From Lelliottia nimipressuralis (GTDB lineage Bacteria; Pseudomonadota; Gammaproteobacteria; Enterobacterales; Enterobacteriaceae), in assembly GCF_004402045.1 (NCBI RefSeq), contig NZ_SOMG01000030.1:744001-808000 (forward strand): DNA of 64,000 bases, in the 5' to 3' direction. Shown piece after piece: positions 1 through 64,000 of the stretch; position 1 is the stretch's first letter; the number at the start of each line of letters is the position of its first letter. Both the position numbers and the translations under genes were made by a program. Under the pieces are notes generated by a model, which worked only from the letters and a program-made list of their open reading frames with translations, did not search any database and had not been told where the DNA came from.

Positions 1-234
1 GACATCGGCAGCGCTATTCTGATGGCCGCCACGCTGGGGTTTATTGGCCTGGGCGCGCAGCAGCCCACCGCCGAATGGGGCGCAATGGTGGCCGTTGGCC
101 GTAACTACGTCCTGGATCAGTGGTGGTACTGTGCCTTTCCCGGTGCGGCGATTTTGATTACCGCCGTCGGCTTTAACCTGTTTGGCGATGGCATCCGCGA
201 TCTGCTGGACCCGAAATCGGGAGGAAAACAGTGA
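1..234 (+). CDS. ddpC: Dipeptide ABC transporter permease, DdpC-like (3' end only)
   Basis: C-terminal 77 residues of an inner-membrane permease of the DppC/OppC class; the gene is open at the window's left edge and ends at a TGA at 232-234. The visible part has the typical end of these permeases: a G-L-G-A-Q-Q-P-T-A-E-W-G segment, the last transmembrane helix and a short basic tail (LLDP). The two ATPase genes follow without a gap and osmC lies just beyond, the order ddpC-ddpD-ddpF-osmC known from E. coli. That synteny, more than the sequence alone, supports assignment to the D-Ala-D-Ala dipeptide importer. Another dipeptide permease of the same family cannot be excluded from this fragment. 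Confidence 0.8.
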   Translation, partial: DIGSAILMAATLGFIGLGAQQPTAEWGAMVAVGRNYVLDQWWYCAFPGAAILITAVGFNLFGDGIRDLLDPKSGGKQ

Positions 235-1220
235 TGACCGAACCGGTATTACGCATTGAAGACCTGCACCTGAGCTTCCCGGTGTTTCGCGGGGAGGTCC
301 ACGCGCTGAACCACGTCTCGCTGGAGATTGAAAGGGGCGAAATTGTCGGCGTAGTGGGCGAATCGGGATCGGGTAAATCCGTAACCGCCATGCTCGCCAT
401 GCGGCTGCTGCCGGAAGGGAGCTACCGCATTCATCATGGTCAGGTGAAATTACTCGGCGAAAATGTCCTGACAGCCTCCGAGAAACAGCTTCGCCAGTGG
501 CGCGGTGCCAGAGTGGCGATGATTTTTCAGGAGCCCATGACCGCACTCAACCCAACGCGGCGGATTGGCAAACAGATGGTGGAGGTGATCCGCCAGCATC
601 AGCCACTTTCGCGGCGTGAGGCGCAGCAAAAGGCGATAACTCTGCTGGAAGAGATGCAAATTCCGGACGCGAAACAGGTCATGGAGCGTTATCCCTTTGA
701 ACTGTCCGGCGGGATGCGCCAGCGGGTGATGATCGCCCTTGCCTTCTCCTGCGAGCCAGAGCTGATCATCGCCGACGAACCGACCACCGCACTGGATGTC
801 ACCGTCCAGCTGCAGGTCTTGCGGCTGCTGAAGCATAAGGCGCGGGCCAGCGGCACCTCGGTGCTGTTTATCAGCCATGATATGGCCGTGGTGTCGCAGC
901 TTTGCGACAGAATGTATGTGATGTATGCGGGCAGCGTGATCGAAAGCGGTACCACGCAGACGCTGATCCACCGCCCTGTGCATCCCTACTCCATTGGCCT
1001 GCTGCAGTGCGCACCCGAAAACGGCCAGCCGCGCGATCTGCTTCCCGCCATCCCCGGCACGGTGCCCAACCTCAGCCAGCTTCCGCAGGGGTGCGCTTTT
1101 CGCGAGCGCTGCTTTGCCGCCGGGGCGAAATGCAGCGAAACGCCGCGCTTACAGCCCAATGGTGCAGAAGGCCAACAGGCTGCCTGCTGGTATCCGCAAC
1201 GGGAGAAACACCATGTCTGA
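234..1220 (+). CDS. ddpD: Dipeptide ABC transporter ATP-binding protein DdpD
   Basis: First ATPase of the ddp importer, 328 residues, which would power D,D-dipeptide uptake with DdpF and the DdpB/DdpC permeases. Visible motifs are Walker A GESGSGKS (about 42-49), Q-loop FQEP, signature LSGGMRQR, Walker B LIIADEP and the H-loop SHD, followed by the C-terminal oligopeptide-transporter extension (HPYSIGLL, then CAFRERC). I place the start at the ATG overlapping the ddpC stop (TGATG), behind a GAGGAAAA Shine-Dalgarno; a GTG three bases upstream is also possible. The 3' end overlaps ddpF by 8 bases, so the genes are translationally coupled. Family assignment is firm; the dipeptide specificity rests on synteny. 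Confidence 0.88.
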   Translation: MTEPVLRIEDLHLSFPVFRGEVHALNHVSLEIERGEIVGVVGESGSGKSVTAMLAMRLLPEGSYRIHHGQVKLLGENVLTASEKQLRQWRGARVAMIFQEPMTALNPTRRIGKQMVEVIRQHQPLSRREAQQKAITLLEEMQIPDAKQVMERYPFELSGGMRQRVMIALAFSCEPELIIADEPTTALDVTVQLQVLRLLKHKARASGTSVLFISHDMAVVSQLCDRMYVMYAGSVIESGTTQTLIHRPVHPYSIGLLQCAPENGQPRDLLPAIPGTVPNLSQLPQGCAFRERCFAAGAKCSETPRLQPNGAEGQQAACWYPQREKHHV

Positions 1221-2142
1221 CGTACTGCTGGAACTGGATAGCGTGCACGTGAACTTTGCGGCGCGCAAAAACTGGCTGGGACGCGTAACGGAGCAGGTCC
1301 ATGCCCTCAACGGGCTCGACCTTGAGATCCGTCGGGGGGAAACGCTCGGCATTGTCGGGGAATCCGGCTGCGGGAAAAGCACGCTGGCCCAGCTGCTGAT
1401 GGGCATGCTTAAGCCCAGCACCGGCGCATGCCAGCGGGCGCACCACGCGGGCGGCATGCAGATGGTATTTCAGGATCCGCTCTCCTCTCTCGACCCGCGC
1501 CTGCCGGTCTGGCGCATCATCACTGAGCCGGTATGGGTGCAAAAACGCAGCAGCGAGCGGGAACGCCGCCAGCTGGCAGAAAACCTGGCGCTGCAGGTTG
1601 GCATTCGCCCGGAATATCTCGACCGGCTTCCGCACGCCTTCTCCGGCGGGCAGCGCCAGCGCATCGCCATTGCCCGGGCGCTCTCGTCCGATCCCGATAT
1701 CATCGTGCTCGATGAACCCACTAGCGCGCTGGATATCTCCGTGCAGGCGCAAATCCTCAACCTGCTGGTGACGCTACAGCAGCAGCGTAATCTGACCTAC
1801 GTGTTAATTTCGCATAACGTCTCGGTGGTCAGACACATGAGCGACCGCGTGGCGGTGATGTACCTTGGGCAGATTGTGGAGCTGGGCAGCGCCGCGCAGG
1901 TGCTTGGGGAGGCACGCCATCCCTATACCCGCCTGTTACTCGATTCGGTTCCCCGCACCGGAGAACCGCTGGATGAAAAACTGGCCTTACGCAAAACGGA
2001 TCTTCCCGGCAACCGACATCTGCCCGAAGGCTGTTTTTTCCGTGACCGTTGCCCGATGGCAACGCAGGGATGTGAACGCCCGCAGCCGCTACAGCCCTCA
2101 TCCGGGGGCCGTAGCGTGCGCTGCTGGCGCAATGTGGATTAA
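1213..2142 (+). CDS. ddpF: Dipeptide ABC transporter ATP-binding protein DdpF
   Basis: Second ATPase of the ddp importer, 309 residues, essentially the E. coli DdpF length. It has Walker A GESGCGKS, signature FSGGQRQR, Walker B IIVLDEP, the switch histidine in ISHN, and the C-terminal oligopeptide extension with HPYTRLLLDS and CFFRDRC. The start is the ATG at 1213, overlapping the end of ddpD by 8 bases. A longer reading frame from 994 lies wholly inside ddpD and is rejected. It is the last gene of the operon: a 10-bp stem begins at the stop codon and the next gene is convergent. Confidence 0.9.
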   Translation: MSDVLLELDSVHVNFAARKNWLGRVTEQVHALNGLDLEIRRGETLGIVGESGCGKSTLAQLLMGMLKPSTGACQRAHHAGGMQMVFQDPLSSLDPRLPVWRIITEPVWVQKRSSERERRQLAENLALQVGIRPEYLDRLPHAFSGGQRQRIAIARALSSDPDIIVLDEPTSALDISVQAQILNLLVTLQQQRNLTYVLISHNVSVVRHMSDRVAVMYLGQIVELGSAAQVLGEARHPYTRLLLDSVPRTGEPLDEKLALRKTDLPGNRHLPEGCFFRDRCPMATQGCERPQPLQPSSGGRSVRCWRNVD

Positions 2143-2166
2143 TTGCCGCGTGGCGCGGCAATTTTA
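2141..2166. terminator. Shared terminator between ddpF and the convergent AA10-like gene
   Basis: Perfect 10-bp stem AATTGCCGCG / CGCGGCAATT around a TGG loop (2141-2163), then TTTA. It overlaps the stop codons of both convergent genes and has A/T tracts on both sides, so it can serve both directions. Confidence 0.7.
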
Positions 2167-2898
2167 CCCGGCTGTATTTTTCAGGATCACATCACTGCAA
2201 CTGAAGAAGGTCTCGCGGGCGGGATCTTCATGACGTGCCCAGGCAATATATATGATGGCTTTCTTGCCGGTGGTATAACCTTCCGGTAGTTTGACATCCA
2301 GTTTGTAATGTCCTTTATCAGGGTCAGTTTCATCCGGAATAGCTGTAGATTTCACATCAGGAGATTCCAGTAAATCTGACCATTTTAACTTGCTGGTGGT
2401 GGGGTCAAAATCAGGTTTACTTATATACACAGTAAACACACTCGGGTCGTGCATCTTGCTTGCTATATAATCCAGCACGACGTGACCATTTTTTACATCC
2501 AGTTCAGTTGTGTACCAATCCGCACTGGGCAGATTAATGCTTTTATAATCCTCAATGCCCGCAGAACATAATTGCTCGTCTGGCACCTTCGTTTTCCATT
2601 GATCTTTAGGGGCATTTTGAGAGTAAGCATTCCAGTTATTAAACAACCGCTCTCTTTGCCAGTTCTCATTGCCTGCGGCCTCATATGCCGCCTTGCAGGC
2701 CGCATTTTTAATACCCCCACTACCACCACCGAAATCTTTTTGATTATAACAATAATACTGACGAGAAGGTGGCACGTTTGATGTGCCATGCCTTGGTGCA
2801 GGGACTGCCTCAACTTTTTTTGCAGCTTCAGCCATGGAAAGTGAACTAAAACCAGAAAACATCATAATACAGCCAATAGTCAGAGCTGAATATTTCAT
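2164..2898 (-). CDS. Secreted AA10-type (LPMO / chitin-binding) protein
   Basis: A 244-residue exported protein resembling auxiliary-activity family 10 lytic polysaccharide monooxygenases (CBP21/GbpA class), copper enzymes that cleave chitin or cellulose oxidatively. The match includes H-G at residues 37-38 followed by P-x-S-R and a cysteine, a second candidate copper histidine at 150 (KMH) before YISKPDFDP, WSDL near 173, and a C-terminal IAWARHEDP...FFSCSDV block. I start at the ATG at 2898 because an AAGGTGG Shine-Dalgarno precedes it and a signal peptide follows at once; 24 upstream codons in frame are rejected. An A-E-A site near residue 25 would leave 11 residues before His37, which is unusual because this family needs the histidine at the mature N-terminus. 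The gene and its upstream DNA are much more AT-rich than the neighbours, which suggests acquisition. Confidence 0.75.
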   Translation of the reverse strand: MKYSALTIGCIMMFSGFSSLSMAEAAKKVEAVPAPRHGTSNVPPSRQYYCYNQKDFGGGSGGIKNAACKAAYEAAGNENWQRERLFNNWNAYSQNAPKDQWKTKVPDEQLCSAGIEDYKSINLPSADWYTTELDVKNGHVVLDYIASKMHDPSVFTVYISKPDFDPTTSKLKWSDLLESPDVKSTAIPDETDPDKGHYKLDVKLPEGYTTGKKAIIYIAWARHEDPARETFFSCSDVILKNTAG

Positions 2899-3204
2899 AA
2901 CATCCACCTTGTAGTAAATTGATGTATTAACAACTGCGCTATCAGTATAGACAGAAGAATCAATATACAACCAAAAATAAAAAACAACGCCTCTTTGTAA
3001 ATTTATTACCCACTATAATTAAGGGGGTGGATATCATATATTATATATAACCACCAGCGTTCAGGCCCTGGTATTTATATTGTTTAAATAAATATAATAG
3101 ATAAATTATTTAATTATGAAATAATATCGAAATAAATTAATTTATATCGGCATACTCGATGCAATGGAAATACAGTGAATGGTTTTTTACCGCATGGAAG
3201 GAAT
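2899..3204. other. AT-rich intergenic region
   Basis: About 300 bases without a credible gene, with long A/T runs especially from 2950 to 3180. It must hold the promoter of the AA10-like gene, but no single promoter stands out because near-matches to a -10 box are everywhere. The composition contrasts with the GC-rich flanks and resembles horizontally acquired, H-NS-bound DNA (inference). Confidence 0.5.
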
Positions 3205-3224
3205 AGCCGGGCCTTGACCCGGCT
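3205..3224 (-). terminator. Hairpin after osmC
   Basis: Inverted repeat AGCCGGG / CCCGGCT just past the osmC stop codon in its direction of transcription. A clear T-run is missing on the minus strand, so termination is probable but not certain. Confidence 0.45.
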
Positions 3225-3229
3225 CTGGC

Positions 3230-3658
3230 TTAGTTGAATTTATAGTCCAGCGTAATCTCGGCTTTCAGGAGCTGCGAAACCGGGCAGCCCGCTTTCGCTT
3301 TCTGAATAATGCCATCAAACTGCTGCGGCGCGATGCCCGGAACGGTCACCTTACTATTCAGGGCAACCTTAGTGATGGCAAAGCCGCCGTCGGTTTTATC
3401 CAGCGAGACGTCCGCCGTGGTATCAATGGAGTCGGCGGTATAACCCGCTTCGCCAAGCATCAGCGACAGCGCCATTGAAAAGCAGGCCGCATGTGCTGCG
3501 CCAATCAGCTCTTCGGGGTTAGTCCCCTTTTCACCCTCAAAGCGGGTATTGAAACCATAAGGCTGTTGATTGAGAACGCCGCTCTCGGTGGATACCGTTC
3601 CTTTTCCGCGCTTAATGTCGCCAGACCAGTGTGCCGAACCGTGCTTATGAATAGTCAT
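3230..3658 (-). CDS. osmC: Peroxiredoxin OsmC
   Basis: Osmotically inducible organic-hydroperoxide peroxidase, 142 residues, the expected OsmC length. It acts in the cytoplasm as a dimer on organic peroxides with a pair of redox cysteines. The two family cysteines are visible: one in the helix AAHAACFSMALS and one in KAGCPVSQLL. The N-terminus (MTIHKHGSAHWSGD) is typical. The start has an AAGGAGAG Shine-Dalgarno and is divergent from the gene at 3775. Its place between ddpF and bdm/sra/maeA matches E. coli, although accessory genes have been inserted between osmC and bdm here. Confidence 0.95.
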   Translation of the reverse strand: MTIHKHGSAHWSGDIKRGKGTVSTESGVLNQQPYGFNTRFEGEKGTNPEELIGAAHAACFSMALSLMLGEAGYTADSIDTTADVSLDKTDGGFAITKVALNSKVTVPGIAPQQFDGIIQKAKAGCPVSQLLKAEITLDYKFN

Positions 3659-3774
3659 TCTTGCTCTCCTTTTGGCTTACAAAGGGTTAAGTATAGACTA
3701 CGCATCTGACCCACCCTGGAACACAGAAAATTCCAGGTCTTTCACCTGCTGTACCGACAAAAAAGGATAATAAT

Positions 3775-4734
3775 ATGACGCTAAAAATCAGGATGGCCGT
3801 TGCGGTAACCACACTGGCTCTATCGCTGTCTTCACTGGCGAAAACGCCGGAAAACTTTATCTATACCAGCTCCGGCGATCTCGATGCGGCGTTTCCGCTT
3901 GTTGCGCGAAGCGACATCGGCGGCGTGCAGATCGTTTACAACTGGCGCTTGCTTGAACCCGAGAAGAACAAGTATGACTTCTCGCGCATTGAGCAGGATC
4001 TGGCGCGTCTTAAGACTGCCAGGAAAAAGCTCTTCATCCAGATTCAGGATCGTTTCTTTGAGCCTAATGCCCGCTACGTGCCGGATTATTTGATGCACGA
4101 TAAGCAATATGGTGGCGGGATTGCACCGCAGTTCGATAACCCCGGCGAAGGAAAGCCAGTCGGTTCAGGATGGGTGGCGCGTCAGTGGGATCCTGCCGTG
4201 CGCCAGCGCTACCAGGCACTGCTGACCGCTCTTGCGAAACGCTTTGATGGTGAGGTATATGGGGTAAACCTGCCTGAAACCGCCATTGATATCGACGAAA
4301 AAAATCCGCCCGCGGGGTTTACCTGCGACAGCTATTTCGCGGGTGAAATGGAAAACCTGGCCTTTGCGCGTAAGGCTTTCCAGAAATCACATGTGGTGCA
4401 ATACGTGAACTTCTGGCCGTGCGAATGGGATAATGACCACAACTACATGGGGCGTCTTTTTGCCTGGGCCAGCGCCAACAACGTCGGCCTGGGTGGGCCG
4501 GACATTGTTCCCAACCGCAAGGCACACATGAAGAATGCCTATCCCTTCTTCAATAAAAATAAGCAGACGCTGCCGCTCATCGCGATGGCGGTTCAGGAAC
4601 CGACCCTGACCTATAAGAATCCTCAGACCGGTAAGCCCTTCACCAAAGCTGAGTTTGATCGGTTCGCTGAAAACTATCTCGGAGCCGATATTATTTTCTG
4701 GAGCACGGCCTCTCCCTGGCTAAAGGCAAAGTAA
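3775..4734 (+). CDS. Secreted TIM-barrel glycoside hydrolase-like protein
   Basis: A 319-residue protein with a signal peptide (hydrophobic 7-20, probable cleavage after SLA at 20-22). The body resembles a (beta/alpha)8 glycosidase of the clan GH-A type: G-V-Q-I-V-Y-N-W-R near 50-58, then E168 in NLPETAID after a beta-strand-like segment (candidate acid/base), and E275 in AVQEPT near the end (candidate nucleophile). The two glutamates lie about 107 residues apart, as in GH-A enzymes. I cannot name a specific family or substrate. It is a single gene, divergent from osmC and convergent with a LysR gene 19 bases away. It shows no obvious link to its neighbours other than that the AA10-like protein is also a candidate polysaccharide-active secreted protein. 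Confidence 0.6.
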   Translation: MTLKIRMAVAVTTLALSLSSLAKTPENFIYTSSGDLDAAFPLVARSDIGGVQIVYNWRLLEPEKNKYDFSRIEQDLARLKTARKKLFIQIQDRFFEPNARYVPDYLMHDKQYGGGIAPQFDNPGEGKPVGSGWVARQWDPAVRQRYQALLTALAKRFDGEVYGVNLPETAIDIDEKNPPAGFTCDSYFAGEMENLAFARKAFQKSHVVQYVNFWPCEWDNDHNYMGRLFAWASANNVGLGGPDIVPNRKAHMKNAYPFFNKNKQTLPLIAMAVQEPTLTYKNPQTGKPFTKAEFDRFAENYLGADIIFWSTASPWLKAK

Positions 4735-4753
4735 GCGACGGTGAACGCCGCGC

Positions 4754-5629
4754 TCATGCCAGGTGCCGGGCCAGTTCGTCAAGGAACACCCGCAGCGCGG
4801 CAGGTTGATATTCCCGGGACTGATAAATGCCATGGATGGCAAGCGGTTTCGGTTCCAGCGCCTCCAGTACCGGCACCAGCAACCCCTGCTCCAGCGCGGC
4901 ACGCGCTTCGCGCTCTGGCAGCATAGCGATACCGCAGTGCTTAATCGCCGCGTCCATCAACAGCGAAGAGATGCTGGCGCTCAGGTTGCCGCTGACGGCC
5001 ACGCTCAGGCTTTCCCCTTCCGGCGTCAGGAAGTGCCAGGACTGTCCGGCGAAAAAGCTGTAGTGCAGGCAGTTATGCAGCGCTAATTCTTCAGGGCTGG
5101 CGGGCGTGCCGCGCTGTGCCAGATAGTCCGGCGAAGCGCAGAGCACCGAGCGACATTCCCCCAGCCGGCGGGCAATCATCCCGGGCTCGGGGTTGTCGGT
5201 AATGCGCACGGCAACATCAATACGCTCACCCACCAGGCTCACCGGGTGGTTGTTCACGTCAAGCTCAACGCGCAGCTGCGGGTAGCGCGCGAGCAGGCCG
5301 GGCAGGACCGGCGCAATCAGGTGCATGGCGGTAAAGTGCGCGCAGGCCACCCGCAGGGTGCCTGACGGAAGATCTTTCTCCGACTGGCCTTCAATTTCCT
5401 GCGAGATCTGCGAGAGCGTCCGCGTTTTTTGCAGCACCTTTTCTCCTGCCGCGGTCAGCGTCAGCTTGCGCGTGGAGCGGTTTACCAGCCGTGTTCCCGC
5501 CCACTTCTCCATTTGTTCAAGGTAGCGGCTTACCATCGGTCGGGAGATACCCAGCGCGCGGGCCGCCGCACTCAAACTTCCCAGCTCGCATATCCGGTTG
5601 TAGACCTGAGCGGCAATAACGCGATCCAT
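4754..5629 (-). CDS. LysR-family transcriptional regulator
   Basis: LysR-type regulator of 291 residues: N-terminal winged helix-turn-helix (about 5-60, with LGSLSAAARALGISRPMVSR as recognition region) and a C-terminal effector domain of the periplasmic-binding-protein fold. The start is the ATG at 5629, preceded by GGAG at good spacing and matching the usual LysR N-terminus; an upstream in-frame start at 5716 would run into the divergent promoter. It is transcribed away from the metallo-beta-lactamase-fold gene at 5740, 110 bases distant, the classic arrangement for a LysR protein controlling its divergent neighbour. The target and inducer are inferred or unknown. Confidence 0.85.
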   Translation of the reverse strand: MDRVIAAQVYNRICELGSLSAAARALGISRPMVSRYLEQMEKWAGTRLVNRSTRKLTLTAAGEKVLQKTRTLSQISQEIEGQSEKDLPSGTLRVACAHFTAMHLIAPVLPGLLARYPQLRVELDVNNHPVSLVGERIDVAVRITDNPEPGMIARRLGECRSVLCASPDYLAQRGTPASPEELALHNCLHYSFFAGQSWHFLTPEGESLSVAVSGNLSASISSLLMDAAIKHCGIAMLPEREARAALEQGLLVPVLEALEPKPLAIHGIYQSREYQPAALRVFLDELARHLA

Positions 5630-5739
5630 ATAAGCTCCATTTGCTCGATTTATGAAACTAAGCATGTCTTGTTTCAGGAATTCTGGCAAATGCGAATATC
5701 CGTACAATAGAGACATTCCTGAACAACAGAGACAACAGC

Positions 5740-6591
5740 ATGAAACTCACTCACTTTGCCTTACTTTCCACCCTTATCACTCCGGCCGTGTTTGCCGCAC
5801 CGTTGAACGTTGATACCTACAACCCGCAGGAAAAAGGCATTTTCGCGGTCTCCTCCACGCTGGTTTCCGGCCCGAAAGAAGCGGTGCTGTTCGACGCGCA
5901 GTTCAGCGTGAAGGATGGCAAAGCGCTGGTAGAGAAAATTCGCCGCAGCGGTAAAACCCTGAATAAGATTGTGATCACCTCCGGCGATCCTGATTTCTAT
6001 TTTGGCCTGCAGCCGCTGGTCAAAGCCTTCCCGAATGCCAAAGTGGTGGCCACGCAGCACGTGGTTGACCACATCAAGGCCACCAAAGACGCCAAGCTTG
6101 CCTTCTGGGGCCCGCAGATGAAAGACGGCGCACCAACGGAGCTGATTGTCCCGCAGGTGATTGCCTCCACCACGTTTATGGTTGATGGGGAAAAAATCGA
6201 TATCGAACAGCCAGACAGCTACGCGGCCTATGTGTGGATCCCGTCTGCGAAAACGATCCTCGGCGGCACCGGTGTAGCATGGGGGATTCACGTCTGGACG
6301 GCAGACACCCAGACCCCGGAAAGCCGTAAGCAGTGGCAGGAAACCCTTGTGAAGATGGCTGCGCACAAACCAGAACGCGTGATCCCTGGCCACTATCTGG
6401 GCACCCCGCCGGCGGGCGCTGGCGCGATTGATTTTACCCGCGACTATCTGCAGCGCTTTGAAAAAGCCTTAGCCGCACATAAAGATTCTGCAGGCATCAT
6501 CAGCACCCTGAAAAAACAGTATCCCGGCCTGGCGGAAGAGAGCTCGCTGGAATTAAGCGCCAAAGTCAATACCGGCGAAATGAAGTGGTAA
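5740..6591 (+). CDS. Exported MBL-fold protein with degenerate zinc motif
   Basis: A 283-residue protein with a signal peptide (cleavage near VFAA, residue 20) and a metallo-beta-lactamase fold: L-F-D-A strand near 50-53, IVITSGDPDFYFG near 78-89, ILGGTGVAWG, and RVIPGHYLG near the C-terminal part. In active family members the 80-86 stretch reads T-H-x-H-x-D-H; here it is T-S-G-D-P-D-F, so three of the histidines are replaced while the aspartate remains. The later histidine in PGH is kept. Either the protein binds metal differently, or it is a non-hydrolytic relative. It is divergent from a LysR gene that probably controls it, and ends in an 11-bp stem. Confidence 0.75.
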   Translation: MKLTHFALLSTLITPAVFAAPLNVDTYNPQEKGIFAVSSTLVSGPKEAVLFDAQFSVKDGKALVEKIRRSGKTLNKIVITSGDPDFYFGLQPLVKAFPNAKVVATQHVVDHIKATKDAKLAFWGPQMKDGAPTELIVPQVIASTTFMVDGEKIDIEQPDSYAAYVWIPSAKTILGGTGVAWGIHVWTADTQTPESRKQWQETLVKMAAHKPERVIPGHYLGTPPAGAGAIDFTRDYLQRFEKALAAHKDSAGIISTLKKQYPGLAEESSLELSAKVNTGEMKW

Positions 6592-6601
6592 TTTAAAATC
6601 T

Positions 6602-6632
6602 GCTCCTGCTATATATTCGTGATAGCAGGAGC
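6602..6632. terminator. Inverted repeat after the MBL-fold gene
   Basis: Perfect 11-bp stem GCTCCTGCTAT / ATAGCAGGAGC with a 9-base loop, starting 10 bases after the stop codon. No T-run follows on the plus strand, so it is either a weak terminator or an mRNA 3'-end stabiliser. Confidence 0.5.
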
Positions 6633-6720
6633 ATCCTCATAATATCCCCGCCGTTACCCTTCGATATAGCCACACCTTTTAAAAGCACATAAAAGCATGC
6701 ACTTATGTCATTTTTATTTC

Positions 6721-6734
6721 TAAGATGAATCTGA
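6721..6734 (+). promoter_or_regulatory. Candidate RcsB box upstream of bdm
   Basis: TAAGATGAATCTGA matches the RcsB-box type consensus at 13 of 14 positions by eye. bdm is known from E. coli to be activated by RcsB, which supports the call. It lies about 90 bases before the bdm start codon. Confidence 0.5.
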
Positions 6735-6823
6735 GCCACAACCGGGAAAATATTTGCCATTCTGTTTATGAATTAAATTTTTTGCGAGCCGTACCATTAA
6801 ACAGACAACGACACGGAGGCAGC

Positions 6824-7039
6824 ATGTTTACTTATTACCCGGCTAATACCGCAGCAGCACAACCTGAACTCGTTAACGCGATTGCGCAGGGTCTTCACGC
6901 CGAGCACGGTGCTGTGACTGAAGATGACATTTTGATGGAACTGACCAAATGGGTGGAATCCACAGATAATGACATCCTCAGTGACATCTACCAGCAGACC
7001 ATTAACTACGTCGTCAGCGGGCAAAACGCACCATTGTAA
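6824..7039 (+). CDS. bdm: Biofilm-dependent modulation protein Bdm
   Basis: A 71-residue protein, the E. coli Bdm length, starting at MFTYYPANTAAAQPEL. Bdm is an osmoresponsive, Rcs-controlled protein linked to flagellar and biofilm gene expression; its biochemical role is poorly known. The ATG at 6824 follows a CGGAGGC Shine-Dalgarno; an upstream in-frame ATG at 6725 would add 33 residues not found in Bdm and is rejected. The long untranslated leader fits E. coli bdm, whose mRNA is processed by RNase III (known of the family). It sits directly before sra, as in E. coli. Confidence 0.93.
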   Translation: MFTYYPANTAAAQPELVNAIAQGLHAEHGAVTEDDILMELTKWVESTDNDILSDIYQQTINYVVSGQNAPL

Positions 7040-7134
7040 AAACCTGCTAAGCTGGATCTGCAACCTAAGGGGTTACATTTCGTTTGCGTAAGCAAACTGG
7101 TCCTTAAAACTATCAACAGGATTGAGGAGTTAAC

Positions 7135-7272
7135 ATGAAATCGAACCGTCAGGCACGCCATATTCTGGGACTGAACTACAAGCTTTCTAATCAGCGCAAA
7201 GTGGTGATTGAAGGCGACCATGAAACGCAAGTCACTCACGCCACCGGCAGAAAACGCCACGCGGGCAAGTAA
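7135..7272 (+). CDS. sra: Stationary-phase ribosome-associated protein Sra
   Basis: A 45-residue, strongly basic protein, exactly the size of E. coli Sra (30S subunit protein S22), which joins ribosomes in stationary phase. The translation runs [20 protein letters not shown] and ends in TGRKRHAGK. The ATG follows GAGGAG at good spacing. The gene lies between bdm and maeA, as in E. coli, and is closed by a strong terminator. Confidence 0.95.
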
Positions 7273-7291
7273 GTTCCAGACTGAGATCCAG

Positions 7292-7325
7292 AACACCATC
7301 GGTAATCCCGATGGTGTTTTTGTTT
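7292..7325 (+). terminator. Intrinsic terminator of bdm-sra
   Basis: Perfect 11-bp stem AACACCATCGG / CCGATGGTGTT, loop TAATC, followed by TTTGTTT, 19 bases after the sra stop codon. Confidence 0.9.
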
Positions 7326-7355
7326 ATGTGTTGCGGTAATTAATATTTAGCTCCT

Positions 7356-7472
7356 TTATAATACCGCCTGACCGAACCCCATCGCACAGGCCAGAAAGAT
7401 GACAAACAGCAGTGCCAGGGACGGATCTTCATAAAAAGAGTGAGTGACATGGACAACAAACTGAAAAAACAT
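7356..7472 (-). CDS. Candidate 38-residue small membrane protein, antisense to the maeA 5' end
   Basis: Short open frame of 38 residues with ATG at 7472 preceded by AAGGA at four to five bases' spacing. The peptide begins [18 protein letters not shown] and continues as one uninterrupted hydrophobic helix ([20 protein letters not shown]), typical of single-pass small inner-membrane proteins. Its 5' end overlaps the first 24 bases of maeA on the opposite strand; the remainder is intergenic, so it is not merely a shadow of maeA. I do not recognise the sequence. It could still be chance; conservation would decide. Confidence 0.45.
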
Positions 7473-9146
7473 CGTTCCTTATATATCCCATACGCCGGAC
7501 CGGTTTTACTCGAATTCCCCCTGCTCAACAAAGGCAGCGCCTTCAGCATGGAAGAGCGCAGCAGCTTTAACCTGCTGGGTTTACTGCCAGAAGTAGTTGA
7601 AACCATTGAAGAACAGGCAGAGCGCGCGTGGATCCAGTATCAGGGTTTCAAAACTGAAATCGACAAACACATCTACCTGCGTAACATTCAGGACACCAAT
7701 GAAACCCTCTTCTATCGCCTGGTGCAGAACCATCTGGAAGAGATGATGCCGGTGATCTACACCCCGACGGTGGGTGCGGCCTGCGAGCGTTTCTCAGAGA
7801 TCTACCGCCGTTCACGCGGGGTATTCATCTCTTATCAGAACCGTCACAACATGGACGATATTCTGCAGAACGTGCCGAACCACAATATCAAAGTGATTGT
7901 GGTGACCGACGGCGAACGTATTCTCGGCCTTGGCGACCAGGGCATTGGCGGGATGGGGATCCCAATCGGTAAACTCTCTCTCTACACCGCTTGTGGCGGC
8001 ATCAGCCCGGCGTATACCCTGCCGGTGGTGCTGGATGTCGGTACCAACAACCAGCAGTTGCTTAACGATCCGCTCTATATGGGCTGGCGTCATCCGCGTA
8101 TTACCGACGACGAATACTATGAGTTTGTCGATGATTTCATCCAGGCCGTGAAGCACCGCTGGCCGGACGTGCTGCTGCAGTTTGAAGACTTCGCGCAGAA
8201 AAACGCGATGCCGCTGCTGAACCGCTATCGCGATGAGATCTGCTCCTTTAACGACGACATCCAGGGCACTGCAGCCGTGACAGTGGGTACGCTTATCGCC
8301 GCCAGCCGCGCGGCCGGCAGCCAGCTGAGCTATCAAAAAATCGTCTTCCTTGGCGCAGGCTCCGCGGGCTGCGGTATCGCCGAGCAGATTATCGCCCAGA
8401 CGCAGCGCGAAGGCCTGAGCGAAGAGCTGGCCCGCTCCCGCGTCTTTATGGTTGACCGCTTCGGCCTGCTGACCGACGGTATGCCGAACCTGCTGCCGTT
8501 CCAGACCAAACTGGTGCAAAAGCGCGATAACCTGAAAAACTGGGATACCGACAACGAAGTGCTTTCCCTGCTGGACGTGGTGCGCAACGTGAAGCCGGAT
8601 ATCCTGATCGGCGTTTCCGGGCAAACCGGTCTCTTCACCGAAGAGATTATTCGCGAGATGCACAAGCACTGCGAACGCCCTATCGTGATGCCGCTCTCTA
8701 ACCCGACCTCCCGCGTGGAAGCGACGCCGCAGGACATCATCGCCTGGACCGAAGGTAACGCGCTGGTTGCCACCGGCAGCCCGTTCGATCCGGTGGTGTG
8801 GAAGGATAAAACCTATCCGATTGCCCAGTGCAACAACTCCTATATCTTCCCGGGCATTGGTCTGGGCGTTATCGCCTCCGGCGCGTCCCGCATCACCGAT
8901 GAAATGCTGATGTCGGCGAGCGAAACCCTGGCGGGCCACTCGCCGCTGGTCAATGACGGCGAAGGGCTGGTGCTGCCAGAGCTGAAAGACATTCATAAGG
9001 TGTCGCGCGCTATCGCCTTTGCGGTCGGTAAAATGGCGCAGCAGCAGGGTGTGGCGGTGAAAACCTCTGCCGACGCGCTGCAGCAGGCCATCGACGACAA
9101 CTTCTGGAAGCCTGAATACCGCAGCTATCGTCGTACCTCGATTTAA
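7449..9146 (+). CDS. maeA: NAD-dependent malic enzyme MaeA
   Basis: Malate:NAD+ oxidoreductase (decarboxylating), converting malate to pyruvate, CO2 and NADH in the cytoplasm; 565 residues, the same as E. coli MaeA. Conserved parts include [21 protein letters not shown] near the start, the [10 protein letters not shown] and [11 protein letters not shown] signatures, FEDFAQKNA with [10 protein letters not shown] (metal and substrate residues), and the NAD-binding [13 protein letters not shown]. The ATG at 7449 gives the known N-terminus ([15 protein letters not shown]) with AAGAGTGAG upstream; a GTG at 7440 would add three residues. It follows sra and its terminator, so it has its own promoter. 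Confidence 0.97.
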
Positions 9147-9164
9147 CTCTGCGCTTCAACCGTT

Positions 9165-9198
9165 CCCTCTCCCTCTGGGGGAGGGTTAGGGTGAGGGC
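9165..9198. repeat. Short dispersed intergenic palindrome (CCCTCTCC...GGGTGAGGG type)
   Basis: The stretch CCCTCTCCCTCTGGGGGAGG followed by GTTAGGGTGAGGG is an imperfect palindrome of a kind frequent between enterobacterial genes. It lies 19 bases after maeA and may act as its 3'-end hairpin. Confidence 0.55.
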
Positions 9199-9295
9199 AA
9201 CAGACCGCACCATCGAATACCCACTAGCCAAACCCCTTTTCCCCCGCTACACTCCTTTCATCCATTAACCCACTGAATATATAAGGAGGCCAATT

Positions 9296-9379
9296 ATGCT
9301 GTACTGTGAAATTTTCAATGTTTCACATACATTTGGTGATCGCACCAGCTCAAGCGTTATCGGTATCGTGCTGCGATAA
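9296..9379 (+). CDS. Leader peptide upstream of the ABC-F gene (27 codons)
   Basis: Open frame of 27 residues (begins MLYCEIFNVSHTFGD, ends VIGIVLR) with an excellent AAGGAGG Shine-Dalgarno, 115 bases before an ABC-F ATPase gene whose own ribosome site is weak. The last third of the frame and its stop codon form one arm of a hairpin that has a competing partner downstream (see 9348-9441). This is the layout of a translated leader controlling a ribosome-protection gene by ribosome stalling. The peptide sequence is not one I recognise. Confidence 0.6.
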   Translation: MLYCEIFNVSHTFGDRTSSSVIGIVLR

Positions 9380-9441
9380 CTTCTGCTTGAGCGAAGACAC
9401 CAACCCCTGAAATCCCTTCTCTCGGGCTTACTGAGTTATCG
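9348..9441 (+). promoter_or_regulatory. Candidate attenuator with mutually exclusive hairpins
   Basis: Three segments share a complementary core. Segment 1, GCTCAAGCGTTATCG (9348-9362), pairs with segment 2, CGATAAC-ttct-GCTTGAGC (9374-9392), giving 7 + 8 bp around a 4-base bulge. Segment 2 can instead pair through CGATAACT (9374-9381) with AGTTATCG (9434-9441). Segment 1 lies inside the leader ORF and the stop codon lies in segment 2, so a ribosome held in the leader would free segment 2 and shift the structure. The pairings are read directly; the regulatory role is inferred. Confidence 0.55.
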
Positions 9442-9467
9442 TCAGCGATGTTTGACGAGGCATAAAC

Positions 9468-9488
9468 ATGCCTGTAACTCTTGGGTAA
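9468..9488 (+). CDS. Possible second mini-ORF before the ABC-F gene
   Basis: Six-codon frame (MPVTLG) with GAGG eight bases upstream, ending six bases before the ABC-F start codon. Its start codon lies in the right arm of a small AGGCAT-AAAC-ATGCCT hairpin (9458-9473). It may couple translation into the weakly initiated ABC-F gene; it is too short to be sure. Confidence 0.3.
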   Translation: MPVTLG

Positions 9489-9494
9489 GCAACA

Positions 9495-11204
9495 ATGAGC
9501 ACTTTACTCACTGCACAATCTTTACGCGTTGATACGGCGTTTGGCACGCTCTTCGACTCTCTCTCCTTTACGCTGAAAAAAGGCGACCGCATTGGCCTGC
9601 TGGGCGATAACGGCTGCGGCAAAAGTACACTGCTGAAGGTACTGGACGGCACAGATTCCCCTGCTGCCGGAACGGTAGCGCTGGCCGGGCACTGCCTGAT
9701 GGCGCGCGTGGAACAACACCTCCCGGACGCTATTTTACCGTTGACCATGCTGGATGCCGTCCTGGCCCGGTTGCCCTCAGTGGAACGCGACAGCCTGCGC
9801 TGGAAAGCCGAAACGCTGCTGGCGGGCATGGGCTTCACGCCGCAGGATATGTCGCTGCATTCCGCCACGCTCAGCGGTGGACAGCACACCCGCCTGCTGC
9901 TGGCGCGGGCGCTGATTCACGAGCCGGATCTGCTTCTGCTGGATGAGCCCAGTAACCACCTGGACCTGCCGACCATGCTCTGGCTGGAGCACTTTTTACA
10001 GAACTGGTCAGGCAGCTTTGTGCTGGTCTCGCATGACAGACAGCTGCTGGATGCCGTCACCAACGGCAGCTGGATCCTGCGTGATAAAACGCTGCACTAC
10101 TTTGCCCTTCCCTGCACGGCGGCACGCGAGGCGCTTGAAGCAAAAGATGAAAGCGACGCGCAGCGCCACAAGGTAGAGCAAAAGGAGATCGAGCGCGTGA
10201 CGGCCAGCGCCAAACGCCTGGCAACCTGGGGCAAGGTTTACGATAACGAAGACCTGGCCCGCAAAGCTAAACAGATGGAAAAACAGGTTGAACGGCTCAA
10301 AGAGAGCCAGACCGCGCTCACGGCGGGCAGCCCGTGGACGTTAACCCTTCGCGGTGACGCGCTGCGGGCGGACCGTCTGCTGGAGATGGAAAACCTCGGC
10401 GTACCGCCTGCGCCTGGGCTACCACCTCTGTTTAACATCGAAATGGCGCGGCTGAAAAGCGGCGATCGCGTGGCGATTGTCGGTCGTAACGGCTGCGGTA
10501 AATCGTCGCTGATGAAACTTATCTGGCAACATTTTACCGATGAACCAGCGGACAGCGGGCTGAAAATTCATCCGCGCGTCTCGCCGGGCTATTACGACCA
10601 GACGCTGAACCAGCTGCCGGATGACGCCACGCTGCTCGACGCGCTGGAGCCTTTCGCGCCCGACCCGCAAAACAGGAAGATGGCGCTCATCAGCGCCGGG
10701 TTCCCGTGGTCCCGTCACGGGCAAAAAGTCAGCACGCTCAGCGGCGGCGAGCGTTCGCGCCTGCTGTTCGTTGGCCTGACGCTTGCCCGCTACAGCCTGC
10801 TGATGCTGGATGAGCCGACCAACCACCTGGATATGGAAGGCAAAGAGGCGCTGGCACAAACCCTTTCGCAGTTCGAAGGCGGCGTGCTGCTGGTCAGCCA
10901 TGACCGTCAGTTAATCAGCCAAAGCTGCAACCGTTTCTGGCTGATTGAAGAGGGAACGCTGAGCGAGTGGCACGATGCAGAAGCGGTGTTTGAACGGCTG
11001 CGTGAAAGCGCGGGGCTTATGACATCCGCTGCGCCCGCTGCCGCCGCGACGGTTCAACCCTCGCCGTATGACGATCTGCTTGAACGGCTGGTCGCGCTGG
11101 AAACGCTGCTGGAAGACGATCTGGCGCGTAAGCCGAAGCATCAAAAGCCGCAGCTGCAGGCGCAATGGCGTAAGGAGATTGAGGAGATAGAAGCACAGCT
11201 GTAA
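9495..11204 (+). CDS. ABC-F family ATPase (ribosome-associated type)
   Basis: Soluble protein of 569 residues with two ABC domains and no membrane segments. Domain 1 has Walker A GDNGCGKST, signature LSGGQHTRL and Walker B LLLLDEPSNHLD; domain 2 has GRNGCGKSS, LSGGERSRL and LMLDEPTNHLD. A charged linker (about 215-285, rich in K/E/Q) joins them, as in ABC-F proteins that enter the ribosomal E site, and a coiled-coil-like C-terminal tail follows. ABC-F proteins relieve stalled translation or protect ribosomes from antibiotics. It is not one of the four E. coli paralogues by position, and I cannot name the subgroup. The leader peptide and alternative hairpins upstream fit inducible control. A GC-rich stem follows the gene. 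Confidence 0.88.
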   Translation: MSTLLTAQSLRVDTAFGTLFDSLSFTLKKGDRIGLLGDNGCGKSTLLKVLDGTDSPAAGTVALAGHCLMARVEQHLPDAILPLTMLDAVLARLPSVERDSLRWKAETLLAGMGFTPQDMSLHSATLSGGQHTRLLLARALIHEPDLLLLDEPSNHLDLPTMLWLEHFLQNWSGSFVLVSHDRQLLDAVTNGSWILRDKTLHYFALPCTAAREALEAKDESDAQRHKVEQKEIERVTASAKRLATWGKVYDNEDLARKAKQMEKQVERLKESQTALTAGSPWTLTLRGDALRADRLLEMENLGVPPAPGLPPLFNIEMARLKSGDRVAIVGRNGCGKSSLMKLIWQHFTDEPADSGLKIHPRVSPGYYDQTLNQLPDDATLLDALEPFAPDPQNRKMALISAGFPWSRHGQKVSTLSGGERSRLLFVGLTLARYSLLMLDEPTNHLDMEGKEALAQTLSQFEGGVLLVSHDRQLISQSCNRFWLIEEGTLSEWHDAEAVFERLRESAGLMTSAAPAAAATVQPSPYDDLLERLVALETLLEDDLARKPKHQKPQLQAQWRKEIEEIEAQL

Positions 11205-11210
11205 GACTGC

Positions 11211-11233
11211 GCCCGGCGAGCACCTCGCCGGGC
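11211..11233. terminator. GC-rich hairpin after the ABC-F gene
   Basis: Perfect 10-bp stem GCCCGGCGAG / CTCGCCGGGC with a CAC loop, six bases after the stop codon. The following sequence (CAGCATTTTC) has only a short T-run, so it may be a REP-like palindrome rather than a strong terminator. Confidence 0.55.
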
Positions 11234-11368
11234 CAGCATTTTCCCCCTTAATTATTAGAGGAACGCCGTATTCTTAATCTGAAATCGAATCAAATGATGA
11301 CATTATGTTGCCGCAGCCTTGCATTACCAGGCTAATGTATTAATCCTTAAGGGGTATTACACCTGCTC

Positions 11369-11491
11369 TACCCGTCATACTTCAAGTTGCCTGTGCGTTG
11401 GCTGCACTCGTTCACCCCAGTCACTTACTTATGTAAGCTCCCGGGGATTCACTCCCTTGCCGCCTTCATGCAACTCGAATTATTTAGGGTA
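11369..11491. repeat. ERIC element
   Basis: About 123 bases containing the diagnostic ERIC core: TTCACCCCAGTCACTTACTT then ATGTAAGCTCCCGGGGATTCAC. The ends are inverted repeats (TACCCGTCATACTTCAAGTTGC and GCAACTCGAATTATTTAGGGTA). It is essentially full length and ends 34 bases before the adhP start codon, so it lies in the promoter or leader of adhP. Confidence 0.93.
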
Positions 11492-11525
11492 TATACAGAT
11501 TCTTATCATGAACAAGGAGATACAC

Positions 11526-12536
11526 ATGAAGGCTGCTGTTGTCACTCAGGACCACCAGGTCAATGTCACTGAAAAAACCTTACGCCCGCTAAAGCACGGG
11601 GAAGCCCTGCTGAAGATGGAGTGCTGTGGCGTATGCCATACCGATCTCCACGTGAAGAACGGCGATTTCGGCGATAAAACCGGGGTTATCCTGGGCCATG
11701 AAGGGATTGGGATCGTGAAAGAAATCGGCCCCGGTGTGAAATCACTGAAAGTTGGCGACCGCACAAGCGTGGCATGGTTTTTTGAAGGCTGTGGCCACTG
11801 TGAATATTGTAATACCGGCAACGAGACCCTGTGCCGCGATGTGAAAAACGCCGGTTACTCCGTTGACGGCGGCATGGCGGAAGAGTGCATCGTCACCGCG
11901 GATTATGCGGTAAAAGTGCCGGACGGTCTGGATTCTGCGGCGGCCAGCAGCATTACCTGCGCCGGCGTGACCACCTACAAAGCGGTGAAAGTGTCTGGTA
12001 TCAAACCGGGCCAGTGGATCGCAATTTATGGTCTGGGCGGGCTTGGCAACCTCGCGCTGCAGTACGCCAAAAACGTCTTTAACGCCAAAGTCATCGCCCT
12101 TGACGTTAACGACGAACAGCTGAAGCTGGCGGCCAGCATGGGTGCAGATTTAACCATCAACTCACGCAGCGAAGATGCCGCTAAAATTGTGCAGGAAAAA
12201 ACCGGTGGCGCGCATGCCGCAGTCGTCACTGCCGTCGCAAAAGCGGCATTTAACTCAGCGGTGGATGCCGTGCGCGCCGGTGGCCGCGTGGTCGCCGTTG
12301 GCCTGCCACCGGAAGCGATGAGCCTCGACATTCCGCGCCTGGTGCTGGACGGCATTCAGGTGGTGGGTTCGCTGGTCGGCACCCGTCAGGATCTGCAGGA
12401 AGCGTTCCAGTTCGCCGCTGAAGGCAAGGTTGTGCCGAAAGTGACGATGCGTCCGCTGGAGGATATCAACGCCATCTTTAAAGAGATGGAACAGGGCCAG
12501 ATCCGTGGCCGTATGGTGATCGACTTACGTTCATAG
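11526..12536 (+). CDS. adhP: Zinc-dependent alcohol dehydrogenase AdhP
   Basis: Propanol-preferring, NAD-linked alcohol dehydrogenase of 336 residues, the E. coli AdhP length. Catalytic zinc ligands are visible in [11 protein letters not shown] and GHEGIG, structural zinc cysteines in CGHCEYC plus the next cysteine (ETLC), and the Rossmann motif in [14 protein letters not shown]. The start is the ATG at 11526 behind AAGGAGA; the upstream in-frame extension from 11319 runs through the ERIC element and is rejected. The gene lies between maeA and the fdn operon as in E. coli, but with accessory DNA on both sides. Confidence 0.96.
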
Positions 12537-12552
12537 TCGTCCACCGTTCATC

Positions 12553-12579
12553 ACCGCTCCTCTCCGGGGCGGTTTTTTT
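12553..12579 (+). terminator. Intrinsic terminator of adhP
   Basis: Stem CCGCTCC / GGGGCGG (one G-T pair) followed by seven T residues, 17 bases after the adhP stop. Confidence 0.88.
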
Positions 12580-12685
12580 ATAGCCATTTTCCGGCAATCC
12601 TTATCTTAATTCCTTTGTTCCCTTGTTTTCCCCCGCGCCCGATGATGAATCCGACGCTAACAAGAAGATAACAAAGGAATTCACC

Positions 12686-14305
12686 ATGCAAACCCCATTT
12701 CGTCTGCCGCTGCTGACGGCGCTGATTCTGACGACAACCGCAGCCTGGTCCGCTGATGCGCCGGTCAAAGGCGGCACGCTGATTTATCTGGAGCAACAGG
12801 CGCACACCAACCTCTACCCGCCCGCCGGCGGCTTCTACCCGAACGGCGGCATTCTGAACCAAATTACCGACAAACTGACGTGGCAGAACCCAAAGACGCT
12901 GCAGGTCGAACCGTGGGTGGCAGAAAGCTGGACCACCAACGCTGATAAAACCGAATATACCTTTAAAATTCGTCCCGGCATCACCTTCTCCGACGGCACG
13001 CCGCTGGATGCCAACGCCGTGGCGAAAAACTTTGATACCTACGGTTTAGGCAATAAGGCGCAGCGCCTGCCGGTGTCCGAAGTGATCAATAACTACGATC
13101 GCAGTGAAGTGGTCGATCCGCTGACCGTGAAGTTCTACTTCAAAAAACCGTCGCCGGGGTTCCTGCAAGGCACCGCCACCATTGGCTCGGGCCTGGTCTC
13201 GCTCAGCACGCTGAAGCGCAACTTTGAAGAGCTGGGAGACGCCCGCCATATCATTGGCTCCGGCCCGTTTGTGGTGAAGGACGAGAAGCTGGGCCGCGAA
13301 GTGACGCTCGAAGCCCGTAAAGAATACCAGTGGGGGCCCAAGAATCTGGCGCAACAGGGGCCGGCCAATCTGGACGGCATTACGTTTATCGTGACCCAGG
13401 AAGACAGCGTGCGCGTCGGTGCCCTGCTGGCCGGTCAGGCGGATTTTATCCGTCAGGTACAGGCGTATGACGAAAAGCAGGCGACCGATCAGGGCTATAA
13501 AATCTACGCCGCCCCGACGCGCGGCGTGAATGACAGCATCAGCTTCCGCCCGGATAACCCGCTGGTCTCCGATATTCGGGTTCGTCAGGCGCTACTGCAC
13601 GCCACCAATGCCAAACAGGTGGTCGAGACCCTCTTCTCGGCCAACTATCCGCAGGCGAAGTCGGTGATTGCCGATTCCGCCGCAGGCTTTGTCGATCTCA
13701 GCGACAAACTGGCCTTTGACCCGGCGAAAGCCAACCAGCTGCTGGATGAGGCGGGCTGGAAAGCAGGCAGCGACGGGATCCGCGCCAAAGACGGCCAGCG
13801 GCTGGCGCTGACGGTGTATGAATCGTTACCGCAGCCGCAAAACAAAGAGGTGCTGCAGCTGGTTGCTCAGCAGTGGCGTCAGGTGGGCGTCTCGCTGAGC
13901 GTCAAAGCCGGTGACGCTGGCAGCCGCACGCTGGATAACCTTGACCCGCTGAAAACCCCGTTAACCGTCTCCGAAGTGGGCCGTGCCGATCCGGACGTGG
14001 TGAAAAGCATGTTCTACCCCGCTAACCGCGACGCGCTGCTGCAAAAAGGCGGCTCCAGCGACAAGGTCAAAAACTTCCGCGACGACAAGCTGAATGCTCT
14101 GCTGGTGAACATCTCCGCCGAAGTCGACCCGCAAAAACGCCTGCAGCTGACCGGCGATGCCCAGCGCTATCTGCTGGACAACGCCTACGTCATTCCAATT
14201 TTCGAAGAGCCGCAGGTCTTTGCCGGTGCCCCATGGCTGAAAGGCGTGAGTTTTGAAGCGGTAGGCCGCCCGTCGTTCTACGGCGCGTGGATTGAGAAAC
14301 ACTGA
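12686..14305 (+). CDS. Periplasmic substrate-binding protein, peptide/nickel (family 5) type
   Basis: Solute-binding protein of 539 residues with a signal peptide (cleavage after AWSA, about residue 18) and family 5 features: GGTLIYLEQQAHTNLYP near the mature start, WVAESWTTNADKTEYTFKIRPGITFSDGTP, and a C-terminal Y-V-I-P-I-F-E region. No lipobox cysteine is seen, so it is a free periplasmic protein. The start is the ATG at 12686 with AAAGGAAT upstream. It heads a six-gene operon of two permeases, a dual ATPase, a luciferase-like monooxygenase and a fused peroxidase-like protein. The same set is known as a conserved uncharacterised locus in Klebsiella and other bacteria. The ligand is unknown. 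Confidence 0.85.
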   Translation: MQTPFRLPLLTALILTTTAAWSADAPVKGGTLIYLEQQAHTNLYPPAGGFYPNGGILNQITDKLTWQNPKTLQVEPWVAESWTTNADKTEYTFKIRPGITFSDGTPLDANAVAKNFDTYGLGNKAQRLPVSEVINNYDRSEVVDPLTVKFYFKKPSPGFLQGTATIGSGLVSLSTLKRNFEELGDARHIIGSGPFVVKDEKLGREVTLEARKEYQWGPKNLAQQGPANLDGITFIVTQEDSVRVGALLAGQADFIRQVQAYDEKQATDQGYKIYAAPTRGVNDSISFRPDNPLVSDIRVRQALLHATNAKQVVETLFSANYPQAKSVIADSAAGFVDLSDKLAFDPAKANQLLDEAGWKAGSDGIRAKDGQRLALTVYESLPQPQNKEVLQLVAQQWRQVGVSLSVKAGDAGSRTLDNLDPLKTPLTVSEVGRADPDVVKSMFYPANRDALLQKGGSSDKVKNFRDDKLNALLVNISAEVDPQKRLQLTGDAQRYLLDNAYVIPIFEEPQVFAGAPWLKGVSFEAVGRPSFYGAWIEKH

Positions 14306-14315
14306 GGAGCCGACG

Positions 14316-15260
14316 ATGCGCCACGCACTTCTTCAACGTTTCGGGCACGGGCTGCTGGTGCTGTGGGCCGCCTTTACCCTCTCGTTCGTGTTGCTCCAGG
14401 TCCTGCCGGGCGACGCGGTGCTGATTAAATTTCAGAACCCGGACCTAGGCTTAAGCCCGGTGCAAATCGAGGAGATGCGCGTGGCCTACGGCGCGGACAG
14501 CCCGCTGTGGCAGCAATACGGCCACACGCTGCTGGCGATGCTGCGCGGGGATTTCGGCTATTCGTTACAGGCAGGCGTGCCGGTCAGCGAGCTGATTACC
14601 AGCAATCTGCCGGATACCCTGAGCCTCGCCCTGCCCGCGTTTTTACTCGCGGTCCTGCTGGCGTTTGCGCTGGCTCTCGCGTCGCGTCTGCCGGGTCTGC
14701 GCTGGCTGAGCAATACCCTCCAGTCTCTGCCTGTCCTGTTTATCTCCCTGCCGACGTTCTGGCTGGGAATTGCCCTGATTCAGCTTTTTTCTTTTCAGCT
14801 GCGGCTGATCCCGGTGATTAACCCGACGCCGCTGCAGGGGCTGATTCTGCCGATCGTGACCGTCGCCATCCCGATCTCCGCCCCGCTGGCACAAATTCTG
14901 ATGCGCAGTCTGGACCAGGTGGCGACCCAGCCGTTTGTCGCCGTTGCGCGTGCAAAAGGGCTGAGTGAAACCGCTGTTCTGTGGCGTCACGTGACCGGCA
15001 ACGCCCTGCTGCCGGTGCTGAATATTGCCGGTCTGCTGCTGGGCGAGCTGATTGCAGGGGCGCTGATCACGGAAACCGTTTTTGGCCGCAGCGGGCTCGG
15101 GCAACTGACCCAGCAGGCGGTGAATAACCAGGATATCGCCGTGCTTCAGGCGGTAGTGATGATTTCCGCCCTCGGTTTTGTCCTGATCAATCTGCTGGTG
15201 GATCTGCTGATGCCGCTGCTGGATCCCCGTCTGCAACCCCTTTCCGGAGGTGCATCATGA
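14316..15260 (+). CDS. ABC transporter permease (DppB-like)
   Basis: Inner-membrane permease of 314 residues in the DppB/OppB class: an N-terminal helix followed by a periplasmic stretch with VLPGDAV, then five more helices and the conserved cytoplasmic loop VARAKGLSETAVLWRHV for ATPase docking. The start at 14316 has GAGGAG upstream and lies 10 bases after the binding-protein stop; an earlier in-frame ATG at 14292 would overlap that gene. The 3' end overlaps the next permease by 4 bases (ATGA). Confidence 0.9.
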   Translation: MRHALLQRFGHGLLVLWAAFTLSFVLLQVLPGDAVLIKFQNPDLGLSPVQIEEMRVAYGADSPLWQQYGHTLLAMLRGDFGYSLQAGVPVSELITSNLPDTLSLALPAFLLAVLLAFALALASRLPGLRWLSNTLQSLPVLFISLPTFWLGIALIQLFSFQLRLIPVINPTPLQGLILPIVTVAIPISAPLAQILMRSLDQVATQPFVAVARAKGLSETAVLWRHVTGNALLPVLNIAGLLLGELIAGALITETVFGRSGLGQLTQQAVNNQDIAVLQAVVMISALGFVLINLLVDLLMPLLDPRLQPLSGGAS

Positions 15261-16108
15261 GCCTTGTCGATTACGCAGCCGCTGCGCGAAAACGTGTCCC
15301 CACCTTCCAGGGCGTCGAGTGGCTGCCTGGTCTGTGGCTGGCATGGGCGGCGATCATTATTGCGGTTTTTGCCGCCGTGGCGCCCGGTCTGTTAACCCAC
15401 TACAGTCCGATTGAGGGCATCGCGGGCGCACAGCGCCTGGCGCCGCAGGCCGGCCACTGGCTCGGCACCGATCAGCTTGGCCGCGATGTTTACGCGCGTA
15501 TCGTTTATGGCGCCTCCCACTCCCTGAGCGCGGCGCTGGCCGCCGTCACGATGGGTCTGCTGGTGGGGACCGGTTTAGGGGTGGTTGCCGGGGCGTTCGC
15601 CGGACGCGTCGAGTCTCTGCTGATGCGTTTCGTCGACGTGCTGTTGTCTATCCCGTCTCTGCTGCTCTCGCTGACGGTCATTATTCTGCTCGGGTTTGGC
15701 ACCGTTAACGCCGCGATTGCCGTGGGCGTGGCCTCAATTGCCAGCTTTGCCCGCCTCGCGCGCGGTGAAGTGGTGCGCATCCGCCATACGGATTATGTCG
15801 AAGCGGCGTATGGCAGCGGCGGGACGTTCTTTGCGGTGCTGTGGCGACATATCCTGCCCAATGCCTTAACCGCCGTTCTCGCCTTTGCCACGCTGCAGTT
15901 TGGTCAGGCCATCCTGGCGCTCTCCACGCTGAGCTTTCTCGGCTACGGCACTCCGCCGCCCGTACCGGAATGGGGCTTATTGATTGCCGAAGGTCGTAAC
16001 TATCTCTCTACCGCCTGGTGGTTAACCACCTTCCCCGGCGTGGCCGTCATCGCCGTGGTGCTGGCGACCAACCGTATCAGCCAACAGTTCAGCGGAGGCC
16101 TGAAATGA
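15257..16108 (+). CDS. ABC transporter permease (DppC-like)
   Basis: Second inner-membrane permease, 283 residues, DppC/OppC class. It has the GTDQLGRDVYARIVYGAS motif after the first helix, the docking loop VRIRHTDYVEAAYGSGGTFF, and the C-terminal PVPEWGLLIAEGRNYL. It overlaps its upstream and downstream neighbours by 4 bases each (ATGA), so the complex is made from tightly coupled genes. Confidence 0.9.
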   Translation: MSLVDYAAAARKRVPTFQGVEWLPGLWLAWAAIIIAVFAAVAPGLLTHYSPIEGIAGAQRLAPQAGHWLGTDQLGRDVYARIVYGASHSLSAALAAVTMGLLVGTGLGVVAGAFAGRVESLLMRFVDVLLSIPSLLLSLTVIILLGFGTVNAAIAVGVASIASFARLARGEVVRIRHTDYVEAAYGSGGTFFAVLWRHILPNALTAVLAFATLQFGQAILALSTLSFLGYGTPPPVPEWGLLIAEGRNYLSTAWWLTTFPGVAVIAVVLATNRISQQFSGGLK

Positions 16109-17712
16109 CCGTACTCTCGGTAGAAAACCTGACCATTAGCTACCGTACCGCGCGCCAGTGGCGAGAGGTGGTGCATAACGTCAGCTTCACGCTCGGACGA
16201 GGGGAAATGCTGGCGTTTGTCGGCGAATCCGGCTCCGGCAAAACAACCACGGCGCAGGCGATCATCGGTCTGCTGGCCGATAACGCCCGGCGCGATGCGG
16301 GAAAAATCATTCTCAACGGCGAAGAGATAAGCCAGTGGTCCGCTAAACGTCTCGATACCCTTCGCGGTGCGCGCATTAGCCTGGTTCCGCAGGACCCGGG
16401 TAATTCACTCAACCCGGTAAAAACCATCGGCGCGCAGGTCGGCGAAATTATTCAGCTACACCAAAAGGTAACGGCTCTCCAGCGCGACGAGCAGGTGCTC
16501 GCCCTGCTGACAAAGGTCGGCCTGAGCCATCCCGAACAGCGCATGAAGCAGTACCCGCATCAGCTCTCCGGCGGCATGAAACAGCGCGTACTGATTGCCA
16601 TCGCGATTGCGCTGCGTCCGGACGTCATCATTGCCGATGAGCCCACCAGCGCGCTGGACGTAACGGTGCAAAAACGCATTCTTGACCTGCTGGATATCCT
16701 GCGCCGGGAATCGGGGACCGCCGTCCTGTTTGTCACCCACGATCTGGCGCTGGCCGCACAGCGCGCGGACAGGCTGCTGGTCTTTCGCGATGGCGAAATT
16801 CAGGAGCAGGGAAACACCGCCGATATCGTACGTACGCCGCAGCACGCCTACACCCGTCAGCTACTGAGCGATCTCCAGGGCCAGCGTCTGACCATCGCCC
16901 CGGTGGCCGGTCTCCCGCTCGCGTCACCGGCCATTCGCGCCCGCACCATCAGCAAACGGTTCTCGCTGGGCAAAGGCCATCAGCTTCAGGCGCTGGATCA
17001 GGTGACGTTTGACGTCAGGCGCGGCAGTACGCATGCGCTGGTGGGTGAATCCGGTTCCGGGAAAACCACCCTTGCCCGTATTTTGCTGGGGTTTGAACAG
17101 GCCGACAGCGGGCAGGTCATTATTGACGATATTGATGCCACCACGCTCAGCCGCGAGGCCCGTCGCCAGCTGCGCCAGAAGATCCAGTTTGTTTACCAGA
17201 ACCCGTTTGCCTCTCTCGACCCGCGTCAGACGCTGTTTGACATTATCGAAGAGCCGCTGAAGAACTTTTCTCGCCTGCGCAAAGCGGAGCGTAAGGTCCG
17301 GGTGGAGACGGTAGCCCAGCGGGTTGCCCTGCCCGTCGAACTCCTGAGCCGCACCGCCCGGGAGCTCTCAGGCGGACAGCGCCAGCGCGTTGCCCTCGCC
17401 CGGGCGCTGATCCTTGAGCCGACCATTCTGGTGCTGGACGAAGCCACCTCCGCGCTGGATGTCACCGTCCAGGCGCAGATTCTGGCGCTGCTACAGCAGC
17501 TGCAGCAGCAACTGGGGTTGACCTACCTCTTCATCACGCACGATCTGTCCACGGTTCGCCGGATCGCCCACAGCGTCACGGTGCTGCGCAGCGGTCAGGT
17601 GGTTGAACACGGCAACGTCGGGACCTTATTCGCGTCGCCGCAGAACGACTATACCCGCGAGCTGATTGACGCCATTCCCCACTTTTCACCCGCTACGGAG
17701 GAGTTCGCATGA
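16105..17712 (+). CDS. Dual-domain ABC transporter ATPase
   Basis: Two peptide-transporter ATPases fused in one 535-residue chain (DppD-like then DppF-like, the GsiA/YejF arrangement). Each half has its own Walker A (GESGSGKTT twice), signature ([16 protein letters not shown]) and Walker B (VIIADEP, ILVLDEA). Between them, [11 protein letters not shown] marks the end of the first half. The second Walker B ends in DEA rather than DEP, still with the catalytic glutamate. The ATG at 16105 overlaps the upstream stop; a longer frame from 16018 is internal to the permease and is rejected. Confidence 0.9.
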
Positions 17713-18698
17713 CGCGAAAACGCCTGGGGTTTTTCACCCGCCTGCTTGACGACGCCACGCCGAAGGAGCGCTATCGTCTGGCAACAGAACAGATCCGCCA
17801 CGCTGAACGCCACGGTTTTGACAGCGCCTGGATTGCGCAGCACCACTTCCACGAAAGTGAAGGCGGTTTGCCGTCGCCGCTGCTATTTCTGGCGCACGTG
17901 GCCGCGCATACCGAAACCATCCGTCTGGGCACGGCCATCATTACCCTGCCGATGGAAAACCCGCTGCGCGTGGCGGAAGATGCCGCGGTGCTTGATTTAC
18001 TCGCCGATGGACGTCTTGAAGTCGGGCTGGGTTCAGGCGGCACGCCAACCTCATTCCTGCCGTTCGGCCTGACGTTTGAGGCGCGCGCTACCGCATTTGC
18101 CGAGAACCTGCACGTGCTCCAGAGCGCCTGGCGCGGCGATTCGCTCGCCCATCCGGATAACCATTTATACCCCCCGGCACCGCAGCTGGCGGACCGCATC
18201 TGGATTGCCACCTTCTCCGTGGACGGCGCAGTGCGTGCAGCACAGGCCGGACACGGTTTAATGCTCTCCCGCACGCAACCGCGCCCGGCGGACCGGCCGG
18301 ATCTCACGCTCGACGAAATCCAGAACCCGATTGTGGATGCCTACCTTGAGGCACTGCCGGCGGGCATCGCGCCGCGTATTCTTGCCTCCCGTACCGCGTT
18401 CGTCGCCGACAGCGATGACTATGCGCTGAAGGTTGCAGCGCCGGGCCTCACGAAACAGGCGCAGCAGCATCGCGCTGCCGGACACGCGGTTAAAGGTGAC
18501 ACTGTCACAGATTATCGTCGCCAGTTTGACGCCCATATCGGCTCGCCCGACACGGTATTGCGTTCGCTGCAAGCCGATTCCATTCTCAGGCGCGCCACGG
18601 ATATTTCGTTCCAGGTCCATTCGGTCGAACCCACGCACCGCGACACGCTGCGCTCCATTGAGCTGATTGCCGAACATATCGCACCCCACATTCTTTGA
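17709..18698 (+). CDS. Luciferase-like FMN-dependent monooxygenase (KPN_01858-type family)
   Basis: Bacterial-luciferase-like flavin monooxygenase of 329 residues, a TIM-barrel enzyme using reduced FMN and O2. Typical features are the N-terminal strand LGFFTRLLDD, HGFDSAWIAQHHFHE with the histidine pair common to this superfamily, ETIRLGTAIITLPMENPLRVAEDAAVLDLL and GRLEVGLGSGG. The start overlaps the dual ATPase stop (ATGA), so it is cotranscribed with the importer, and the fused peroxidase-like gene follows after 10 bases. The context suggests oxidation of the imported compound; the substrate is unknown. It matches a family I know only as an uncharacterised Klebsiella-type group. Confidence 0.8.
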   Translation: MTRKRLGFFTRLLDDATPKERYRLATEQIRHAERHGFDSAWIAQHHFHESEGGLPSPLLFLAHVAAHTETIRLGTAIITLPMENPLRVAEDAAVLDLLADGRLEVGLGSGGTPTSFLPFGLTFEARATAFAENLHVLQSAWRGDSLAHPDNHLYPPAPQLADRIWIATFSVDGAVRAAQAGHGLMLSRTQPRPADRPDLTLDEIQNPIVDAYLEALPAGIAPRILASRTAFVADSDDYALKVAAPGLTKQAQQHRAAGHAVKGDTVTDYRRQFDAHIGSPDTVLRSLQADSILRRATDISFQVHSVEPTHRDTLRSIELIAEHIAPHIL

Positions 18699-18708
18699 GG
18701 AGACACCT

Positions 18709-19800
18709 ATGTCATTAAGTCAGGACATTCTCGCCGAGCTGGCGGAAATTAAACCCGGTTCCCCTCTGGCTGAGGCGCGCGCCACGCGGGATGCCGCCAC
18801 GCGCCACGCGCAGGGCAGCTACGAAATCCTCTTTAGCCAGCAGGATGATGATTTTGCACTCGACGAGCGTTTTGCCGTAGCGGCGAAAGTGGCCAGATGG
18901 CACAGCGCGGAGGCGCTGGCCGCACACTATGCGGGGTTTGGCCTGGCGGATCCCACCTCAGAACGCCTGACCCCGGCGCTGAATTTTGCGCGCCTGCTGA
19001 CGTTCTCACCCGTTGAAGCCACGCCGGCCGCGTTAAAGGCATTGAACCAGGCGGGATGGAGCAAGGAAGGCATCGTTACCCTGGCGCAGCTCATCGCGTT
19101 TGTGAGCTTCCAGAGCCGAATCATCACCGGGCTGCGGCTGCTGAACGACAAGCCCGTCGCCACAAGCGATGCACCGGTGGCTGCGGGCCACTGGCACACG
19201 ACCGCAACAACGGCCACCGGGAAGGCGGCCCCCGTCGTATTTACCCAGCAGGAGCTGGGATGGGAGCCATGGATAGCCGCCAAACCGCTGGCGGATTTTC
19301 GTGACGATGAGGTTGCGATCCTGGCAAAATTTGGTCATACCGATTCCGACTATTTCCGCCTGCTGGGGCGCAACCTGCCGGTGCTTGAACAGCGCACGCT
19401 GACCGATAAAGGGATTTTTTATACCCCGGGGGGATTGCCGCGCGCCGAGCGCGAGCTGGCCGCAACGGTCGCCAGTAAAATCAACGGCTGCATCTACTGC
19501 GCATCTGTCCATGCGCGTAAAGCCAGCCAGCTGTCAAAGGATGACGCGGCTGTAGAGGCGCTTCTGGCGGTGCGTCCGGGGCAATCCCTGAGCGAGGGGC
19601 AGTCTGCACGCTGGCAGGCGGAAATTAACTTTGCGGCGGCGCTGTCGGTTACGCCGCCTGCCGCCACGCCGCTGCACCTTGCCGCAGTCGAAAAAGAGGG
19701 GCTGGATACCTTAGCGCAGCTTGACCTGGTGCAGTCCGCGGCATTCTTCGCCTGGGCCAACCGCCTGATGCTGACACTGGGAGAACCCTGGCTTGCATGA
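18709..19800 (+). CDS. Fused CMD-like / AhpD-like (alkylhydroperoxidase domain) protein
   Basis: A 363-residue protein made of two related carboxymuconolactone-decarboxylase-fold domains. The N-terminal half (about 1-150) has the helical core but lacks a CxxC pair (LAQLIAFVSFQSRI at the equivalent place). The C-terminal half (about 180-363) has the full AhpD-type active site: E247/E249, C261-x-x-C264 in NGCIYCASVH, and H268. Elsewhere these two halves are separate genes beside the same luciferase-like monooxygenase (family knowledge), so this is a natural fusion. The redox cysteines suggest it handles a peroxide or thiol intermediate. The start is the ATG at 18709, 10 bases after the monooxygenase; it ends 5 bases from convergent araJ. 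Confidence 0.75.
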   Translation: MSLSQDILAELAEIKPGSPLAEARATRDAATRHAQGSYEILFSQQDDDFALDERFAVAAKVARWHSAEALAAHYAGFGLADPTSERLTPALNFARLLTFSPVEATPAALKALNQAGWSKEGIVTLAQLIAFVSFQSRIITGLRLLNDKPVATSDAPVAAGHWHTTATTATGKAAPVVFTQQELGWEPWIAAKPLADFRDDEVAILAKFGHTDSDYFRLLGRNLPVLEQRTLTDKGIFYTPGGLPRAERELAATVASKINGCIYCASVHARKASQLSKDDAAVEALLAVRPGQSLSEGQSARWQAEINFAAALSVTPPAATPLHLAAVEKEGLDTLAQLDLVQSAAFFAWANRLMLTLGEPWLA

Positions 19801-19805
19801 CCCGA

Positions 19806-20981
19806 TCAGGCTAGCGCGCGAGCGTTAGCCTGAGCCTGTCTGGCCCGCAGTAAACCGTAAATCAGCAGCGCACTCATGGCCGAGAAAGAGAGCATCGCCG
19901 CAGGCAGCGTAACGTAGTTCCAGCTAAAGCCGAGGGTAATCATCATCCCGCCAAAGTACGCGCCAATCGCGCTGCCGAGATTAAACGCCATCTGCCCGCC
20001 AGCGGCTCCCAGCATCTCCCCGCCCTTCGCATTTTGCAGAAGCAGGATTTGCAGTGGCGCAGAGAGTGCGAACAGCCCGGCGCAGCAGATAAAGCCCATG
20101 ACCAGCGAGGCCGTTTTCAGTTCGCCAAAGGCGAAAAGCAGCAGCAGCGAGGCGACAATCACCATATCGGTGGTGGCCGCAATGCGCAGCGGGCTAAAGC
20201 GACCCGAGAGTTTACCGCTCAACAGATTGCCCAACACCATGCCAAGGCCCATCAGCATCATGATGATTGTCATCACCCCTTCCGTGAAGCCCGAAACGTT
20301 GACCATAAACGGTTTAACGAAGCTGAACCAGGCGAACACGCCGGCGTTGCCAAACATCGTGGCGGCAAAAATCAGCCAGGGTTCTGGTTTTTTCAGAAAC
20401 TGGAACTGCTCGGTTAATTTAATTTCTGATTTGTCTCGGATGTCCGGCACCCAGAGCAGCACCGAGAGGATCACCAGCGTATTGAACACGGCAATCAGGA
20501 AAAAAGTGTAACGCCAGCTGAACTGGTGCCCCAGCCAGGTGCCCAGCGGAACGCCCACCAGGTTGGCCACCGTCATGCCGGCGATCATCCCGGCCACCGC
20601 GACAGTCACCTTCCCCGGTGGCGCAATTTTGGAGAGGATAATCGCCCCGACGCCGAAAATCGCGCCGTGTGGGAATCCTGAAATTAGGCGCCCCGCCGCC
20701 AGCCAGAAATACGACGTTGAAAAGGTAAACAGGGCGTTTCCGACGGCGGACATCGCCACCAGAAACAGCAGCGTGGTTTTTAAGGAGAGCTTGCCAGAAA
20801 ACAGCGCCATAATCGGCGCGCCAATCACCACCCCGAAGGCATAAAACGAGATCATATTCCCGGCAGAGGGAATTGAAATGCCGGTGTCATGCGCCAGCTC
20901 GGTTAACACTCCCATAATGCCAAATTCAGCCATTCCCAGGCCAAAGGTGCTCAGCGCCAACGAAAAAATTGTCTTTTTCAT
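19806..20981 (-). CDS. araJ: MFS transporter AraJ
   Basis: Major facilitator of the DHA1 efflux group, 391 residues, 12 predicted helices. The N-terminus (LGMAEFGIMGVLTELAH), RLISGFPHGAIFGVGAIILS and the C-terminal APLQILLLQNAKGGEMLGAA closely follow E. coli AraJ. AraJ is arabinose-inducible in E. coli but not needed for arabinose use; it is probably a sugar or drug exporter. Here it is away from its E. coli location. It is convergent with the fused peroxidase gene and divergent from the PPK2 gene over about 160 bases. Confidence 0.88.
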   Translation of the reverse strand: MKKTIFSLALSTFGLGMAEFGIMGVLTELAHDTGISIPSAGNMISFYAFGVVIGAPIMALFSGKLSLKTTLLFLVAMSAVGNALFTFSTSYFWLAAGRLISGFPHGAIFGVGAIILSKIAPPGKVTVAVAGMIAGMTVANLVGVPLGTWLGHQFSWRYTFFLIAVFNTLVILSVLLWVPDIRDKSEIKLTEQFQFLKKPEPWLIFAATMFGNAGVFAWFSFVKPFMVNVSGFTEGVMTIIMMLMGLGMVLGNLLSGKLSGRFSPLRIAATTDMVIVASLLLLFAFGELKTASLVMGFICCAGLFALSAPLQILLLQNAKGGEMLGAAGGQMAFNLGSAIGAYFGGMMITLGFSWNYVTLPAAMLSFSAMSALLIYGLLRARQAQANARALA

Positions 20982-21147
20982 ACTTCAACCACTGGTTAAT
21001 CACTCGCGACGGGCATTATTGAATAATCTTGTATGGTGAGCCAGTTCAAATCAGCTGGCTGACAGGTTAATCCATTAATTCAGGTGGATTACACTTCATA
21101 GTGCGGCCTCGCTTTTTCCCGCGCCGGACAACCTGAGGATGACAATC

Positions 21148-21966
21148 ATGGGAAGCAAAAAGAAAACCAGTGTCGCTGTTGATGTCGAAAAGAATGCACC
21201 GCTAAAGACCAAAGAGTATGAAAACGAGCTCCGCCGCCTGCACGTTGAACTGGTTAAGCTCCAGCAGTGGGTCGTCGCCAAAGGACTAAAGGTGTGTATC
21301 GTTTTTGAAGGACGCGACGGTGCCGGCAAGGGTGGCACCATTAAAGCGATTACCGAGCGCGTCAGCCCTCGCGTATTTCGCGTTGTTGCGCTCCCTGCCC
21401 CGACCGATAAAGAAAAAAGCCAGCTTTACTTTCAGCGCTATGTACCGCACCTGCCTTCAGCTGGCGAGATCGTGATTTTCGATCGCAGCTGGTACAACCG
21501 TGCGGGTGTGGAACGGGTTATGGGTTTCTGTACAGAGGAACAGGTTGAGAAATTTTTGGACGGCACGCCGGTCATGGAAAAAGCGATGGTCGATGCCGGC
21601 ATTATCCTGCTGAAGTACTGGCTGGAGGTAACGCCTAAAGAGCAGGAGCGCCGCCTGCGCGACCGTATTAACGATGGTCGTAAAATCTGGAAGCTATCGC
21701 CGATGGATATTAAATCTTTTAACCTGTGGGACGAGTACACCCGCGCCCGCGACGCCATGTTTGAAGCCACCGACACCGCCTGGGCACCGTGGTTTGTGGC
21801 GCGTTCAGAGGATAAAAAACGCGTGCGCCTGAATATTATTTCGCACCTGCTTTCACAGATCCCCTATAAAGAAATACACGTAGAAAAGGTGGATTTACCG
21901 AAACGCAAAATTGGTAAAGTTAAACCCACAAAATACCCGTTCCGGTATATTGCCGAGAGGTTTTAA
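21148..21966 (+). CDS. ppk2: Polyphosphate kinase 2 (PPK2)
   Basis: PPK2-family polyphosphate:nucleotide phosphotransferase, 272 residues, a single-domain member. The P-loop reads FEGRDGAGKGG with TIKAIT after it, the lid region is RVVALPAPTDKEKSQLYFQRY, and the second conserved block is FDRSWYNRAGVERVMGF. The charged N-terminus and PKRKIGKVKPTKYPFRYIAERF end are typical. Such enzymes use polyP to phosphorylate nucleotides or the reverse. I choose ATG 21148 because GAGG lies nine bases upstream; the ATG at 21139 sits directly on the Shine-Dalgarno. It is not part of an obvious operon: 100 bases separate it from the toxin-antitoxin pair. Confidence 0.9.
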   Translation: MGSKKKTSVAVDVEKNAPLKTKEYENELRRLHVELVKLQQWVVAKGLKVCIVFEGRDGAGKGGTIKAITERVSPRVFRVVALPAPTDKEKSQLYFQRYVPHLPSAGEIVIFDRSWYNRAGVERVMGFCTEEQVEKFLDGTPVMEKAMVDAGIILLKYWLEVTPKEQERRLRDRINDGRKIWKLSPMDIKSFNLWDEYTRARDAMFEATDTAWAPWFVARSEDKKRVRLNIISHLLSQIPYKEIHVEKVDLPKRKIGKVKPTKYPFRYIAERF

Positions 21967-22021
21967 TATTACTGGAAGACAGCTCGCAGAATGTAGATTA
22001 CCAGGGGAAACGGTATTGTTT

Positions 22022-22058
22022 TTTGTTGGCTGCGGTTGATAATGACCGCACCAACAAA
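22022..22058. promoter_or_regulatory. Large inverted repeat before the CcdAB-like pair (candidate operator or mRNA hairpin)
   Basis: Arms TTTGTTGG-c-TGCGGT (22022-22036) and ACCGCA-CCAACAAA (22045-22058) are complementary over 14 bp with one bulged base and an 8-base loop. The right arm runs into the AAGGAG Shine-Dalgarno of the antitoxin gene. This is a natural place for autoregulation, either as a repressor operator or as an RNA structure masking the ribosome site. Confidence 0.55.
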
Positions 22059-22068
22059 GGAGATAATG

Positions 22069-22257
22069 ATGAAACATACCGAAGAAACAAAACCGGACCA
22101 GAACATCACATCGCGTAAGCCCTTGTGCCATGCAGAACAACGCTCTGCCAGACGGCATCAGCCTTCCGAAGAAGATCGTGCATTTATGCAGGCAATGAAT
22201 GAGTTTGTAGAGAAACATGGAACGATTACTGATGATGATTTTTTCAGAGTGCTTTAA
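22069..22257 (+). CDS. CcdA-like antitoxin (atypical N-terminus)
   Basis: Small charged protein of 62 residues directly before a CcdB-like toxin gene. The C-terminal part (FMQAMNEFVEKHGTITDDDF) resembles the toxin-binding tail of CcdA antitoxins. The N-terminal half is polar and basic and lacks the ribbon-helix-helix strand expected of F-plasmid CcdA. The start is the second of two adjacent ATGs, best spaced from AAGGAG; starting at 22066 adds one methionine. The stop overlaps the toxin start by one base (TAATG), so the two are coupled. The antitoxin role is inferred from position and the tail; DNA binding is not evident from the sequence. Confidence 0.6.
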   Translation: MKHTEETKPDQNITSRKPLCHAEQRSARRHQPSEEDRAFMQAMNEFVEKHGTITDDDFFRVL

Positions 22258-22580
22258 TGCTGAGACAATTTAATGTTTATCGTAATACGTCCGCCGCAAC
22301 TCGGGAAAGGCTACCTTACTATATGCTTATTCAGGATGATTGCTTTGACGATCTGGCTACGCGCGTAATTGTACCGCTTGCGAGAAATAATAGGCTACCG
22401 TTATGGCAGAGCCAGCTGGCTCCAGGCGTTAATATCGATTTTGAAACGTTTCTGATTTATTCGCCAATGATCACGAATATTAATAATCAAAAAATCGACC
22501 CTAAAGACTTTGTTTGTAATTTACGTAACGCACGTCATGACGTTATAGCGGCAATTGATCGTTTATTGACAAATACATGA
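22257..22580 (+). CDS. ccdB: CcdB-family toxin
   Basis: A 107-residue protein of the CcdB family, whose known members poison DNA gyrase. Conserved features include the N-terminal strand FNVYRNT, LPYYMLIQDD, the DDLATRVIVPLAR block, and a C-terminal helix (RNARHDVIAAIDRLL). Other CcdB proteins end in W-G-I, needed for gyrase binding; this one ends in L-T-N-T, so its target contact may differ. It begins inside the antitoxin stop codon and has no strong ribosome site of its own. It is a chromosomal pair located between a PPK2 gene and the fdn operon. Confidence 0.75.
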   Translation: MLRQFNVYRNTSAATRERLPYYMLIQDDCFDDLATRVIVPLARNNRLPLWQSQLAPGVNIDFETFLIYSPMITNINNQKIDPKDFVCNLRNARHDVIAAIDRLLTNT

Positions 22581-22584
22581 CTTA

Positions 22585-22632
22585 AGGCCTGCCAGGTAGG
22601 CCCGCGCAAGCGCAGCGCCGCCGGGCAAAGCC
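22585..22632. repeat. REP-type palindrome
   Basis: GGCCTGCCAGGTAGGCCCGC followed by GCAAGCGCAGCGCCGCCGGGCA has the typical head and stem of enterobacterial REP sequences (TGCC...GGCCTACC on the other strand). It lies between the convergent toxin and fdnI genes, 14 bases from the fdnI stop, and probably protects or ends the fdn transcript. Confidence 0.65.
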
Positions 22633-22645
22633 GACGGCGCAGGGT

Positions 22646-23302
22646 TTACTTCAATCCTTCCGTACTTTCCTGTTTCGCTTCCAGTCGTTCCACATCACGG
22701 TACCAGCGCGGGTGATGTTTCTGTGCCCAGCGACGGCTTACCTTCCCTTCAATCATCCCTTTGATCGACCCCTTCACCCAGAACGCCATATACATATGGA
22801 TCAGGATGGCATGAATAAGAATGATGGCCGATGTCGCGTGGATCAGCAGCGCGTAGCGCACTGCCTGGATCGGGAAATAGTGCGCAAAATACGGTCGCCA
22901 GATAATCACCCCGGTCACCAGCAGCACAAAAATCATGCTCATGATGGTCCAGAACATCATTTTCTGCCCGGCGTTGTATTTGCCCACCTTCGCGACTTTA
23001 TGCTCGTTACCCTTCAGGACTTCAACAATCCCTTTCACCCACGGAATATCCTGTTTGTCAGGAATATTGTGATGAACAAAGCGCACGAACATAAACATCA
23101 ACACCACGAAAATCAGCACGCCGAAGAACGGGTGCAGAATGCGCCCCATCTGCGGAGTGCCGAAGGTTTCGGTTAGCCACTGCAGCGTCGGGAAGAAGAA
23201 CGAAATCCCCGACACCGCCACCAGGAAGAAGCAGATCACGACCGTCCAGTGACAGGCGCGGTCAACGAACTTCGTGCGCACGATCGTTTTCGACTTACTC
23301 AT
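22646..23302 (-). CDS. fdnI: Formate dehydrogenase-N cytochrome b556 subunit FdnI
   Basis: Membrane gamma subunit of the nitrate-inducible formate dehydrogenase, 218 residues. It carries two b hemes and passes electrons from FdnH to menaquinone. Four helices with the conserved histidines are visible ([40 protein letters not shown]). The start is the ATG at 23302, which overlaps fdnH by 8 bases and gives the E. coli N-terminus ([15 protein letters not shown]); the frame extending to 23503 is antisense-free but lies within fdnH and is rejected. Confidence 0.96.
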
Positions 23303-24179
23303 GATGCTCCTCCTCGTCGTCATCCACCTCTTTGTTTGGCCCGATACCGATGTAGTGATAAATGAGACCCGCAAAGGTGGCGATAAAGCCCGCCGCCGAG
23401 AGCGGTTTGAGCGCCCCTTTCCACAGGTTAATGGAGGTATCGATCGCCGGTTCTTTCGGCAGGTTGTGGTACAGCTCCGGCTGGTCGTTATGGTGCAACA
23501 CATACATCACGTGCGTGCCGCCCACGCCCTGCGGGTTATAGATGCCCGCATTTTCAAAGCCGCGCGCTTTCAGCTTGTCCACTCGCGCCTGCGCCACATC
23601 CAGCATCTCTTTCTTGGTACCAAAATGAATCGCGCCGGTTGGACAGGTCTTAACGCAGGCAGGCTCCTGCCCGACGCTGACGCGGTCCACGCACAGGGTG
23701 CATTTGTATACCCGGTTATCCTCTTTATTGAGGCGTGGGATATTAAACGGACAGCCCGCGATGCAGTAGCCGCAGCCGATGCAGTTGTCCTGCTGGAAGT
23801 CGACGATCCCGTTGGCGTACTGAATGATCGCGCCGGCAGACGGGCACGCCTTCAGGCAGCCCGGATCTTCACAGTGCATGCAGCCGTCCTTGCGGATGAG
23901 CCACTCCAGCCTGCCGTTCTGCTCGGTTTCGCTAAAGCGCATCACCGTCCAGGATTTGGCGCTCAGATCCGCCGGGTTGTCGTAAACCCCAACGCAGTGC
24001 CCCACCTCGTCGCGGATATCATTCCACTCCGAGCAGGCCACCTGGCAGGCCTTACAGCCCACGCAGGAGGAGACGTCGATAAGCTTGGCAACCTCTGCCT
24101 TGTAATCCCGCGCGCGAGGCGCGGGGGTAATCGGGTTAGTCGCGGAGCGCTTAATAATGTCTTGTGTTTCCATCGCCAT
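23295..24179 (-). CDS. fdnH: Formate dehydrogenase-N iron-sulfur subunit FdnH
   Basis: Beta subunit of 294 residues, the same as in E. coli. Four [4Fe-4S] clusters are marked by cysteine groups [35 protein letters not shown] and CTLCVDR...CVKTC. A single C-terminal transmembrane helix ([20 protein letters not shown]) anchors it in the inner membrane, with the clusters on the periplasmic side together with FdnG. The start at 24179 (MAMETQ) equals the E. coli N-terminus; it follows fdnG by 11 bases. Confidence 0.97.
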
Positions 24180-24190
24180 CTAATCGCTCC

Positions 24191-27100
24191 TTACGCTTTC
24201 TCGATGTTGACCAGAAACGCCTTGTACTCCGGCGTTTGCGAGTTGGCGTCGCCAACGTTTGGCGTCAGGGTGTTGGCGATATAACCTTTCTGCGCCACAC
24301 CCTCAAAGCCCCAGTGCAGCGGGATACCAACGGTTTCCACCTGCTGCCCATGCACGTTCAGGCTTTGCAAACGACGGGTCACCACCGCCACCGCGCGAAT
24401 AAAGCCGCGCTTGCTGCTCACCTTCACGCGGTCGCCGTTGGCGATGCCTTTCGTCTTCGCCAGCGTTTCGCTTATCTCCACAAACTGTTCCGGCTGCGCG
24501 ATGGCGTTAAGCCGCGCGTGCTTGGTCCAGGTATGGAAATGCTCGGTCAGGCGGTAGGTCGTTCCCACGTACGGGAATTTGTCCTTTTTGCCCAGGCGCA
24601 GGACGTCGTCTTCGTAGATACGCACCACCGGGCTGGAGATAACGTTCGGGTGCAGCGGGTTCGTACCCAGCGGCGTCTCCATCGGCTCGTAGTGTTCCGG
24701 GAACGGCCCTTCCGCCAGTTTGTCGAGGGCAAACAAGCGTCCCAGTCCTTCCGGCTGCATGATAAACGGCCCGGTGTTACTGCCCGGCGCGGCGGTGTTG
24801 TAGTCCGGGATATCGTTCCCCGTCCACCTGGCTCCGTTCCACTGGATCAGCATGCGCTTCGGATCCCACGGCTTGCCGTTGATATCCGCCGACGCGCGGT
24901 TGTACAGCACGCGACGGTTCAGCGGCCACGCCCATGCCCAGCCCAGCGTGTTGCCGAGTCCGGACGGGTCCGCGTTATCGCGGTTGGCCATCTGGTTACC
25001 CTGCTCCGTCCAGCTGCCGGTGTAGATCCAGCAGGACGAGGCCGTCGTCCCGTCGTCGCGCAGCAGCGCGAAGCTGTTCAGCAACTGACCTTTCTTCGCC
25101 ACCAGGTTGCCGCTCGCGTCATAGAGATCCGCCAGCGCCACGCCGTTGTTCTCTTTCGCCACTTCTTCAGACTCGGGACGATCCGGCTGCTTATAGCTCC
25201 AGCTCATCTTCAGCAGCGGCTCAGCGCCTTTGCCGCCTTCGGTGCGGTACATCTCGCGCAGGCGATGGTAAATCCCGGCCAGGATCTCGCCGTCGTTACG
25301 CGCTTCACCCGGTGCGTCCTGCCCCTTCCAGTGCCACTGCAGCCAGCGGCCGGAGTTGGCAATGGAGCCGTCCTCTTCCGCAAAGCAGGTGGACGGCAGG
25401 CGGAACACTTCGGTCTGAATCGACGCCGGATCGACATCGTTCGATTCCCCGTGGTTCTGCCAGAAGGTGGAGGTCTCGGTCACCAGCGGATCGATAACGA
25501 CCATGTACTTCAGCTTGCTCAGGCTGCGAACCACTTTGTTTTTATCCGGGAACGAGGCCACCGGGTTAAAGCCCTGGCAGATGTACCCCGTGACGTTACC
25601 CTTATCCATCATGTTGAAATATTTGATAACGTCGTAAGCCTGGTCCCACTTCGGTAACCACTCAAAGCCCCAGTCATTCTCTTTCTGCGCCGCGTCGCCG
25701 TAGAAGGATTTCATCAGGCTGACGTAGAACTTCGGATAGTTGCTCCAGTAGTTTACCTGGTCCGGCAGCGTCGCTTTTGGCGTGTTCGCCGTCAGGTACG
25801 TTTGCAGATCCGCCTGCTTTTCAGAAGGCAGCGTCAGGTAGCCCGGCAGGCTGGTGGACAGCAGGCCGAGGTCGGTCAGGCCCTGAATATTGGAGTGACC
25901 GCGCAGGGCGTTCACGCCGCCGCCTGCCATACCCATATTGCCCAGCAGCAGCTGGATCATCGCCATGGTGCGGATGTTCTGCGCGCCAACGGTATGCTGC
26001 GTCCAGCCCAGCGCATACAGGAACGTAGTGGTTCTGTCTGCGGCACTGGTAGAGGCCAGCACTTCACACACTTTCAGGAAGTCCGCTTTCGGCGTGCCGC
26101 AGATGTTCTCCACCACGTCCGGCGTATAGCGTGAAACGTGCTGTTTCAGCAGGTTCCATACACAGCGCGGATGCGTCAGCGTTTCATCGCGCATCGCGTA
26201 GCCGTTTTCATCGAACTGATAGTTCCAGGAGGACTTATCGTACTGGCGTTTTTCGGCGTCATAGCCGCTAAACAGCCCGTCATCGAAGGTAAAATCATCC
26301 CTCACCAGCAGGTTCGCGTTGGTGTAGTGTTTAACGTATTCCGCGTTAATTTTGTTGTTTTCAATCAGGTACAGCAGGACGCCAGACAGGAACGTAATGT
26401 CCGTACCGGAGCGAATAGGCGCATAGATATCGGCCACCGACGCCGTGCGCGTGAAGCGCGGATCGACGACGATAAGCGTCGCATCGTTGTTGTTTTTCGC
26501 TTCCATCGCCCAGCGGAATCCCACCGGATGGGCTTCAGCGGCATTACCGCCCATCACCACCACGACGTTCGCGTTTTTGATATCAACCCAGTGGTTGGTC
26601 ATCGCACCGCGACCAAATGTTGGAGCAAGACTTGCTACCGTTGGTCCGTGTCAGACGCGCGCCTGGTTGTCTACCGCCAGCATGCCGAGAGAGCGCACAA
26701 ATTTTTGCGTCAGCATGCCGGTTTCATTACTTGCCGCAGAGGCGCATAGCATGCCGGTGGAAAGCCAGCGGTTGACCGTCACGCCCTGCGCGTTCTTTTC
26801 AATAAAGTTGGCGTCGCGGTCGGCTTTCATTAATTTTGCGATACGGGAGAACGCCTCATCCCAGGAGATACGCTGCCATTTGTCAGAGCCCGGCGCGCGG
26901 TATTCCGGGTAGCGCAGGCGGTTTTCACTGTGAACGTAGTCCAGCAGCCCCGCCCCTTTCGGGCAAAGTGCGCCGCGGCTCACCGGATGATCCGGATCCC
27001 CTTCAATATGATAAATCGCTTCTCTGGCGTTCTTCGCGCCATCGCCCAGGCTATACATTAAAAGCCCACAACCTACGGAGCAGTATGTGCAGGTGTTACG

Positions 27101-27238
27101 GATCTCTTTCGCGCGCAGCAGCTTAAAGTTGCGTGCCTGAGCCAGCGCCATTTTGGGAGCAAAACCCAACATAGCGGCTGTTGTTCCGGCCATACCGCCC
27201 GCGCAGATTTTGAAAAATTGTCTGCGGCTGACGTCCAT
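24191..27238 (-). CDS. fdnG: Formate dehydrogenase-N catalytic subunit FdnG (selenoprotein)
   Basis: Alpha subunit of 1015 residues, oxidising formate in the periplasm with a molybdenum bis-MGD cofactor. The frame contains an in-frame TGA at 26651-26653, codon 196, the selenocysteine position in E. coli FdnG; read as a stop it would split the gene into two pieces. The N-terminus is a twin-arginine signal (SRRQFF, then a hydrophobic stretch ending ALAQA), followed by the [4Fe-4S] ligands CTYCSVGC and a further cysteine in GALCPKGA. A SECIS hairpin sits immediately after the TGA. The start is the ATG at 27238; an upstream frame to 27286 is rejected. The gene is first in fdnGHI and has a candidate FNR site upstream. 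Confidence 0.97.
26611..26653 (-). promoter_or_regulatory. Selenocysteine codon with bacterial SECIS hairpin
   Basis: TGA at 26651-26653 followed on the minus strand by an outer stem GACCAA / TTGGTC and an inner stem GGtAGCAAG / CTTGCTCC with a bulged T, loop within 26629-26632. This is the SelB-binding architecture known from E. coli fdhF and fdnG. Confidence 0.85.
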
Positions 27239-27300
27239 TGTTGTCCTCGTTATCTGATAAGACTTCGTGGCGCAAACTAGCAGCAAAGCCCCTGTTTTTT

Positions 27301-27314
27301 TTGCGTCAAATCAA
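27301..27314 (-). promoter_or_regulatory. Candidate FNR site of the fdnG promoter
   Basis: On the minus strand this reads TTGATTTGACGCAA, against the consensus TTGAT-N4-ATCAA: a perfect left half and a right half with two mismatches. It is placed about 70 bases before the fdnG start, matching the E. coli fdnG promoter layout. A degenerate NarL-like 7-2-7 site may lie just upstream (about 27328-27343), and a NarL heptamer match TACCCCT occurs at 27362-27368. Confidence 0.6.
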
Positions 27315-27459
27315 AGTCATCTCCCTTCCCCCCCTTAATAGTCACCTCCGGTACGGTTAAATACCCCTTTTTGATTAACGGCTTAAGAGAATAATTCGCG
27401 ACAGCATCAGGATTAATGCGATACATTTTCTGTTCGATTTTCATTGCAATGGCTAAGTC

Positions 27460-28338
27460 ATGGACAGAAAGAGAGCAACGCTTATTGGGCTGGCGGCGAT
27501 ACTGCTATGGAGCACCATGGTCGGCCTTATTCGCAGCGTGAGCGAAGGGCTGGGGCCGGTAGGCGGCGCGGCGATGATATACACCCTCAGCGGATTACTG
27601 TGTCTGGTGACGGTAGGATTTCCTGATATCAGGCGGTTTTCACCCCGCTATCTTATTGCCGGCAGCGTTTTATTTGTCAGCTACGAAATATGCCTGGCGC
27701 TGTCGCTGGGCTATGCCGCAACGCGCGCTCAGGCCATTGAAGTCGGTATGGTGAATTACCTCTGGCCAAGCCTGACGATTGTGTTTGCTATTTTGTTCAA
27801 TGGGCAAAAATCTACCCTGTGGGTGATCCCCGGGTTAGCTATCTCACTGCTGGGCGTCTGCTGGGTATTAGGGGGCGAGCAAGGGTTACATCTTGATGAA
27901 ATAACCCGCAATATCGTGTCCAGTCCGCTGAGCTATGCGCTGGCATTCGCCGGGGCATTTATTTGGGCGGCCTACTGCACCGTAACCAGTAAATTTGCGA
28001 AAGGGCAAAACGGTATCACTCTGTTTGTTTTGCTCACAGCGCTGAGTCTGTGGGTGAAATATGCCCTCAGCGATCAGCCTGATATGGTGTTCACGCTTCC
28101 GGTGGTGGTAAAACTCGTGATGTGCGGGGTCGCCCTTGGGTTGGGTTACGCCGCATGGAATATTGGCATCCTTCACGGTAACGTCACGGTACTGGCGGCC
28201 GTCTCCTATTTTACCCCGGTTCTCTCAGCCGCGCTTGCCGCCGCAGTGCTGAATTCCCCGCTCTCCTTCGCGTTCTGGCAAGGCGCACTGTTGGTCTGCG
28301 CCGGGTCGTTGCTTTGCTGGTACGCGACAAGAAAATAA
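27460..28338 (+). CDS. yddG: Aromatic amino acid exporter YddG
   Basis: Drug/metabolite transporter (EamA) family exporter of 292 residues with ten predicted helices, one residue shorter than E. coli YddG, which exports aromatic amino acids and related compounds. The match is close throughout: ATLIGLAAILLWSTMVGLIR, VSEGLGPVGGAA, QAIEVGMVNYLWPSLTI, AFIWAAYCTVT, and LHGNVTVLAAVSYFTPVLS. It is divergent from fdnG across 220 bases. In E. coli it also sits next to fdnG. Confidence 0.95.
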   Translation: MDRKRATLIGLAAILLWSTMVGLIRSVSEGLGPVGGAAMIYTLSGLLCLVTVGFPDIRRFSPRYLIAGSVLFVSYEICLALSLGYAATRAQAIEVGMVNYLWPSLTIVFAILFNGQKSTLWVIPGLAISLLGVCWVLGGEQGLHLDEITRNIVSSPLSYALAFAGAFIWAAYCTVTSKFAKGQNGITLFVLLTALSLWVKYALSDQPDMVFTLPVVVKLVMCGVALGLGYAAWNIGILHGNVTVLAAVSYFTPVLSAALAAAVLNSPLSFAFWQGALLVCAGSLLCWYATRK

Positions 28339-28348
28339 TATCTGTTTT

Positions 28349-28376
28349 GCTGTCGGGGAATATTTATCCCGACAGC
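28349..28376. repeat. Inverted repeat after yddG
   Basis: Stem GCTGTCGGG / CCCGACAGC with a 10-base loop, 10 bases after the yddG stop. T residues lie before the stem and A residues after it, the reverse of an intrinsic terminator, so its function is uncertain. Confidence 0.5.
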
Positions 28377-28792
28377 GAAAACTTAACATAAATTTAATAT
28401 CTGAGCGCACGTCAAAATATTCATCTGTGCAGTAGAATGCGTGTTTAGCTTCTATTTATATTCCACACCCTTTCGTAAGTTTTCGTCTTCCTGTGTTGAC
28501 ATAAATTGACACCGGCAAGTGATTAGTTTCTTGCAAATACTCACAATATTAATAGCACGAAGTGCAATAGTATGTTTCTGTGTGTTTCTATTAAAACCAC
28601 GGAAATTCCGTACCATAAAGGGCTGCAAACAAGGCTTAAAGGCTTAAAACAAGATCCCCACCCCATCAAAAGCACGATAAAACCGACAATTACCACTTTT
28701 TATAAAACCAGCGTGCAACTATATTTACAGCAATCAATTCCGCATGAAACTGATTAAATCCTCACCATTTCACGCTATCTCATCGCCATTTA

Positions 28793-28808
28793 TCCGATCT
28801 CGATCACA
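28793..28808. promoter_or_regulatory. Weak candidate CRP site
   Basis: On the minus strand this reads TGTGATCGAGATCGGA: perfect TGTGA half, second half three of five. It lies about 150 bases before the porin start. NmpC-type porins are known to be catabolite-controlled, but the match alone is not conclusive. Confidence 0.3.
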
Positions 28809-28960
28809 CTAACTGAAATTATTGCTAATAATTTGAAACTTATTATTGAAATAGGACTACAAGATTTTTAAAAATAGCATGCCATTGACGATAGGCCTCG
28901 TTTAGAAATCGTTCAAAGTGGCTCAGGAAATACCAAAGAAAATTATAAGGAATATTTAAG

Positions 28961-30043
28961 ATGAAACTTAAATTAGTTGCAGTGGCAGTGACTTCCATGT
29001 TGGCAGCAGGCGTTGTAAACGCGGCTGAAGTTTATAACAAAGACGGTAACAAGCTGGATCTGTACGGTAAAGTAACAGGTCTGCACTATTTCTCTGATGA
29101 TACTGATAACGACGGCGACAAAACTTACGTTCGTCTGGGCTTCAAAGGCGAAACTCAGATCAACGATCAGCTGACCGGTTACGGCCAGTGGGAATATGAG
29201 TTCAAAGGCAACCGTTCTGAATCCCAGGGCGCTGACGGCAACAAAACCCGTCTGGCATTCGCAGGTCTGAAATTCAACGAATTCGGTTCATTCGACTACG
29301 GTCGTAACTACGGTGTTGCTTACGACATCGGCGCATGGACTGACGTTCTGCCAGAGTTCGGTGGCGATACCTGGACTCAGACTGATGGCTTTATGACTGG
29401 CCGTACGACTGGCGTTGCAACCTACCGTAACACCGACTTCTTCGGTCTGGTTGACGGTCTGAACGTTGCCGCTCAGTACCAGGGTAAAAACGACCGTAAT
29501 GACATCACCGAAGCGAACGGTGACGGCTGGGGTCTGTCTTCTACCTATGAAATGGACGGCTTCGGTGTCGGTGCAACCTACGCGAAATCTGACCGTACTG
29601 ACCGTCAGGTTGCTGCAGGTCGCGTCGCTAACACCGTTAACGCTGGCGGCGAGAACGCAGAAGTATGGGCTGCTGGCCTGAAATACGATGCGAACAACAT
29701 CTACCTGGCAACCACCTACTCTGAAACCCGCAACATGACCAACTTCGGTGACGGTTATATCGCGAACAAAGCTCAGAACTTCGAAGTTGTTGCTCAGTAC
29801 CAGTTCGACTTCGGCCTGCGTCCATCCATCGCTTACCTGAAATCCAAAGGTAAAGACATCGGTTCATACGGCGACCAGGATCTGGTTGAATACGTTGACG
29901 TTGGCGCGAGCTACTACTTCAACAAAAACATGTCTACCTATGTTGATTACAAAATCAACCTGGTTGACGACAACAGCTTCACCAAAGCAACTGGCGTTGC
30001 TACCGACAACATCGTAGCTGTAGGTCTGACCTACCAGTTCTAA
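28961..30043 (+). CDS. ompD: Outer-membrane general porin, OmpD/NmpC type
   Basis: Trimeric 16-strand porin of 360 residues with a 21-residue signal peptide (VVNA before [17 protein letters not shown]). The loop 3 region contains the porin signature ([21 protein letters not shown], then PEFGGDTW), and the protein ends in the beta-signal VAVGLTYQF with terminal phenylalanine. It is close to Salmonella OmpD and E. coli NmpC, and its place next to yddG is that of ompD in Salmonella; K-12 keeps only a remnant (yddL) there. Codon use is strongly biased, as in highly expressed genes. OmpD is known to admit methyl viologen and works with SmvA in Salmonella; smvA lies 10 kb downstream here. Confidence 0.92.
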
Positions 30044-30059
30044 GATTTGTCACAATAAA

Positions 30060-30087
30060 AGGCCAGCCCATGTGGCTGGCTTTTTTT
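30060..30087 (+). terminator. Intrinsic terminator of the porin gene
   Basis: Stem GCCAGCC / GGCTGGC with a 5-base loop followed by seven T residues, 18 bases after the porin stop. Confidence 0.92.
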
Positions 30088-30120
30088 ATACGGATTTCTG
30101 GCGTCAAAAAGGAGTACGCC

Positions 30121-30561
30121 ATGCACATATTCAAAGGACGCTGCTTGTGCGGAATGAGTCAGTTCAGCGTGAGCCTCAATAATTTTGACGTATACGCATG
30201 TCACTGCACGCAATGCCAGAAGTGGTCGGGGGGTATTGCCATGTATCTTGAGACACAGGGCCAGCCGCTGGTAGAGCAAGACTCCATTTCCCCTTCTCAT
30301 TTCGCATCATCCGCGCGCGGCGAACGCTGGTTCTGTCCCGGCTGCGGCTGCCCGCTGTGGTTCAAGCTGACCACAACAGCGCGCTATTTCATTCCCTGGA
30401 CGCTGCTTGAGATGAGCGAGGATGAACGACGCCGGCTGGTGCTTGCAGCAGAAATCTACACCGAAACCCAACCTGCGTTTTTTGGCCTGACCGGGCAATA
30501 CGCACGCTACAGCGGATCGGAAATTGAAGCGCTGGATAAACACTGCCTGCTTACGCCGTAG
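30121..30561 (+). CDS. GFA-family zinc protein
   Basis: A 146-residue protein of the glutathione-dependent formaldehyde-activating (GFA/CENP-V) fold. Zinc cysteines are in GRCLCG, CHCTQCQKWSG and FCPGCGCPLWF, the standard arrangement of paired sites. Many family members have no proven formaldehyde activity, so I give no reaction. The start is ATG 30121 with AGGAG seven bases upstream; the frame extends upstream into the porin terminator, which argues against the longer form. It is convergent with and overlaps the LysR gene by 11 bases. Confidence 0.8.
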   Translation: MHIFKGRCLCGMSQFSVSLNNFDVYACHCTQCQKWSGGIAMYLETQGQPLVEQDSISPSHFASSARGERWFCPGCGCPLWFKLTTTARYFIPWTLLEMSEDERRRLVLAAEIYTETQPAFFGLTGQYARYSGSEIEALDKHCLLTP

Positions 30562-31495
30562 ACGGTTCAACGCCTGCTGCCCGACGAAGCCAGTTTTGCA
30601 GCAGCTTACCGTCCTCGGTCATCTCTGAATCGGCACGCACGCAGAGGTAATAGTCGCGCCCGTCGTCAATGGGTGAGTCAAATATCTTCACCAGCTCACC
30701 GCTTTCGAGATAAGGCGCAATCAGCGGCTCACGCATCAGCGCGCAGCCCAGCCCTGCCTGTACGCCCGCCAGCGTCAACAGCCCATCTTCAAACAGGGGG
30801 CCGCTGCGCCGCAGAGGACGTTTTACCCCCTGCAGCTGAAACCACTGCGGCCAGGTGGTGCGCTCCTCATCATGCAGCAGCGGCATTTGCAGCAGCTGCT
30901 CAGGGGTGTCGATATGGCCATGAACGCGCAAAAATGCGCGGCTGCACACCGGCACCATCTGTCCTGAAATCAGCTTTTCACTCTGATAGCCCGCCCACTG
31001 ACCGTTCCCAAAACGAATCGACATGTCCGACGCGTCGCTCAGATAGTTACGGTGGTTGGCATACACCACGTTGATTTCGGTTTGCGGATTGGCGCGCATA
31101 AAAGCGGGCAAACGCGGGATAAACCACCCCATGCCAAAAAGCGGGATCAGGCTGATAGTGACCTGACGCGTTTGCGCCTGCTCCGCCAGATGCTCCGTCG
31201 CCTGGCGGAGAACGTTAAACGCCGCACGGATCGAGCGGTAGTATTCACGCCCGTGCTGGCTCAGAACCAGCCTGCGCCCCTGACGCTCCGTCAGCGGCAT
31301 TTGCAGGTACCCTTCGAGCACCTTGAGCTGATGACTGACGGCCGACGGAGAGATAGCCAGCTCCTGCGCGGCCAGCGTGACGCTGCCCAGCCGGGCGATA
31401 GCCTCAAAGGCACGTACTGCCCGAAGCGGCGGATCGTTTGCAAGGCGACTCTCTGCATACGCAGACAGGCCAACCGATTGTTCTGTTTTATTCAT
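30551..31495 (-). CDS. LysR-family regulator (GcvA-like), divergent from the ATC-type operon
   Basis: LysR-type regulator of 314 residues. The helix-turn-helix (about 23-80) contains LRAVRAFEAIARLGSVTLAA followed by QELAISPSAVSHQLKVLE, the form seen in the GcvA/AmpR subgroup, and the effector domain follows from about 105. A 20-residue N-terminal extension precedes the typical start; later methionines are absent in the right place, so the ATG at 31495 is kept. It is divergent from the seven-gene importer/hydrolase operon over 155 bases, so it is the likely regulator of that operon (inference). Confidence 0.85.
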   Translation of the reverse strand: MNKTEQSVGLSAYAESRLANDPPLRAVRAFEAIARLGSVTLAAQELAISPSAVSHQLKVLEGYLQMPLTERQGRRLVLSQHGREYYRSIRAAFNVLRQATEHLAEQAQTRQVTISLIPLFGMGWFIPRLPAFMRANPQTEINVVYANHRNYLSDASDMSIRFGNGQWAGYQSEKLISGQMVPVCSRAFLRVHGHIDTPEQLLQMPLLHDEERTTWPQWFQLQGVKRPLRRSGPLFEDGLLTLAGVQAGLGCALMREPLIAPYLESGELVKIFDSPIDDGRDYYLCVRADSEMTEDGKLLQNWLRRAAGVEPSTA

Positions 31496-31650
31496 ATGTT
31501 GATTTCTTTAGGCTTTTCACCCAAAAGCAGGCTTTCATTATCTTTATATAAATCATAAAGATAAAACAATATTTATTTATCATAAGAAATAATAGATGTG
31601 TATTTTACAATTTAATTCATTTATTAGATGGTAGCCGCAGAAAGAGCACT

Positions 31651-32616
31651 TTGCGGGTACAAACGTTGGATACACTTATACAACAACTGATCAACGGCGT
31701 GATGCTGGGAAGCATCTACGCGCTGATCGCGCTGGGCTATACCATGGTGTATGGCATTTTGCGCATTATTAACTTTGCTCACGGCGATATTCTGATGGTC
31801 GGCGCGCTCACCACGCTTTCTGCCATCAACGCCCTGAATTCCGCCTTCCCGCACATGCCGCTGCTGTTGCAGCTCGGCGTTGCGCTGGCGGTGTCCATGG
31901 CCGTTTGCGCCCTGCTGGCCATGGCCGTCGAACGCTTTGCCTACCGTCGCCTGCGCAACGCCCCGCGCCTGGCGCCGCTGATCTCCGGTATCGGCGTCTC
32001 GGTCCTGCTGCAAACCGTGGCGATGATTATCTGGACGCGTAACCCGCTGATGTTCGCGCAGATCCTGCCCATGGATCCGATTGCCATTACATCGGGAAGT
32101 GAAATGCATCCCCCCGCCATTGTGACCGTCACCGGCATTGTCACCGTGGCGCTGGCGCTTGCGGTAATGACCGGGCTGTGGCTGCTGGTGGAATACACCC
32201 GCCTGGGTCGCGGCATGCGCGCCGTGGCGGAAAACCCGCGCGTGGCCACGCTGATGGGGGTTAACCCAAACGCCATCATCACCCTGACGTTTGCTATTGG
32301 CGGAACGTTTGCCGCGCTGGCAGGCGTCATGATGGCCAGCAACTACGGCAACGCCAGCTTCTCAATGGGCTTTTTGCCCGGGATCAAAGCCTTTACCGCC
32401 GCCGTTCTGGGGGGCATTGGTAACATTCGTGGCGCAATGATTGGCGGCATCCTGCTCGGCATTATCGAAGCGCTGGGGGCGGGCTACCTGGGTGAACTGA
32501 CCCACGGCGTGTTCGGCAGCAATTACCAGGATGTCTTTGCGTTCATCGTGCTGATTCTGGTGCTGGTCTTCCGTCCGGCAGGCCTGCTGGGCGAGCGCGT
32601 GGCAAACAGAGCGTAA
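31651..32616 (+). CDS. ABC transporter permease, branched-chain amino acid type (LivH-like)
   Basis: Inner-membrane permease of 321 residues, first gene of the operon. It matches LivH: INGVMLGSIYALIALGYTMVYGILRIINFAHGD near the N-terminus, and the C-terminal KAFTAAVLGGIGNIRGAMIGG. It starts with a TTG codon behind AGAAAGAG; no ATG is available in frame nearby. The rare start may keep expression low. The substrate group for these permeases is wide: amino acids, amides, urea and carbamoyl compounds. Confidence 0.85.
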   Translation: MRVQTLDTLIQQLINGVMLGSIYALIALGYTMVYGILRIINFAHGDILMVGALTTLSAINALNSAFPHMPLLLQLGVALAVSMAVCALLAMAVERFAYRRLRNAPRLAPLISGIGVSVLLQTVAMIIWTRNPLMFAQILPMDPIAITSGSEMHPPAIVTVTGIVTVALALAVMTGLWLLVEYTRLGRGMRAVAENPRVATLMGVNPNAIITLTFAIGGTFAALAGVMMASNYGNASFSMGFLPGIKAFTAAVLGGIGNIRGAMIGGILLGIIEALGAGYLGELTHGVFGSNYQDVFAFIVLILVLVFRPAGLLGERVANRA

Positions 32617-32624
32617 GGGACACT

Positions 32625-33731
32625 ATGACAACTCTTCAACTCCAGACCCCGGCGACGACGCGCAAGTTTTGGTCCGGCATGACGTTATTCTGCGTCGCGC
32701 TGCTGATTGCGCCCATCGTGGCCACGCAGCTTGGCGGCAACTACTGGGTGCGCGTCATCGACTTCGCCCTGCTCTACATCATGCTGGCGCTGGGGCTTAA
32801 CATTGTGGTCGGCTATACCGGCCTGCTGGACATGGGCTTTATCGCCTTTTACGCGGTCGGGGCTTACCTCGCGGCGCTGATGGCGTCGCCACACCTGCTG
32901 GAGGTGTTCCCGATCCTCGGCGTCTGGTTCCCGGACGGGCTGCACACCTCTTATCTGCTCATCATTCCGCTGGCCGCACTCGTGGCGGCTGTCTGCGGCA
33001 TTTTGCTGGGTGCCCCCACGCTGAAGCTGCGTGGAGACTATCTGGCGATAGTGACCCTCGGTTTTGGGGAGATTATTCGTATCCTGATGCGTAACCTCGA
33101 TCGTCCGGTGAACATCACCAACGGTGCCAAGGGCATTACTGGGGTAGATACGCTCAACCTGTTCGGCCTGAAGTTTAGCGGCGTCTATCACTGGTTCGGC
33201 GTTAAAGTGCCCGCCCTGTGGCTGTGGTACTACCTGCTGATGCTGGTGATTATCGCGATCGTTTTCGTCTGCCTGCGCCTGCAGCATTCCCGTATTGGCC
33301 GCGCCTGGCACGCCATCCGTGAAGATGAGGATGTGGCCCGCGCGATGGGCATCAACGTGCGTAACTATAAGCTGCTGGCCTTCGCGATGGGCGCCTCCTT
33401 TGGCGGCGTGGCGGGTGCACTTTTTGGCGCATTTCAGGGCTTTGTCTCCCCGGAATCCTTCACGCTACAGGAATCCATCGCCGTGCTGGCGATGGTGGTG
33501 CTGGGCGGTATGGGACACATACCGGGCGTGATCCTCGGCGCGGTACTGCTCACCGCCCTGCCGGAACTGCTGCGTAGCCAGGCGGCCCCGGTTCAGCAGG
33601 CGCTGTTCGGAGCGGTGCTGATTGACCCGGAAGTGTTACGTCAGCTGTTCTACGGCCTGGCACTGGTGCTGGTGATGCTGGTGCGTCCTTCCGGCATCTG
33701 GCCGGTACGCCACAAGGAGGTAAAGGCATGA
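32625..33731 (+). CDS. ABC transporter permease, branched-chain amino acid type (LivM-like)
   Basis: Second permease, 368 residues. LivM features are LALGLNIVVGYTGLLDMGFIAFYAVGAY, the LKLRGDYLAIVTLGFGEIIRI block, GAKGITGV, and the docking region GRAWHAIREDEDVARAMGI. It begins 8 bases after the first permease and overlaps the ATPase gene by 4 bases (ATGA). Confidence 0.9.
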   Translation: MTTLQLQTPATTRKFWSGMTLFCVALLIAPIVATQLGGNYWVRVIDFALLYIMLALGLNIVVGYTGLLDMGFIAFYAVGAYLAALMASPHLLEVFPILGVWFPDGLHTSYLLIIPLAALVAAVCGILLGAPTLKLRGDYLAIVTLGFGEIIRILMRNLDRPVNITNGAKGITGVDTLNLFGLKFSGVYHWFGVKVPALWLWYYLLMLVIIAIVFVCLRLQHSRIGRAWHAIREDEDVARAMGINVRNYKLLAFAMGASFGGVAGALFGAFQGFVSPESFTLQESIAVLAMVVLGGMGHIPGVILGAVLLTALPELLRSQAAPVQQALFGAVLIDPEVLRQLFYGLALVLVMLVRPSGIWPVRHKEVKA

Positions 33732-34495
33732 GTCTGTTAACCGTACGCCATATGTCAAAACGCTTCGGCGGGCTGACTGCCGTGGATGATGTTTCGATTA
33801 CCGTGAACAAGGGCGAGATCTACGGGCTGATTGGCCCCAACGGGGCGGGAAAAACCACCTGCTTTAACCTGATCACCGGGCTTTATCCGGCGGACAGCGG
33901 TGAGTTTTCCATTGCCGATAAGCCCTATTTTCCGAAGCAGATCGAGAAAGTCACCGCCGCCGGGATTGCGCGCACCTTCCAGAACGTGCGCCTCTTTAAC
34001 GACATGTCGGTGTTGGAAAACGTGATGGTGGGCCGCCACGTGCGCACCCGTAACGGCGTGTGGGCCGCGCTGAGCCGCCACAAACGCGCCCGCGCGGAAG
34101 AGCGGCAGACCCGTGAGCTCGCCTGGCACTGGCTGGAATATACCGGCATTGCGCAGTTCGCCCACTATCGCGCCTGCGATCTGGCCTATGGTCATCAGCG
34201 TCGTCTTGAAATCGCCCGCGCGCTGGCAACGGATCCGCTCCTGCTGGCGCTGGACGAACCCGCCGCCGGCATGAACGCGGCGGAAAAAGTGGCGCTCGGC
34301 GAGCTGCTCATCCGCATCCGCGATGACGGCAAAACCCTGCTGATGATTGAACATGACGTCAAGCTGGTGATGGGCATCTGCGATCGCCTGACGGTGCTGG
34401 ATTACGGCAAAACGCTCGCCAGCGGCACGCCGGAAAGCGTGCGTCGCGACCCTTTGGTGATCGCCGCCTGGCTTGGAGGCAATGCCCATGTCTGA
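33728..34495 (+). CDS. ABC transporter ATPase (LivG-like)
   Basis: ATPase of 255 residues with Walker A GPNGAGKTT, the long insertion VARTFQNVRLF-type segment (here GIARTFQNVRLFNDMSVLENVMVG) typical of LivG, signature region LAYGHQRRLEIARAL (an A-Y-G-H variant of LSGGQ, as often in LivG), and Walker B LLLALDEPAAGMN. It is translationally coupled to the upstream permease. Confidence 0.92.
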   Translation: MSLLTVRHMSKRFGGLTAVDDVSITVNKGEIYGLIGPNGAGKTTCFNLITGLYPADSGEFSIADKPYFPKQIEKVTAAGIARTFQNVRLFNDMSVLENVMVGRHVRTRNGVWAALSRHKRARAEERQTRELAWHWLEYTGIAQFAHYRACDLAYGHQRRLEIARALATDPLLLALDEPAAGMNAAEKVALGELLIRIRDDGKTLLMIEHDVKLVMGICDRLTVLDYGKTLASGTPESVRRDPLVIAAWLGGNAHV

Positions 34496-35207
34496 ATTAC
34501 TCAAGGTCGAACGTCTGGACGTGCATTACGGCGGCATTCAGGCAGTACGCGACGTCTCCTTTACCCTGCACGAGGGCGAACAGGCTACGCTGATCGGCGC
34601 TAACGGCGCGGGTAAAAGCTCTACCGTGCGCGCCATCACCGGGCTGGAAAGCTTTAGCGGCAGCATTGAATTTAACGGTAAAGCGGTAGGCAAACACGGC
34701 CCCGACGCTCTGCTTCGCGACGGGTTGGTCATGGTTCCGGAGGGCCGCGGGATATTCTCCCGCATGACGGTACTGGAAAACCTGCAGATGGGCGCCTGGC
34801 TCAGGCGTGACACTGTCACCGTCAGGCAAGAAATGGCGGCGATTTTCGAGCGCTTCCCGCGTCTGGGCGAGCGCCAGCACCAGCTCGCCGGGCTGCTGTC
34901 CGGCGGCGAGCAGCAGCTGCTGGCCCTTAACCGTGCCCTGCTCAGCCAGCCGCGCCTGTTGATCCTCGATGAACCGTCAATGGGCCTCGCCCCGAAGATG
35001 GTCGAAAACATTTTTGCCGTTATCGCCGGCCTGCGCGAGCGCGGCGTCGCCCTGCTGCTTATTGAGCAAAACGCCCGCCTGGCGCTGGAGGTGACCGACA
35101 GCGCGTGGGTGATGGACAGCGGCAGCATCGTTCATCGCGGCCAGTCAAAAGCGATGCTCGATGACGACCAGATTGCACAGATTTATTTGGGCGAAATGCC
35201 CGTTTAA
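34488..35207 (+). CDS. ABC transporter ATPase (LivF-like)
   Basis: ATPase of 239 residues, LivF type: Walker A GANGAGKSS, VMVPEGRGIFSRMTVLENLQMGAW, signature LSGGEQQLLALNRAL and Walker B LLILDEPSMGLAP. I start at the ATG at 34488, eight bases after GGAGG; the ATG at 34482 is too close and a TTG at 34473 would place the Shine-Dalgarno inside the gene. It overlaps the LivG-like gene by 8 bases. Confidence 0.92.
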   Translation: MSELLKVERLDVHYGGIQAVRDVSFTLHEGEQATLIGANGAGKSSTVRAITGLESFSGSIEFNGKAVGKHGPDALLRDGLVMVPEGRGIFSRMTVLENLQMGAWLRRDTVTVRQEMAAIFERFPRLGERQHQLAGLLSGGEQQLLALNRALLSQPRLLILDEPSMGLAPKMVENIFAVIAGLRERGVALLLIEQNARLALEVTDSAWVMDSGSIVHRGQSKAMLDDDQIAQIYLGEMPV

Positions 35208-35235
35208 CAACACCAGCCAACATCAGGGAAATACA

Positions 35236-36393
35236 ATGAAAACAGTAAAATTCAGTGCGCTCAGCGCCGCTATTCTGTTCAGCAGTGTTGCCTCAACGGC
35301 CGCGTGGGCCGCTGACGGTGAAACCGTGGTTATTGGTCTGGCGGGCCCGCTCACCGGCCCGTCTGCCCGTATCGGTAAAGATCTGGAGAACGGCGCGCAG
35401 CTGGCTATCGATGACATCAACAAGCAGCACCCAACCATCGGCGGCAAAGCGGTGACCTTCAAACTGCAGTCCGAAGACGATCAGTCCGACCCGCGCACCG
35501 CCGTGGCCGTTGCGCAGCGTCTGGTCGACAGCGGCGCGGCAGGCGTGGTCGGTCACTGGAACACCGGCACCAGCATTCCAGCAGCCCGGGTTTATCACGA
35601 TGCGGGTATCGCACAGGTGGCACCGGTCGCGACCGGTCACGCGTATACCAAACAGGGTTTTGACACCAGCTTCCGCGTGATGGGCCACGACGACGACGGC
35701 GGCCAGCTCGCCGGCCAGTACGCGGTGAATACCCTGAAAGCCAAACGCATTGCGGTGATCGACGACCGTACCGCCTTTGGTCAGGGTCTGGCAGACCAGT
35801 TTATTAAATCGCTGGAAGCGCAGGGCGTGAAGATTGTCGATCGTCAGTACGTGGATGACAAAACGGTCGATTTCAGCGCCGTGCTGACCGCCATCCGCAG
35901 TAAAAATGCCGATCTGGTCTTCTTCGGCGGCGTCGACAGTCAGGCCGCACCGCTGGCGCGTCGTATCAAACAGCTGGGGATGAATGCCACGCTGATGGGC
36001 GCAGGCGGATTCGTCAGCCAGACGTTCCTGCAGCTGGCGCAAAAAGAGGGTGAAGGCGTTGTCGCTCTGGAGCCAGGTCTGCCCGTTGACCAGATGCCGG
36101 GCGGCAAAGCGTTTGAGCAGGCCTATCAGGATCGCTACCACACCCATATTGAACTGCACGCCCCGTTCGCCTATGACGCCACCCGCGTACTGGTTGCGGC
36201 GATGGAAAAAGCAGACTCCGTTGAGCCGTCCAACTACCTGCCCGCCCTTCGCGCCATTAGCTACTCCGGCGTAACCGGGCAGATCGCGTTTGATAAAGAA
36301 GGCAATCTGAAATCGCCGTCGTTCACGGTCTACAAAGTTGTCGACGGCAAATGGCAGCCGCAGACCGTGCTGGGCGGCGCAAAAGCGAAGTAA
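35236..36393 (+). CDS. Periplasmic amino-acid-type binding protein (LivJ-like)
   Basis: Type I periplasmic binding protein of 385 residues with a signal peptide (AWA before ADGETVVIGLAGPLTGPSARIG, cleavage about 24-26). Further family features are NGAQLAIDDIN, SEDDQSDPRTAVAVAQRLVD, GVVGHWNTGTSIPAARVY and APFAYDATRVLVAAM. The LivJ-type binding pocket is compatible with amino acids or related polar compounds. The ATG at 35236 starts the signal peptide; an upstream in-frame ATG at 35161 lies inside the ATPase gene and is rejected. Confidence 0.9.
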   Translation: MKTVKFSALSAAILFSSVASTAAWAADGETVVIGLAGPLTGPSARIGKDLENGAQLAIDDINKQHPTIGGKAVTFKLQSEDDQSDPRTAVAVAQRLVDSGAAGVVGHWNTGTSIPAARVYHDAGIAQVAPVATGHAYTKQGFDTSFRVMGHDDDGGQLAGQYAVNTLKAKRIAVIDDRTAFGQGLADQFIKSLEAQGVKIVDRQYVDDKTVDFSAVLTAIRSKNADLVFFGGVDSQAAPLARRIKQLGMNATLMGAGGFVSQTFLQLAQKEGEGVVALEPGLPVDQMPGGKAFEQAYQDRYHTHIELHAPFAYDATRVLVAAMEKADSVEPSNYLPALRAISYSGVTGQIAFDKEGNLKSPSFTVYKVVDGKWQPQTVLGGAKAK

Positions 36394-36410
36394 CGCAGCG
36401 AGGCAATGTG

Positions 36411-36893
36411 ATGAGTGATAATAACGAGCTGGGCATTCTCGCCCGCCGCAAAATTGAAGCCGAAATTATTAAGCCAATTTATGAAATCCTGGTGCGCGAG
36501 ATAGGGAAAACCCGCGCCCAGGCGGTGATTGGCGAGGCCATTGAGCAGGCCGCGATTGACGCAGGCAAAGCGTTTGCCAGCAAAGAGCCCAACGGCGCGA
36601 ATGTAAAGAGTTTTATCGCCCTGCAGTATCTGTGGGAGAAAGACAACGCGCTGGACGTGAAGGTGATCGACGCCGACGACCAGCAATACAATTACAACGT
36701 CACCCGCTGTCGCTACGCAGAGATGTATCACGAGATGGGGCTGGGCGAAATCGGCCACCTGCTCTCCTGCGCGCGCGATGAAAAATTCATCGTTGGCTAT
36801 GCGCCGGACGTGAAGCTGACCCGCACCACCACCATCATGCAGGGCGGCGCATGCTGTGATTTCCGCTACCGCAGCACTAAGGACAAGCCATGA
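36411..36893 (+). CDS. L-2-amino-thiazoline-4-carboxylate (ATC) hydrolase-like protein
   Basis: A 160-residue cytoplasmic protein that resembles the ATC hydrolase family (AtcB of Pseudomonas), which opens the thiazoline ring of L-ATC to a carbamoyl-cysteine. Seen here: ARRKIEAEIIKPIYEILVRE near the N-terminus, NVTRCRYAEMYHEMGLGEIG in the middle, and the C-terminal LTRTTTIMQGGACCDFRYR, the best conserved part of the family. The start is ATG 36411 with a GAGG site, 18 bases after the binding-protein gene. The next gene, overlapping by 4 bases, is an N-carbamoyl-amino-acid hydrolase-like enzyme, the partner expected for the second step of the ATC pathway. The substrate remains inferred; family members with other roles may exist. 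Confidence 0.65.
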   Translation: MSDNNELGILARRKIEAEIIKPIYEILVREIGKTRAQAVIGEAIEQAAIDAGKAFASKEPNGANVKSFIALQYLWEKDNALDVKVIDADDQQYNYNVTRCRYAEMYHEMGLGEIGHLLSCARDEKFIVGYAPDVKLTRTTTIMQGGACCDFRYRSTKDKP

Positions 36894-38116
36894 TCCACGT
36901 CAATGCCGAACGGCTGTGGTCAACGCTTGAGATGATGGCGCAGATCGGCGGCACGCCCGCCGGTGGCGTAACCCGCCTGGCGCTGAGCGAGGAAGATCGT
37001 ATTGCGCGTAACCTGCTGCGCGACTGGGCGCGGGAGGCGGGTTTTACCTGCGACGTCGACAGCATGGGCAACATGTTTATCCGTCGCGCGGGGAAAAACC
37101 CAGAACTCGCGCCGGTTTTGACCGGCTCGCACGTGGATACCCAGCCGCTGGGCGGCAACTACGACGGGGTTTACGGCGTGCTGGCCGGACTGGAACTGCT
37201 GCGTACCCTCAATGACCATCACGTTGAGACGGAACGTGACGTTGTGCTGGTAAACTGGACCAACGAAGAAGGCGCGCGCTTCGCGCCAGCTATGCTCGCA
37301 TCAGGCGTCTGGGCAGGCCAGCTTACCGAGGCGTTTGCTTACGCCCGGATGGACAGCAAGCGCGTCACGGTCCGCGAGGCGCTTGAAGCGATAGGCTATC
37401 GCGGCGACATCCCGGCCCGTGCGTTTCCGGTTCACGCCTGCTACGAGCTGCACATCGAACAGGGCCCGATTCTGGAAGATGAAGCCCTGGATATCGGGCT
37501 CGTTCGCGCGGCAATGGGTCAGCGCTGGTTTACCCTGACGCTAGACGGTTTCGCCGCCCACGCAGGCACGACGCCAATGCACAGCCGCCGCGACGCGCTG
37601 ACTGCCTTCGCTGAGCTGGCGCTGAAGGTGGAAGCGATTGGCTATCGGCATGCGCCAGACGGACGCGCGACGATCGGTATGGCGCAGGTTACCCCAAACT
37701 CGCGTAACGTCGTGCCGTCTCGCGTGGTATGCAGCGTGGAGTTTCGCCATCCCTCGCAGGAGGCGCTGGAAGCCATGGAAGCGGCGCTGCATAAGGTGGC
37801 TGAAAGCCTGAGCCTGCGCGGCGTAGTGGCTGCCGTTGAACGCATTTTTGACTACGCGCCCATTGCGTTTGATGCCGAATGCCTGGCCCGCACGGAGAAG
37901 GCCGTGGCGGAACTGGGCTATTCGTCGAAGCCGATGGTCTCTGGCGCGGGACACGACACCTGCTATATCAGCAAGATTGCGCCTGCCAGCATGATTTTTA
38001 TCCCCTGCGTGAAAGGCATCAGCCATAACGAAGCGGAGAGGATCCTGCCGGAATGGTCAGAGAAAGGGGCGAACGTGTTGTTACACAGCGTCCTTTCCGC
38101 AGCCCAGGAGAGATAA
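36890..38116 (+). CDS. N-carbamoyl-L-amino acid hydrolase-like M20 amidohydrolase
   Basis: M20-family metallo-amidohydrolase of 408 residues, as in AmaB/HyuC, AtcC and allantoate amidohydrolase, which remove a carbamoyl group from an amino acid to give the amino acid, CO2 and ammonia. Metal ligands are visible: H81 in GSHVDTQPLGG, D92 in NYDGVYG, the E-E pair in NEEGARF (126-127), H in YELHIEQGP, and the last H in SGAGHDTCYI. It overlaps the ATC-hydrolase-like gene by 4 bases (ATGA). The operon context points to S- or N-carbamoyl-cysteine as the substrate (inference); a ureido acid of another kind is the alternative. Confidence 0.85.
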   Translation: MIHVNAERLWSTLEMMAQIGGTPAGGVTRLALSEEDRIARNLLRDWAREAGFTCDVDSMGNMFIRRAGKNPELAPVLTGSHVDTQPLGGNYDGVYGVLAGLELLRTLNDHHVETERDVVLVNWTNEEGARFAPAMLASGVWAGQLTEAFAYARMDSKRVTVREALEAIGYRGDIPARAFPVHACYELHIEQGPILEDEALDIGLVRAAMGQRWFTLTLDGFAAHAGTTPMHSRRDALTAFAELALKVEAIGYRHAPDGRATIGMAQVTPNSRNVVPSRVVCSVEFRHPSQEALEAMEAALHKVAESLSLRGVVAAVERIFDYAPIAFDAECLARTEKAVAELGYSSKPMVSGAGHDTCYISKIAPASMIFIPCVKGISHNEAERILPEWSEKGANVLLHSVLSAAQER

Positions 38117-38152
38117 GCGCGGCGCGAAAGCAAATCCGGCTTTCGCGCGACC

Positions 38153-40036
38153 CTAGACGGCAACGCGCCGGCTGATTTCAACAACCCGATCGCTGGGAAG
38201 GCGATAGTGGTTGATGACGTGCGCGCAGTTGCGCTTCATAAAGGCAAAAATGTGTCGTTGCCAGGCCGCCATACCCGCCCCGCCTTCGCCTGCCACAATG
38301 GTTTCATGTCCGACATACCAGGTGGTGTCATCTGTGGCAAAAAGTGCGTTAATCTCGCTGACGCCCTGCAGCAAATGCGGGATGTCCGGGTGTTCCATAA
38401 AACCATACTGCGCCACGCCGTGCCAGTAGCCCGGCGCGCGCTGCTCTACGCTGATGCGTTGTTCTTCCCCTACGTACGGCACATTCAGAATATCAATGGT
38501 AAGAGACAACACATCCCGCTGTAGCGCCCGGTTTCGCGCGACGTGCCAGCGCATCACCGGCGGGATATTGTGCTGCGTCCGGGTCAAAAATACTGCGGCA
38601 CCCGCCACTCTGGGCACCGTCTTTTGCTGAAGCTGGGCAAAGAAGGCATCCACGCTGACGCCCTTCTCGCCCACCGACGCGGATACTGCCCGAACGCCGC
38701 GGTGCCAGATCAGCATCACCGTACAAATGGCGGCGGCCATCAGTAGCGGAATATAGCCGCCTTCCAGGACCTTAATCAGATTGGCAAATAAGAAAGTGGC
38801 ATCAATCACCAGGAAACAGAGCGCAATAACCGCGCTGCTGACCAGGCTCCAGCGCCACACTTCCCGCATGGCGACGAACAGCAGTCCCGTGGTCATCAGC
38901 ATAGTTAACGACACGGCAATGCCGTACGCAGCGGCAAGCTTATCGGAGGATTTAAAGAACACCACCAGCCCGATAGTCACCACCATCAGCAGCCAGTTTA
39001 TTGTCCCGATATAGATCTGACCGTAGCTTTCTGCTGCCGTCTGTTTTATGCGTAATCGCGGTAGCCAGCCAAGCTGAATGGCCTGGCGCGTCATGGAAAA
39101 GGCGCCGGTGATGATCGCCTGACTGGCGATGATTGTTGCCAGCGCGGCAAGAACAATAAGCGGAACCTGCAGCACCGGCGGACACAGCACGTAAAAAAGG
39201 TTTTGTTTGCTGTCGGCCCCCGCCAGGATCAGCGCCGACTGGCCGGCATAGTTGAGCAGCAGCGAAGGAAAGACGACGCCGTACCAGGCAAGCCAGATAG
39301 GCTTTTTACCGAAATGTCCCATGTCGGCATACAGGGCCTCGGCCCCCGTCACGCAGAGAAAAACGCCGCCCAGGACCAGAAAACTGGTGTACCCATTCGA
39401 GAATAAAAACGCGATGCCGTAAGCCGGATTCAGGGCCAACAGTACGGAGGGGTGCTGAATGATGCCCCAGACACCCAGCGCGGCAATCACAAGAAACCAT
39501 AGCGCCATCACCGGGCCAAATATCTTCCCTATACGGGCAGTACCAAATGGCTGGATCAGGAACAGCGCCAGCAGAACCGCAACCGTGAGGGGCAAGATGT
39601 ACGGCTGCGATTCAGGAATGACCATCTCCAGCCCTTCCAGGGCTGAAAGCACGGAGATTGCCGGGGTTATCGCACCGTCACCGTAAATCAACGCTGCGCC
39701 GATGAGAGCGGCAAAAATGACCCAGCGTCCGCCTTTTCCTTTTTCTACCAGAAGCGACATCAGGGCCATGATGCCCCCCTCGCCATGATTATCAATTCGC
39801 ATGGCGAAGGCGGCATATTTTATGGATGTCACCAGGATGAGTGTCCAGGTAATCAGGGAGAGCAGGCCCAGTATGACGGCTGGCGTCGGGTCATGCTCAG
39901 AGAGCGAAAGCACCGTCCTGAAGGTATAAAGCGGGCTGGTGCCGATATCACCAAAAACGACGCCCAGTGCACCACCTGCAAGTAGGGTTAACCGGGAGAA
40001 GGGTTGGGACGGTTCACTGCTGTTGCGTGGGCTCAT
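38153..40036 (-). CDS. Kup-family potassium transporter (paralogue)
   Basis: Kup/HAK/KT-type K+:H+ symporter of 627 residues with 12 predicted helices and a long cytoplasmic C-terminal domain (from about 440). The signature GVVFGDIGTSPLYTFRTVL near residue 25 and SALEGLEMVIP are clear. The housekeeping kup gene of Enterobacteriaceae lies elsewhere (near the rbs operon), so this is probably an extra copy. The start is ATG 40036; a TTG four codons upstream is less likely. It is convergent with the M20 gene and stands alone. Confidence 0.85.
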   Translation of the reverse strand: MSPRNSSEPSQPFSRLTLLAGGALGVVFGDIGTSPLYTFRTVLSLSEHDPTPAVILGLLSLITWTLILVTSIKYAAFAMRIDNHGEGGIMALMSLLVEKGKGGRWVIFAALIGAALIYGDGAITPAISVLSALEGLEMVIPESQPYILPLTVAVLLALFLIQPFGTARIGKIFGPVMALWFLVIAALGVWGIIQHPSVLLALNPAYGIAFLFSNGYTSFLVLGGVFLCVTGAEALYADMGHFGKKPIWLAWYGVVFPSLLLNYAGQSALILAGADSKQNLFYVLCPPVLQVPLIVLAALATIIASQAIITGAFSMTRQAIQLGWLPRLRIKQTAAESYGQIYIGTINWLLMVVTIGLVVFFKSSDKLAAAYGIAVSLTMLMTTGLLFVAMREVWRWSLVSSAVIALCFLVIDATFLFANLIKVLEGGYIPLLMAAAICTVMLIWHRGVRAVSASVGEKGVSVDAFFAQLQQKTVPRVAGAAVFLTRTQHNIPPVMRWHVARNRALQRDVLSLTIDILNVPYVGEEQRISVEQRAPGYWHGVAQYGFMEHPDIPHLLQGVSEINALFATDDTTWYVGHETIVAGEGGAGMAAWQRHIFAFMKRNCAHVINHYRLPSDRVVEISRRVAV

Positions 40037-40129
40037 ATTTTCCAGCAAGAATCAGATAATCCTTTAAAAAACATAGCCCATCTGCCCCACCCGCGCCAAC
40101 CTCCAGCCCGGTTTTACTGCGCTATTTAC

Positions 40130-41617
40130 TTACCGCGGGTTGACCTTCGCCAGGCTGAACCAGATCCCAACGGCCAGCAGCAGCAGCATTCCACCTGCAC
40201 TTCCCAGCGCCACGCTGTGCGAGGTGATAAACGCGCTTTTCGCCGCCTCAATAACCGACTCCGCCATTGTCGGCGTCAGATCCTGCGCCACCTTCATCGC
40301 TTCACCAATGGATGACGAGGCTTTGTCGACGAGAGAAGCATTCAACCCCTGCGGAAGCGCAATCGACGCCGAGAAGCTGCGGGTCAGCAGCAGGCCAAAA
40401 ATGGCGATCCCCAGCCCGGCTCCCAGCTCATAGGACATGGTTTCAATCGCCCCTGCTGCTGCGGCTTTCTCTTTCGGCGCGGCAGCCATAATCGCGGAGG
40501 TCGAAGCCAGCAGCGCGCTGGCGGCACTGAAGCCGAGCAGCACCATCAGCCCCCACGCCTGCCACTGCTGCGTACTGAAGTCGAGCATCGACAGGCCGAT
40601 AAAGCTGACGGCGCTGAGCCCCATTCCGCCAGCCGCGACGATGCGTAGCCCTAAACGCCCAACCAGCACGCCCGCGATCGGTCCGCTGAACCCGCTGGCG
40701 ACCATCACAGGCAGCATGAACATTCCCGCTTCAAACGGCGTAAAGCCGTGAACAAACTGCAGCTCCTGGGCCATCAGCAGCTCAAAGCCGACCAGGGCAA
40801 TCATCGCGGTCATCGCCATCACCACGCCGCTCAAAATGATGCGGTGGCAGAACAGGCGCATGTCGATCATTGGTACGCGGGCGCGAAGCTGAATACGGAC
40901 AAAGACAAACAGCAGCACCGAGCCGGTAACCAGCGCGGAGATGACCAGCCACGGTGACAGTGCGCCTTTTAGCGCCGTTTTAGCGCTGTAGACCAGCAGC
41001 AAAATCGCCACAATCAGCATGATGGCATGGCTGATATTCAGCGGCTGCTCCGGACGGCCCTGCTGGCGGGGCACAAAACGCGCGGCCAGCGAAACGACGA
41101 CCAGTACGATCGGCACGTTGATCAAAAACACCGATCCCCAGTAAAAATGCTCAAGCAGCATACCGCCGATCAGCGGACCAAACGCCGCCCCGCCGGAGCC
41201 CACCGCCGCCCAGACGCCAAGCGCAATATTACGGTCCCGCGCGTCGACAAACAGCGTACGGATCCCTGCCAGGGTGGCCGGAATGATCATCGCCGCACCG
41301 ATTGCCAGCGAGGCACGCGCCGCAATCAGCCACCCGGCCGACGGGGCAAACGCCGCCGCCAGGGACGACAGGCCAAACAGCGTACTGCCAATCATCAGCA
41401 GCCGCTTAAAACCAATCCGGTCACCGAGTGCGCCCATCGGCAGCACCATACCCGCCATCACCAGAGAGTAGATATCGATGATCCACAGCAATTCATTACC
41501 GCTGGCACCCAGCGTCATGCTCAATGTCGGCGCCGCCACGTGCAGCACCGTCGCGTCGATCGCCACCGGGATATACACCAGCACGATAATCACTAACGCT
41601 AACCACTGACGAAACAT
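40130..41617 (-). CDS. smvA: Multidrug efflux MFS transporter SmvA
   Basis: DHA2-type major facilitator of 495 residues, 14 predicted helices, SmvA of Salmonella/Klebsiella, which exports methyl viologen, acriflavine, chlorhexidine and other cationic biocides using the proton gradient. Recognised by IDATVLHVAAPTLSMTLGAS, LWIIDIYSLVMAGMVLPMGALGDRIGFKR and the DHA2 motif C region GSGGAAFGPLIGG. The start is ATG 41617 with AAGGAAA upstream; ten further in-frame codons upstream contain the Shine-Dalgarno and are rejected. It is divergent from a TetR gene. Confidence 0.9.
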   Translation of the reverse strand: MFRQWLALVIIVLVYIPVAIDATVLHVAAPTLSMTLGASGNELLWIIDIYSLVMAGMVLPMGALGDRIGFKRLLMIGSTLFGLSSLAAAFAPSAGWLIAARASLAIGAAMIIPATLAGIRTLFVDARDRNIALGVWAAVGSGGAAFGPLIGGMLLEHFYWGSVFLINVPIVLVVVSLAARFVPRQQGRPEQPLNISHAIMLIVAILLLVYSAKTALKGALSPWLVISALVTGSVLLFVFVRIQLRARVPMIDMRLFCHRIILSGVVMAMTAMIALVGFELLMAQELQFVHGFTPFEAGMFMLPVMVASGFSGPIAGVLVGRLGLRIVAAGGMGLSAVSFIGLSMLDFSTQQWQAWGLMVLLGFSAASALLASTSAIMAAAPKEKAAAAGAIETMSYELGAGLGIAIFGLLLTRSFSASIALPQGLNASLVDKASSSIGEAMKVAQDLTPTMAESVIEAAKSAFITSHSVALGSAGGMLLLLAVGIWFSLAKVNPR

Positions 41618-41640
41618 AAATTTCCTTTTCATTTTAAACA

Positions 41641-41690
41641 TGGACACATGTCCAGATTAGGATCCTACGTAAAGTTGAACGAGTGTCCAG
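41641..41690. promoter_or_regulatory. Candidate SmvR operator in the smvA-smvR intergenic region
   Basis: TGGACA-CA-TGTCCA at 41641-41654 is an inverted repeat, and a further half-site AGTGTCCAG lies at 41682-41690. The first overlaps the smvA leader or promoter, 24 bases from the smvA start codon. Binding by the TetR protein encoded next door is inferred. Confidence 0.5.
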
Positions 41691-41733
41691 CTTTTTGTTA
41701 CACTCGTTTCGTTCCCATTGAGAGTGAGTAAAC

Positions 41734-42309
41734 ATGCGATATCTGAGCAAGGACGAACGGCGGGAAGCCATCTTACAGGCCGCCATGCGCGTGGCGCTGG
41801 CCGAAGGACTGGCGGCCATGACGGTGCGACGTATTGCCGCTGAAGCCGGCGTCGCGACCGGTCAGGTTCACCACCACTTCACCTCTGGCGGCGAGCTAAA
41901 ATCGCTGGCCTTTGTGCGTCTGATCCGCGAGCTGCTGGATGCCGACATGCTGGGTGAAAACGCCAGCTGGCGCGAGCGGCTGCTCGCCATGCTCGGCAGC
42001 GATGACGGCGGGTTTGAGCCCTACATTCGCCTGTGGCGGGAAGCGCAAATTCTCGCCAGCCGGGACCCCGAAATCAAAGCAGCGTATGTCCTGACCATGG
42101 AGATGTGGCATCAGGAGACCGTGGCGATTATCCACGCCGGGGCGGAGGCCAGCGCCTTTACGCTTACCGACCGTGCGGAAAATATTGCCTGGCGTTTGAT
42201 CGGGCTGGTTTGCGGGCTTGACGGGATCACCATATTAAATATGCCCGGGATGGACGATGCGGCGCTTAATAAGCATCTCGACAAGCTGATTTCCCTCGAA
42301 TTGGGTTAA
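41734..42309 (+). CDS. smvR: TetR-family regulator SmvR
   Basis: TetR-type repressor of 191 residues: N-terminal helix-turn-helix (about 8-55, with MTVRRIAAEAGVATGQVHHHF as recognition region) and a helical ligand domain. It is divergent from smvA over 116 bases, the arrangement known for the smvR-smvA pair in Klebsiella and Enterobacter, where loss of smvR raises chlorhexidine tolerance. The reading frame is intact, so smvA is presumably repressed. A terminator overlaps its stop codon. Confidence 0.88.
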   Translation: MRYLSKDERREAILQAAMRVALAEGLAAMTVRRIAAEAGVATGQVHHHFTSGGELKSLAFVRLIRELLDADMLGENASWRERLLAMLGSDDGGFEPYIRLWREAQILASRDPEIKAAYVLTMEMWHQETVAIIHAGAEASAFTLTDRAENIAWRLIGLVCGLDGITILNMPGMDDAALNKHLDKLISLELG

Positions 42310-42331
42310 TACTCCTGACGGAGTATTATTT
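42308..42331 (+). terminator. Terminator of smvR
   Basis: Perfect 8-bp stem AATACTCC / GGAGTATT, loop TGAC, followed by ATTTA; it overlaps the smvR stop codon. Confidence 0.7.
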
Positions 42332-42363
42332 ACCGCTGGGCTTACAATTAGTAACATATTAAG

Positions 42364-42405
42364 CGAACCCTTATTTCCTTTCTAAACTCAAGGGTTCGTT
42401 TTTTT
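42364..42405 (+). terminator. Strong intrinsic terminator between smvR and narU
   Basis: Perfect 9-bp stem CGAACCCTT / AAGGGTTCG with a 17-base loop and seven T residues. It is the second terminator in 100 bases after smvR and isolates narU from upstream transcription. Confidence 0.85.
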
Positions 42406-42518
42406 ATCTATCCTTTCAGTTGTATCCAAAAACACCCAATAAACCGATCCACACACCAATAACTATCCATCTGTTTTCATTTGTTTTTTATCTTCATCTT
42501 GGCAAGCAAGAGGGTGAT

Positions 42519-43904
42519 ATGTCACAACAAAGTGAGAAGAGTAATCCGCATCTGTTGAGTAACTGGAAACCGGAAAATACACAATTTTGGGAGAATAAAG
42601 GAAAACATATCGCGCGGCGAAACCTGTGGATTTCAGTCGCTTGTTTGCTGTTAGCGTTCTGCGTATGGATGTTATTTAGCGCGATTGCCGTGAACCTGAA
42701 TAAAATCGGATTTACTTTCTCCACTGACCAGCTTTTTATGCTAACGGCATTACCTTCTCTCTCCGGTGCGATATTGCGCGTCCCCTACTCGTTTATGGTG
42801 CCAATATTTGGTGGGCGTTACTGGACGGTATTGAGTACCGTCATCCTGATTATCCCCTGCGTCTGGCTGGGGATTGCCATTCAGAACACCGCGACGCCTT
42901 ACTGGGTCTTTATCGTGATTGCCCTCCTCTGCGGCTTTGCCGGCGCCAACTTCGCCTCCAGCATGGGCAACATCAGCTTCTTCTTCCCTAAGGCAAAACA
43001 GGGTAGCGCGCTCGGTATTAATGGCGGGCTGGGCAACCTCGGCGTCAGCGTGATGCAGCTGGTCGCGCCGCTGGTGATCTTCCTGCCAATGTTTACCTTC
43101 CTTGACGTGCTGGGCGTACCACAGGATGACGGCTCCACCATGTGGCTGGCGAATGCCGCCTGGATATGGACACCGCTGCTGCTGCTGGCAACTCTTGCCG
43201 CCTTCTTTGGCATGAACGATATCGCCAGCTCTAAGGCCTCTATCGCCAGCCAGCTTCCGGTGTTAAAACGCTTTCATTTGTGGCTGCTGAGCCTGCTTTA
43301 TCTCGCGACATTCGGCTCGTTTATCGGTTTCTCGGCAGGCTTTGCCATGCTGTCAAAAACCCAGTTTCCCGACGTTAATATCCTTCACCTCGCCTTCTTT
43401 GGCCCCCTGATTGGCGCGCTGGCGCGTTCAGCGGGCGGGATGATCTCTGACAAACTGGGCGGGGTACGCGTCACGCTTATCAACTTTGTCTTTATGGCCG
43501 TGTTCAGCGCCCTGATTTTCCTGACGCTGCCCGGCACGGGCTCCGGCAGCTTTATCGCCTTCTATCTGGTCTTCATGGGGCTGTTCCTCACCGCCGGTCT
43601 GGGCAGCGGCTCCACCTTCCAGATGATTGCCATTATCTTCCGGCAGATAACGCTCACCCGCGTGAAGCAGCAGGGCGGAACGGACGAACAGGCGCAGCAT
43701 GAAGCAGTGACCGAAACCGCGGCGGCCCTGGGCTTTATCTCCGCCATCGGTGCCGTCGGTGGGTTCTTCATCCCCAAAGCCTTTGGCACCTCGCTGGCAA
43801 TGACCGGATCGCCGGTCGGCGCCATGAAAGTGTTCCTCGTGTTTTACATCGTCTGTGTGTTCGTTACCTGGCTGGTTTATGGCCGCAAATCCGCACAAAA
43901 ATAA
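42519..43904 (+). CDS. narU: Nitrate/nitrite transporter NarU
   Basis: Major facilitator of 461 residues, the NarK/NarU nitrate-nitrite family, 12 predicted helices. Family signatures include NKIGFTFSTDQLFMLTALPSLSGAILRVPYSF, GGRYWTVLST, and the glycine-rich nitrate signatures GFAGANFASSMGNISFFFPK and GLGSGSTFQMIAIIF. It is called NarU rather than NarK because narZYWV follow at once, as in E. coli. The ATG at 42519 with AGGGTGAT upstream gives the NarU length; 33 upstream in-frame codons come from an AT/CA-rich leader and are rejected. Confidence 0.93.
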   Translation: MSQQSEKSNPHLLSNWKPENTQFWENKGKHIARRNLWISVACLLLAFCVWMLFSAIAVNLNKIGFTFSTDQLFMLTALPSLSGAILRVPYSFMVPIFGGRYWTVLSTVILIIPCVWLGIAIQNTATPYWVFIVIALLCGFAGANFASSMGNISFFFPKAKQGSALGINGGLGNLGVSVMQLVAPLVIFLPMFTFLDVLGVPQDDGSTMWLANAAWIWTPLLLLATLAAFFGMNDIASSKASIASQLPVLKRFHLWLLSLLYLATFGSFIGFSAGFAMLSKTQFPDVNILHLAFFGPLIGALARSAGGMISDKLGGVRVTLINFVFMAVFSALIFLTLPGTGSGSFIAFYLVFMGLFLTAGLGSGSTFQMIAIIFRQITLTRVKQQGGTDEQAQHEAVTETAAALGFISAIGAVGGFFIPKAFGTSLAMTGSPVGAMKVFLVFYIVCVFVTWLVYGRKSAQK

Positions 43905-43971
43905 TAACGACCTCTTCGCCGGAGCGTGATGTAGCCCCCTCCGGCAATGCTATCGAAGCAGGAGAAATGTC

Positions 43972-46900
43972 ATGAGTAAACTGTTGGACCGCTTCCGCTA
44001 CTTCAAAACAAAAGGCGACAGTTTCGCCGATGGGCACGGGCAGGTGTATCACACCAACCGCGACTGGGAGGACAGCTACCGCCAGCGCTGGCAGTTCGAC
44101 AAGATTGTACGCTCCACCCACGGTGTGAACTGTACCGGTTCTTGTAGCTGGAAAATTTACGTCAAAAACGGCCTGGTAACCTGGGAGACTCAGCAAACCG
44201 ACTATCCCCGCACCCGCCCCGACCTGCCCAACCATGAACCGCGCGGCTGCCCGCGTGGTGCGAGCTACTCCTGGTATCTCTACAGCGCCAACCGTCTCAA
44301 ATACCCGCTGGTGCGCCGCAGGCTGATTGAACTCTGGCGCGAGGCGCTGGCCCAACATCACGATCCGGTCCTGGCGTGGGACGCCATCCAGAGCGATCCG
44401 CAAAAAGCGCAGAGCTACAGGCGCGCGCGCGGTCACGGCGGATTCATCCGCTCGAACTGGAAGGAGCTGAACCAGCTGATTGCCGCCGCCAATGTCTGGA
44501 CCATCAAAAATTATGGCCCGGATCGCGTCGCCGGTTTTTCACCTATTCCGGCGATGTCGATGGTCTCCTACGCCGCCGGCACGCGCTATCTTTCCCTGCT
44601 GGGCGGCACCTGCCTGAGCTTCTATGACTGGTATTGCGATCTTCCCCCTGCCTCCCCCATGACCTGGGGCGAGCAGACCGACGTGCCGGAGTCCGCCGAC
44701 TGGTACAACTCCAGCTATATCATTGCCTGGGGCTCGAACGTGCCGCAGACCCGTACCCCGGACGCCCACTTCTTCACCGAGGTGCGCTACAAAGGCACCA
44801 AAACCGTCGCCATCACGCCTGACTTCTCGGAGGTAGCGAAGCTGAGCGACCAGTGGCTGGCCCCCAAACAGGGCACCGACAGCGCCCTCGCCATGGCGAT
44901 GGGCCACGTGATCCTCAAAGAGTTCCACCTCGATAACCCCAGCGACTACTTCCTCAACTATTGTCGCCGCTATACCGACATGCCGATGCTGGTGCTGCTC
45001 GACGAGCAGGAAGACGGTCGCGTTGTGCCGGGCCGGATGCTGCGCGCCTCGGACCTTGTTGACGAGCTGGGGGAAGCCAATAACCCTGAATGGAAGACCG
45101 TCGCCTTTAATGTTGCCGGGAACCTCGTGGTACCAAACGGATCGATTGGTTTCCGCTGGGGAGAAAAAGGCAAATGGAACCTGGAGCCGCAGGCGGCGGG
45201 CCATGAAACCGAGCTGACCCTTTCGCTGCTCATTACCCACGACAGCGTGGCAGACGTCGCCTTCCCCTACTTTGGCGGCAATGAAAACCCGCATTTTCGC
45301 AGCGTGAAGCAGGAGCCGGTACTGACGCGCCGCGTGCCGAGCAAAACCCTGACGCTCGCCGACGGTCGCGAGAAACGGGTGGTCAGCGTTTACGATCTGG
45401 TGCTGGCTAACTACGGTCTCGATCGCGGTCTGGAAGACAACAACGCAGCAGCACACTACGGTGAAATCAAAGCCTACACCCCGGCCTGGGGCGAACAGAT
45501 TACCGGCGTACCCGCTTATCTGATAGAAAAAATCGCCCGCGAGTTTGCCGATACGGCGCACAAAACGCACGGTCGCTCAATGATCATTCTGGGTGCCGGG
45601 GTGAACCACTGGTACCACATGGACATGAACTACCGGGGGATGATCAACATGCTGGTCTTCTGCGGCAGCGTCGGGCAGAGCGGCGGCGGCTGGTCCCACT
45701 ACGTGGGCCAGGAGAAGCTGCGCCCACAAACCGGCTGGCTGCCGCTGGCCTTCGCGCTGGACTGGAACCGTCCGCCGCGCCAGATGAACAGCACTTCATT
45801 CTTTTACAACCACGCCAGCCAGTGGCGCTACGAGAAGCTGACCGCGCAGGAGCTGCTCTCCCCGCTGGCGGACGCCTCGAAATTCACCGGCCACCTGATC
45901 GACTTCAACGTCCGCGCCGAGCGTATGGGCTGGCTGCCGTCGGCCCCGCAGCTCAACCTTAACCCGCTGCACATTAAAGCCCGCGCGGAGGCGGCGGGCA
46001 TGACGCCGCAGGAGTACACCGTGCAGGGGCTAAAATCCGGTGACGTGCGTTTCGCCTGCGAGCAGCCCGACAACGGTAAAAACCATCCCCGCAACCTGTT
46101 CGTCTGGCGCTCTAACCTGCTCGGCTCGTCCGGGAAAGGCCACGAGTACATGCTGAAATACCTGCTCGGCACCGAAAGCGGCATTCAGGGCGAGGATCTC
46201 GGCTCGACCGATGACGTGAAGCCTGAAGAGGTGGAATGGCAGACCGCCGCCATCGAGGGCAAGCTCGACCTGCTGGTGACGCTCGACTTCCGCATGTCCA
46301 GCACCTGTCTGTTCTCAGATATCGTTCTGCCCACCGCTACCTGGTATGAAAAAGACGACATGAATACCTCGGATATGCATCCGTTTATTCATCCGCTCTC
46401 CGCCGCCGTCGATCCGGCGTGGGAGTCACGCAGCGACTGGGAGATCTACAAAGGCATCGCCAAAGTCTTCTCCGAGGTCTGCGTCGGGCATCTGGGCACC
46501 GAAACCGACGTGGTGCTGCAGCCGCTGCAGCACGACTCTCCGGCGGAGCTCTCCCAGCCGTTTGATATTCAGGACTGGCGCAAAGGCGAATGCGACCTGA
46601 TCCCCGGCAAAACCGCGCCGAACGTTATGGTCGTCGAGCGTAACTACCCGGAAACCTACGAACGCTTCACCTCTCTCGGTCCGCTAATGGACAAGCTCGG
46701 CAACGGCGGAAAAGGCATTTCATGGAACACGCAGAACGAGGTCGATTTCCTCGGCAAGCTGAACTACGTGAAGCTCGAGGGCCCGGCTAAAGGCCGCCCG
46801 CGCATTGAAACCGCTATTGACGCCTCCGAGGTGATCCTCGCCCTGGCGCCGGAAACCAACGGTCAGGTGGCGGTGAAGGCCTGGAAAGCACTCGGCGAAC

Positions 46901-47712
46901 TGACCGGGCGCGACCACACGCATCTGGCGCTGAATAAAGAAGACGAGAAGATCCGCTTTCGCGATATCCAGGCGCAGCCGCGCAAAATCATCTCCAGCCC
47001 GACCTGGTCCGGTCTTGAGAGCGAGCACGTGTCGTATAACGCAGGCTATACCAACGTCCACGAGCTGATCCCGTGGCGTACCCTTTCCGGTCGTCAGCAG
47101 CTTTATCAGGACCACGCGTGGATGCGCGCCTTCGGAGAGAGTCTGGTGGCCTACCGTCCGCCGATTGATACCCGAAGCGTTACCCATATGCGCGAGATCC
47201 CGCCGAACGGCTTCCCGGAAAAAGCGCTGAACTTCCTGACGCCGCACCAGAAATGGGGCATCCACTCTACCTACAGCGAAAACCTGCTGATGCAAACCCT
47301 GTCGCGCGGCGGGCCGATTGTCTGGATCAGCGAAACCGACGCCCGCGAGCTGGGCATTGAGGACAACGACTGGATCGAAGCCTTCAACGCCAACGGCGCC
47401 CTCACCGCCCGCGCGGTGGTCAGCCAGCGCGTGCCGCCGGGCATGACCATGATGTACCACGCCCAGGAGCGCATCCTGAACATTCCAGGTTCAGAGGTGA
47501 CCGGACGGCGCGGCGGGATCCACAACTCGGTGACCCGCGTTTGCCCTAAACCGACGCACATGATCGGGGGCTACGCCCAGCTGGCGTACAGCTTTAACTA
47601 TTACGGCACCGTCGGCTCCAACCGCGACGAGTTCATCATGATCCGCAAAATGAAAAACATTAACTGGCTGGATGGCGAAGGTCGGGATCAGGTACAGGAG
47701 GCGAAAAAATGA
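43972..47712 (+). CDS. narZ: Nitrate reductase Z alpha subunit NarZ
   Basis: Catalytic subunit of respiratory nitrate reductase Z, 1246 residues, molybdenum bis-MGD enzyme facing the cytoplasm. Visible features: the FS0 cluster ligands in THGVNCTGSC (His then two Cys) with a later Cys in RGCPRGAS, the Mo-ligand aspartate region PPASPMTWGEQTDVPESADWYNSSY, and MDMNYRGMINMLVFCGSVGQSGGG. Closely follows E. coli NarZ along its length. It lies 67 bases after narU and overlaps narY by 4 bases (ATGA). NarGHI elsewhere is the anaerobic, nitrate-induced isoenzyme; NarZ is known to be a low-level, stationary-phase form. Confidence 0.96.
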   Translation: MSKLLDRFRYFKTKGDSFADGHGQVYHTNRDWEDSYRQRWQFDKIVRSTHGVNCTGSCSWKIYVKNGLVTWETQQTDYPRTRPDLPNHEPRGCPRGASYSWYLYSANRLKYPLVRRRLIELWREALAQHHDPVLAWDAIQSDPQKAQSYRRARGHGGFIRSNWKELNQLIAAANVWTIKNYGPDRVAGFSPIPAMSMVSYAAGTRYLSLLGGTCLSFYDWYCDLPPASPMTWGEQTDVPESADWYNSSYIIAWGSNVPQTRTPDAHFFTEVRYKGTKTVAITPDFSEVAKLSDQWLAPKQGTDSALAMAMGHVILKEFHLDNPSDYFLNYCRRYTDMPMLVLLDEQEDGRVVPGRMLRASDLVDELGEANNPEWKTVAFNVAGNLVVPNGSIGFRWGEKGKWNLEPQAAGHETELTLSLLITHDSVADVAFPYFGGNENPHFRSVKQEPVLTRRVPSKTLTLADGREKRVVSVYDLVLANYGLDRGLEDNNAAAHYGEIKAYTPAWGEQITGVPAYLIEKIAREFADTAHKTHGRSMIILGAGVNHWYHMDMNYRGMINMLVFCGSVGQSGGGWSHYVGQEKLRPQTGWLPLAFALDWNRPPRQMNSTSFFYNHASQWRYEKLTAQELLSPLADASKFTGHLIDFNVRAERMGWLPSAPQLNLNPLHIKARAEAAGMTPQEYTVQGLKSGDVRFACEQPDNGKNHPRNLFVWRSNLLGSSGKGHEYMLKYLLGTESGIQGEDLGSTDDVKPEEVEWQTAAIEGKLDLLVTLDFRMSSTCLFSDIVLPTATWYEKDDMNTSDMHPFIHPLSAAVDPAWESRSDWEIYKGIAKVFSEVCVGHLGTETDVVLQPLQHDSPAELSQPFDIQDWRKGECDLIPGKTAPNVMVVERNYPETYERFTSLGPLMDKLGNGGKGISWNTQNEVDFLGKLNYVKLEGPAKGRPRIETAIDASEVILALAPETNGQVAVKAWKALGELTGRDHTHLALNKEDEKIRFRDIQAQPRKIISSPTWSGLESEHVSYNAGYTNVHELIPWRTLSGRQQLYQDHAWMRAFGESLVAYRPPIDTRSVTHMREIPPNGFPEKALNFLTPHQKWGIHSTYSENLLMQTLSRGGPIVWISETDARELGIEDNDWIEAFNANGALTARAVVSQRVPPGMTMMYHAQERILNIPGSEVTGRRGGIHNSVTRVCPKPTHMIGGYAQLAYSFNYYGTVGSNRDEFIMIRKMKNINWLDGEGRDQVQEAKK

Positions 47713-49253
47713 AAATACGCTCACAGGTTGGCATGGTTCTGAACCTCGATAAATGCATTGGCTGCCACACCTGCTCGGTCACCTGTAAGAACGTCTGGAC
47801 CGGGCGTGAAGGCATGGAATATGCGTGGTTTAACAACGTCGAAACCAAACCGGGGATCGGCTACCCGAAAAACTGGGAAGATCAGGAGGAGTGGCAAGGC
47901 GGCTGGATCCGCGGCATTACCGGCAAGCTGACGCCGCGCCTCGGCGGCAAGATAGGCGTACTGTCGAAAATTTTCGCTAACCCCGTCCTGCCGCAGATTG
48001 ACGATTACTACGAGCCCTTTACCTTTGACTATCAGGATCTCCACCGCGCCCCGGAGGGCGATCACCTCCCTACCGCCCGCCCGCGCTCGCTGATTGACGG
48101 CAAGCGGATGGACAAAATCGTCTGGGGACCCAACTGGGAAGAGCTGCTGGGCGGGGAGTTCGAAAAACGCGCCCGCGACCGCAACTTCCAGAAGATTCAG
48201 AAAGAGATGTACGGCCAGTTTGAAAACACCTTCATGATGTACCTGCCGCGCCTGTGCGAGCACTGTCTGAACCCGAGCTGCGTCGCCACCTGCCCGAGCG
48301 GTGCCATCTACAAGCGCGAAGAGGACGGCATTGTGCTGATCGACCAGGACAAATGCCGCGGCTGGCGTTTGTGCATCAGCGGCTGTCCGTACAAAAAAAT
48401 CTACTTCAACTGGAAGAGCGGCAAGTCAGAAAAATGCATCTTCTGCTACCCGCGCATTGAGTCCGGCCAGCCGACCGTCTGCTCGGAAACCTGCGTTGGG
48501 CGCATCCGCTATCTCGGCGTGCTGCTGTATGACGCAGATCGTATTGAAGAGGCCGCCAGCACCGAGCATGAAACCGATCTGTACGAGCGCCAGTGCGACG
48601 TGTTCCTGAACCCGAACGACCCGGCTGTGATTGAGGAAGCGCTGAAGCAGGGCATTCCGCAGAACGTGATTGACGCAGCCCAGCGTTCACCGGTCTACAA
48701 AATGGCGATGGACTGGAAGCTGGCCCTGCCGCTACATCCGGAGTACCGCACCCTGCCGATGGTCTGGTACGTGCCGCCGCTGTCACCGATTCAGTCCTAC
48801 GCCGATGCGGGCGGCCTGCCGCAGAGCGACGGCGTACTGCCTGCCGTAGAGAGCCTGCGCATTCCGGTGCAGTACCTGGCAAACATGCTCAGTGCGGGCG
48901 ATACCGGCCCGGTGCTGCGCGCCCTGAAGCGCATGATGGCGATGCGCCACTACAAACGTTCCCAGACCGTGGAAGGCGTGACCGATACCCGCGCTATCGA
49001 AGAGGTCGGCCTGACCGAAGCACAGGTTGAAGAGATGTACCGCTATCTGGCGATCGCCAACTACGAAGATCGCTTCGTGATCCCGACCAGCCACCGTGAA
49101 ATGGCGCGCGACGCTTTCCCGGAGAAAAACGGCTGCGGCTTCACCTTTGGCGACGGCTGCCACGGCTCTGACACCAAATTCAACCTCTTCAACAGCAGCC
49201 GCATTGACGCGATTAACATCACCGAGGTGCGCGAACACGGGGAGGGAGAATAA
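47709..49253 (+). CDS. narY: Nitrate reductase Z beta subunit NarY
   Basis: Electron-transfer subunit of 514 residues with four iron-sulfur clusters. Cysteine groups are CIGCHTCSVTC, CEHCLNPSCVATC, CRGWRLCISGC and CIFC...CSETC. The tryptophan in C-R-G-W-R-L-C replaces a cysteine and makes that cluster [3Fe-4S], as in NarH. The N-terminus MKIRSQVGMVLNLDKCIGC is typical. It is coupled to narZ (ATGA) and narW (TAATG). Confidence 0.96.
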   Translation: MKIRSQVGMVLNLDKCIGCHTCSVTCKNVWTGREGMEYAWFNNVETKPGIGYPKNWEDQEEWQGGWIRGITGKLTPRLGGKIGVLSKIFANPVLPQIDDYYEPFTFDYQDLHRAPEGDHLPTARPRSLIDGKRMDKIVWGPNWEELLGGEFEKRARDRNFQKIQKEMYGQFENTFMMYLPRLCEHCLNPSCVATCPSGAIYKREEDGIVLIDQDKCRGWRLCISGCPYKKIYFNWKSGKSEKCIFCYPRIESGQPTVCSETCVGRIRYLGVLLYDADRIEEAASTEHETDLYERQCDVFLNPNDPAVIEEALKQGIPQNVIDAAQRSPVYKMAMDWKLALPLHPEYRTLPMVWYVPPLSPIQSYADAGGLPQSDGVLPAVESLRIPVQYLANMLSAGDTGPVLRALKRMMAMRHYKRSQTVEGVTDTRAIEEVGLTEAQVEEMYRYLAIANYEDRFVIPTSHREMARDAFPEKNGCGFTFGDGCHGSDTKFNLFNSSRIDAINITEVREHGEGE

Positions 49254-49948
49254 TGCAAATCCTCAAAATCATCGCGCTGCTGATCGAATATCCCGATGAG
49301 ACCCTGTGGGATAGCCGTGATGAAGCGCTTTCGTTGATTGATCAGGAGGCGCCCACGCTGCTGCCGTTTACCCGGCAGCATCTGAACGCCCCGCTGCTGG
49401 ATAAACAGGCCGAGTGGTGCGAGGTTTTTGAGCGCGGTCGCGCAACGTCGCTGCTGCTGTTCGAGCACGTTCACGCTGAGTCCCGCGATCGCGGTCAGGC
49501 GATGGTCGATCTCATGAGCCAGTACGAGAAAGCCGGGCTTCAGCTGGACTGCCGCGAGCTACCGGACTACCTTCCGCTCTACCTGGAATACCTCAGCATC
49601 ATCACCGACGACGAAGCGCGCGAAGGATTGCAAAACGTCGCGCCGATCCTGGCGCTAATTGGCGGGCGCCTTAAGCAGCGCGGGGTGGCGCATTACCAGC
49701 TGTTTGACGCGCTTCTGACGCTGGCGGGAACGCGGCTTTCCAGCGACAGCGTGGCAAAACAGGTGTCCGGTGAAAAACGAGACGACACCCGTCAGGCGCT
49801 GGACGCCGTATGGGAAGAGGAACAGGTCAAGTTTATCGAAGACAACGCCACATCGTGCGACAGCTCGCTGATGCAGCAATATCAACGACGCTTTAGCCAA
49901 GACGTCGCGCCGCAGTACGTGGACGTCAGTGCCGGAGGCCCAAAATGA
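49253..49948 (+). CDS. narW: Nitrate reductase Z assembly chaperone NarW
   Basis: Chaperone of 231 residues of the NarJ/NarW family, which inserts the molybdenum cofactor and holds the alpha-beta dimer before membrane docking; it is not part of the final enzyme. Recognised by [19 protein letters not shown] at the start and [11 protein letters not shown] in the middle. It overlaps narY by one base and narV by four. Confidence 0.94.
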
Positions 49949-50625
49949 CACATTACCTGAACGTGTTTTTCTATGACATTTACCCGTACATCTGCGCCAC
50001 CGTCTTTTTCCTCGGCAGCTGGTTGCGCTACGACTACGGGCAATACACCTGGCGCGCCTCGTCGAGCCAGATGCTCAGTAAACGCGGTATGAACTGGGGC
50101 TCTAACCTGTTTCATATCGGGATCCTGGGGATTTTCTTCGGACACCTGTTCGGCATGTTAACCCCGCACTGGATGTACGCCTGGTTTTTACCCGTCGCGG
50201 TTAAACAGCAGCTGGCCATGATGGCTGGTGGGGTTTGTGGCGTATTGACGCTGATTGGCGGTTCTATGCTGCTTTACCGCCGCCTGTTCAATCAGCGCGT
50301 GCGCGCCACGTCCACCACGCCGGATATCATCATCATGAGCATTTTGCTGATCCAGTGCATCCTGGGGCTGACCACCATCCCCTTCTCCGCACAGTATCCT
50401 GACGGGAGTGAAATGATGAAGCTGGTCGGCTGGGCGCAAGGGATCGTGACGTTTAAGGGAGGCTCATCAGAAATGCTGAGCGGCGTGGCGCCGATCTTCC
50501 GCATCCATCTGGTGCTGGGGATGACAATCTTCCTTATCTTCCCGTTCACCCGTCTGGTGCACGTGTGGAGCGCACCGTTTGAGTATTTTACCCGTCGGTA
50601 TCAGGTGGTGAGATCGCGCCGTTGA
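49945..50625 (+). CDS. narV: Nitrate reductase Z cytochrome b subunit NarV
   Basis: Membrane gamma subunit of 226 residues carrying two b hemes and oxidising quinol. Five helices with the heme histidines are visible ([19 protein letters not shown] near the N-terminal half; [27 protein letters not shown] near the end). It completes narZYWV; a REP pair follows at once. Confidence 0.96.
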
Positions 50626-50629
50626 TTTT

Positions 50630-50705
50630 GTCGGGTGGCGGCTACGCCTTACCCGACCTACGTTCAGGTTCCTCCAGGCCCGATAAGGCGTAGCCGCCAC
50701 CGGGC
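50630..50705. repeat. Pair of inverted REP palindromes (BIME-like)
   Basis: Two REP units in opposite orientation: TCGGGTGGCGGCTACGCCTT plus ACCCGACCTACG (50630-50662), and AGGCCCGATAAGGCGTAGCC plus GCCACCGGGC (50676-50705). They lie between the convergent narV gene and the membrane-protein gene. Confidence 0.85.
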
Positions 50706-50710
50706 TAGAA

Positions 50711-51160
50711 TCAACCTACGGAACCTCCGGTTACCAGAGAGAGAATAAATAACAGCAACAACACTGCGACGATCAGCCCAAACGCAAGCAGCACAGCATG
50801 AAAGGTAAGCGTTAGCCCTGAGAATAGAAGTGCCCCAGAGATACCCCAACGGCTCTCCTTGCACATTCCTCCGATGAACGAAAGTCCCAGTGCCACAACA
50901 GCGAGAATAATCCCGGCGTTAAGAAGAATGCTGTCGATATCAACCGTCATTTTTTCGGTTCGGGCAGCAGGACGCTCTCCCTTTAACCCCGCAATTACCC
51001 CTTGTTTTACAGCCGAAACTTTCTCAGCAACAATAACCTCAAGCGCTGGCGGCTTTGGAGAAAACGGTCCGAATGAAAACTGAACGATTGAGAGAATGAG
51101 TGCAATTCCCCCCAGAAACATACCCAATGAACTGAATTTATTTCGTAATACGATTTCCAT
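50711..51160 (-). CDS. Small inner-membrane protein of unknown function
   Basis: A 149-residue protein I do not firmly recognise. One hydrophobic segment near the N-terminus (about 11-30), a charged soluble stretch (about 40-75, with EVIVAEKVSAVKQGVIAGLK), and three further hydrophobic segments in the last 75 residues suggest four transmembrane helices. I start at ATG 51160 with GAAGG upstream; an in-frame extension to 51223 runs through a REP palindrome and is rejected. It stands alone, bracketed by REP elements. Confidence 0.65.
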   Translation of the reverse strand: MEIVLRNKFSSLGMFLGGIALILSIVQFSFGPFSPKPPALEVIVAEKVSAVKQGVIAGLKGERPAARTEKMTVDIDSILLNAGIILAVVALGLSFIGGMCKESRWGISGALLFSGLTLTFHAVLLAFGLIVAVLLLLFILSLVTGGSVG

Positions 51161-51194
51161 ATCAACATGCCTTCGAGTAATGCCGCCGCGTGGG

Positions 51195-51227
51195 CTGTAG
51201 GCCCGGTAAGGCGTAGCCGCCACCGGG
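51195..51227. repeat. REP palindrome
   Basis: GCTGTAGGCCCGGTAAGGCG then TAGCCGCCACCGG is the same REP type as at 50630-50705, three bases from the stop codon of the symporter gene. Confidence 0.75.
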
Positions 51228-51230
51228 AGA

Positions 51231-52670
51231 TTAAAACTGCAGCATGCCGTTTTGCAGAAGAAAATTCCACCACGGAATGCCGCAAACCATATGGATCAGA
51301 AATGTGCACAACGCCACGACGGTGCCGATCGTCCACCATGACTTAATGTCGTTATACCCGGCGGCGAAGATAATGGGTCCTGCTGCGCCCCCATAGTGCG
51401 TGATACACCCGCCGTAGGAGTTGGAAAACAGAATAGCAAGCGCCAGCAGGACAGGCGCCGTTCCGGTTACCAGACCCACGGTGGCAAACACCGGCACCAT
51501 GGCCGCGACGTATGCTCCACCGGAGGCAAAGAAATAGCGAACCAGCACGCTGAGAAACACGATAATCACGATAGTCATATTACCGGCGCTGAGAAAATCC
51601 AGATGCGCAGACAGGAAATCAGCCAGCCAGCGGAAAAATCCCTCTTTGCTCAGGGTGGCGCTCAGACCAATGATGCCCCCATACCACATCAGGGTATTCC
51701 AGCCGCCTTTATTTTTTTGAACATCGCTCCAGCCGATAATATTAAACAGCAGGGCCGCCCCCATCGCGATAATGGCGACGGCGGATTCAGTGAGTCCAAG
51801 ATGACGTGAGAAGATCCAGCCCAATAATGCGGCGATAAAAATAACCACCAGCCCCTTCTCTTTGAGGCTCATTGCACCGAGGCTTTGAAGCCCGTTGGTC
51901 GCAATCGCGACATTATCAATTTCTTTAATTTCCGGAGAGGCAATTCGGTAGCAAATATAGGGAATGATACACAGCATCAATAAACCCAACGGGGCACCCG
52001 CCAGCATCCAGCCGATCCAGCTAATATGAATATGGAAAATATCTGAAATGAGCTGAAGCGCTAACGCGTTCCCGGCAAAGCCCGTTAAAAACATATAGCT
52101 GGTCGTTTTAGTGACCATATAGACATTAACCATTAAATAACGGCCAGCCTTACACGGCGTCTCTTTTGGCGTTGAGCCCAGTACGGTCGCGATGCTGTTA
52201 ATAATAGGGAATACCACCCCACCTGCCCGCGCGGTATTTGAGGGCGTGGCGGGTGCCAGCACCAAATCCAGTAAGGCGGTCACATACCCCAGTCTCAGCG
52301 TCGTACTGCCAAACTTGAGGATAAACCAGTAGGCAAGCCGTTTCCCCAGACCGGTCGTGACAAATGCCGCGCTAAGCGTAAAGGCACTGAACACCAGCCA
52401 GGTGGTGCCTGAGGCGTATCCACTCAGCACATCCATTGATTTGACGGGTGAATCCGGGAATTTTGTTACGGTAAAACAGGTTAATGCAACCGCGACGAGC
52501 ATGATGACGGGTTCGGGATAAGGTTTAATGACCAGGCCAACGATAGCGGACAAATATATTCCTGCCAGTATCCACGCCTCTTTGGTTAATCCATCAGGCG
52601 GAGGAATGAATATTGATAATAATATTATCACGGCAAGTAAGATTGTTTTTAAAACATTGGATTTAAGCAT
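51231..52670 (-). CDS. Divalent anion:sodium symporter (DASS) family di/tricarboxylate transporter
   Basis: Inner-membrane carrier of 479 residues in the DASS/CitT group, which moves citrate, succinate, tartrate or similar carboxylates by antiport or Na+ symport. The paired substrate-binding S-N-T-type hairpins are visible: LAPATPSNTARAGG in the first half and the equivalent NSYGGCITHYGGAAGP in the second. The first is the classical CitT/TtdT motif. It is the last gene of the citrate-lyase cluster, 96 bases after the aconitase gene, where citT follows citG in E. coli. A tri- or dicarboxylate role is likely; exact ions unknown. Confidence 0.85.
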   Translation of the reverse strand: MLKSNVLKTILLAVIILLSIFIPPPDGLTKEAWILAGIYLSAIVGLVIKPYPEPVIMLVAVALTCFTVTKFPDSPVKSMDVLSGYASGTTWLVFSAFTLSAAFVTTGLGKRLAYWFILKFGSTTLRLGYVTALLDLVLAPATPSNTARAGGVVFPIINSIATVLGSTPKETPCKAGRYLMVNVYMVTKTTSYMFLTGFAGNALALQLISDIFHIHISWIGWMLAGAPLGLLMLCIIPYICYRIASPEIKEIDNVAIATNGLQSLGAMSLKEKGLVVIFIAALLGWIFSRHLGLTESAVAIIAMGAALLFNIIGWSDVQKNKGGWNTLMWYGGIIGLSATLSKEGFFRWLADFLSAHLDFLSAGNMTIVIIVFLSVLVRYFFASGGAYVAAMVPVFATVGLVTGTAPVLLALAILFSNSYGGCITHYGGAAGPIIFAAGYNDIKSWWTIGTVVALCTFLIHMVCGIPWWNFLLQNGMLQF

Positions 52671-52700
52671 ATCTCACCCATGAGAAAAGGGTCCCTGAAT

Positions 52701-52732
52701 GGCAGAGACGGCTCCAGAGAGACGCCTCTGCC
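52701..52732 (-). other. Hairpin between aconitase and symporter genes
   Basis: Stem GGCAGAG / CTCTGCC in the 96-base gap between the two genes. Without a T-run on the minus strand it is more likely an mRNA processing or stability element than a terminator. Confidence 0.4.
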
Positions 52733-52766
52733 GGCTAAATACATTTGCTAAATAAATAATAAGAAA

Positions 52767-55358
52767 CTACAGACTAACAATCTGGATATTATCACCTTCT
52801 GTGTTTTTATATTCTGCCAGGGTGTCAAAACTGAGATAGCGATAGATATTTTCCTGCGCGCCATGAAGTTTATCCGTATAGCTAAAATATTCTTCCACGC
52901 TTGGCATTTTACCCAGTATGGCCGCGACGGTGCTTAATTCAGCCGAGGCAAGGAACACTTTGGCATTCGTTCCCAGACGATGCGGGAAATTTCGGGTGGA
53001 CGTTGATACTACGTGACTCCCTTCGCGCACCCTCGCCTGGTTCCCCATGCAGAGGGAACAGCCCGCGGGCTCGATTCTCGCCCCCGATTTTATAAACTGA
53101 CTAAAATAGCCCTCACGGGAAAGCTGCCGGGCATCCATTTTGGTGGGAGGCGCGATCCACAACCGCGCCTGGCTTGCACTGGCATCGGCCAGGATTTCAC
53201 CCGCAGCGCGGAAATGACCAATGTTGGTCATGCAGGAGCCAATAAAGACCTCTTCAACAGGCGTGCTGGCAACGTCGGAAAGTAACCGGGCATCGTCCGG
53301 ATCGTCCGGCGCGCAGACCACCGGTTCAGTGATTTCATTGAGGTCAATGTCAATGACTGCGGCATATTCCGCGTCAGGATCGGCGGACAGCAGCGATGGG
53401 TTAGCCAGCCACGCCTCGATTTCAGCGATGCGACGTTCAAGCGTGTCGGCGTTCTCATACCCCTGCTTAACCATCCAGCGCAGCAGAGCCGCGTTGGAAC
53501 GCAGATATTGCGCGACATTCTCTTCTGCCAGGCGCATCACGCACGCAGCAGCGGACCGTTCAGCGGAGGCGTCAGCCAGCTCAAACGCCTGCTCTGCACT
53601 CAGTGTTTCCAGCCCCTCAATTTCGAGGATCCGGCCCGAGAAAACATTGCGTTTATTCTTTTTCTCGACCGTCAACAGTCCCTGCTTTCTGGCGTAGAGC
53701 GGTATGGCATGAACCAGATCGCGCAGGGTGATCCCTTTTTGCATCTCGCCCTTAAAGCGCACCAGCACCGATTCAGGCATATCCAGCGGCATAATGCCGG
53801 TTGCGGCGGCAAACGCTACCAGCCCGGAGCCGCCCGGGAAAGAGATCCCCAGCGGGAAGCGGGTATGGGAGTCGGCACCGGTGCCCACCGTATCCGGCAG
53901 CAGCATGCGGTTAAGCCAGGAGTGGATAATGCCATCGCCCGGCTTCAGCGCGACCCCGTTACGACGGGTAATAAACTGCGGCAGGGTTTCATGCAGCTGA
54001 ACGTCGACGGGCTTAGGGTACGCAGAGGTGTGGCAGAAAGACTGCATCACCAGGTCGGCTGAAAACGTGAGGCAGGCAAGGTCGGTCAGCTCGTCACGCG
54101 TCATCCCGCCGGTGGTGTCCTGAGAACCCACGGTCGTGATCTTCGGCTCGCAATACTGCCCGGGACGGATCCCCGCGACGCCGCAGGCTTTACCCACCAT
54201 TTTCTGTGCCAGCGTAAAACCGGCTGCGGATGGCGCAGGGGCGGAGGGCTTGCGGAAGACTTCTGAAGGCGCAAGCATCAGCGATTCCCTCGCTTTCGCG
54301 GTCAGGCTGCGTCCGATAATCAGCGGGATCCGCCCGCCGGCGCGCACTTCATCCAGCAACACCTCGGTTTTAAGCGTAAAGCGCGTCAACAGACGCTGGC
54401 TTTCCGTCTCGCGAATTTCGCCTTTGTAGGGATACAAATCGATCAGCATCCCGGTCGTCAGCGCGGAGACGTCCATCTCTACCGGCAAAGCACCGGAATC
54501 TTCCAGCGTGTTGAAGAAAATGGGCGCGATTTTGCCGCCAAACACAAACCCGCCGTTACGTTTATTCGGCACGTACGGAATATCGTTTCCGATGTGCCAT
54601 AAAATCGAGTTAGTGGCGGATTTGCGCGATGACCCGGTTCCGACGACATCGCCGACGTACGCCAGCGGCCAGCCTTCCTCTTTTAATTCTGCCAGCTGGC
54701 GCAAAGGGCCTCGCACGCCGGCTTCATCCGGCTCGACCCCTTCCCTGACGTTACTAAGCATGGAGAGCGCGTGCAGCGGAATATCCGGACGTGACCACGC
54801 CTCCGGTGCCGGAGACAAATCGTCGGTATTGGTCTCACCGGGAACCTTGAACACCTTCAGGGTGATTTTTTCAGGCATCGCCGGACGGCGGGTAAACCAT
54901 TCGGCATTTGCCCAGGACTGAAGCACCTCTTTTGCCCGGTCGTTACCGCTCATCGCTTTGGCTTCAACCTGGCTGAATTTTTCAAAAATCAGGATGGTAG
55001 AAGAAAGCTGCTGTACGGCCAGCGGTGCCAGGCTCGGGTGGTCCAGAAGATCAATCAGCGGCTGGACGTTATAGCCTCCCTGCATGGTGCCCAGCAGCGT
55101 CGTGGCCGCCTCGGGAGAGAGGCCGTTAATACGGTATTCCTGCAATGCCACCTTAAATAAAAATTCGGCTTTTAACTTTGCCGCGGGATCGACGCCCGGG
55201 GGAACGCTGTGGGTTAATAATTCTAAGAGAGGATGAGGTGCGGACGCATCGTGAATTAAACGATGAATAAGCGCATCAGTCTGTTCCGCTGTTAAGGGTT
55301 TCGCCGGAATGCCCGCCTCTTCGCGTGCGATCAGGTGCTGATTATAATCATCTAACAT
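52767..55358 (-). CDS. acnB: Aconitate hydratase B-like protein
   Basis: AcnB-type aconitase of 863 residues, with the AcnB order of domains: N-terminal HEAT-like helices (about 1-160), the swivel domain (about 165-390) and the catalytic Fe-S domains. The cluster cysteines are seen in [10 protein letters not shown] and in [13 protein letters not shown]; other active-site blocks are [17 protein letters not shown] and [17 protein letters not shown]. It interconverts citrate, cis-aconitate and isocitrate. Its position inside a citrate lyase cluster shows this is a pathway copy, not the housekeeping acnB, which lies near lpd in relatives. The start has AGGAGA upstream. A related dehydratase specificity (e.g. 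methylated substrates) cannot be excluded. Confidence 0.88.
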
Positions 55359-55375
55359 AGGGTCTCCTGTTAAAG

Positions 55376-55924
55376 CTAAAGTTGTTCACAAAATTCTGTT
55401 AGCCGTTCGAGTCCGTAAGGCCATTCACCAAAACCCGATTCGGCATTAATATGCCCGGCCTCCCCGATATCGATTAAATGGCCCTCCCAGCGTGCTGCCC
55501 AGAACTGAGCGCGCGCGAAAGGCATCAGGGGGTCGTTTCTGCTGGCAAACATCAGGCAGGGAACCGGCAATGACGCTGGCTGAATGGCCTCTTCAAGGCC
55601 GAAAATAGCGGGTTCTGCCGGCGCGACCATCACCACCCCGGCGACGTTTACCCGTCGCGTTTGCAGCAGCCGGCATGACGCCAGCGCGCCAAAGCTATGG
55701 CCGACGAGGATGGCGGGCAGCTGGCACGATGCCAGTTCGCGGGTAATGGCGGAGACCCAGTTTTCAATATCGGGCTCAAACCAATTTTTCTGCTGAATCC
55801 GCTTCCAGAAAGGAAAACGCCGCCCCCAACAGCTTTGCCAGTGATGCTCATCGCTGTCTCTCAATCCCGGCACCAGAATTAGGGTATAAACGTTACTGAG
55901 CTGCTGCAGGCGTTGTTCAATCAT
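55376..55924 (-). CDS. RBBP9/YdeN-type alpha/beta hydrolase
   Basis: Small serine hydrolase of 182 residues in the RBBP9/YdeN family. The catalytic triad appears as S in GHSFGA, D in SRNDPLMP, and H in GEAGHIN. The start is ATG 55924, behind AAAGGAAAA and 17 bases after the citG stop; a longer frame to 55972 would overlap citG by 31 bases. It is embedded in the citrate-lyase/aconitase operon, 17 bases upstream of the acnB-like gene. No known citrate lyase gene set that I recall includes it; it might split an ester or thioester of the pathway substrate (speculative). Confidence 0.75.
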
Positions 55925-55941
55925 GACGTTTTCCTTTTCGA

Positions 55942-56817
55942 TTATTCGCACGGGAACTGCGACAATAACCATCCGACGGCGATAAGATCTGCGCTCCCAC
56001 CCGGACTTAAATTCCGGCGAATAAACTGAACGTCCATTCTGGATAAGGCATTAACTAATTTCTCCGGCGTCAGATGTCTCACGGTTAATAGTCGTCTGGA
56101 ATAGCGTCTGGCGTAATTCAGCCCTTCCGTTCCACCACGTGAAACAAGATTGGTATCCGGATTCGCCGCCATCAGCCCGAGCAGCATCCTCAGCAGCGCG
56201 TCGTCCTCAGAGGCTCCCCGGCGCAGTGCGATGTCAAAGTGAGGAAGGCCAACGTGGCGGACGGTGGCAAAACCGCTTTCCGCCTCCCCTCTGGCACCGG
56301 TGAAGCCGTACGCTTTGTATTGCTGCTCGCCCTTCGTTTTCGCAACGCCGCGATTTTTCAGCTCCTGTTCAACGATGCCTTTGCAGATTGCGCTACTCTC
56401 ATCGCACAGGCTGCGTTGCGTGAGGCTTTCTTGCCTTTGCGTCAGACGCCCCGCCGCGGCACACAGCAGCCCCAGAGAGAAGATCCCGCCTTTATGGGTA
56501 TTCACCCCGCCGGTGGCGTTAAACATTGCCTGTTCGCAGGCCAGACCGGTCGGCCTTATCGCCCGCAGCGTTTGCGGGCCAGCAAGACGAGCAGTCTCTC
56601 TGCCAACGTTAAAGAATGTTGAAAACCAGGGGGCAATCGCCGCGATACTGGTCATGAACAGTGCGAAATTCATATCCTTATGCGCCCCACTGTTTACGCG
56701 ATCCACCAGACCCGGTTTCGGGGTTAAGCGAATTTCCCGGTACAGGGCCTCGGTAGCCAGCTCAGCGAAGGTGTGCTGAACGTCGGGTGCATTACATCTG
56801 GCAAGCAAAGTAGTCAT
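55942..56817 (-). CDS. citG: Triphosphoribosyl-dephospho-CoA synthase CitG
   Basis: CitG, 291 residues, makes 2'-(5''-triphosphoribosyl)-3'-dephospho-CoA from ATP and dephospho-CoA, the precursor of the citrate lyase prosthetic group. Family blocks: LTPKPGLVDRVNSGAHKDMN, GGVNTHKGGIFSLGLLCAAAGR, and GFTGARGEAESGF. It overlaps citX by 26 bases. Separate CitX and CitG proteins, as in E. coli, not the CitXG fusion. Confidence 0.93.
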   Translation of the reverse strand: MTTLLARCNAPDVQHTFAELATEALYREIRLTPKPGLVDRVNSGAHKDMNFALFMTSIAAIAPWFSTFFNVGRETARLAGPQTLRAIRPTGLACEQAMFNATGGVNTHKGGIFSLGLLCAAAGRLTQRQESLTQRSLCDESSAICKGIVEQELKNRGVAKTKGEQQYKAYGFTGARGEAESGFATVRHVGLPHFDIALRRGASEDDALLRMLLGLMAANPDTNLVSRGGTEGLNYARRYSRRLLTVRHLTPEKLVNALSRMDVQFIRRNLSPGGSADLIAVGWLLSQFPCE

Positions 56818-57331
56818 CGGTTAACGCCTCGATTACGCGCGTGAGCTCGGCCTGTGAATGACGTCGCATACGAGAACAAACATGAGCAGGTTCATGACAG
56901 ATAAAGCATCTGCGCATCGGTTGCTGGATAGCGTTTCTTTTCAGCAGGCCCGCTTTTGGACACAGCACGTCGATATCCCATAAGCGTCCCAGCGGATGGT
57001 TATCTTCCAGGTGCGCCGTCACGTGTTTGACCATCCACGCGGGTGCCGCCACCGCCCAGAGCGCTTCCGGCCCCGTGACCGGCTGCAGGATCTGCTGCCG
57101 GCAGACCGTCCACTGATGGGTCCGGAACAGGTTCCCGAGCGCGTCATTCGCAGCGGCCATCACCTGTCTGGCCAGCGCGGTATCCTTCACCTCCCCCGGC
57201 CAGACCAGCGTGACGGAAACCACCGTATGATCCGACTGAAACAGCCACGCCTGCTGACGACGGGCTCGCTGTTCTCTGGCGTTCAGAACCTGTTCCAGAG
57301 AGACCTTCGCGTTCGAGGCTTTATCCATCAT
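56792..57331 (-). CDS. citX: Apo-citrate lyase phosphoribosyl-dephospho-CoA transferase CitX
   Basis: CitX, 179 residues, transfers the prosthetic group precursor to the serine of CitD. Family blocks: LEQVLNAREQRARRQQAWL near the N-terminus, GRLWDIDVLCP in the middle and RRCFICHEPAHVCSRMRRHS with its conserved cysteines. The start is 57331, eight bases after AAGGAG; a second adjacent ATG is possible. Five bases separate it from citF. Confidence 0.93.
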   Translation of the reverse strand: MMDKASNAKVSLEQVLNAREQRARRQQAWLFQSDHTVVSVTLVWPGEVKDTALARQVMAAANDALGNLFRTHQWTVCRQQILQPVTGPEALWAVAAPAWMVKHVTAHLEDNHPLGRLWDIDVLCPKAGLLKRNAIQQPMRRCFICHEPAHVCSRMRRHSQAELTRVIEALTDDYFACQM

Positions 57332-57336
57332 GAGAA

Positions 57337-58857
57337 TTACTCCTTAACCTGGCGAACCACATCTATCACGCTGCCGTCGCGGTAGCGCACCACACCGACG
57401 ATACGGTCAGTAAACTCGACAGGCTTAGGCTCACCCGAGATGAGCAGCGCCTTGCGATACAGCGCATCGATGTCGACGACGGTCAGCCCGGCGTTAATCA
57501 GACGTTCACGGATCTCCGGACGCGCCGGGTTAACGGCAATACCGTGATCGGTAACCAGAACGTCGATGCTTTCGCCCGGCGTCACCAGGGTGGTGACCTG
57601 CCTGACAACGGTAGGAATTCGGCTGCGGATCAGCGGGGCAACCACGATGGTGAGATTTGCCGCCGCGGCGACGTCGCAATGCCCGCCTGAGGCGCCGCGC
57701 ATCACGCCGTCGGAACCGGTCAGGACGTTTACGTTGAACTGTGTGTCCACCTCCAGCGCGCTGAGAATGACCACATCAACCCTGTCGCAGCAGGCGGCTT
57801 TTGCAGCCGGGTTCGCATAGACGTTGGTGGAAATTTCCACATGGCCTGGATTGACCGTCATAGAGGCTGCCGCTGCACCATCAAAGCTTTGCGTATCGAG
57901 AATCTTTTCAATGAGTCCCTTTTGATGCAGATCGACAATGCTGCCAGTGATGCCGCCGAGCGCGAACCGGGCGACAATATTGTGTTTGCGCATACGGGCT
58001 TCCATAAACCGCGTACAGGCGGTGGACGCCGCGCCTGAACCGGTCTGAATGGAAAAGCCGTTGCGGAAATAGCCAGAGTGTTCGATAACGTCGGCGGCAG
58101 AACGGGCAATCATCAGCTCACGTGGATTACTGGTGACCCTGGCAGCGCCTACGCTGATTTTTGCCGGGTCGCCGACGCTCTCAATCTGCACCACATAGTC
58201 AACCCGGTCCTGGACGATACTGGCCGGCAGGTTGGGGAACGGCTTCAGAGTTTCGGTGAGCAAGACCACCTTTTTGGCGTATTGCGCGTCGACCATGGCA
58301 TAACCGAGCGAGCCGCACTGCGATGTGCCGCCGTTGCCGCTGGCATTGCCATATTCATCGCAGCAGGACACCGCCAGAAAGGCGACATCAATAGCAATTT
58401 CGCCCTTCTGAATCAGGTTCACCCGTCCACCATGGGAGTGGATCTGTACCGGCTCGTCCATCAATCCGTGTGAAATCGCATCCGCCAGCTCGCCACGCAT
58501 GCCGGAGGTATAGATTTTGCCAATCACGCCACTGCGAATGTGTTCAATAAGCGGGGCATTGCACGACATCAACGAACTGGACGCGAGCGTGATCCCTTTC
58601 AGACCGCGCTGAGCCAGTTTATCCATCACGTAATTAATGACCTTATCACCCTCGCGGAACGCGTGATGAAAGGATACGGTCATGCCGTCATGCAGATCGC
58701 AGCGGGCCAGCACGTCGTCTACGCTGGCAAAAAGTTTGCGCTGAGTCTTTTGCTGATGATCAGAAAGGTAAGGCGTCGTCGCGTTAGCGCCGCTGAAGGC
58801 GACGTACTCACGACGGGAGCCGGGCATGTGATGCAGAGTTTCAGTGAGGTTTTTCAT
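57337..58857 (-). CDS. citF: Citrate lyase alpha subunit CitF
   Basis: Alpha subunit of 506 residues (E. coli CitF is 510), the acetyl-ACP:citrate ACP-transferase that exchanges acetate for citrate on CitD. Recognised by the transferase blocks LHDGMTVSFHHAFREGD and GNGGTSQCGSLGYAMVDAQYAKKVVLLTETL, and the C-terminal VLVTDHGIAVNPARPE. It is a genuine citrate lyase-type subunit, but citramalate lyase uses close homologues, so the substrate is not fixed by sequence alone. Confidence 0.93.
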   Translation of the reverse strand: MKNLTETLHHMPGSRREYVAFSGANATTPYLSDHQQKTQRKLFASVDDVLARCDLHDGMTVSFHHAFREGDKVINYVMDKLAQRGLKGITLASSSLMSCNAPLIEHIRSGVIGKIYTSGMRGELADAISHGLMDEPVQIHSHGGRVNLIQKGEIAIDVAFLAVSCCDEYGNASGNGGTSQCGSLGYAMVDAQYAKKVVLLTETLKPFPNLPASIVQDRVDYVVQIESVGDPAKISVGAARVTSNPRELMIARSAADVIEHSGYFRNGFSIQTGSGAASTACTRFMEARMRKHNIVARFALGGITGSIVDLHQKGLIEKILDTQSFDGAAAASMTVNPGHVEISTNVYANPAAKAACCDRVDVVILSALEVDTQFNVNVLTGSDGVMRGASGGHCDVAAAANLTIVVAPLIRSRIPTVVRQVTTLVTPGESIDVLVTDHGIAVNPARPEIRERLINAGLTVVDIDALYRKALLISGEPKPVEFTDRIVGVVRYRDGSVIDVVRQVKE

Positions 58858-58887
58858 TATTCATCCTGTCGCTTGCGGTATAAGGGA

Positions 58888-59763
58888 TTACTGGCGAATG
58901 CCCGAGGCATTTTTACGTTCGATTACCACGCGGGCATGGTTGATGATTGGCGCGTCGATCATTTTTCCGTTCAGCGAAATCACCCCCAGTCCGTTGCGTT
59001 CTCCCTCTTCTGCAGCAGCAATCACGCGCTGGGCGTAATCCACTTCTTCCTGCGTAGGCGCGTAGGCGTTATGAAGAATTTCAATTTGTCGCGGATTAAT
59101 CAGCGATTTTCCGTTGAAGCCCATCCGGCGGATGAGATCCACTTCTTTGAGGAAACCGGCCTCGTCATTCACATCGGCGTATACCACGTCGAAAGCGTCA
59201 ATTCCTGCCCCGCGCGCGGCATGCAATACGGCGCAGCGGGCATAGAACAGCTCTGTCCCGTCGCCCCGCTCGGTTTGCATATCCATCACATAGTCAAAGG
59301 CGGCCAGCGCAATACCCATTAACCGGTCTGAGGATTTCGCAATGGCAACCGCGTTAATCACGCCGACGGCAGATTCGATTGCAGCCATTAATTTCGTTGA
59401 GCCAACAGGACGCCCGCAGTTTTCTTCAATGCGGACGATTTCACGTTCAAGTTGATAGATATCTTCCGGAGAGTCAGTTTTCGGCAGACGAATAACATCC
59501 ACACCTGCCCTGACGGCGGCTTCCAGATCCTTTAAACCAAAAGGGGTATTGAGCGGGTTAATTCTGACAACGGTTTCAATATCGTTGTACATCGGGTGCT
59601 GCAGCGCATGAAATACCAGAAGGCGGGCGCTGTCTTTTTCTTTCAGCGCAACGGCATCTTCCAGATCAAACATAATAGAGTCTGGTTTATAGATAAATGC
59701 CGTCGACAGCATGGCTGCACTTGAACCGGGAATAAATAACATACTGCGGCGTAACTTTTTCAT
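58888..59763 (-). CDS. citE: Citrate lyase beta subunit CitE
   Basis: Beta subunit of 291 residues, splitting citryl-ACP to acetyl-ACP and oxaloacetate. A TIM-barrel enzyme with [14 protein letters not shown] at the N-terminus, the Mg-binding [55 protein letters not shown], and [15 protein letters not shown] start at ATG 59763, whose ATG overlaps the citD stop (TAATG); an ATG at 59778 would add five residues and overlap further. It lies 30 bases before citF. Confidence 0.93.
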
Positions 59764-60053
59764 TATAACGTTTCCCATGCAATGTCTTCCCGGGCTGTAC
59801 CTCTGAGCAGTGCAGCCTGCACGCGGGCGCGGATCACGCAGTCCAGCGCGCCTTTATCATCGACAACGATCAGCCCCTGCTTGATATTGAATGCAGCAAG
59901 CGTTTCATTAACGACCTCTGTAATTCGGTCGCCAAACTGCTTATACACTTCGCTCTGGATGACCACATCCAGCCCGCTTTCGACGGGGCTTACCTTAACC
60001 ATAAGGTCGCTGGACTCCAGCGTTCCCGCCATCGCGGCTTGCACAATTTTCAT
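59763..60053 (-). CDS. citD: Citrate lyase acyl carrier protein CitD
   Basis: Gamma subunit, 96 residues, the acyl carrier protein of citrate lyase. The prosthetic-group serine lies in AGTLESSD (residues 9-16, Ser14 by family knowledge), and the rest ([16 protein letters not shown] and [17 protein letters not shown]) is typical. The ATG follows AGGAAAA; the stop overlaps the citE start. Confidence 0.94.
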
Positions 60054-60077
60054 ATCAGTTTTCCTGTGATAATGCGG

Positions 60078-61145
60078 TTAAACCGCTGCCGTCAGCGGTT
60101 CGGATAAACAAGGCTGATGCTGTAATCCGTTATTCAGAAACGCGCGCGTGGTGGCGGGCACCATGCGACTGGCGGCAGCGATTTTGTTTTCTTTTAATAA
60201 ACGACGAACGGCTGAAGCCGATACCGGCACATTATTGCCATCCGTTCTTCGTTCTATTTCGTGTACGCTAATGCGGGCCGCCGTGCTCGTTTCTTCTTCC
60301 AGCCAGCGATGCATCGCCCGGTTATATTCGGCGGTTAACGGACAGAACGGCTCGGTACCCACGAAACGATGATTAATATTCAACGCGGGGGCGATGTAAT
60401 TTCTGAACAGCAGGAGATCAATTGCCGCGTAGGTTTTATCAATAACCTGCTTATCTTTCAGGAAATAGCCCGGGAATGTCCCGCGCGAAATAATATACGC
60501 CGACCCCGGATGAACGGTGACATTTGGCAGGTGACGGGATCCTTCCCTGACCATCGCGAATCGTTCTTTAAACGAAAATGCGGAGACATCTTCCTGGACC
60601 ACGAAAACATGTAACGCGTCGCACCGGCTTGCCGCATGCTCAATCAAATATTGATGGCCGAGGGTGAACGGATTGGCGTTCATCACAATCGCGCCAATAT
60701 TTTTTCCCGGCACGAAGTGGTGGCGGCGCAGCTGGCTGCAATAACGATGAATACCCACCGGCGTATTCTCCATTAATGACGCACAGTTCTCGACCGTCAC
60801 CAGCGGATAAAACCCGCATCCGCGAAACGACTTCACGTTATCCGGACAGGTAAAAAGAAAGAGTTGATGCTCACCGTTCTGTGCCGCCTGAAGCTCGGCC
60901 TCATGGATTAACGTCAGGCTTAACGACGTGCCCCGCCACGCGGCATCCACCGCGATGCATTTTAAGGTGTTACCCGCAATGCCGGTGCAGGCGACAAGCT
61001 GGCGTTGATAGCGGGCAACAATAAATTGCTCAATATCGTCATCAATGCCTAACCCGTTGCGGGCCAGGAAGCGGGCGACTTCCTCTCTGGACTGGGCGTT
61101 ACCGGCGTTAATAACCTCAAACTCGGGTGTTCTGGCGGTGTACAT
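60078..61145 (-). CDS. citC: Citrate lyase ligase CitC
   Basis: [Citrate (pro-3S)-lyase] ligase, 355 residues, acetylates the CitD prosthetic group with ATP and acetate to activate the lyase. Two domains: an N-terminal GNAT-like part (about 1-130) and a nucleotidyltransferase part with NANPFTLGHQYLIE (the HxGH-type motif) and SASAVRRLL near the end. The start has AGGAGAG upstream. It heads the citCDEFXG block in the same order as in E. coli. Confidence 0.93.
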   Translation of the reverse strand: MYTARTPEFEVINAGNAQSREEVARFLARNGLGIDDDIEQFIVARYQRQLVACTGIAGNTLKCIAVDAAWRGTSLSLTLIHEAELQAAQNGEHQLFLFTCPDNVKSFRGCGFYPLVTVENCASLMENTPVGIHRYCSQLRRHHFVPGKNIGAIVMNANPFTLGHQYLIEHAASRCDALHVFVVQEDVSAFSFKERFAMVREGSRHLPNVTVHPGSAYIISRGTFPGYFLKDKQVIDKTYAAIDLLLFRNYIAPALNINHRFVGTEPFCPLTAEYNRAMHRWLEEETSTAARISVHEIERRTDGNNVPVSASAVRRLLKENKIAAASRMVPATTRAFLNNGLQHQPCLSEPLTAAV

Positions 61146-61163
61146 CTTCTCTCTCCTGAGCGT

Positions 61164-62027
61164 CTAGACAGCTAACTCTTCCGGCTGCGGTTGAGCTTCC
61201 ACAATGGTATTCATCAGGCGACCAATGTTTTCGATTTCGACTTCGACGCGATCGCCATCGTGCATAAACAGAGGCGGATTACGCTTTTTGCCGACGCCAC
61301 CGGGCGAGCCGGTAATAATGACGTCGCCGGCGCTGAGGGAGGTGAACGTGCTGATGTAGGCGATAAGATCCGCCACTTTGTGGATCATGCTGCCGGTGGA
61401 ATCATTCTGAACCAGCATGCCGTTCAGCCAGGTGTGAATGGTCAACGCGTGGGGATCGGGGATCTCATCTGCCGTGGTCATATACGGGCCGAAGGCACCG
61501 GTTTGCGTCCAGTTTTTACCGGCGGTGAACCAGGCGTGCTGCCAGTCGCGCACGGAGCCATCCATATAGCAGCTGTAACCCGCGACATGGCTGAGCGCGT
61601 TATTGACGTCAATTCGGCTGCCGGGTTTGCCAATGATAACGGCCAGCTCGCCTTCATAATCGAACTCGCTGGAGAGAACCGGTTTTATCACCGGCCGCGC
61701 GTGTCCGGTTTGCGAATCAGGAAAACGAATAAACAGCGTGGGGGCATTATTCGTCTCAGCAAACTCTTTTCTTTTTTCAGCGTAATTCATTCCCACGCAG
61801 AAAATCTTTCCGGGCTCTTCTATCACGGGCAAAAAGGTAATGTCTTCAGGCATGATATCCACTGGGCAATCGAGATATTGCCTGGCGACGTCTACTGCAT
61901 CCCATTGAAGAAGGTCTTTCAATGTCGCATATTGATGGCCGATTTTATTACCCAAATCGATAAAGCCGGATGGTGTATAAATCCCGTAGCTTTTACGGCC
62001 CTGATGAATATAGCTTGCTAATTTCAT
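61164..62027 (-). CDS. Fumarylacetoacetate hydrolase (FAH) family enzyme
   Basis: FAH-fold enzyme of 287 residues. Metal-binding acids appear in SSEFDYEGELAVIIG (two glutamates) and YMDGSVRDWQ (aspartate); the K in GKNWTQTGAFGPYM and TGSPGGVG near the end are also typical. Family members split or decarboxylate 2-oxo acids: fumarylacetoacetate, acylpyruvates, and oxaloacetate in the FAHD1 type. Here it directly precedes citC by 18 bases. Because citrate lyase produces oxaloacetate and no oxaloacetate decarboxylase pump is present, I infer an oxaloacetate decarboxylase or tautomerase role; a hydrolase or lyase for a related acid is possible. Confidence 0.8.
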   Translation of the reverse strand: MKLASYIHQGRKSYGIYTPSGFIDLGNKIGHQYATLKDLLQWDAVDVARQYLDCPVDIMPEDITFLPVIEEPGKIFCVGMNYAEKRKEFAETNNAPTLFIRFPDSQTGHARPVIKPVLSSEFDYEGELAVIIGKPGSRIDVNNALSHVAGYSCYMDGSVRDWQHAWFTAGKNWTQTGAFGPYMTTADEIPDPHALTIHTWLNGMLVQNDSTGSMIHKVADLIAYISTFTSLSAGDVIITGSPGGVGKKRNPPLFMHDGDRVEVEIENIGRLMNTIVEAQPQPEELAV

Positions 62028-62097
62028 GATGATACCCGATTGATATACGTTTTCTTTCTGTGTTCACGCCCCAGGACGTGAACACATTGCCTGACTT

Positions 62098-63342
62098 TTA
62101 TTCTGCGGACTGGGCGGGTACCAGTACCGGTTTATTACCGGATGCCAGATACGTCGCCACCACAACGCCAACCCCGAGTAATGCCAGAATAAACCCGGTC
62201 ATCCCCTGCCAGCCCATTGAATGGAAAACAAAACCGTTAATAAAACCAATAACCGAACCGCCCATGTAGTAGAAGAATAAATAGAGCGCGACGGCCTGAC
62301 CTCTGGCATGGGTTGCATTTTTACTGACCCAGCTTAAGCCGATAGAGTGGCAGCCGAAGAAACAGCCGGTAAAAATCACAGCGCCAACAATAAAGGTGAC
62401 GACGTTCGATGTCAGCGTCAGCAGCATGCCGAACGCCATAATCAGGAACAACACACGCAAGACTTTCATTGCGCCATATTTCGCCGATAAGCGGCCTGCC
62501 TGCGGAGCCGTAAAGAAACTCAGGGCGAAGCTAAAAGAGAGCAGACCTGCATTTGCCGGTGAAATATGGAATGGTTCACCTTTCAGGAAGAAGGCCAGAT
62601 AGTTATACAGTGAGGTAAATGCGCCGAAGATAATAAAGCTGATGACAAACGCCAGCGCCAGATTTTTATTTTTGAAATGCGATGCCGCCCCTTTCACCAT
62701 ACGCATAGCGTTAAGGCTCTGCGTGGGTGTGAAGTTTTTAGATTCAGGCAGCAGGAACTTCACCAGAACGGCCACCACAATCAAACTGACCGCAAACCCG
62801 TAAAAGATGACATTGATTGAAACGTGATCGATCAGCTGGCTGGCAACAATACGGCCGGACATGCCGCCCATCGAGTTACCGAAGACAAAATAGCCCGTCA
62901 CGATGCCTGCCGCCACCGGCGCAACCTCTTCGCTGATGTAGGCGGTGGCTGCCGCAGCGATACCGCTCAGCGCCAGACCAATTACCGCACGCAGCGCCAC
63001 CAGCATCGCCCAGGATTCCACCAGCGGGCAGAGCAGCGTCAGAATACCGCCCAACAGGAGGGAGACGATAATTAAGCGCTTCCTGCCATAGTGATCGGAT
63101 AACGTCCCGGTAAACAGCAATCCAATTGCCAGCAAGGCTGTTTCTGCCGATAAGATAATACTCACCTGGCTGACCGGGACATTATACTCCACAGCAAGCG
63201 TCGGAAGCAGTGGCTGAATAAAAAACAGAGAAGCAAGTTCAGCAAGCCCGGATAATGCCAGCGCCAGAATCACGCGAATATACGCGCTGGCTTTTACAGG
63301 ATCGGGGGCTTTCAGGGTATTGTTAGCATGCGTTAACGCCAT
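62098..63342 (-). CDS. MFS transporter of the citrate-lyase cluster
   Basis: Major facilitator of 414 residues with 12 predicted helices. The loop 2-3 motif is GTLSDHYGRKRLI and motif C-like region FGNSMGGMSGRIV. It is nearest by feel to YnfM-type carriers, not to the known citrate permeases CitH/CitA. It sits between the isomerase-like and FAH-family genes, so it may import the pathway substrate or export acetate or another end product (inference). Start behind TGAGG. Confidence 0.8.
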   Translation of the reverse strand: MALTHANNTLKAPDPVKASAYIRVILALALSGLAELASLFFIQPLLPTLAVEYNVPVSQVSIILSAETALLAIGLLFTGTLSDHYGRKRLIIVSLLLGGILTLLCPLVESWAMLVALRAVIGLALSGIAAAATAYISEEVAPVAAGIVTGYFVFGNSMGGMSGRIVASQLIDHVSINVIFYGFAVSLIVVAVLVKFLLPESKNFTPTQSLNAMRMVKGAASHFKNKNLALAFVISFIIFGAFTSLYNYLAFFLKGEPFHISPANAGLLSFSFALSFFTAPQAGRLSAKYGAMKVLRVLFLIMAFGMLLTLTSNVVTFIVGAVIFTGCFFGCHSIGLSWVSKNATHARGQAVALYLFFYYMGGSVIGFINGFVFHSMGWQGMTGFILALLGVGVVVATYLASGNKPVLVPAQSAE

Positions 63343-63417
63343 AATAACCTCAGTATTATAGTTAAGGTACAGAATGTAATTGTTTAAGGCAGAACTATTT
63401 CTTAGTTTGGGTTTTAC

Positions 63418-64000
63418 CTAATCTACTTCAGAGAGCATTTTTTCAGGTACACAAACGGCACCTTCAAATAACTTACGGGAAGTCCGAATTACCGCGGCTC
63501 GGGTATTTGCGATATTGTTACCGTCCCTCAGTAATGAAACAGATATTTTCCCACTTGGGTGTTCTATATCAATAATATTGGTAAAGCGCTCCTTTGGACG
63601 ATCGGCGACGATTTTAGCGGCGACGGAACCGTCAATGAGCGTCGCGGTCGAAATACCAATCGAGCCGGTAATGGCCAGTGATTTATGGCACGTGTGTGGC
63701 ATGAAATACCGCACCTGAAGCGTTCCGCCGTTACGCGCCCGGCTCAGCAGAACCGGTTTAGGGATGACTTTGTTTGACACGTCCCCTAAGCCCATCGCCT
63801 CGCCCGCCTGACGACGCAGGTTCTCCAGCCTTGCTTTAAATGCCGTATCGGCGTCCAGTTCCGCGGGTGACTCCCCCCCTGTTTTTCCCAGGGCCGATGC
63901 CTCAATCAAAACCATCGGCATCGCCATATCAATGCAGGTGACTTCAATACCGTCGAACACATTTGTGACGCTGTCAGTCGGGAGTAATTTCCCTGTTTTA
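63418..64000 (-). CDS. PrpF/GalD-family isomerase, 3' part only
   Basis: C-terminal 193 residues of a PrpF-fold protein; the gene runs off the right edge, where the frame is open with GKLLPTDSVTN upstream of the first possible GTG. PrpF-fold enzymes isomerise double bonds in tricarboxylates and related acids: PrpF acts on methylaconitate and aconitate, GalD on 4-oxalomesaconate. Family blocks seen are VTCIDMAMPMVLIEA, the acidic-to-basic helix ADTAFKARLENLRRQAGEAMGLGDV, and RYFMPHTCHKSLAITGSIG. The spacing to the MFS gene is 75 bases. It suits an aconitate isomerase in this cluster (inference); the N-terminal catalytic cysteine cannot be checked here. Confidence 0.78.
   Translation of the reverse strand, partial: KTGKLLPTDSVTNVFDGIEVTCIDMAMPMVLIEASALGKTGGESPAELDADTAFKARLENLRRQAGEAMGLGDVSNKVIPKPVLLSRARNGGTLQVRYFMPHTCHKSLAITGSIGISTATLIDGSVAAKIVADRPKERFTNIIDIEHPSGKISVSLLRDGNNIANTRAAVIRTSRKLFEGAVCVPEKMLSEVD

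Follow-up and report, generated by a model that had tools for sequence, protein, structure and literature searches.

A cluster of twelve genes at one end of a 64,000-nucleotide stretch of DNA from Lelliottia nimipressuralis (GCF_004402045.1, contig NZ_SOMG01000030.1, positions 744,001 to 808,000; here called the window) is probably a substrate-inducible operon for the use of trans-aconitate, most useful without oxygen. In the proposed pathway the MFS protein, together with the DASS carrier where present, would import trans-aconitate, and the PrpF-family enzyme would convert it to cis-aconitate. A dedicated AcnB paralogue would hydrate cis-aconitate to citrate, citrate lyase (citCDEFXG) would cleave citrate to acetate and oxaloacetate, and the latter is probably decarboxylated to pyruvate by the FAH protein. 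Since the equilibrium of the isomerase favours trans-aconitate, hydration and the lyase would pull the reaction. A divergent LysR protein would act as the substrate sensor, with a conserved operator located between lysR and prpF. Substrate, direction, the single activities and the dependence on oxygen are predicted from gene content, conservation, linkage, the operator pattern and motifs.

The sequence-only reading of the window had placed the twelve genes on one strand, and all of them were found on the minus strand in the order claimed, with matches to family models:

63418..64000, continuing to window-equivalent 64506, minus strand: prpF-family isomerase gene, 3' part, predicted aconitate isomerase (PF04303 above the Pfam gathering score)
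62098..63342, minus strand: MFS transporter, 414 aa, predicted trans-aconitate/tricarboxylate importer (PF07690 above the gathering score; adjoins prpF in type I clusters)
61164..62027, minus strand: FAH-family protein, cit-associated, candidate soluble oxaloacetate decarboxylase (PF01557 above the gathering score; Lys for the usual His)
60078..61145, minus strand: citC, citrate lyase ligase (TIGR00124, 404.5 bits, cut-off 262.1)
59763..60053, minus strand: citD, citrate lyase acyl carrier protein (TIGR01608, 105.3 bits, cut-off 63.5)
58888..59778, minus strand: citE, citrate lyase beta subunit (TIGR01588, 467.5 bits, cut-off 443.4)
57337..58857, minus strand: citF, citrate lyase alpha subunit (TIGR01584, 726.8 bits, cut-off 501.45)
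56792..57331, minus strand: citX, holo-citrate-lyase synthase (TIGR03124, 182.3 bits, cut-off 105.25)
55942..56817, minus strand: citG, triphosphoribosyl-dephospho-CoA synthase (TIGR03125, 329 bits, cut-off 272.3)
55376..55972, minus strand: alpha/beta hydrolase, a small serine hydrolase of the RBBP9/YdeN type (PF06821; nearest structure 3bdv, DUF1234; overlaps citG by 31 bases)
52767..55358, minus strand: acnB paralogue, 863 aa, predicted dedicated aconitase (TIGR00117, 1386.8 against a cut-off of 1287.2)
51231..52670, minus strand: DASS-family carrier (TIGR00785, 471 bits, cut-off 198.6)

The citrate lyase gene set is complete, with citC, D, E, F, X and G all above the NCBIfam cut-offs, and for the MFS protein no model above cut-off was present among the 25 NCBIfam models listed, of 43. 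Subtraction of coordinates gives intergenic gaps of 5 to 96 bases, and citD/citE, citX/citG and citG/hydrolase overlap. Content and order of the earlier gene list thus hold, but just the 3' part of prpF lies in the window (the full gene, for 362 aa, is L003:12418-13506), and the regulator is a divergent LysR gene outside it, upstream of prpF (L003:13600-14586). No CitAB two-component regulator adjoins the cluster, which has LysR instead.

Conservation of the gene set and of its upstream regulator, named as a check in the sequence-only reading, was found in two samples. A survey of 295 genomes of the family gave 70 PrpF matches in 66 genomes, and the full cluster occurs in 11 genomes, the one of the window and 10 of the 40 prpF neighbourhoods first examined. 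Among 18 named Enterobacterales loci, five of which appear to coincide with loci of the family survey, 13 carry the full cluster and three others are cut by contig ends; the regulator is the divergent LysR. The plant endophyte Kosakonia sacchari SP1 (L109) is one of the carriers. Because it recurs across genera, the gene arrangement is more than chance. The small hydrolase is present in 8 of the 11 survey clusters and in 12 of the 13 named full clusters, and the DASS carrier lies downstream of acnB in 7 of the 11 type I clusters of the survey. More broadly, prpF and citF are separated by no more than about 7 kb in 25 of the 66 genomes with a PrpF match, in four arrangements. Neither prpF nor acnB is strictly required beside the lyase, since one acnB-cit locus (genome G061) lacks prpF and some prpF-cit loci lack a second acnB. 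Copies outside the family were not seen: of 369 genomes of the class, 26 gave matches, 29 in total with that of the window, and no citrate lyase genes were seen in the 20 prpF neighbourhoods examined, some on short contigs. None of 5426 E. coli genomes has a place covering 80% of the 5.7 kb stretch from citE to prpF. A mobile plasmid cluster was considered and rejected; five plasmid records match partly, none over more than 80% of the cluster.

The nearest solved structure to the PrpF-like protein is E. coli YbhH (6otv). Lys59 and Cys93 are invariant in ten PrpF proteins of the cluster type, with the spacing of K73 and C107 of Shewanella oneidensis PrpF, which together with TarA and Adi1 belongs to the characterised aconitate isomerases of the PrpF family. 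The methylcitrate cycle was discarded as a context: the score against TIGR02334 (2-methylaconitate isomerase PrpF) is 177.2 and below the cut-off of 440.55, and no prpB, prpC or acnD was seen among the ORFs of the cluster.

A conserved operator pattern is located in the intergenic region between the divergent LysR gene and prpF. Hits with 0-1 mismatch were found only at the lysR-prpF promoter, in seven of nine genomes searched, and 26 of 28 loci having a PrpF of at least 75% identity and a lysR carry the operator with 0-1 mismatch. The divergent LysR, the PrpF-family isomerase and the MFS carrier are grouped at one promoter, as in a tarRAB-type system. An operator in Pseudomonas, similar by eye, was dropped, as 62 Pseudomonas/Azomonas loci have 3-6 mismatches and counts not above background.

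A further feature is the second aconitase B, which is 67% identical to the other AcnB of the same genome. A second acnB was found in 13 of the 197 acnB-bearing genomes of the family, each time next to citF. Twelve of these 13 genomes are lysR-prpF-cit genomes (Fisher 1.8e-20, relatedness ignored), so that the cluster accounts for all but one of the second copies in the survey. In the AcnB tree the cluster paralogue stands apart from the housekeeping copies; a recent acnB duplication was rejected, as a branch (89/97) sets the 13 housekeeping copies apart in this midpoint-rooted tree, which has one long row, L205. Six of seven AcnB motif patterns are matched in all 12 cluster copies, and the seventh is missed by five copies at the last residue only. 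A Ser beside a conserved His is present in 12 of 12 prpF-linked copies and likewise in all 13 named clusters, whereas all 13 housekeeping copies have Ala and none Ser; this may be plain common descent. The housekeeping aconitase copy may be low in anaerobiosis, and the private AcnB would supply the activity under such conditions. It may also tolerate trans-aconitate, which is described as a known inhibitor of aconitase (excerpt of PMC11495376).

The oxaloacetate step is less certain. The sequence-only reading took the FAH gene for a special extension of the cluster; this does not hold, as the ordinary citBA/citW-FAH-citCDEFXG locus of the same genome has a 71% identical paralogue next to citC. 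FAHD1-type chemistry, likewise proposed there, is not assured, because Lys is found in 20 of 21 distinct alignment rows, the window's included, where L066 and two FAH structures have His; the Glu is kept, and the two positions are presumably the His-Glu dyad of FAHD1-type oxaloacetate decarboxylase. Nineteen of the 20 Lys-bearing rows come from cit loci. A pathway without the usual oadGAB pump, as had been proposed, agrees with the absence of oadB (OAD_beta) from 10 of 12 cluster genomes, the window's among them; two have it. In Pectobacterium the citrate fermentation locus is given as citYCDEFXG (excerpt of PMC7843439), in which we infer citY to be the FAH gene; in Klebsiella the name citY denotes a sensor kinase (excerpt of PMC2735749).

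Among other explanations, fermentation of citrate, isocitrate or cis-aconitate, with PrpF only repairing trans-aconitate formed by a side reaction, fares best, though it is unlikely. The genes citCDEFXG alone handle citrate, the DASS family includes citrate carriers, the G061 acnB-cit locus lacks prpF, and loci of types III and V adjoin CitAB-like regulators. Against it, citrate is already provided for elsewhere in the genome by a locus with CitAB and a CitW-like carrier. Furthermore, prpF is the first gene beside the divergent LysR, this LysR-prpF pair is also found where citrate lyase is absent, and the AcnB of G061 lacks the Ser common to the prpF-linked copies. It is considerably less probable that the cluster makes trans-aconitate, from citrate by way of AcnB and PrpF to MFS export, like the tbr operon of Bacillus thuringiensis. 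The equilibrium would suit production (88:12 in favour of trans for Adi1; excerpt of PMC4720413), tbrA-tbrB is an isomerase-exporter operon (PMC11495376), and one Enterobacter and one Citrobacter isolate make trans-aconitate (PMC13188880). However, with all subunits and activating enzymes of citrate lyase encoded alongside, the citrate required would be drained away. The related LysR-prpF pairs examined adjoin DASS or, in Pseudomonas loci, DctA and CitMHS carriers, which are families known for uptake or exchange. Other pairs vary, which counts against the trans-aconitate reading: one in Rhizobium adjoins an ABC transporter, and those on two Providencia plasmids and of L117 and L045 have no adjoining carrier or cit gene.

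The weakest alternative, hardly credible on tree and context, is that the protein acts in an aromatic pathway of the gallate type, as the 4-oxalomesaconate tautomerase GalD. Several plasmid and E. coli homologues carry this label by automatic annotation, and the score against model NF033377 (523.4, cut-off 440) would allow it; P. putida GalD and family homologues of about 50% identity form a separate branch (SH-aLRT 95 and 99 in a quick tree, the GalD branch being long and unsure), and the two loci of that kind examined have a galB-like neighbour, L074 also a galC-like one, neither of which occurs in the cluster of the window. GalD is also the listed match of Adi1, whose aconitate isomerase activity is proven (excerpt of PMC4720413). 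Of the earlier prpF/galD-like call the PrpF family stands, the tautomerase had been left unweighed, and if the trans-aconitate reading is true the label would need correcting for this PrpF branch.

Grasses, maize and sugarcane are described as rich in trans-aconitate, and taxonomic descriptions of species record whether it is used (Biotype-100 strips in the case of Enterobacter pasteurii; a table for Cronobacter/Franconibacter). In the open-licence PMC literature no paper was recognised as describing this cluster, and no gene assignment for trans-aconitate use in Enterobacteria was found; the cluster is a directly testable candidate.

Among known systems, Acidaminococcus fermentans is reported to ferment trans-aconitate via citrate, oxaloacetate and pyruvate (Hartel and Buckel 1996, cited in an excerpt of PMC3035267). 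It is an unrelated organism with the listed genes at several loci, and the list given there names no isomerase. The route from trans-aconitate through aconitase into citrate lyase, as guessed in the sequence-only reading, is well supported by comparative genomics as a predicted activity; the biochemical chain is not new, and what seems new is that Enterobacteria have a cluster dedicated to it which includes a separate AcnB. In Bacillus velezensis tarR-tarA-tarB a LysR-type activator likewise shares a promoter with an operon of a PrpF-family aconitate isomerase and an MFS importer (PMC11495376); by the same description, on which the likeness rests, citrate lyase, aconitase and FAH are missing and the product enters the TCA cycle. 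The citAB-citW-cit locus elsewhere in the Lelliottia genome (L004) has the FAH gene and citCDEFXG arranged as in the cluster, but stands beside CitAB and a CitW-like carrier and lacks prpF, MFS and acnB. E. coli ybhD/ybhHIJ, seen in a genome whose PrpF is nearly identical to YbhH (G234), shares the divergent LysR (56%), PrpF (62%), the DASS carrier (60%) and the operator pattern; unlike the cluster, it has the aconitase-like YbhJ instead of AcnB and no citrate lyase or MFS. For a deletion of ybhD in E. coli, the authors drew a connection to L-malate (excerpt of PMC9068703), which counts against trans-aconitate. Tentatively, these systems could be forms of one modular regulon, in which an old LysR-PrpF pair was joined to different carriers by lineage, Enterobacteria gained a fermentative branch through citrate lyase and an AcnB of its own, and the small hydrolase may switch citrate lyase off. 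The E. coli operon might then be the respiratory form, and the cluster suggests a substrate for ybhHIJ, which, if the regulon is real, would be assigned to this y-gene operon.

All twelve genes that the sequence-only reading had placed on one strand (prpF, MFS, FAH, citC, citD, citE, citF, citX, citG, a hydrolase, an acnB paralogue and DASS) are present on the minus strand (window 51231-64000), in the order claimed, in a genome of 4.88 Mb whose contig C1 holds the window at 744001-808000. The products of citC, D, E, F, X and G each exceed their curated cut-off, and the AcnB-like protein exceeds the AcnB equivalog cut-off. The window end truncates prpF, whose complete product of 362 aa reaches just outside; a divergent lysR gene lies just past this end, beyond prpF. 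Among the best 80 of 503 PrpF relatives, the closest named ones belong to Enterobacter genomosp. O (98%), E. asburiae (96%) and E. sichuanensis (94%). The G+C content is 0.539 in the cluster, 0.565 in the window and 0.598 in the adjoining nar genes. Individual features are located as follows.

Window 50711-51223: ORF for a small predicted membrane protein, 7 bases past the DASS gene, separating the cluster from the nar genes
Window 52767-55358, minus strand: acnB paralogue
Window 55376-55972, minus strand: small serine hydrolase gene, overlapping citG
Window 61164-62027, minus strand: FAH gene
Contig C17, L004:2518-12482: second, ordinary citrate locus of the same genome
Contig C17, L004:6550-7413: FAH gene of this locus

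Conservation of the gene set was followed through 295 genomes of the family, where 70 PrpF matches (E up to 1e-20) occur in 66 genomes; neighbourhoods were retrieved for the window's own locus, the first 40 and seven later ones. The window's arrangement, its lysR included, is present in 11 genomes (type I), and four further arrangements are seen.

Gene arrangements around prpF in the family
Type I (the window's own genome and 10 of the first 40 neighbourhoods): lysR / prpF-MFS-FAH-citCDEFXG-(hydrolase)-acnB; DASS next after acnB in 7 and the hydrolase in 8 of the 11
Type II (G002): lysR / prpF-citX-DASS-citCDEFG-acnB
Type III (G203, G128 and G277 read through, G090 in part): CitAB-like genes / citCDEFXG-DASS-prpF
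Type IV: lysR / prpF-DASS without cit genes, as E. coli ybhHI
Type V (nine genomes; seven loci, L208-L214, read, G155 and G243 inferred from match coordinates): CitAB-like genes / citCDEFXG-prpF-DASS; the PrpF here is a distant one (35-36% by tblastn)

In 25 of the 66 PrpF-bearing genomes prpF and citF lie at most about 7 kb apart (G242, with 18 kb, was left out), against about 0.25 expected by random placement, a figure that ignores relatedness and is indicative only. Among the 18 named Enterobacterales loci within the best 80 of 503 relatives, 13 contain the cluster as far as some part of acnB, three are cut by contig ends and two lack it; five of these 13 clusters are probably from the same assemblies as survey genomes. 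The taxa are Enterobacter, Citrobacter werkmanii, Raoultella terrigena, Phytobacter, Kosakonia, Enterobacillus, Mixta, Pantoea anthophila and Prodigiosinella. Within the genus the distribution is patchy: among 60 genomes, PrpF identity is 94-100% in 7 and 52-53% in 4 others.

The FAH gene had been regarded as a special extension of the cluster. This did not hold, because the ordinary citrate locus on C17, consisting of citBA, a CitW-like carrier (named by appearance), FAH and citCDEFXG, has an FAH of 71% identity. The window cluster is thus a second citrate lyase system, whose head (LysR, prpF, MFS) and tail (acnB, DASS) differ from the C17 locus. Both FAH proteins carry a Lys where other FAH enzymes have His, and in the FAH proteins of cit loci this Lys mostly lies in NYA[DE]KR. 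In the alignment, 20 of the 21 distinct rows viewed have this Lys (19 from cit loci; L077 not from a cit locus within the stretch read) and one, L066, has His; by their sequences the FAH proteins of cit loci appear to be a distinct subfamily. The supposed absence of an oad pump was borne out: OAD_beta was not found in the window's genome, nor overall in 10 of the 12 genomes with type I or II clusters, and is present in two.

Two AcnB copies occur in 13 of 197 AcnB-bearing family genomes. In 12 of them the second copy lies inside a type I or II cluster, and in the thirteenth (L216, G061:C2:81000-100900) it is next to citF, in a cit locus that also has genes resembling oadA and oadB; therefore all 13 adjoin citF. 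No prpF was found at the last locus, which is perhaps for isocitrate or cis-aconitate. A recent duplication of acnB is ruled out by the tree, because one branch (89/97) parts the 13 housekeeping from the 12 cluster copies. Six of seven AcnB motif patterns are matched by all 12 cluster copies, and the seventh fails in five, at its last residue only. FCHTAAYP is changed to FCHTSAYP in all 12 prpF-linked copies (the window's; L183-L189, L202-L205) and in the 13 named clusters, but in none of the 13 housekeeping copies nor in the prpF-less G061 copy; the His, which we take to be catalytic, is conserved. Common descent alone could explain this pattern. An AcnB adapted to trans-aconitate might show the same Ala to Ser change, and specialisation of the cluster AcnB is speculation.

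All ten cluster-type PrpF proteins compared keep Lys59 and Cys93, whose spacing is that of K73 and C107 in S. oneidensis PrpF. The latter protein (PMC5690661), TarA of B. velezensis (PMC11495376) and Adi1 of Ustilago maydis (PMC4720413) are PrpF-family aconitate isomerases. The Adi1 reaction ends at 88% trans- and 12% cis-aconitate (PMC4720413), so degradation needs a pull, which AcnB and citrate lyase would supply. The carrier beside the LysR-prpF pair varies: MFS or DASS in Enterobacteria, an ABC transporter on one Rhizobium plasmid, and TctC- and TctA-looking genes, without NCBIfam match, in the gammaproteobacterium G566. At the three Pseudomonas loci read (L153, L172, L121) the carrier is of the CitMHS type; two of them also have a DctA gene and two a porin-like gene, and they are candidate trans-aconitate loci. 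No carrier adjoins the pair at L117 and on two Providencia plasmids; on the latter (L217, L218; PrpF 77.6%) the pair lies beside a gene with the annotation EexN family lipoprotein.

The gap between lysR and prpF contains ATTAAT-N11-ATTAAT-N12-GNCATTAG. Searched in nine genomes with up to 2 mismatches, this pattern gave one match with 0-1 mismatch in each of seven, of which six have the cluster and one is the Escherichia-type G234, and only at the lysR-prpF promoter. Two 2-mismatch matches lay elsewhere, none at up to 2 mismatches was found in G002 and G566, and the reversed control matched once, in G002. In locus counts that include some repeats of the same assemblies, 26 of 28 loci with a PrpF of at least 75% and an adjoining lysR have 0-1 mismatch, one has 2 and one 6, against best rest-of-locus values from 3 upward (median 5). 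The share falls to 12 of 79 at 58-75% PrpF identity, and the 62 Pseudomonas/Azomonas loci, at 3 to 6 mismatches, are not above background.

As judged from gene content and sequence, the cluster is a well supported candidate pathway for trans-aconitate; an anaerobic role and the role of the small hydrolase are speculation, its action as a deacetylase of citrate lyase being an idea only. E. pasteurii is reported to use trans-aconitate (PMC10783019), one Enterobacter and one Citrobacter isolate from a trans-aconitate assimilation screen are producers of it (PMC13188880), and deletion of E. coli ybhD raises ybhH, with a tentative tie to L-malate (PMC9068703). A description of the present cluster was not recognised among the open-licence PMC papers that the literature searches listed, and the gene cluster is apparently undescribed. 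The chemistry is already known: a trans-aconitate route through citrate, oxaloacetate and pyruvate is described for A. fermentans (PMC3035267).
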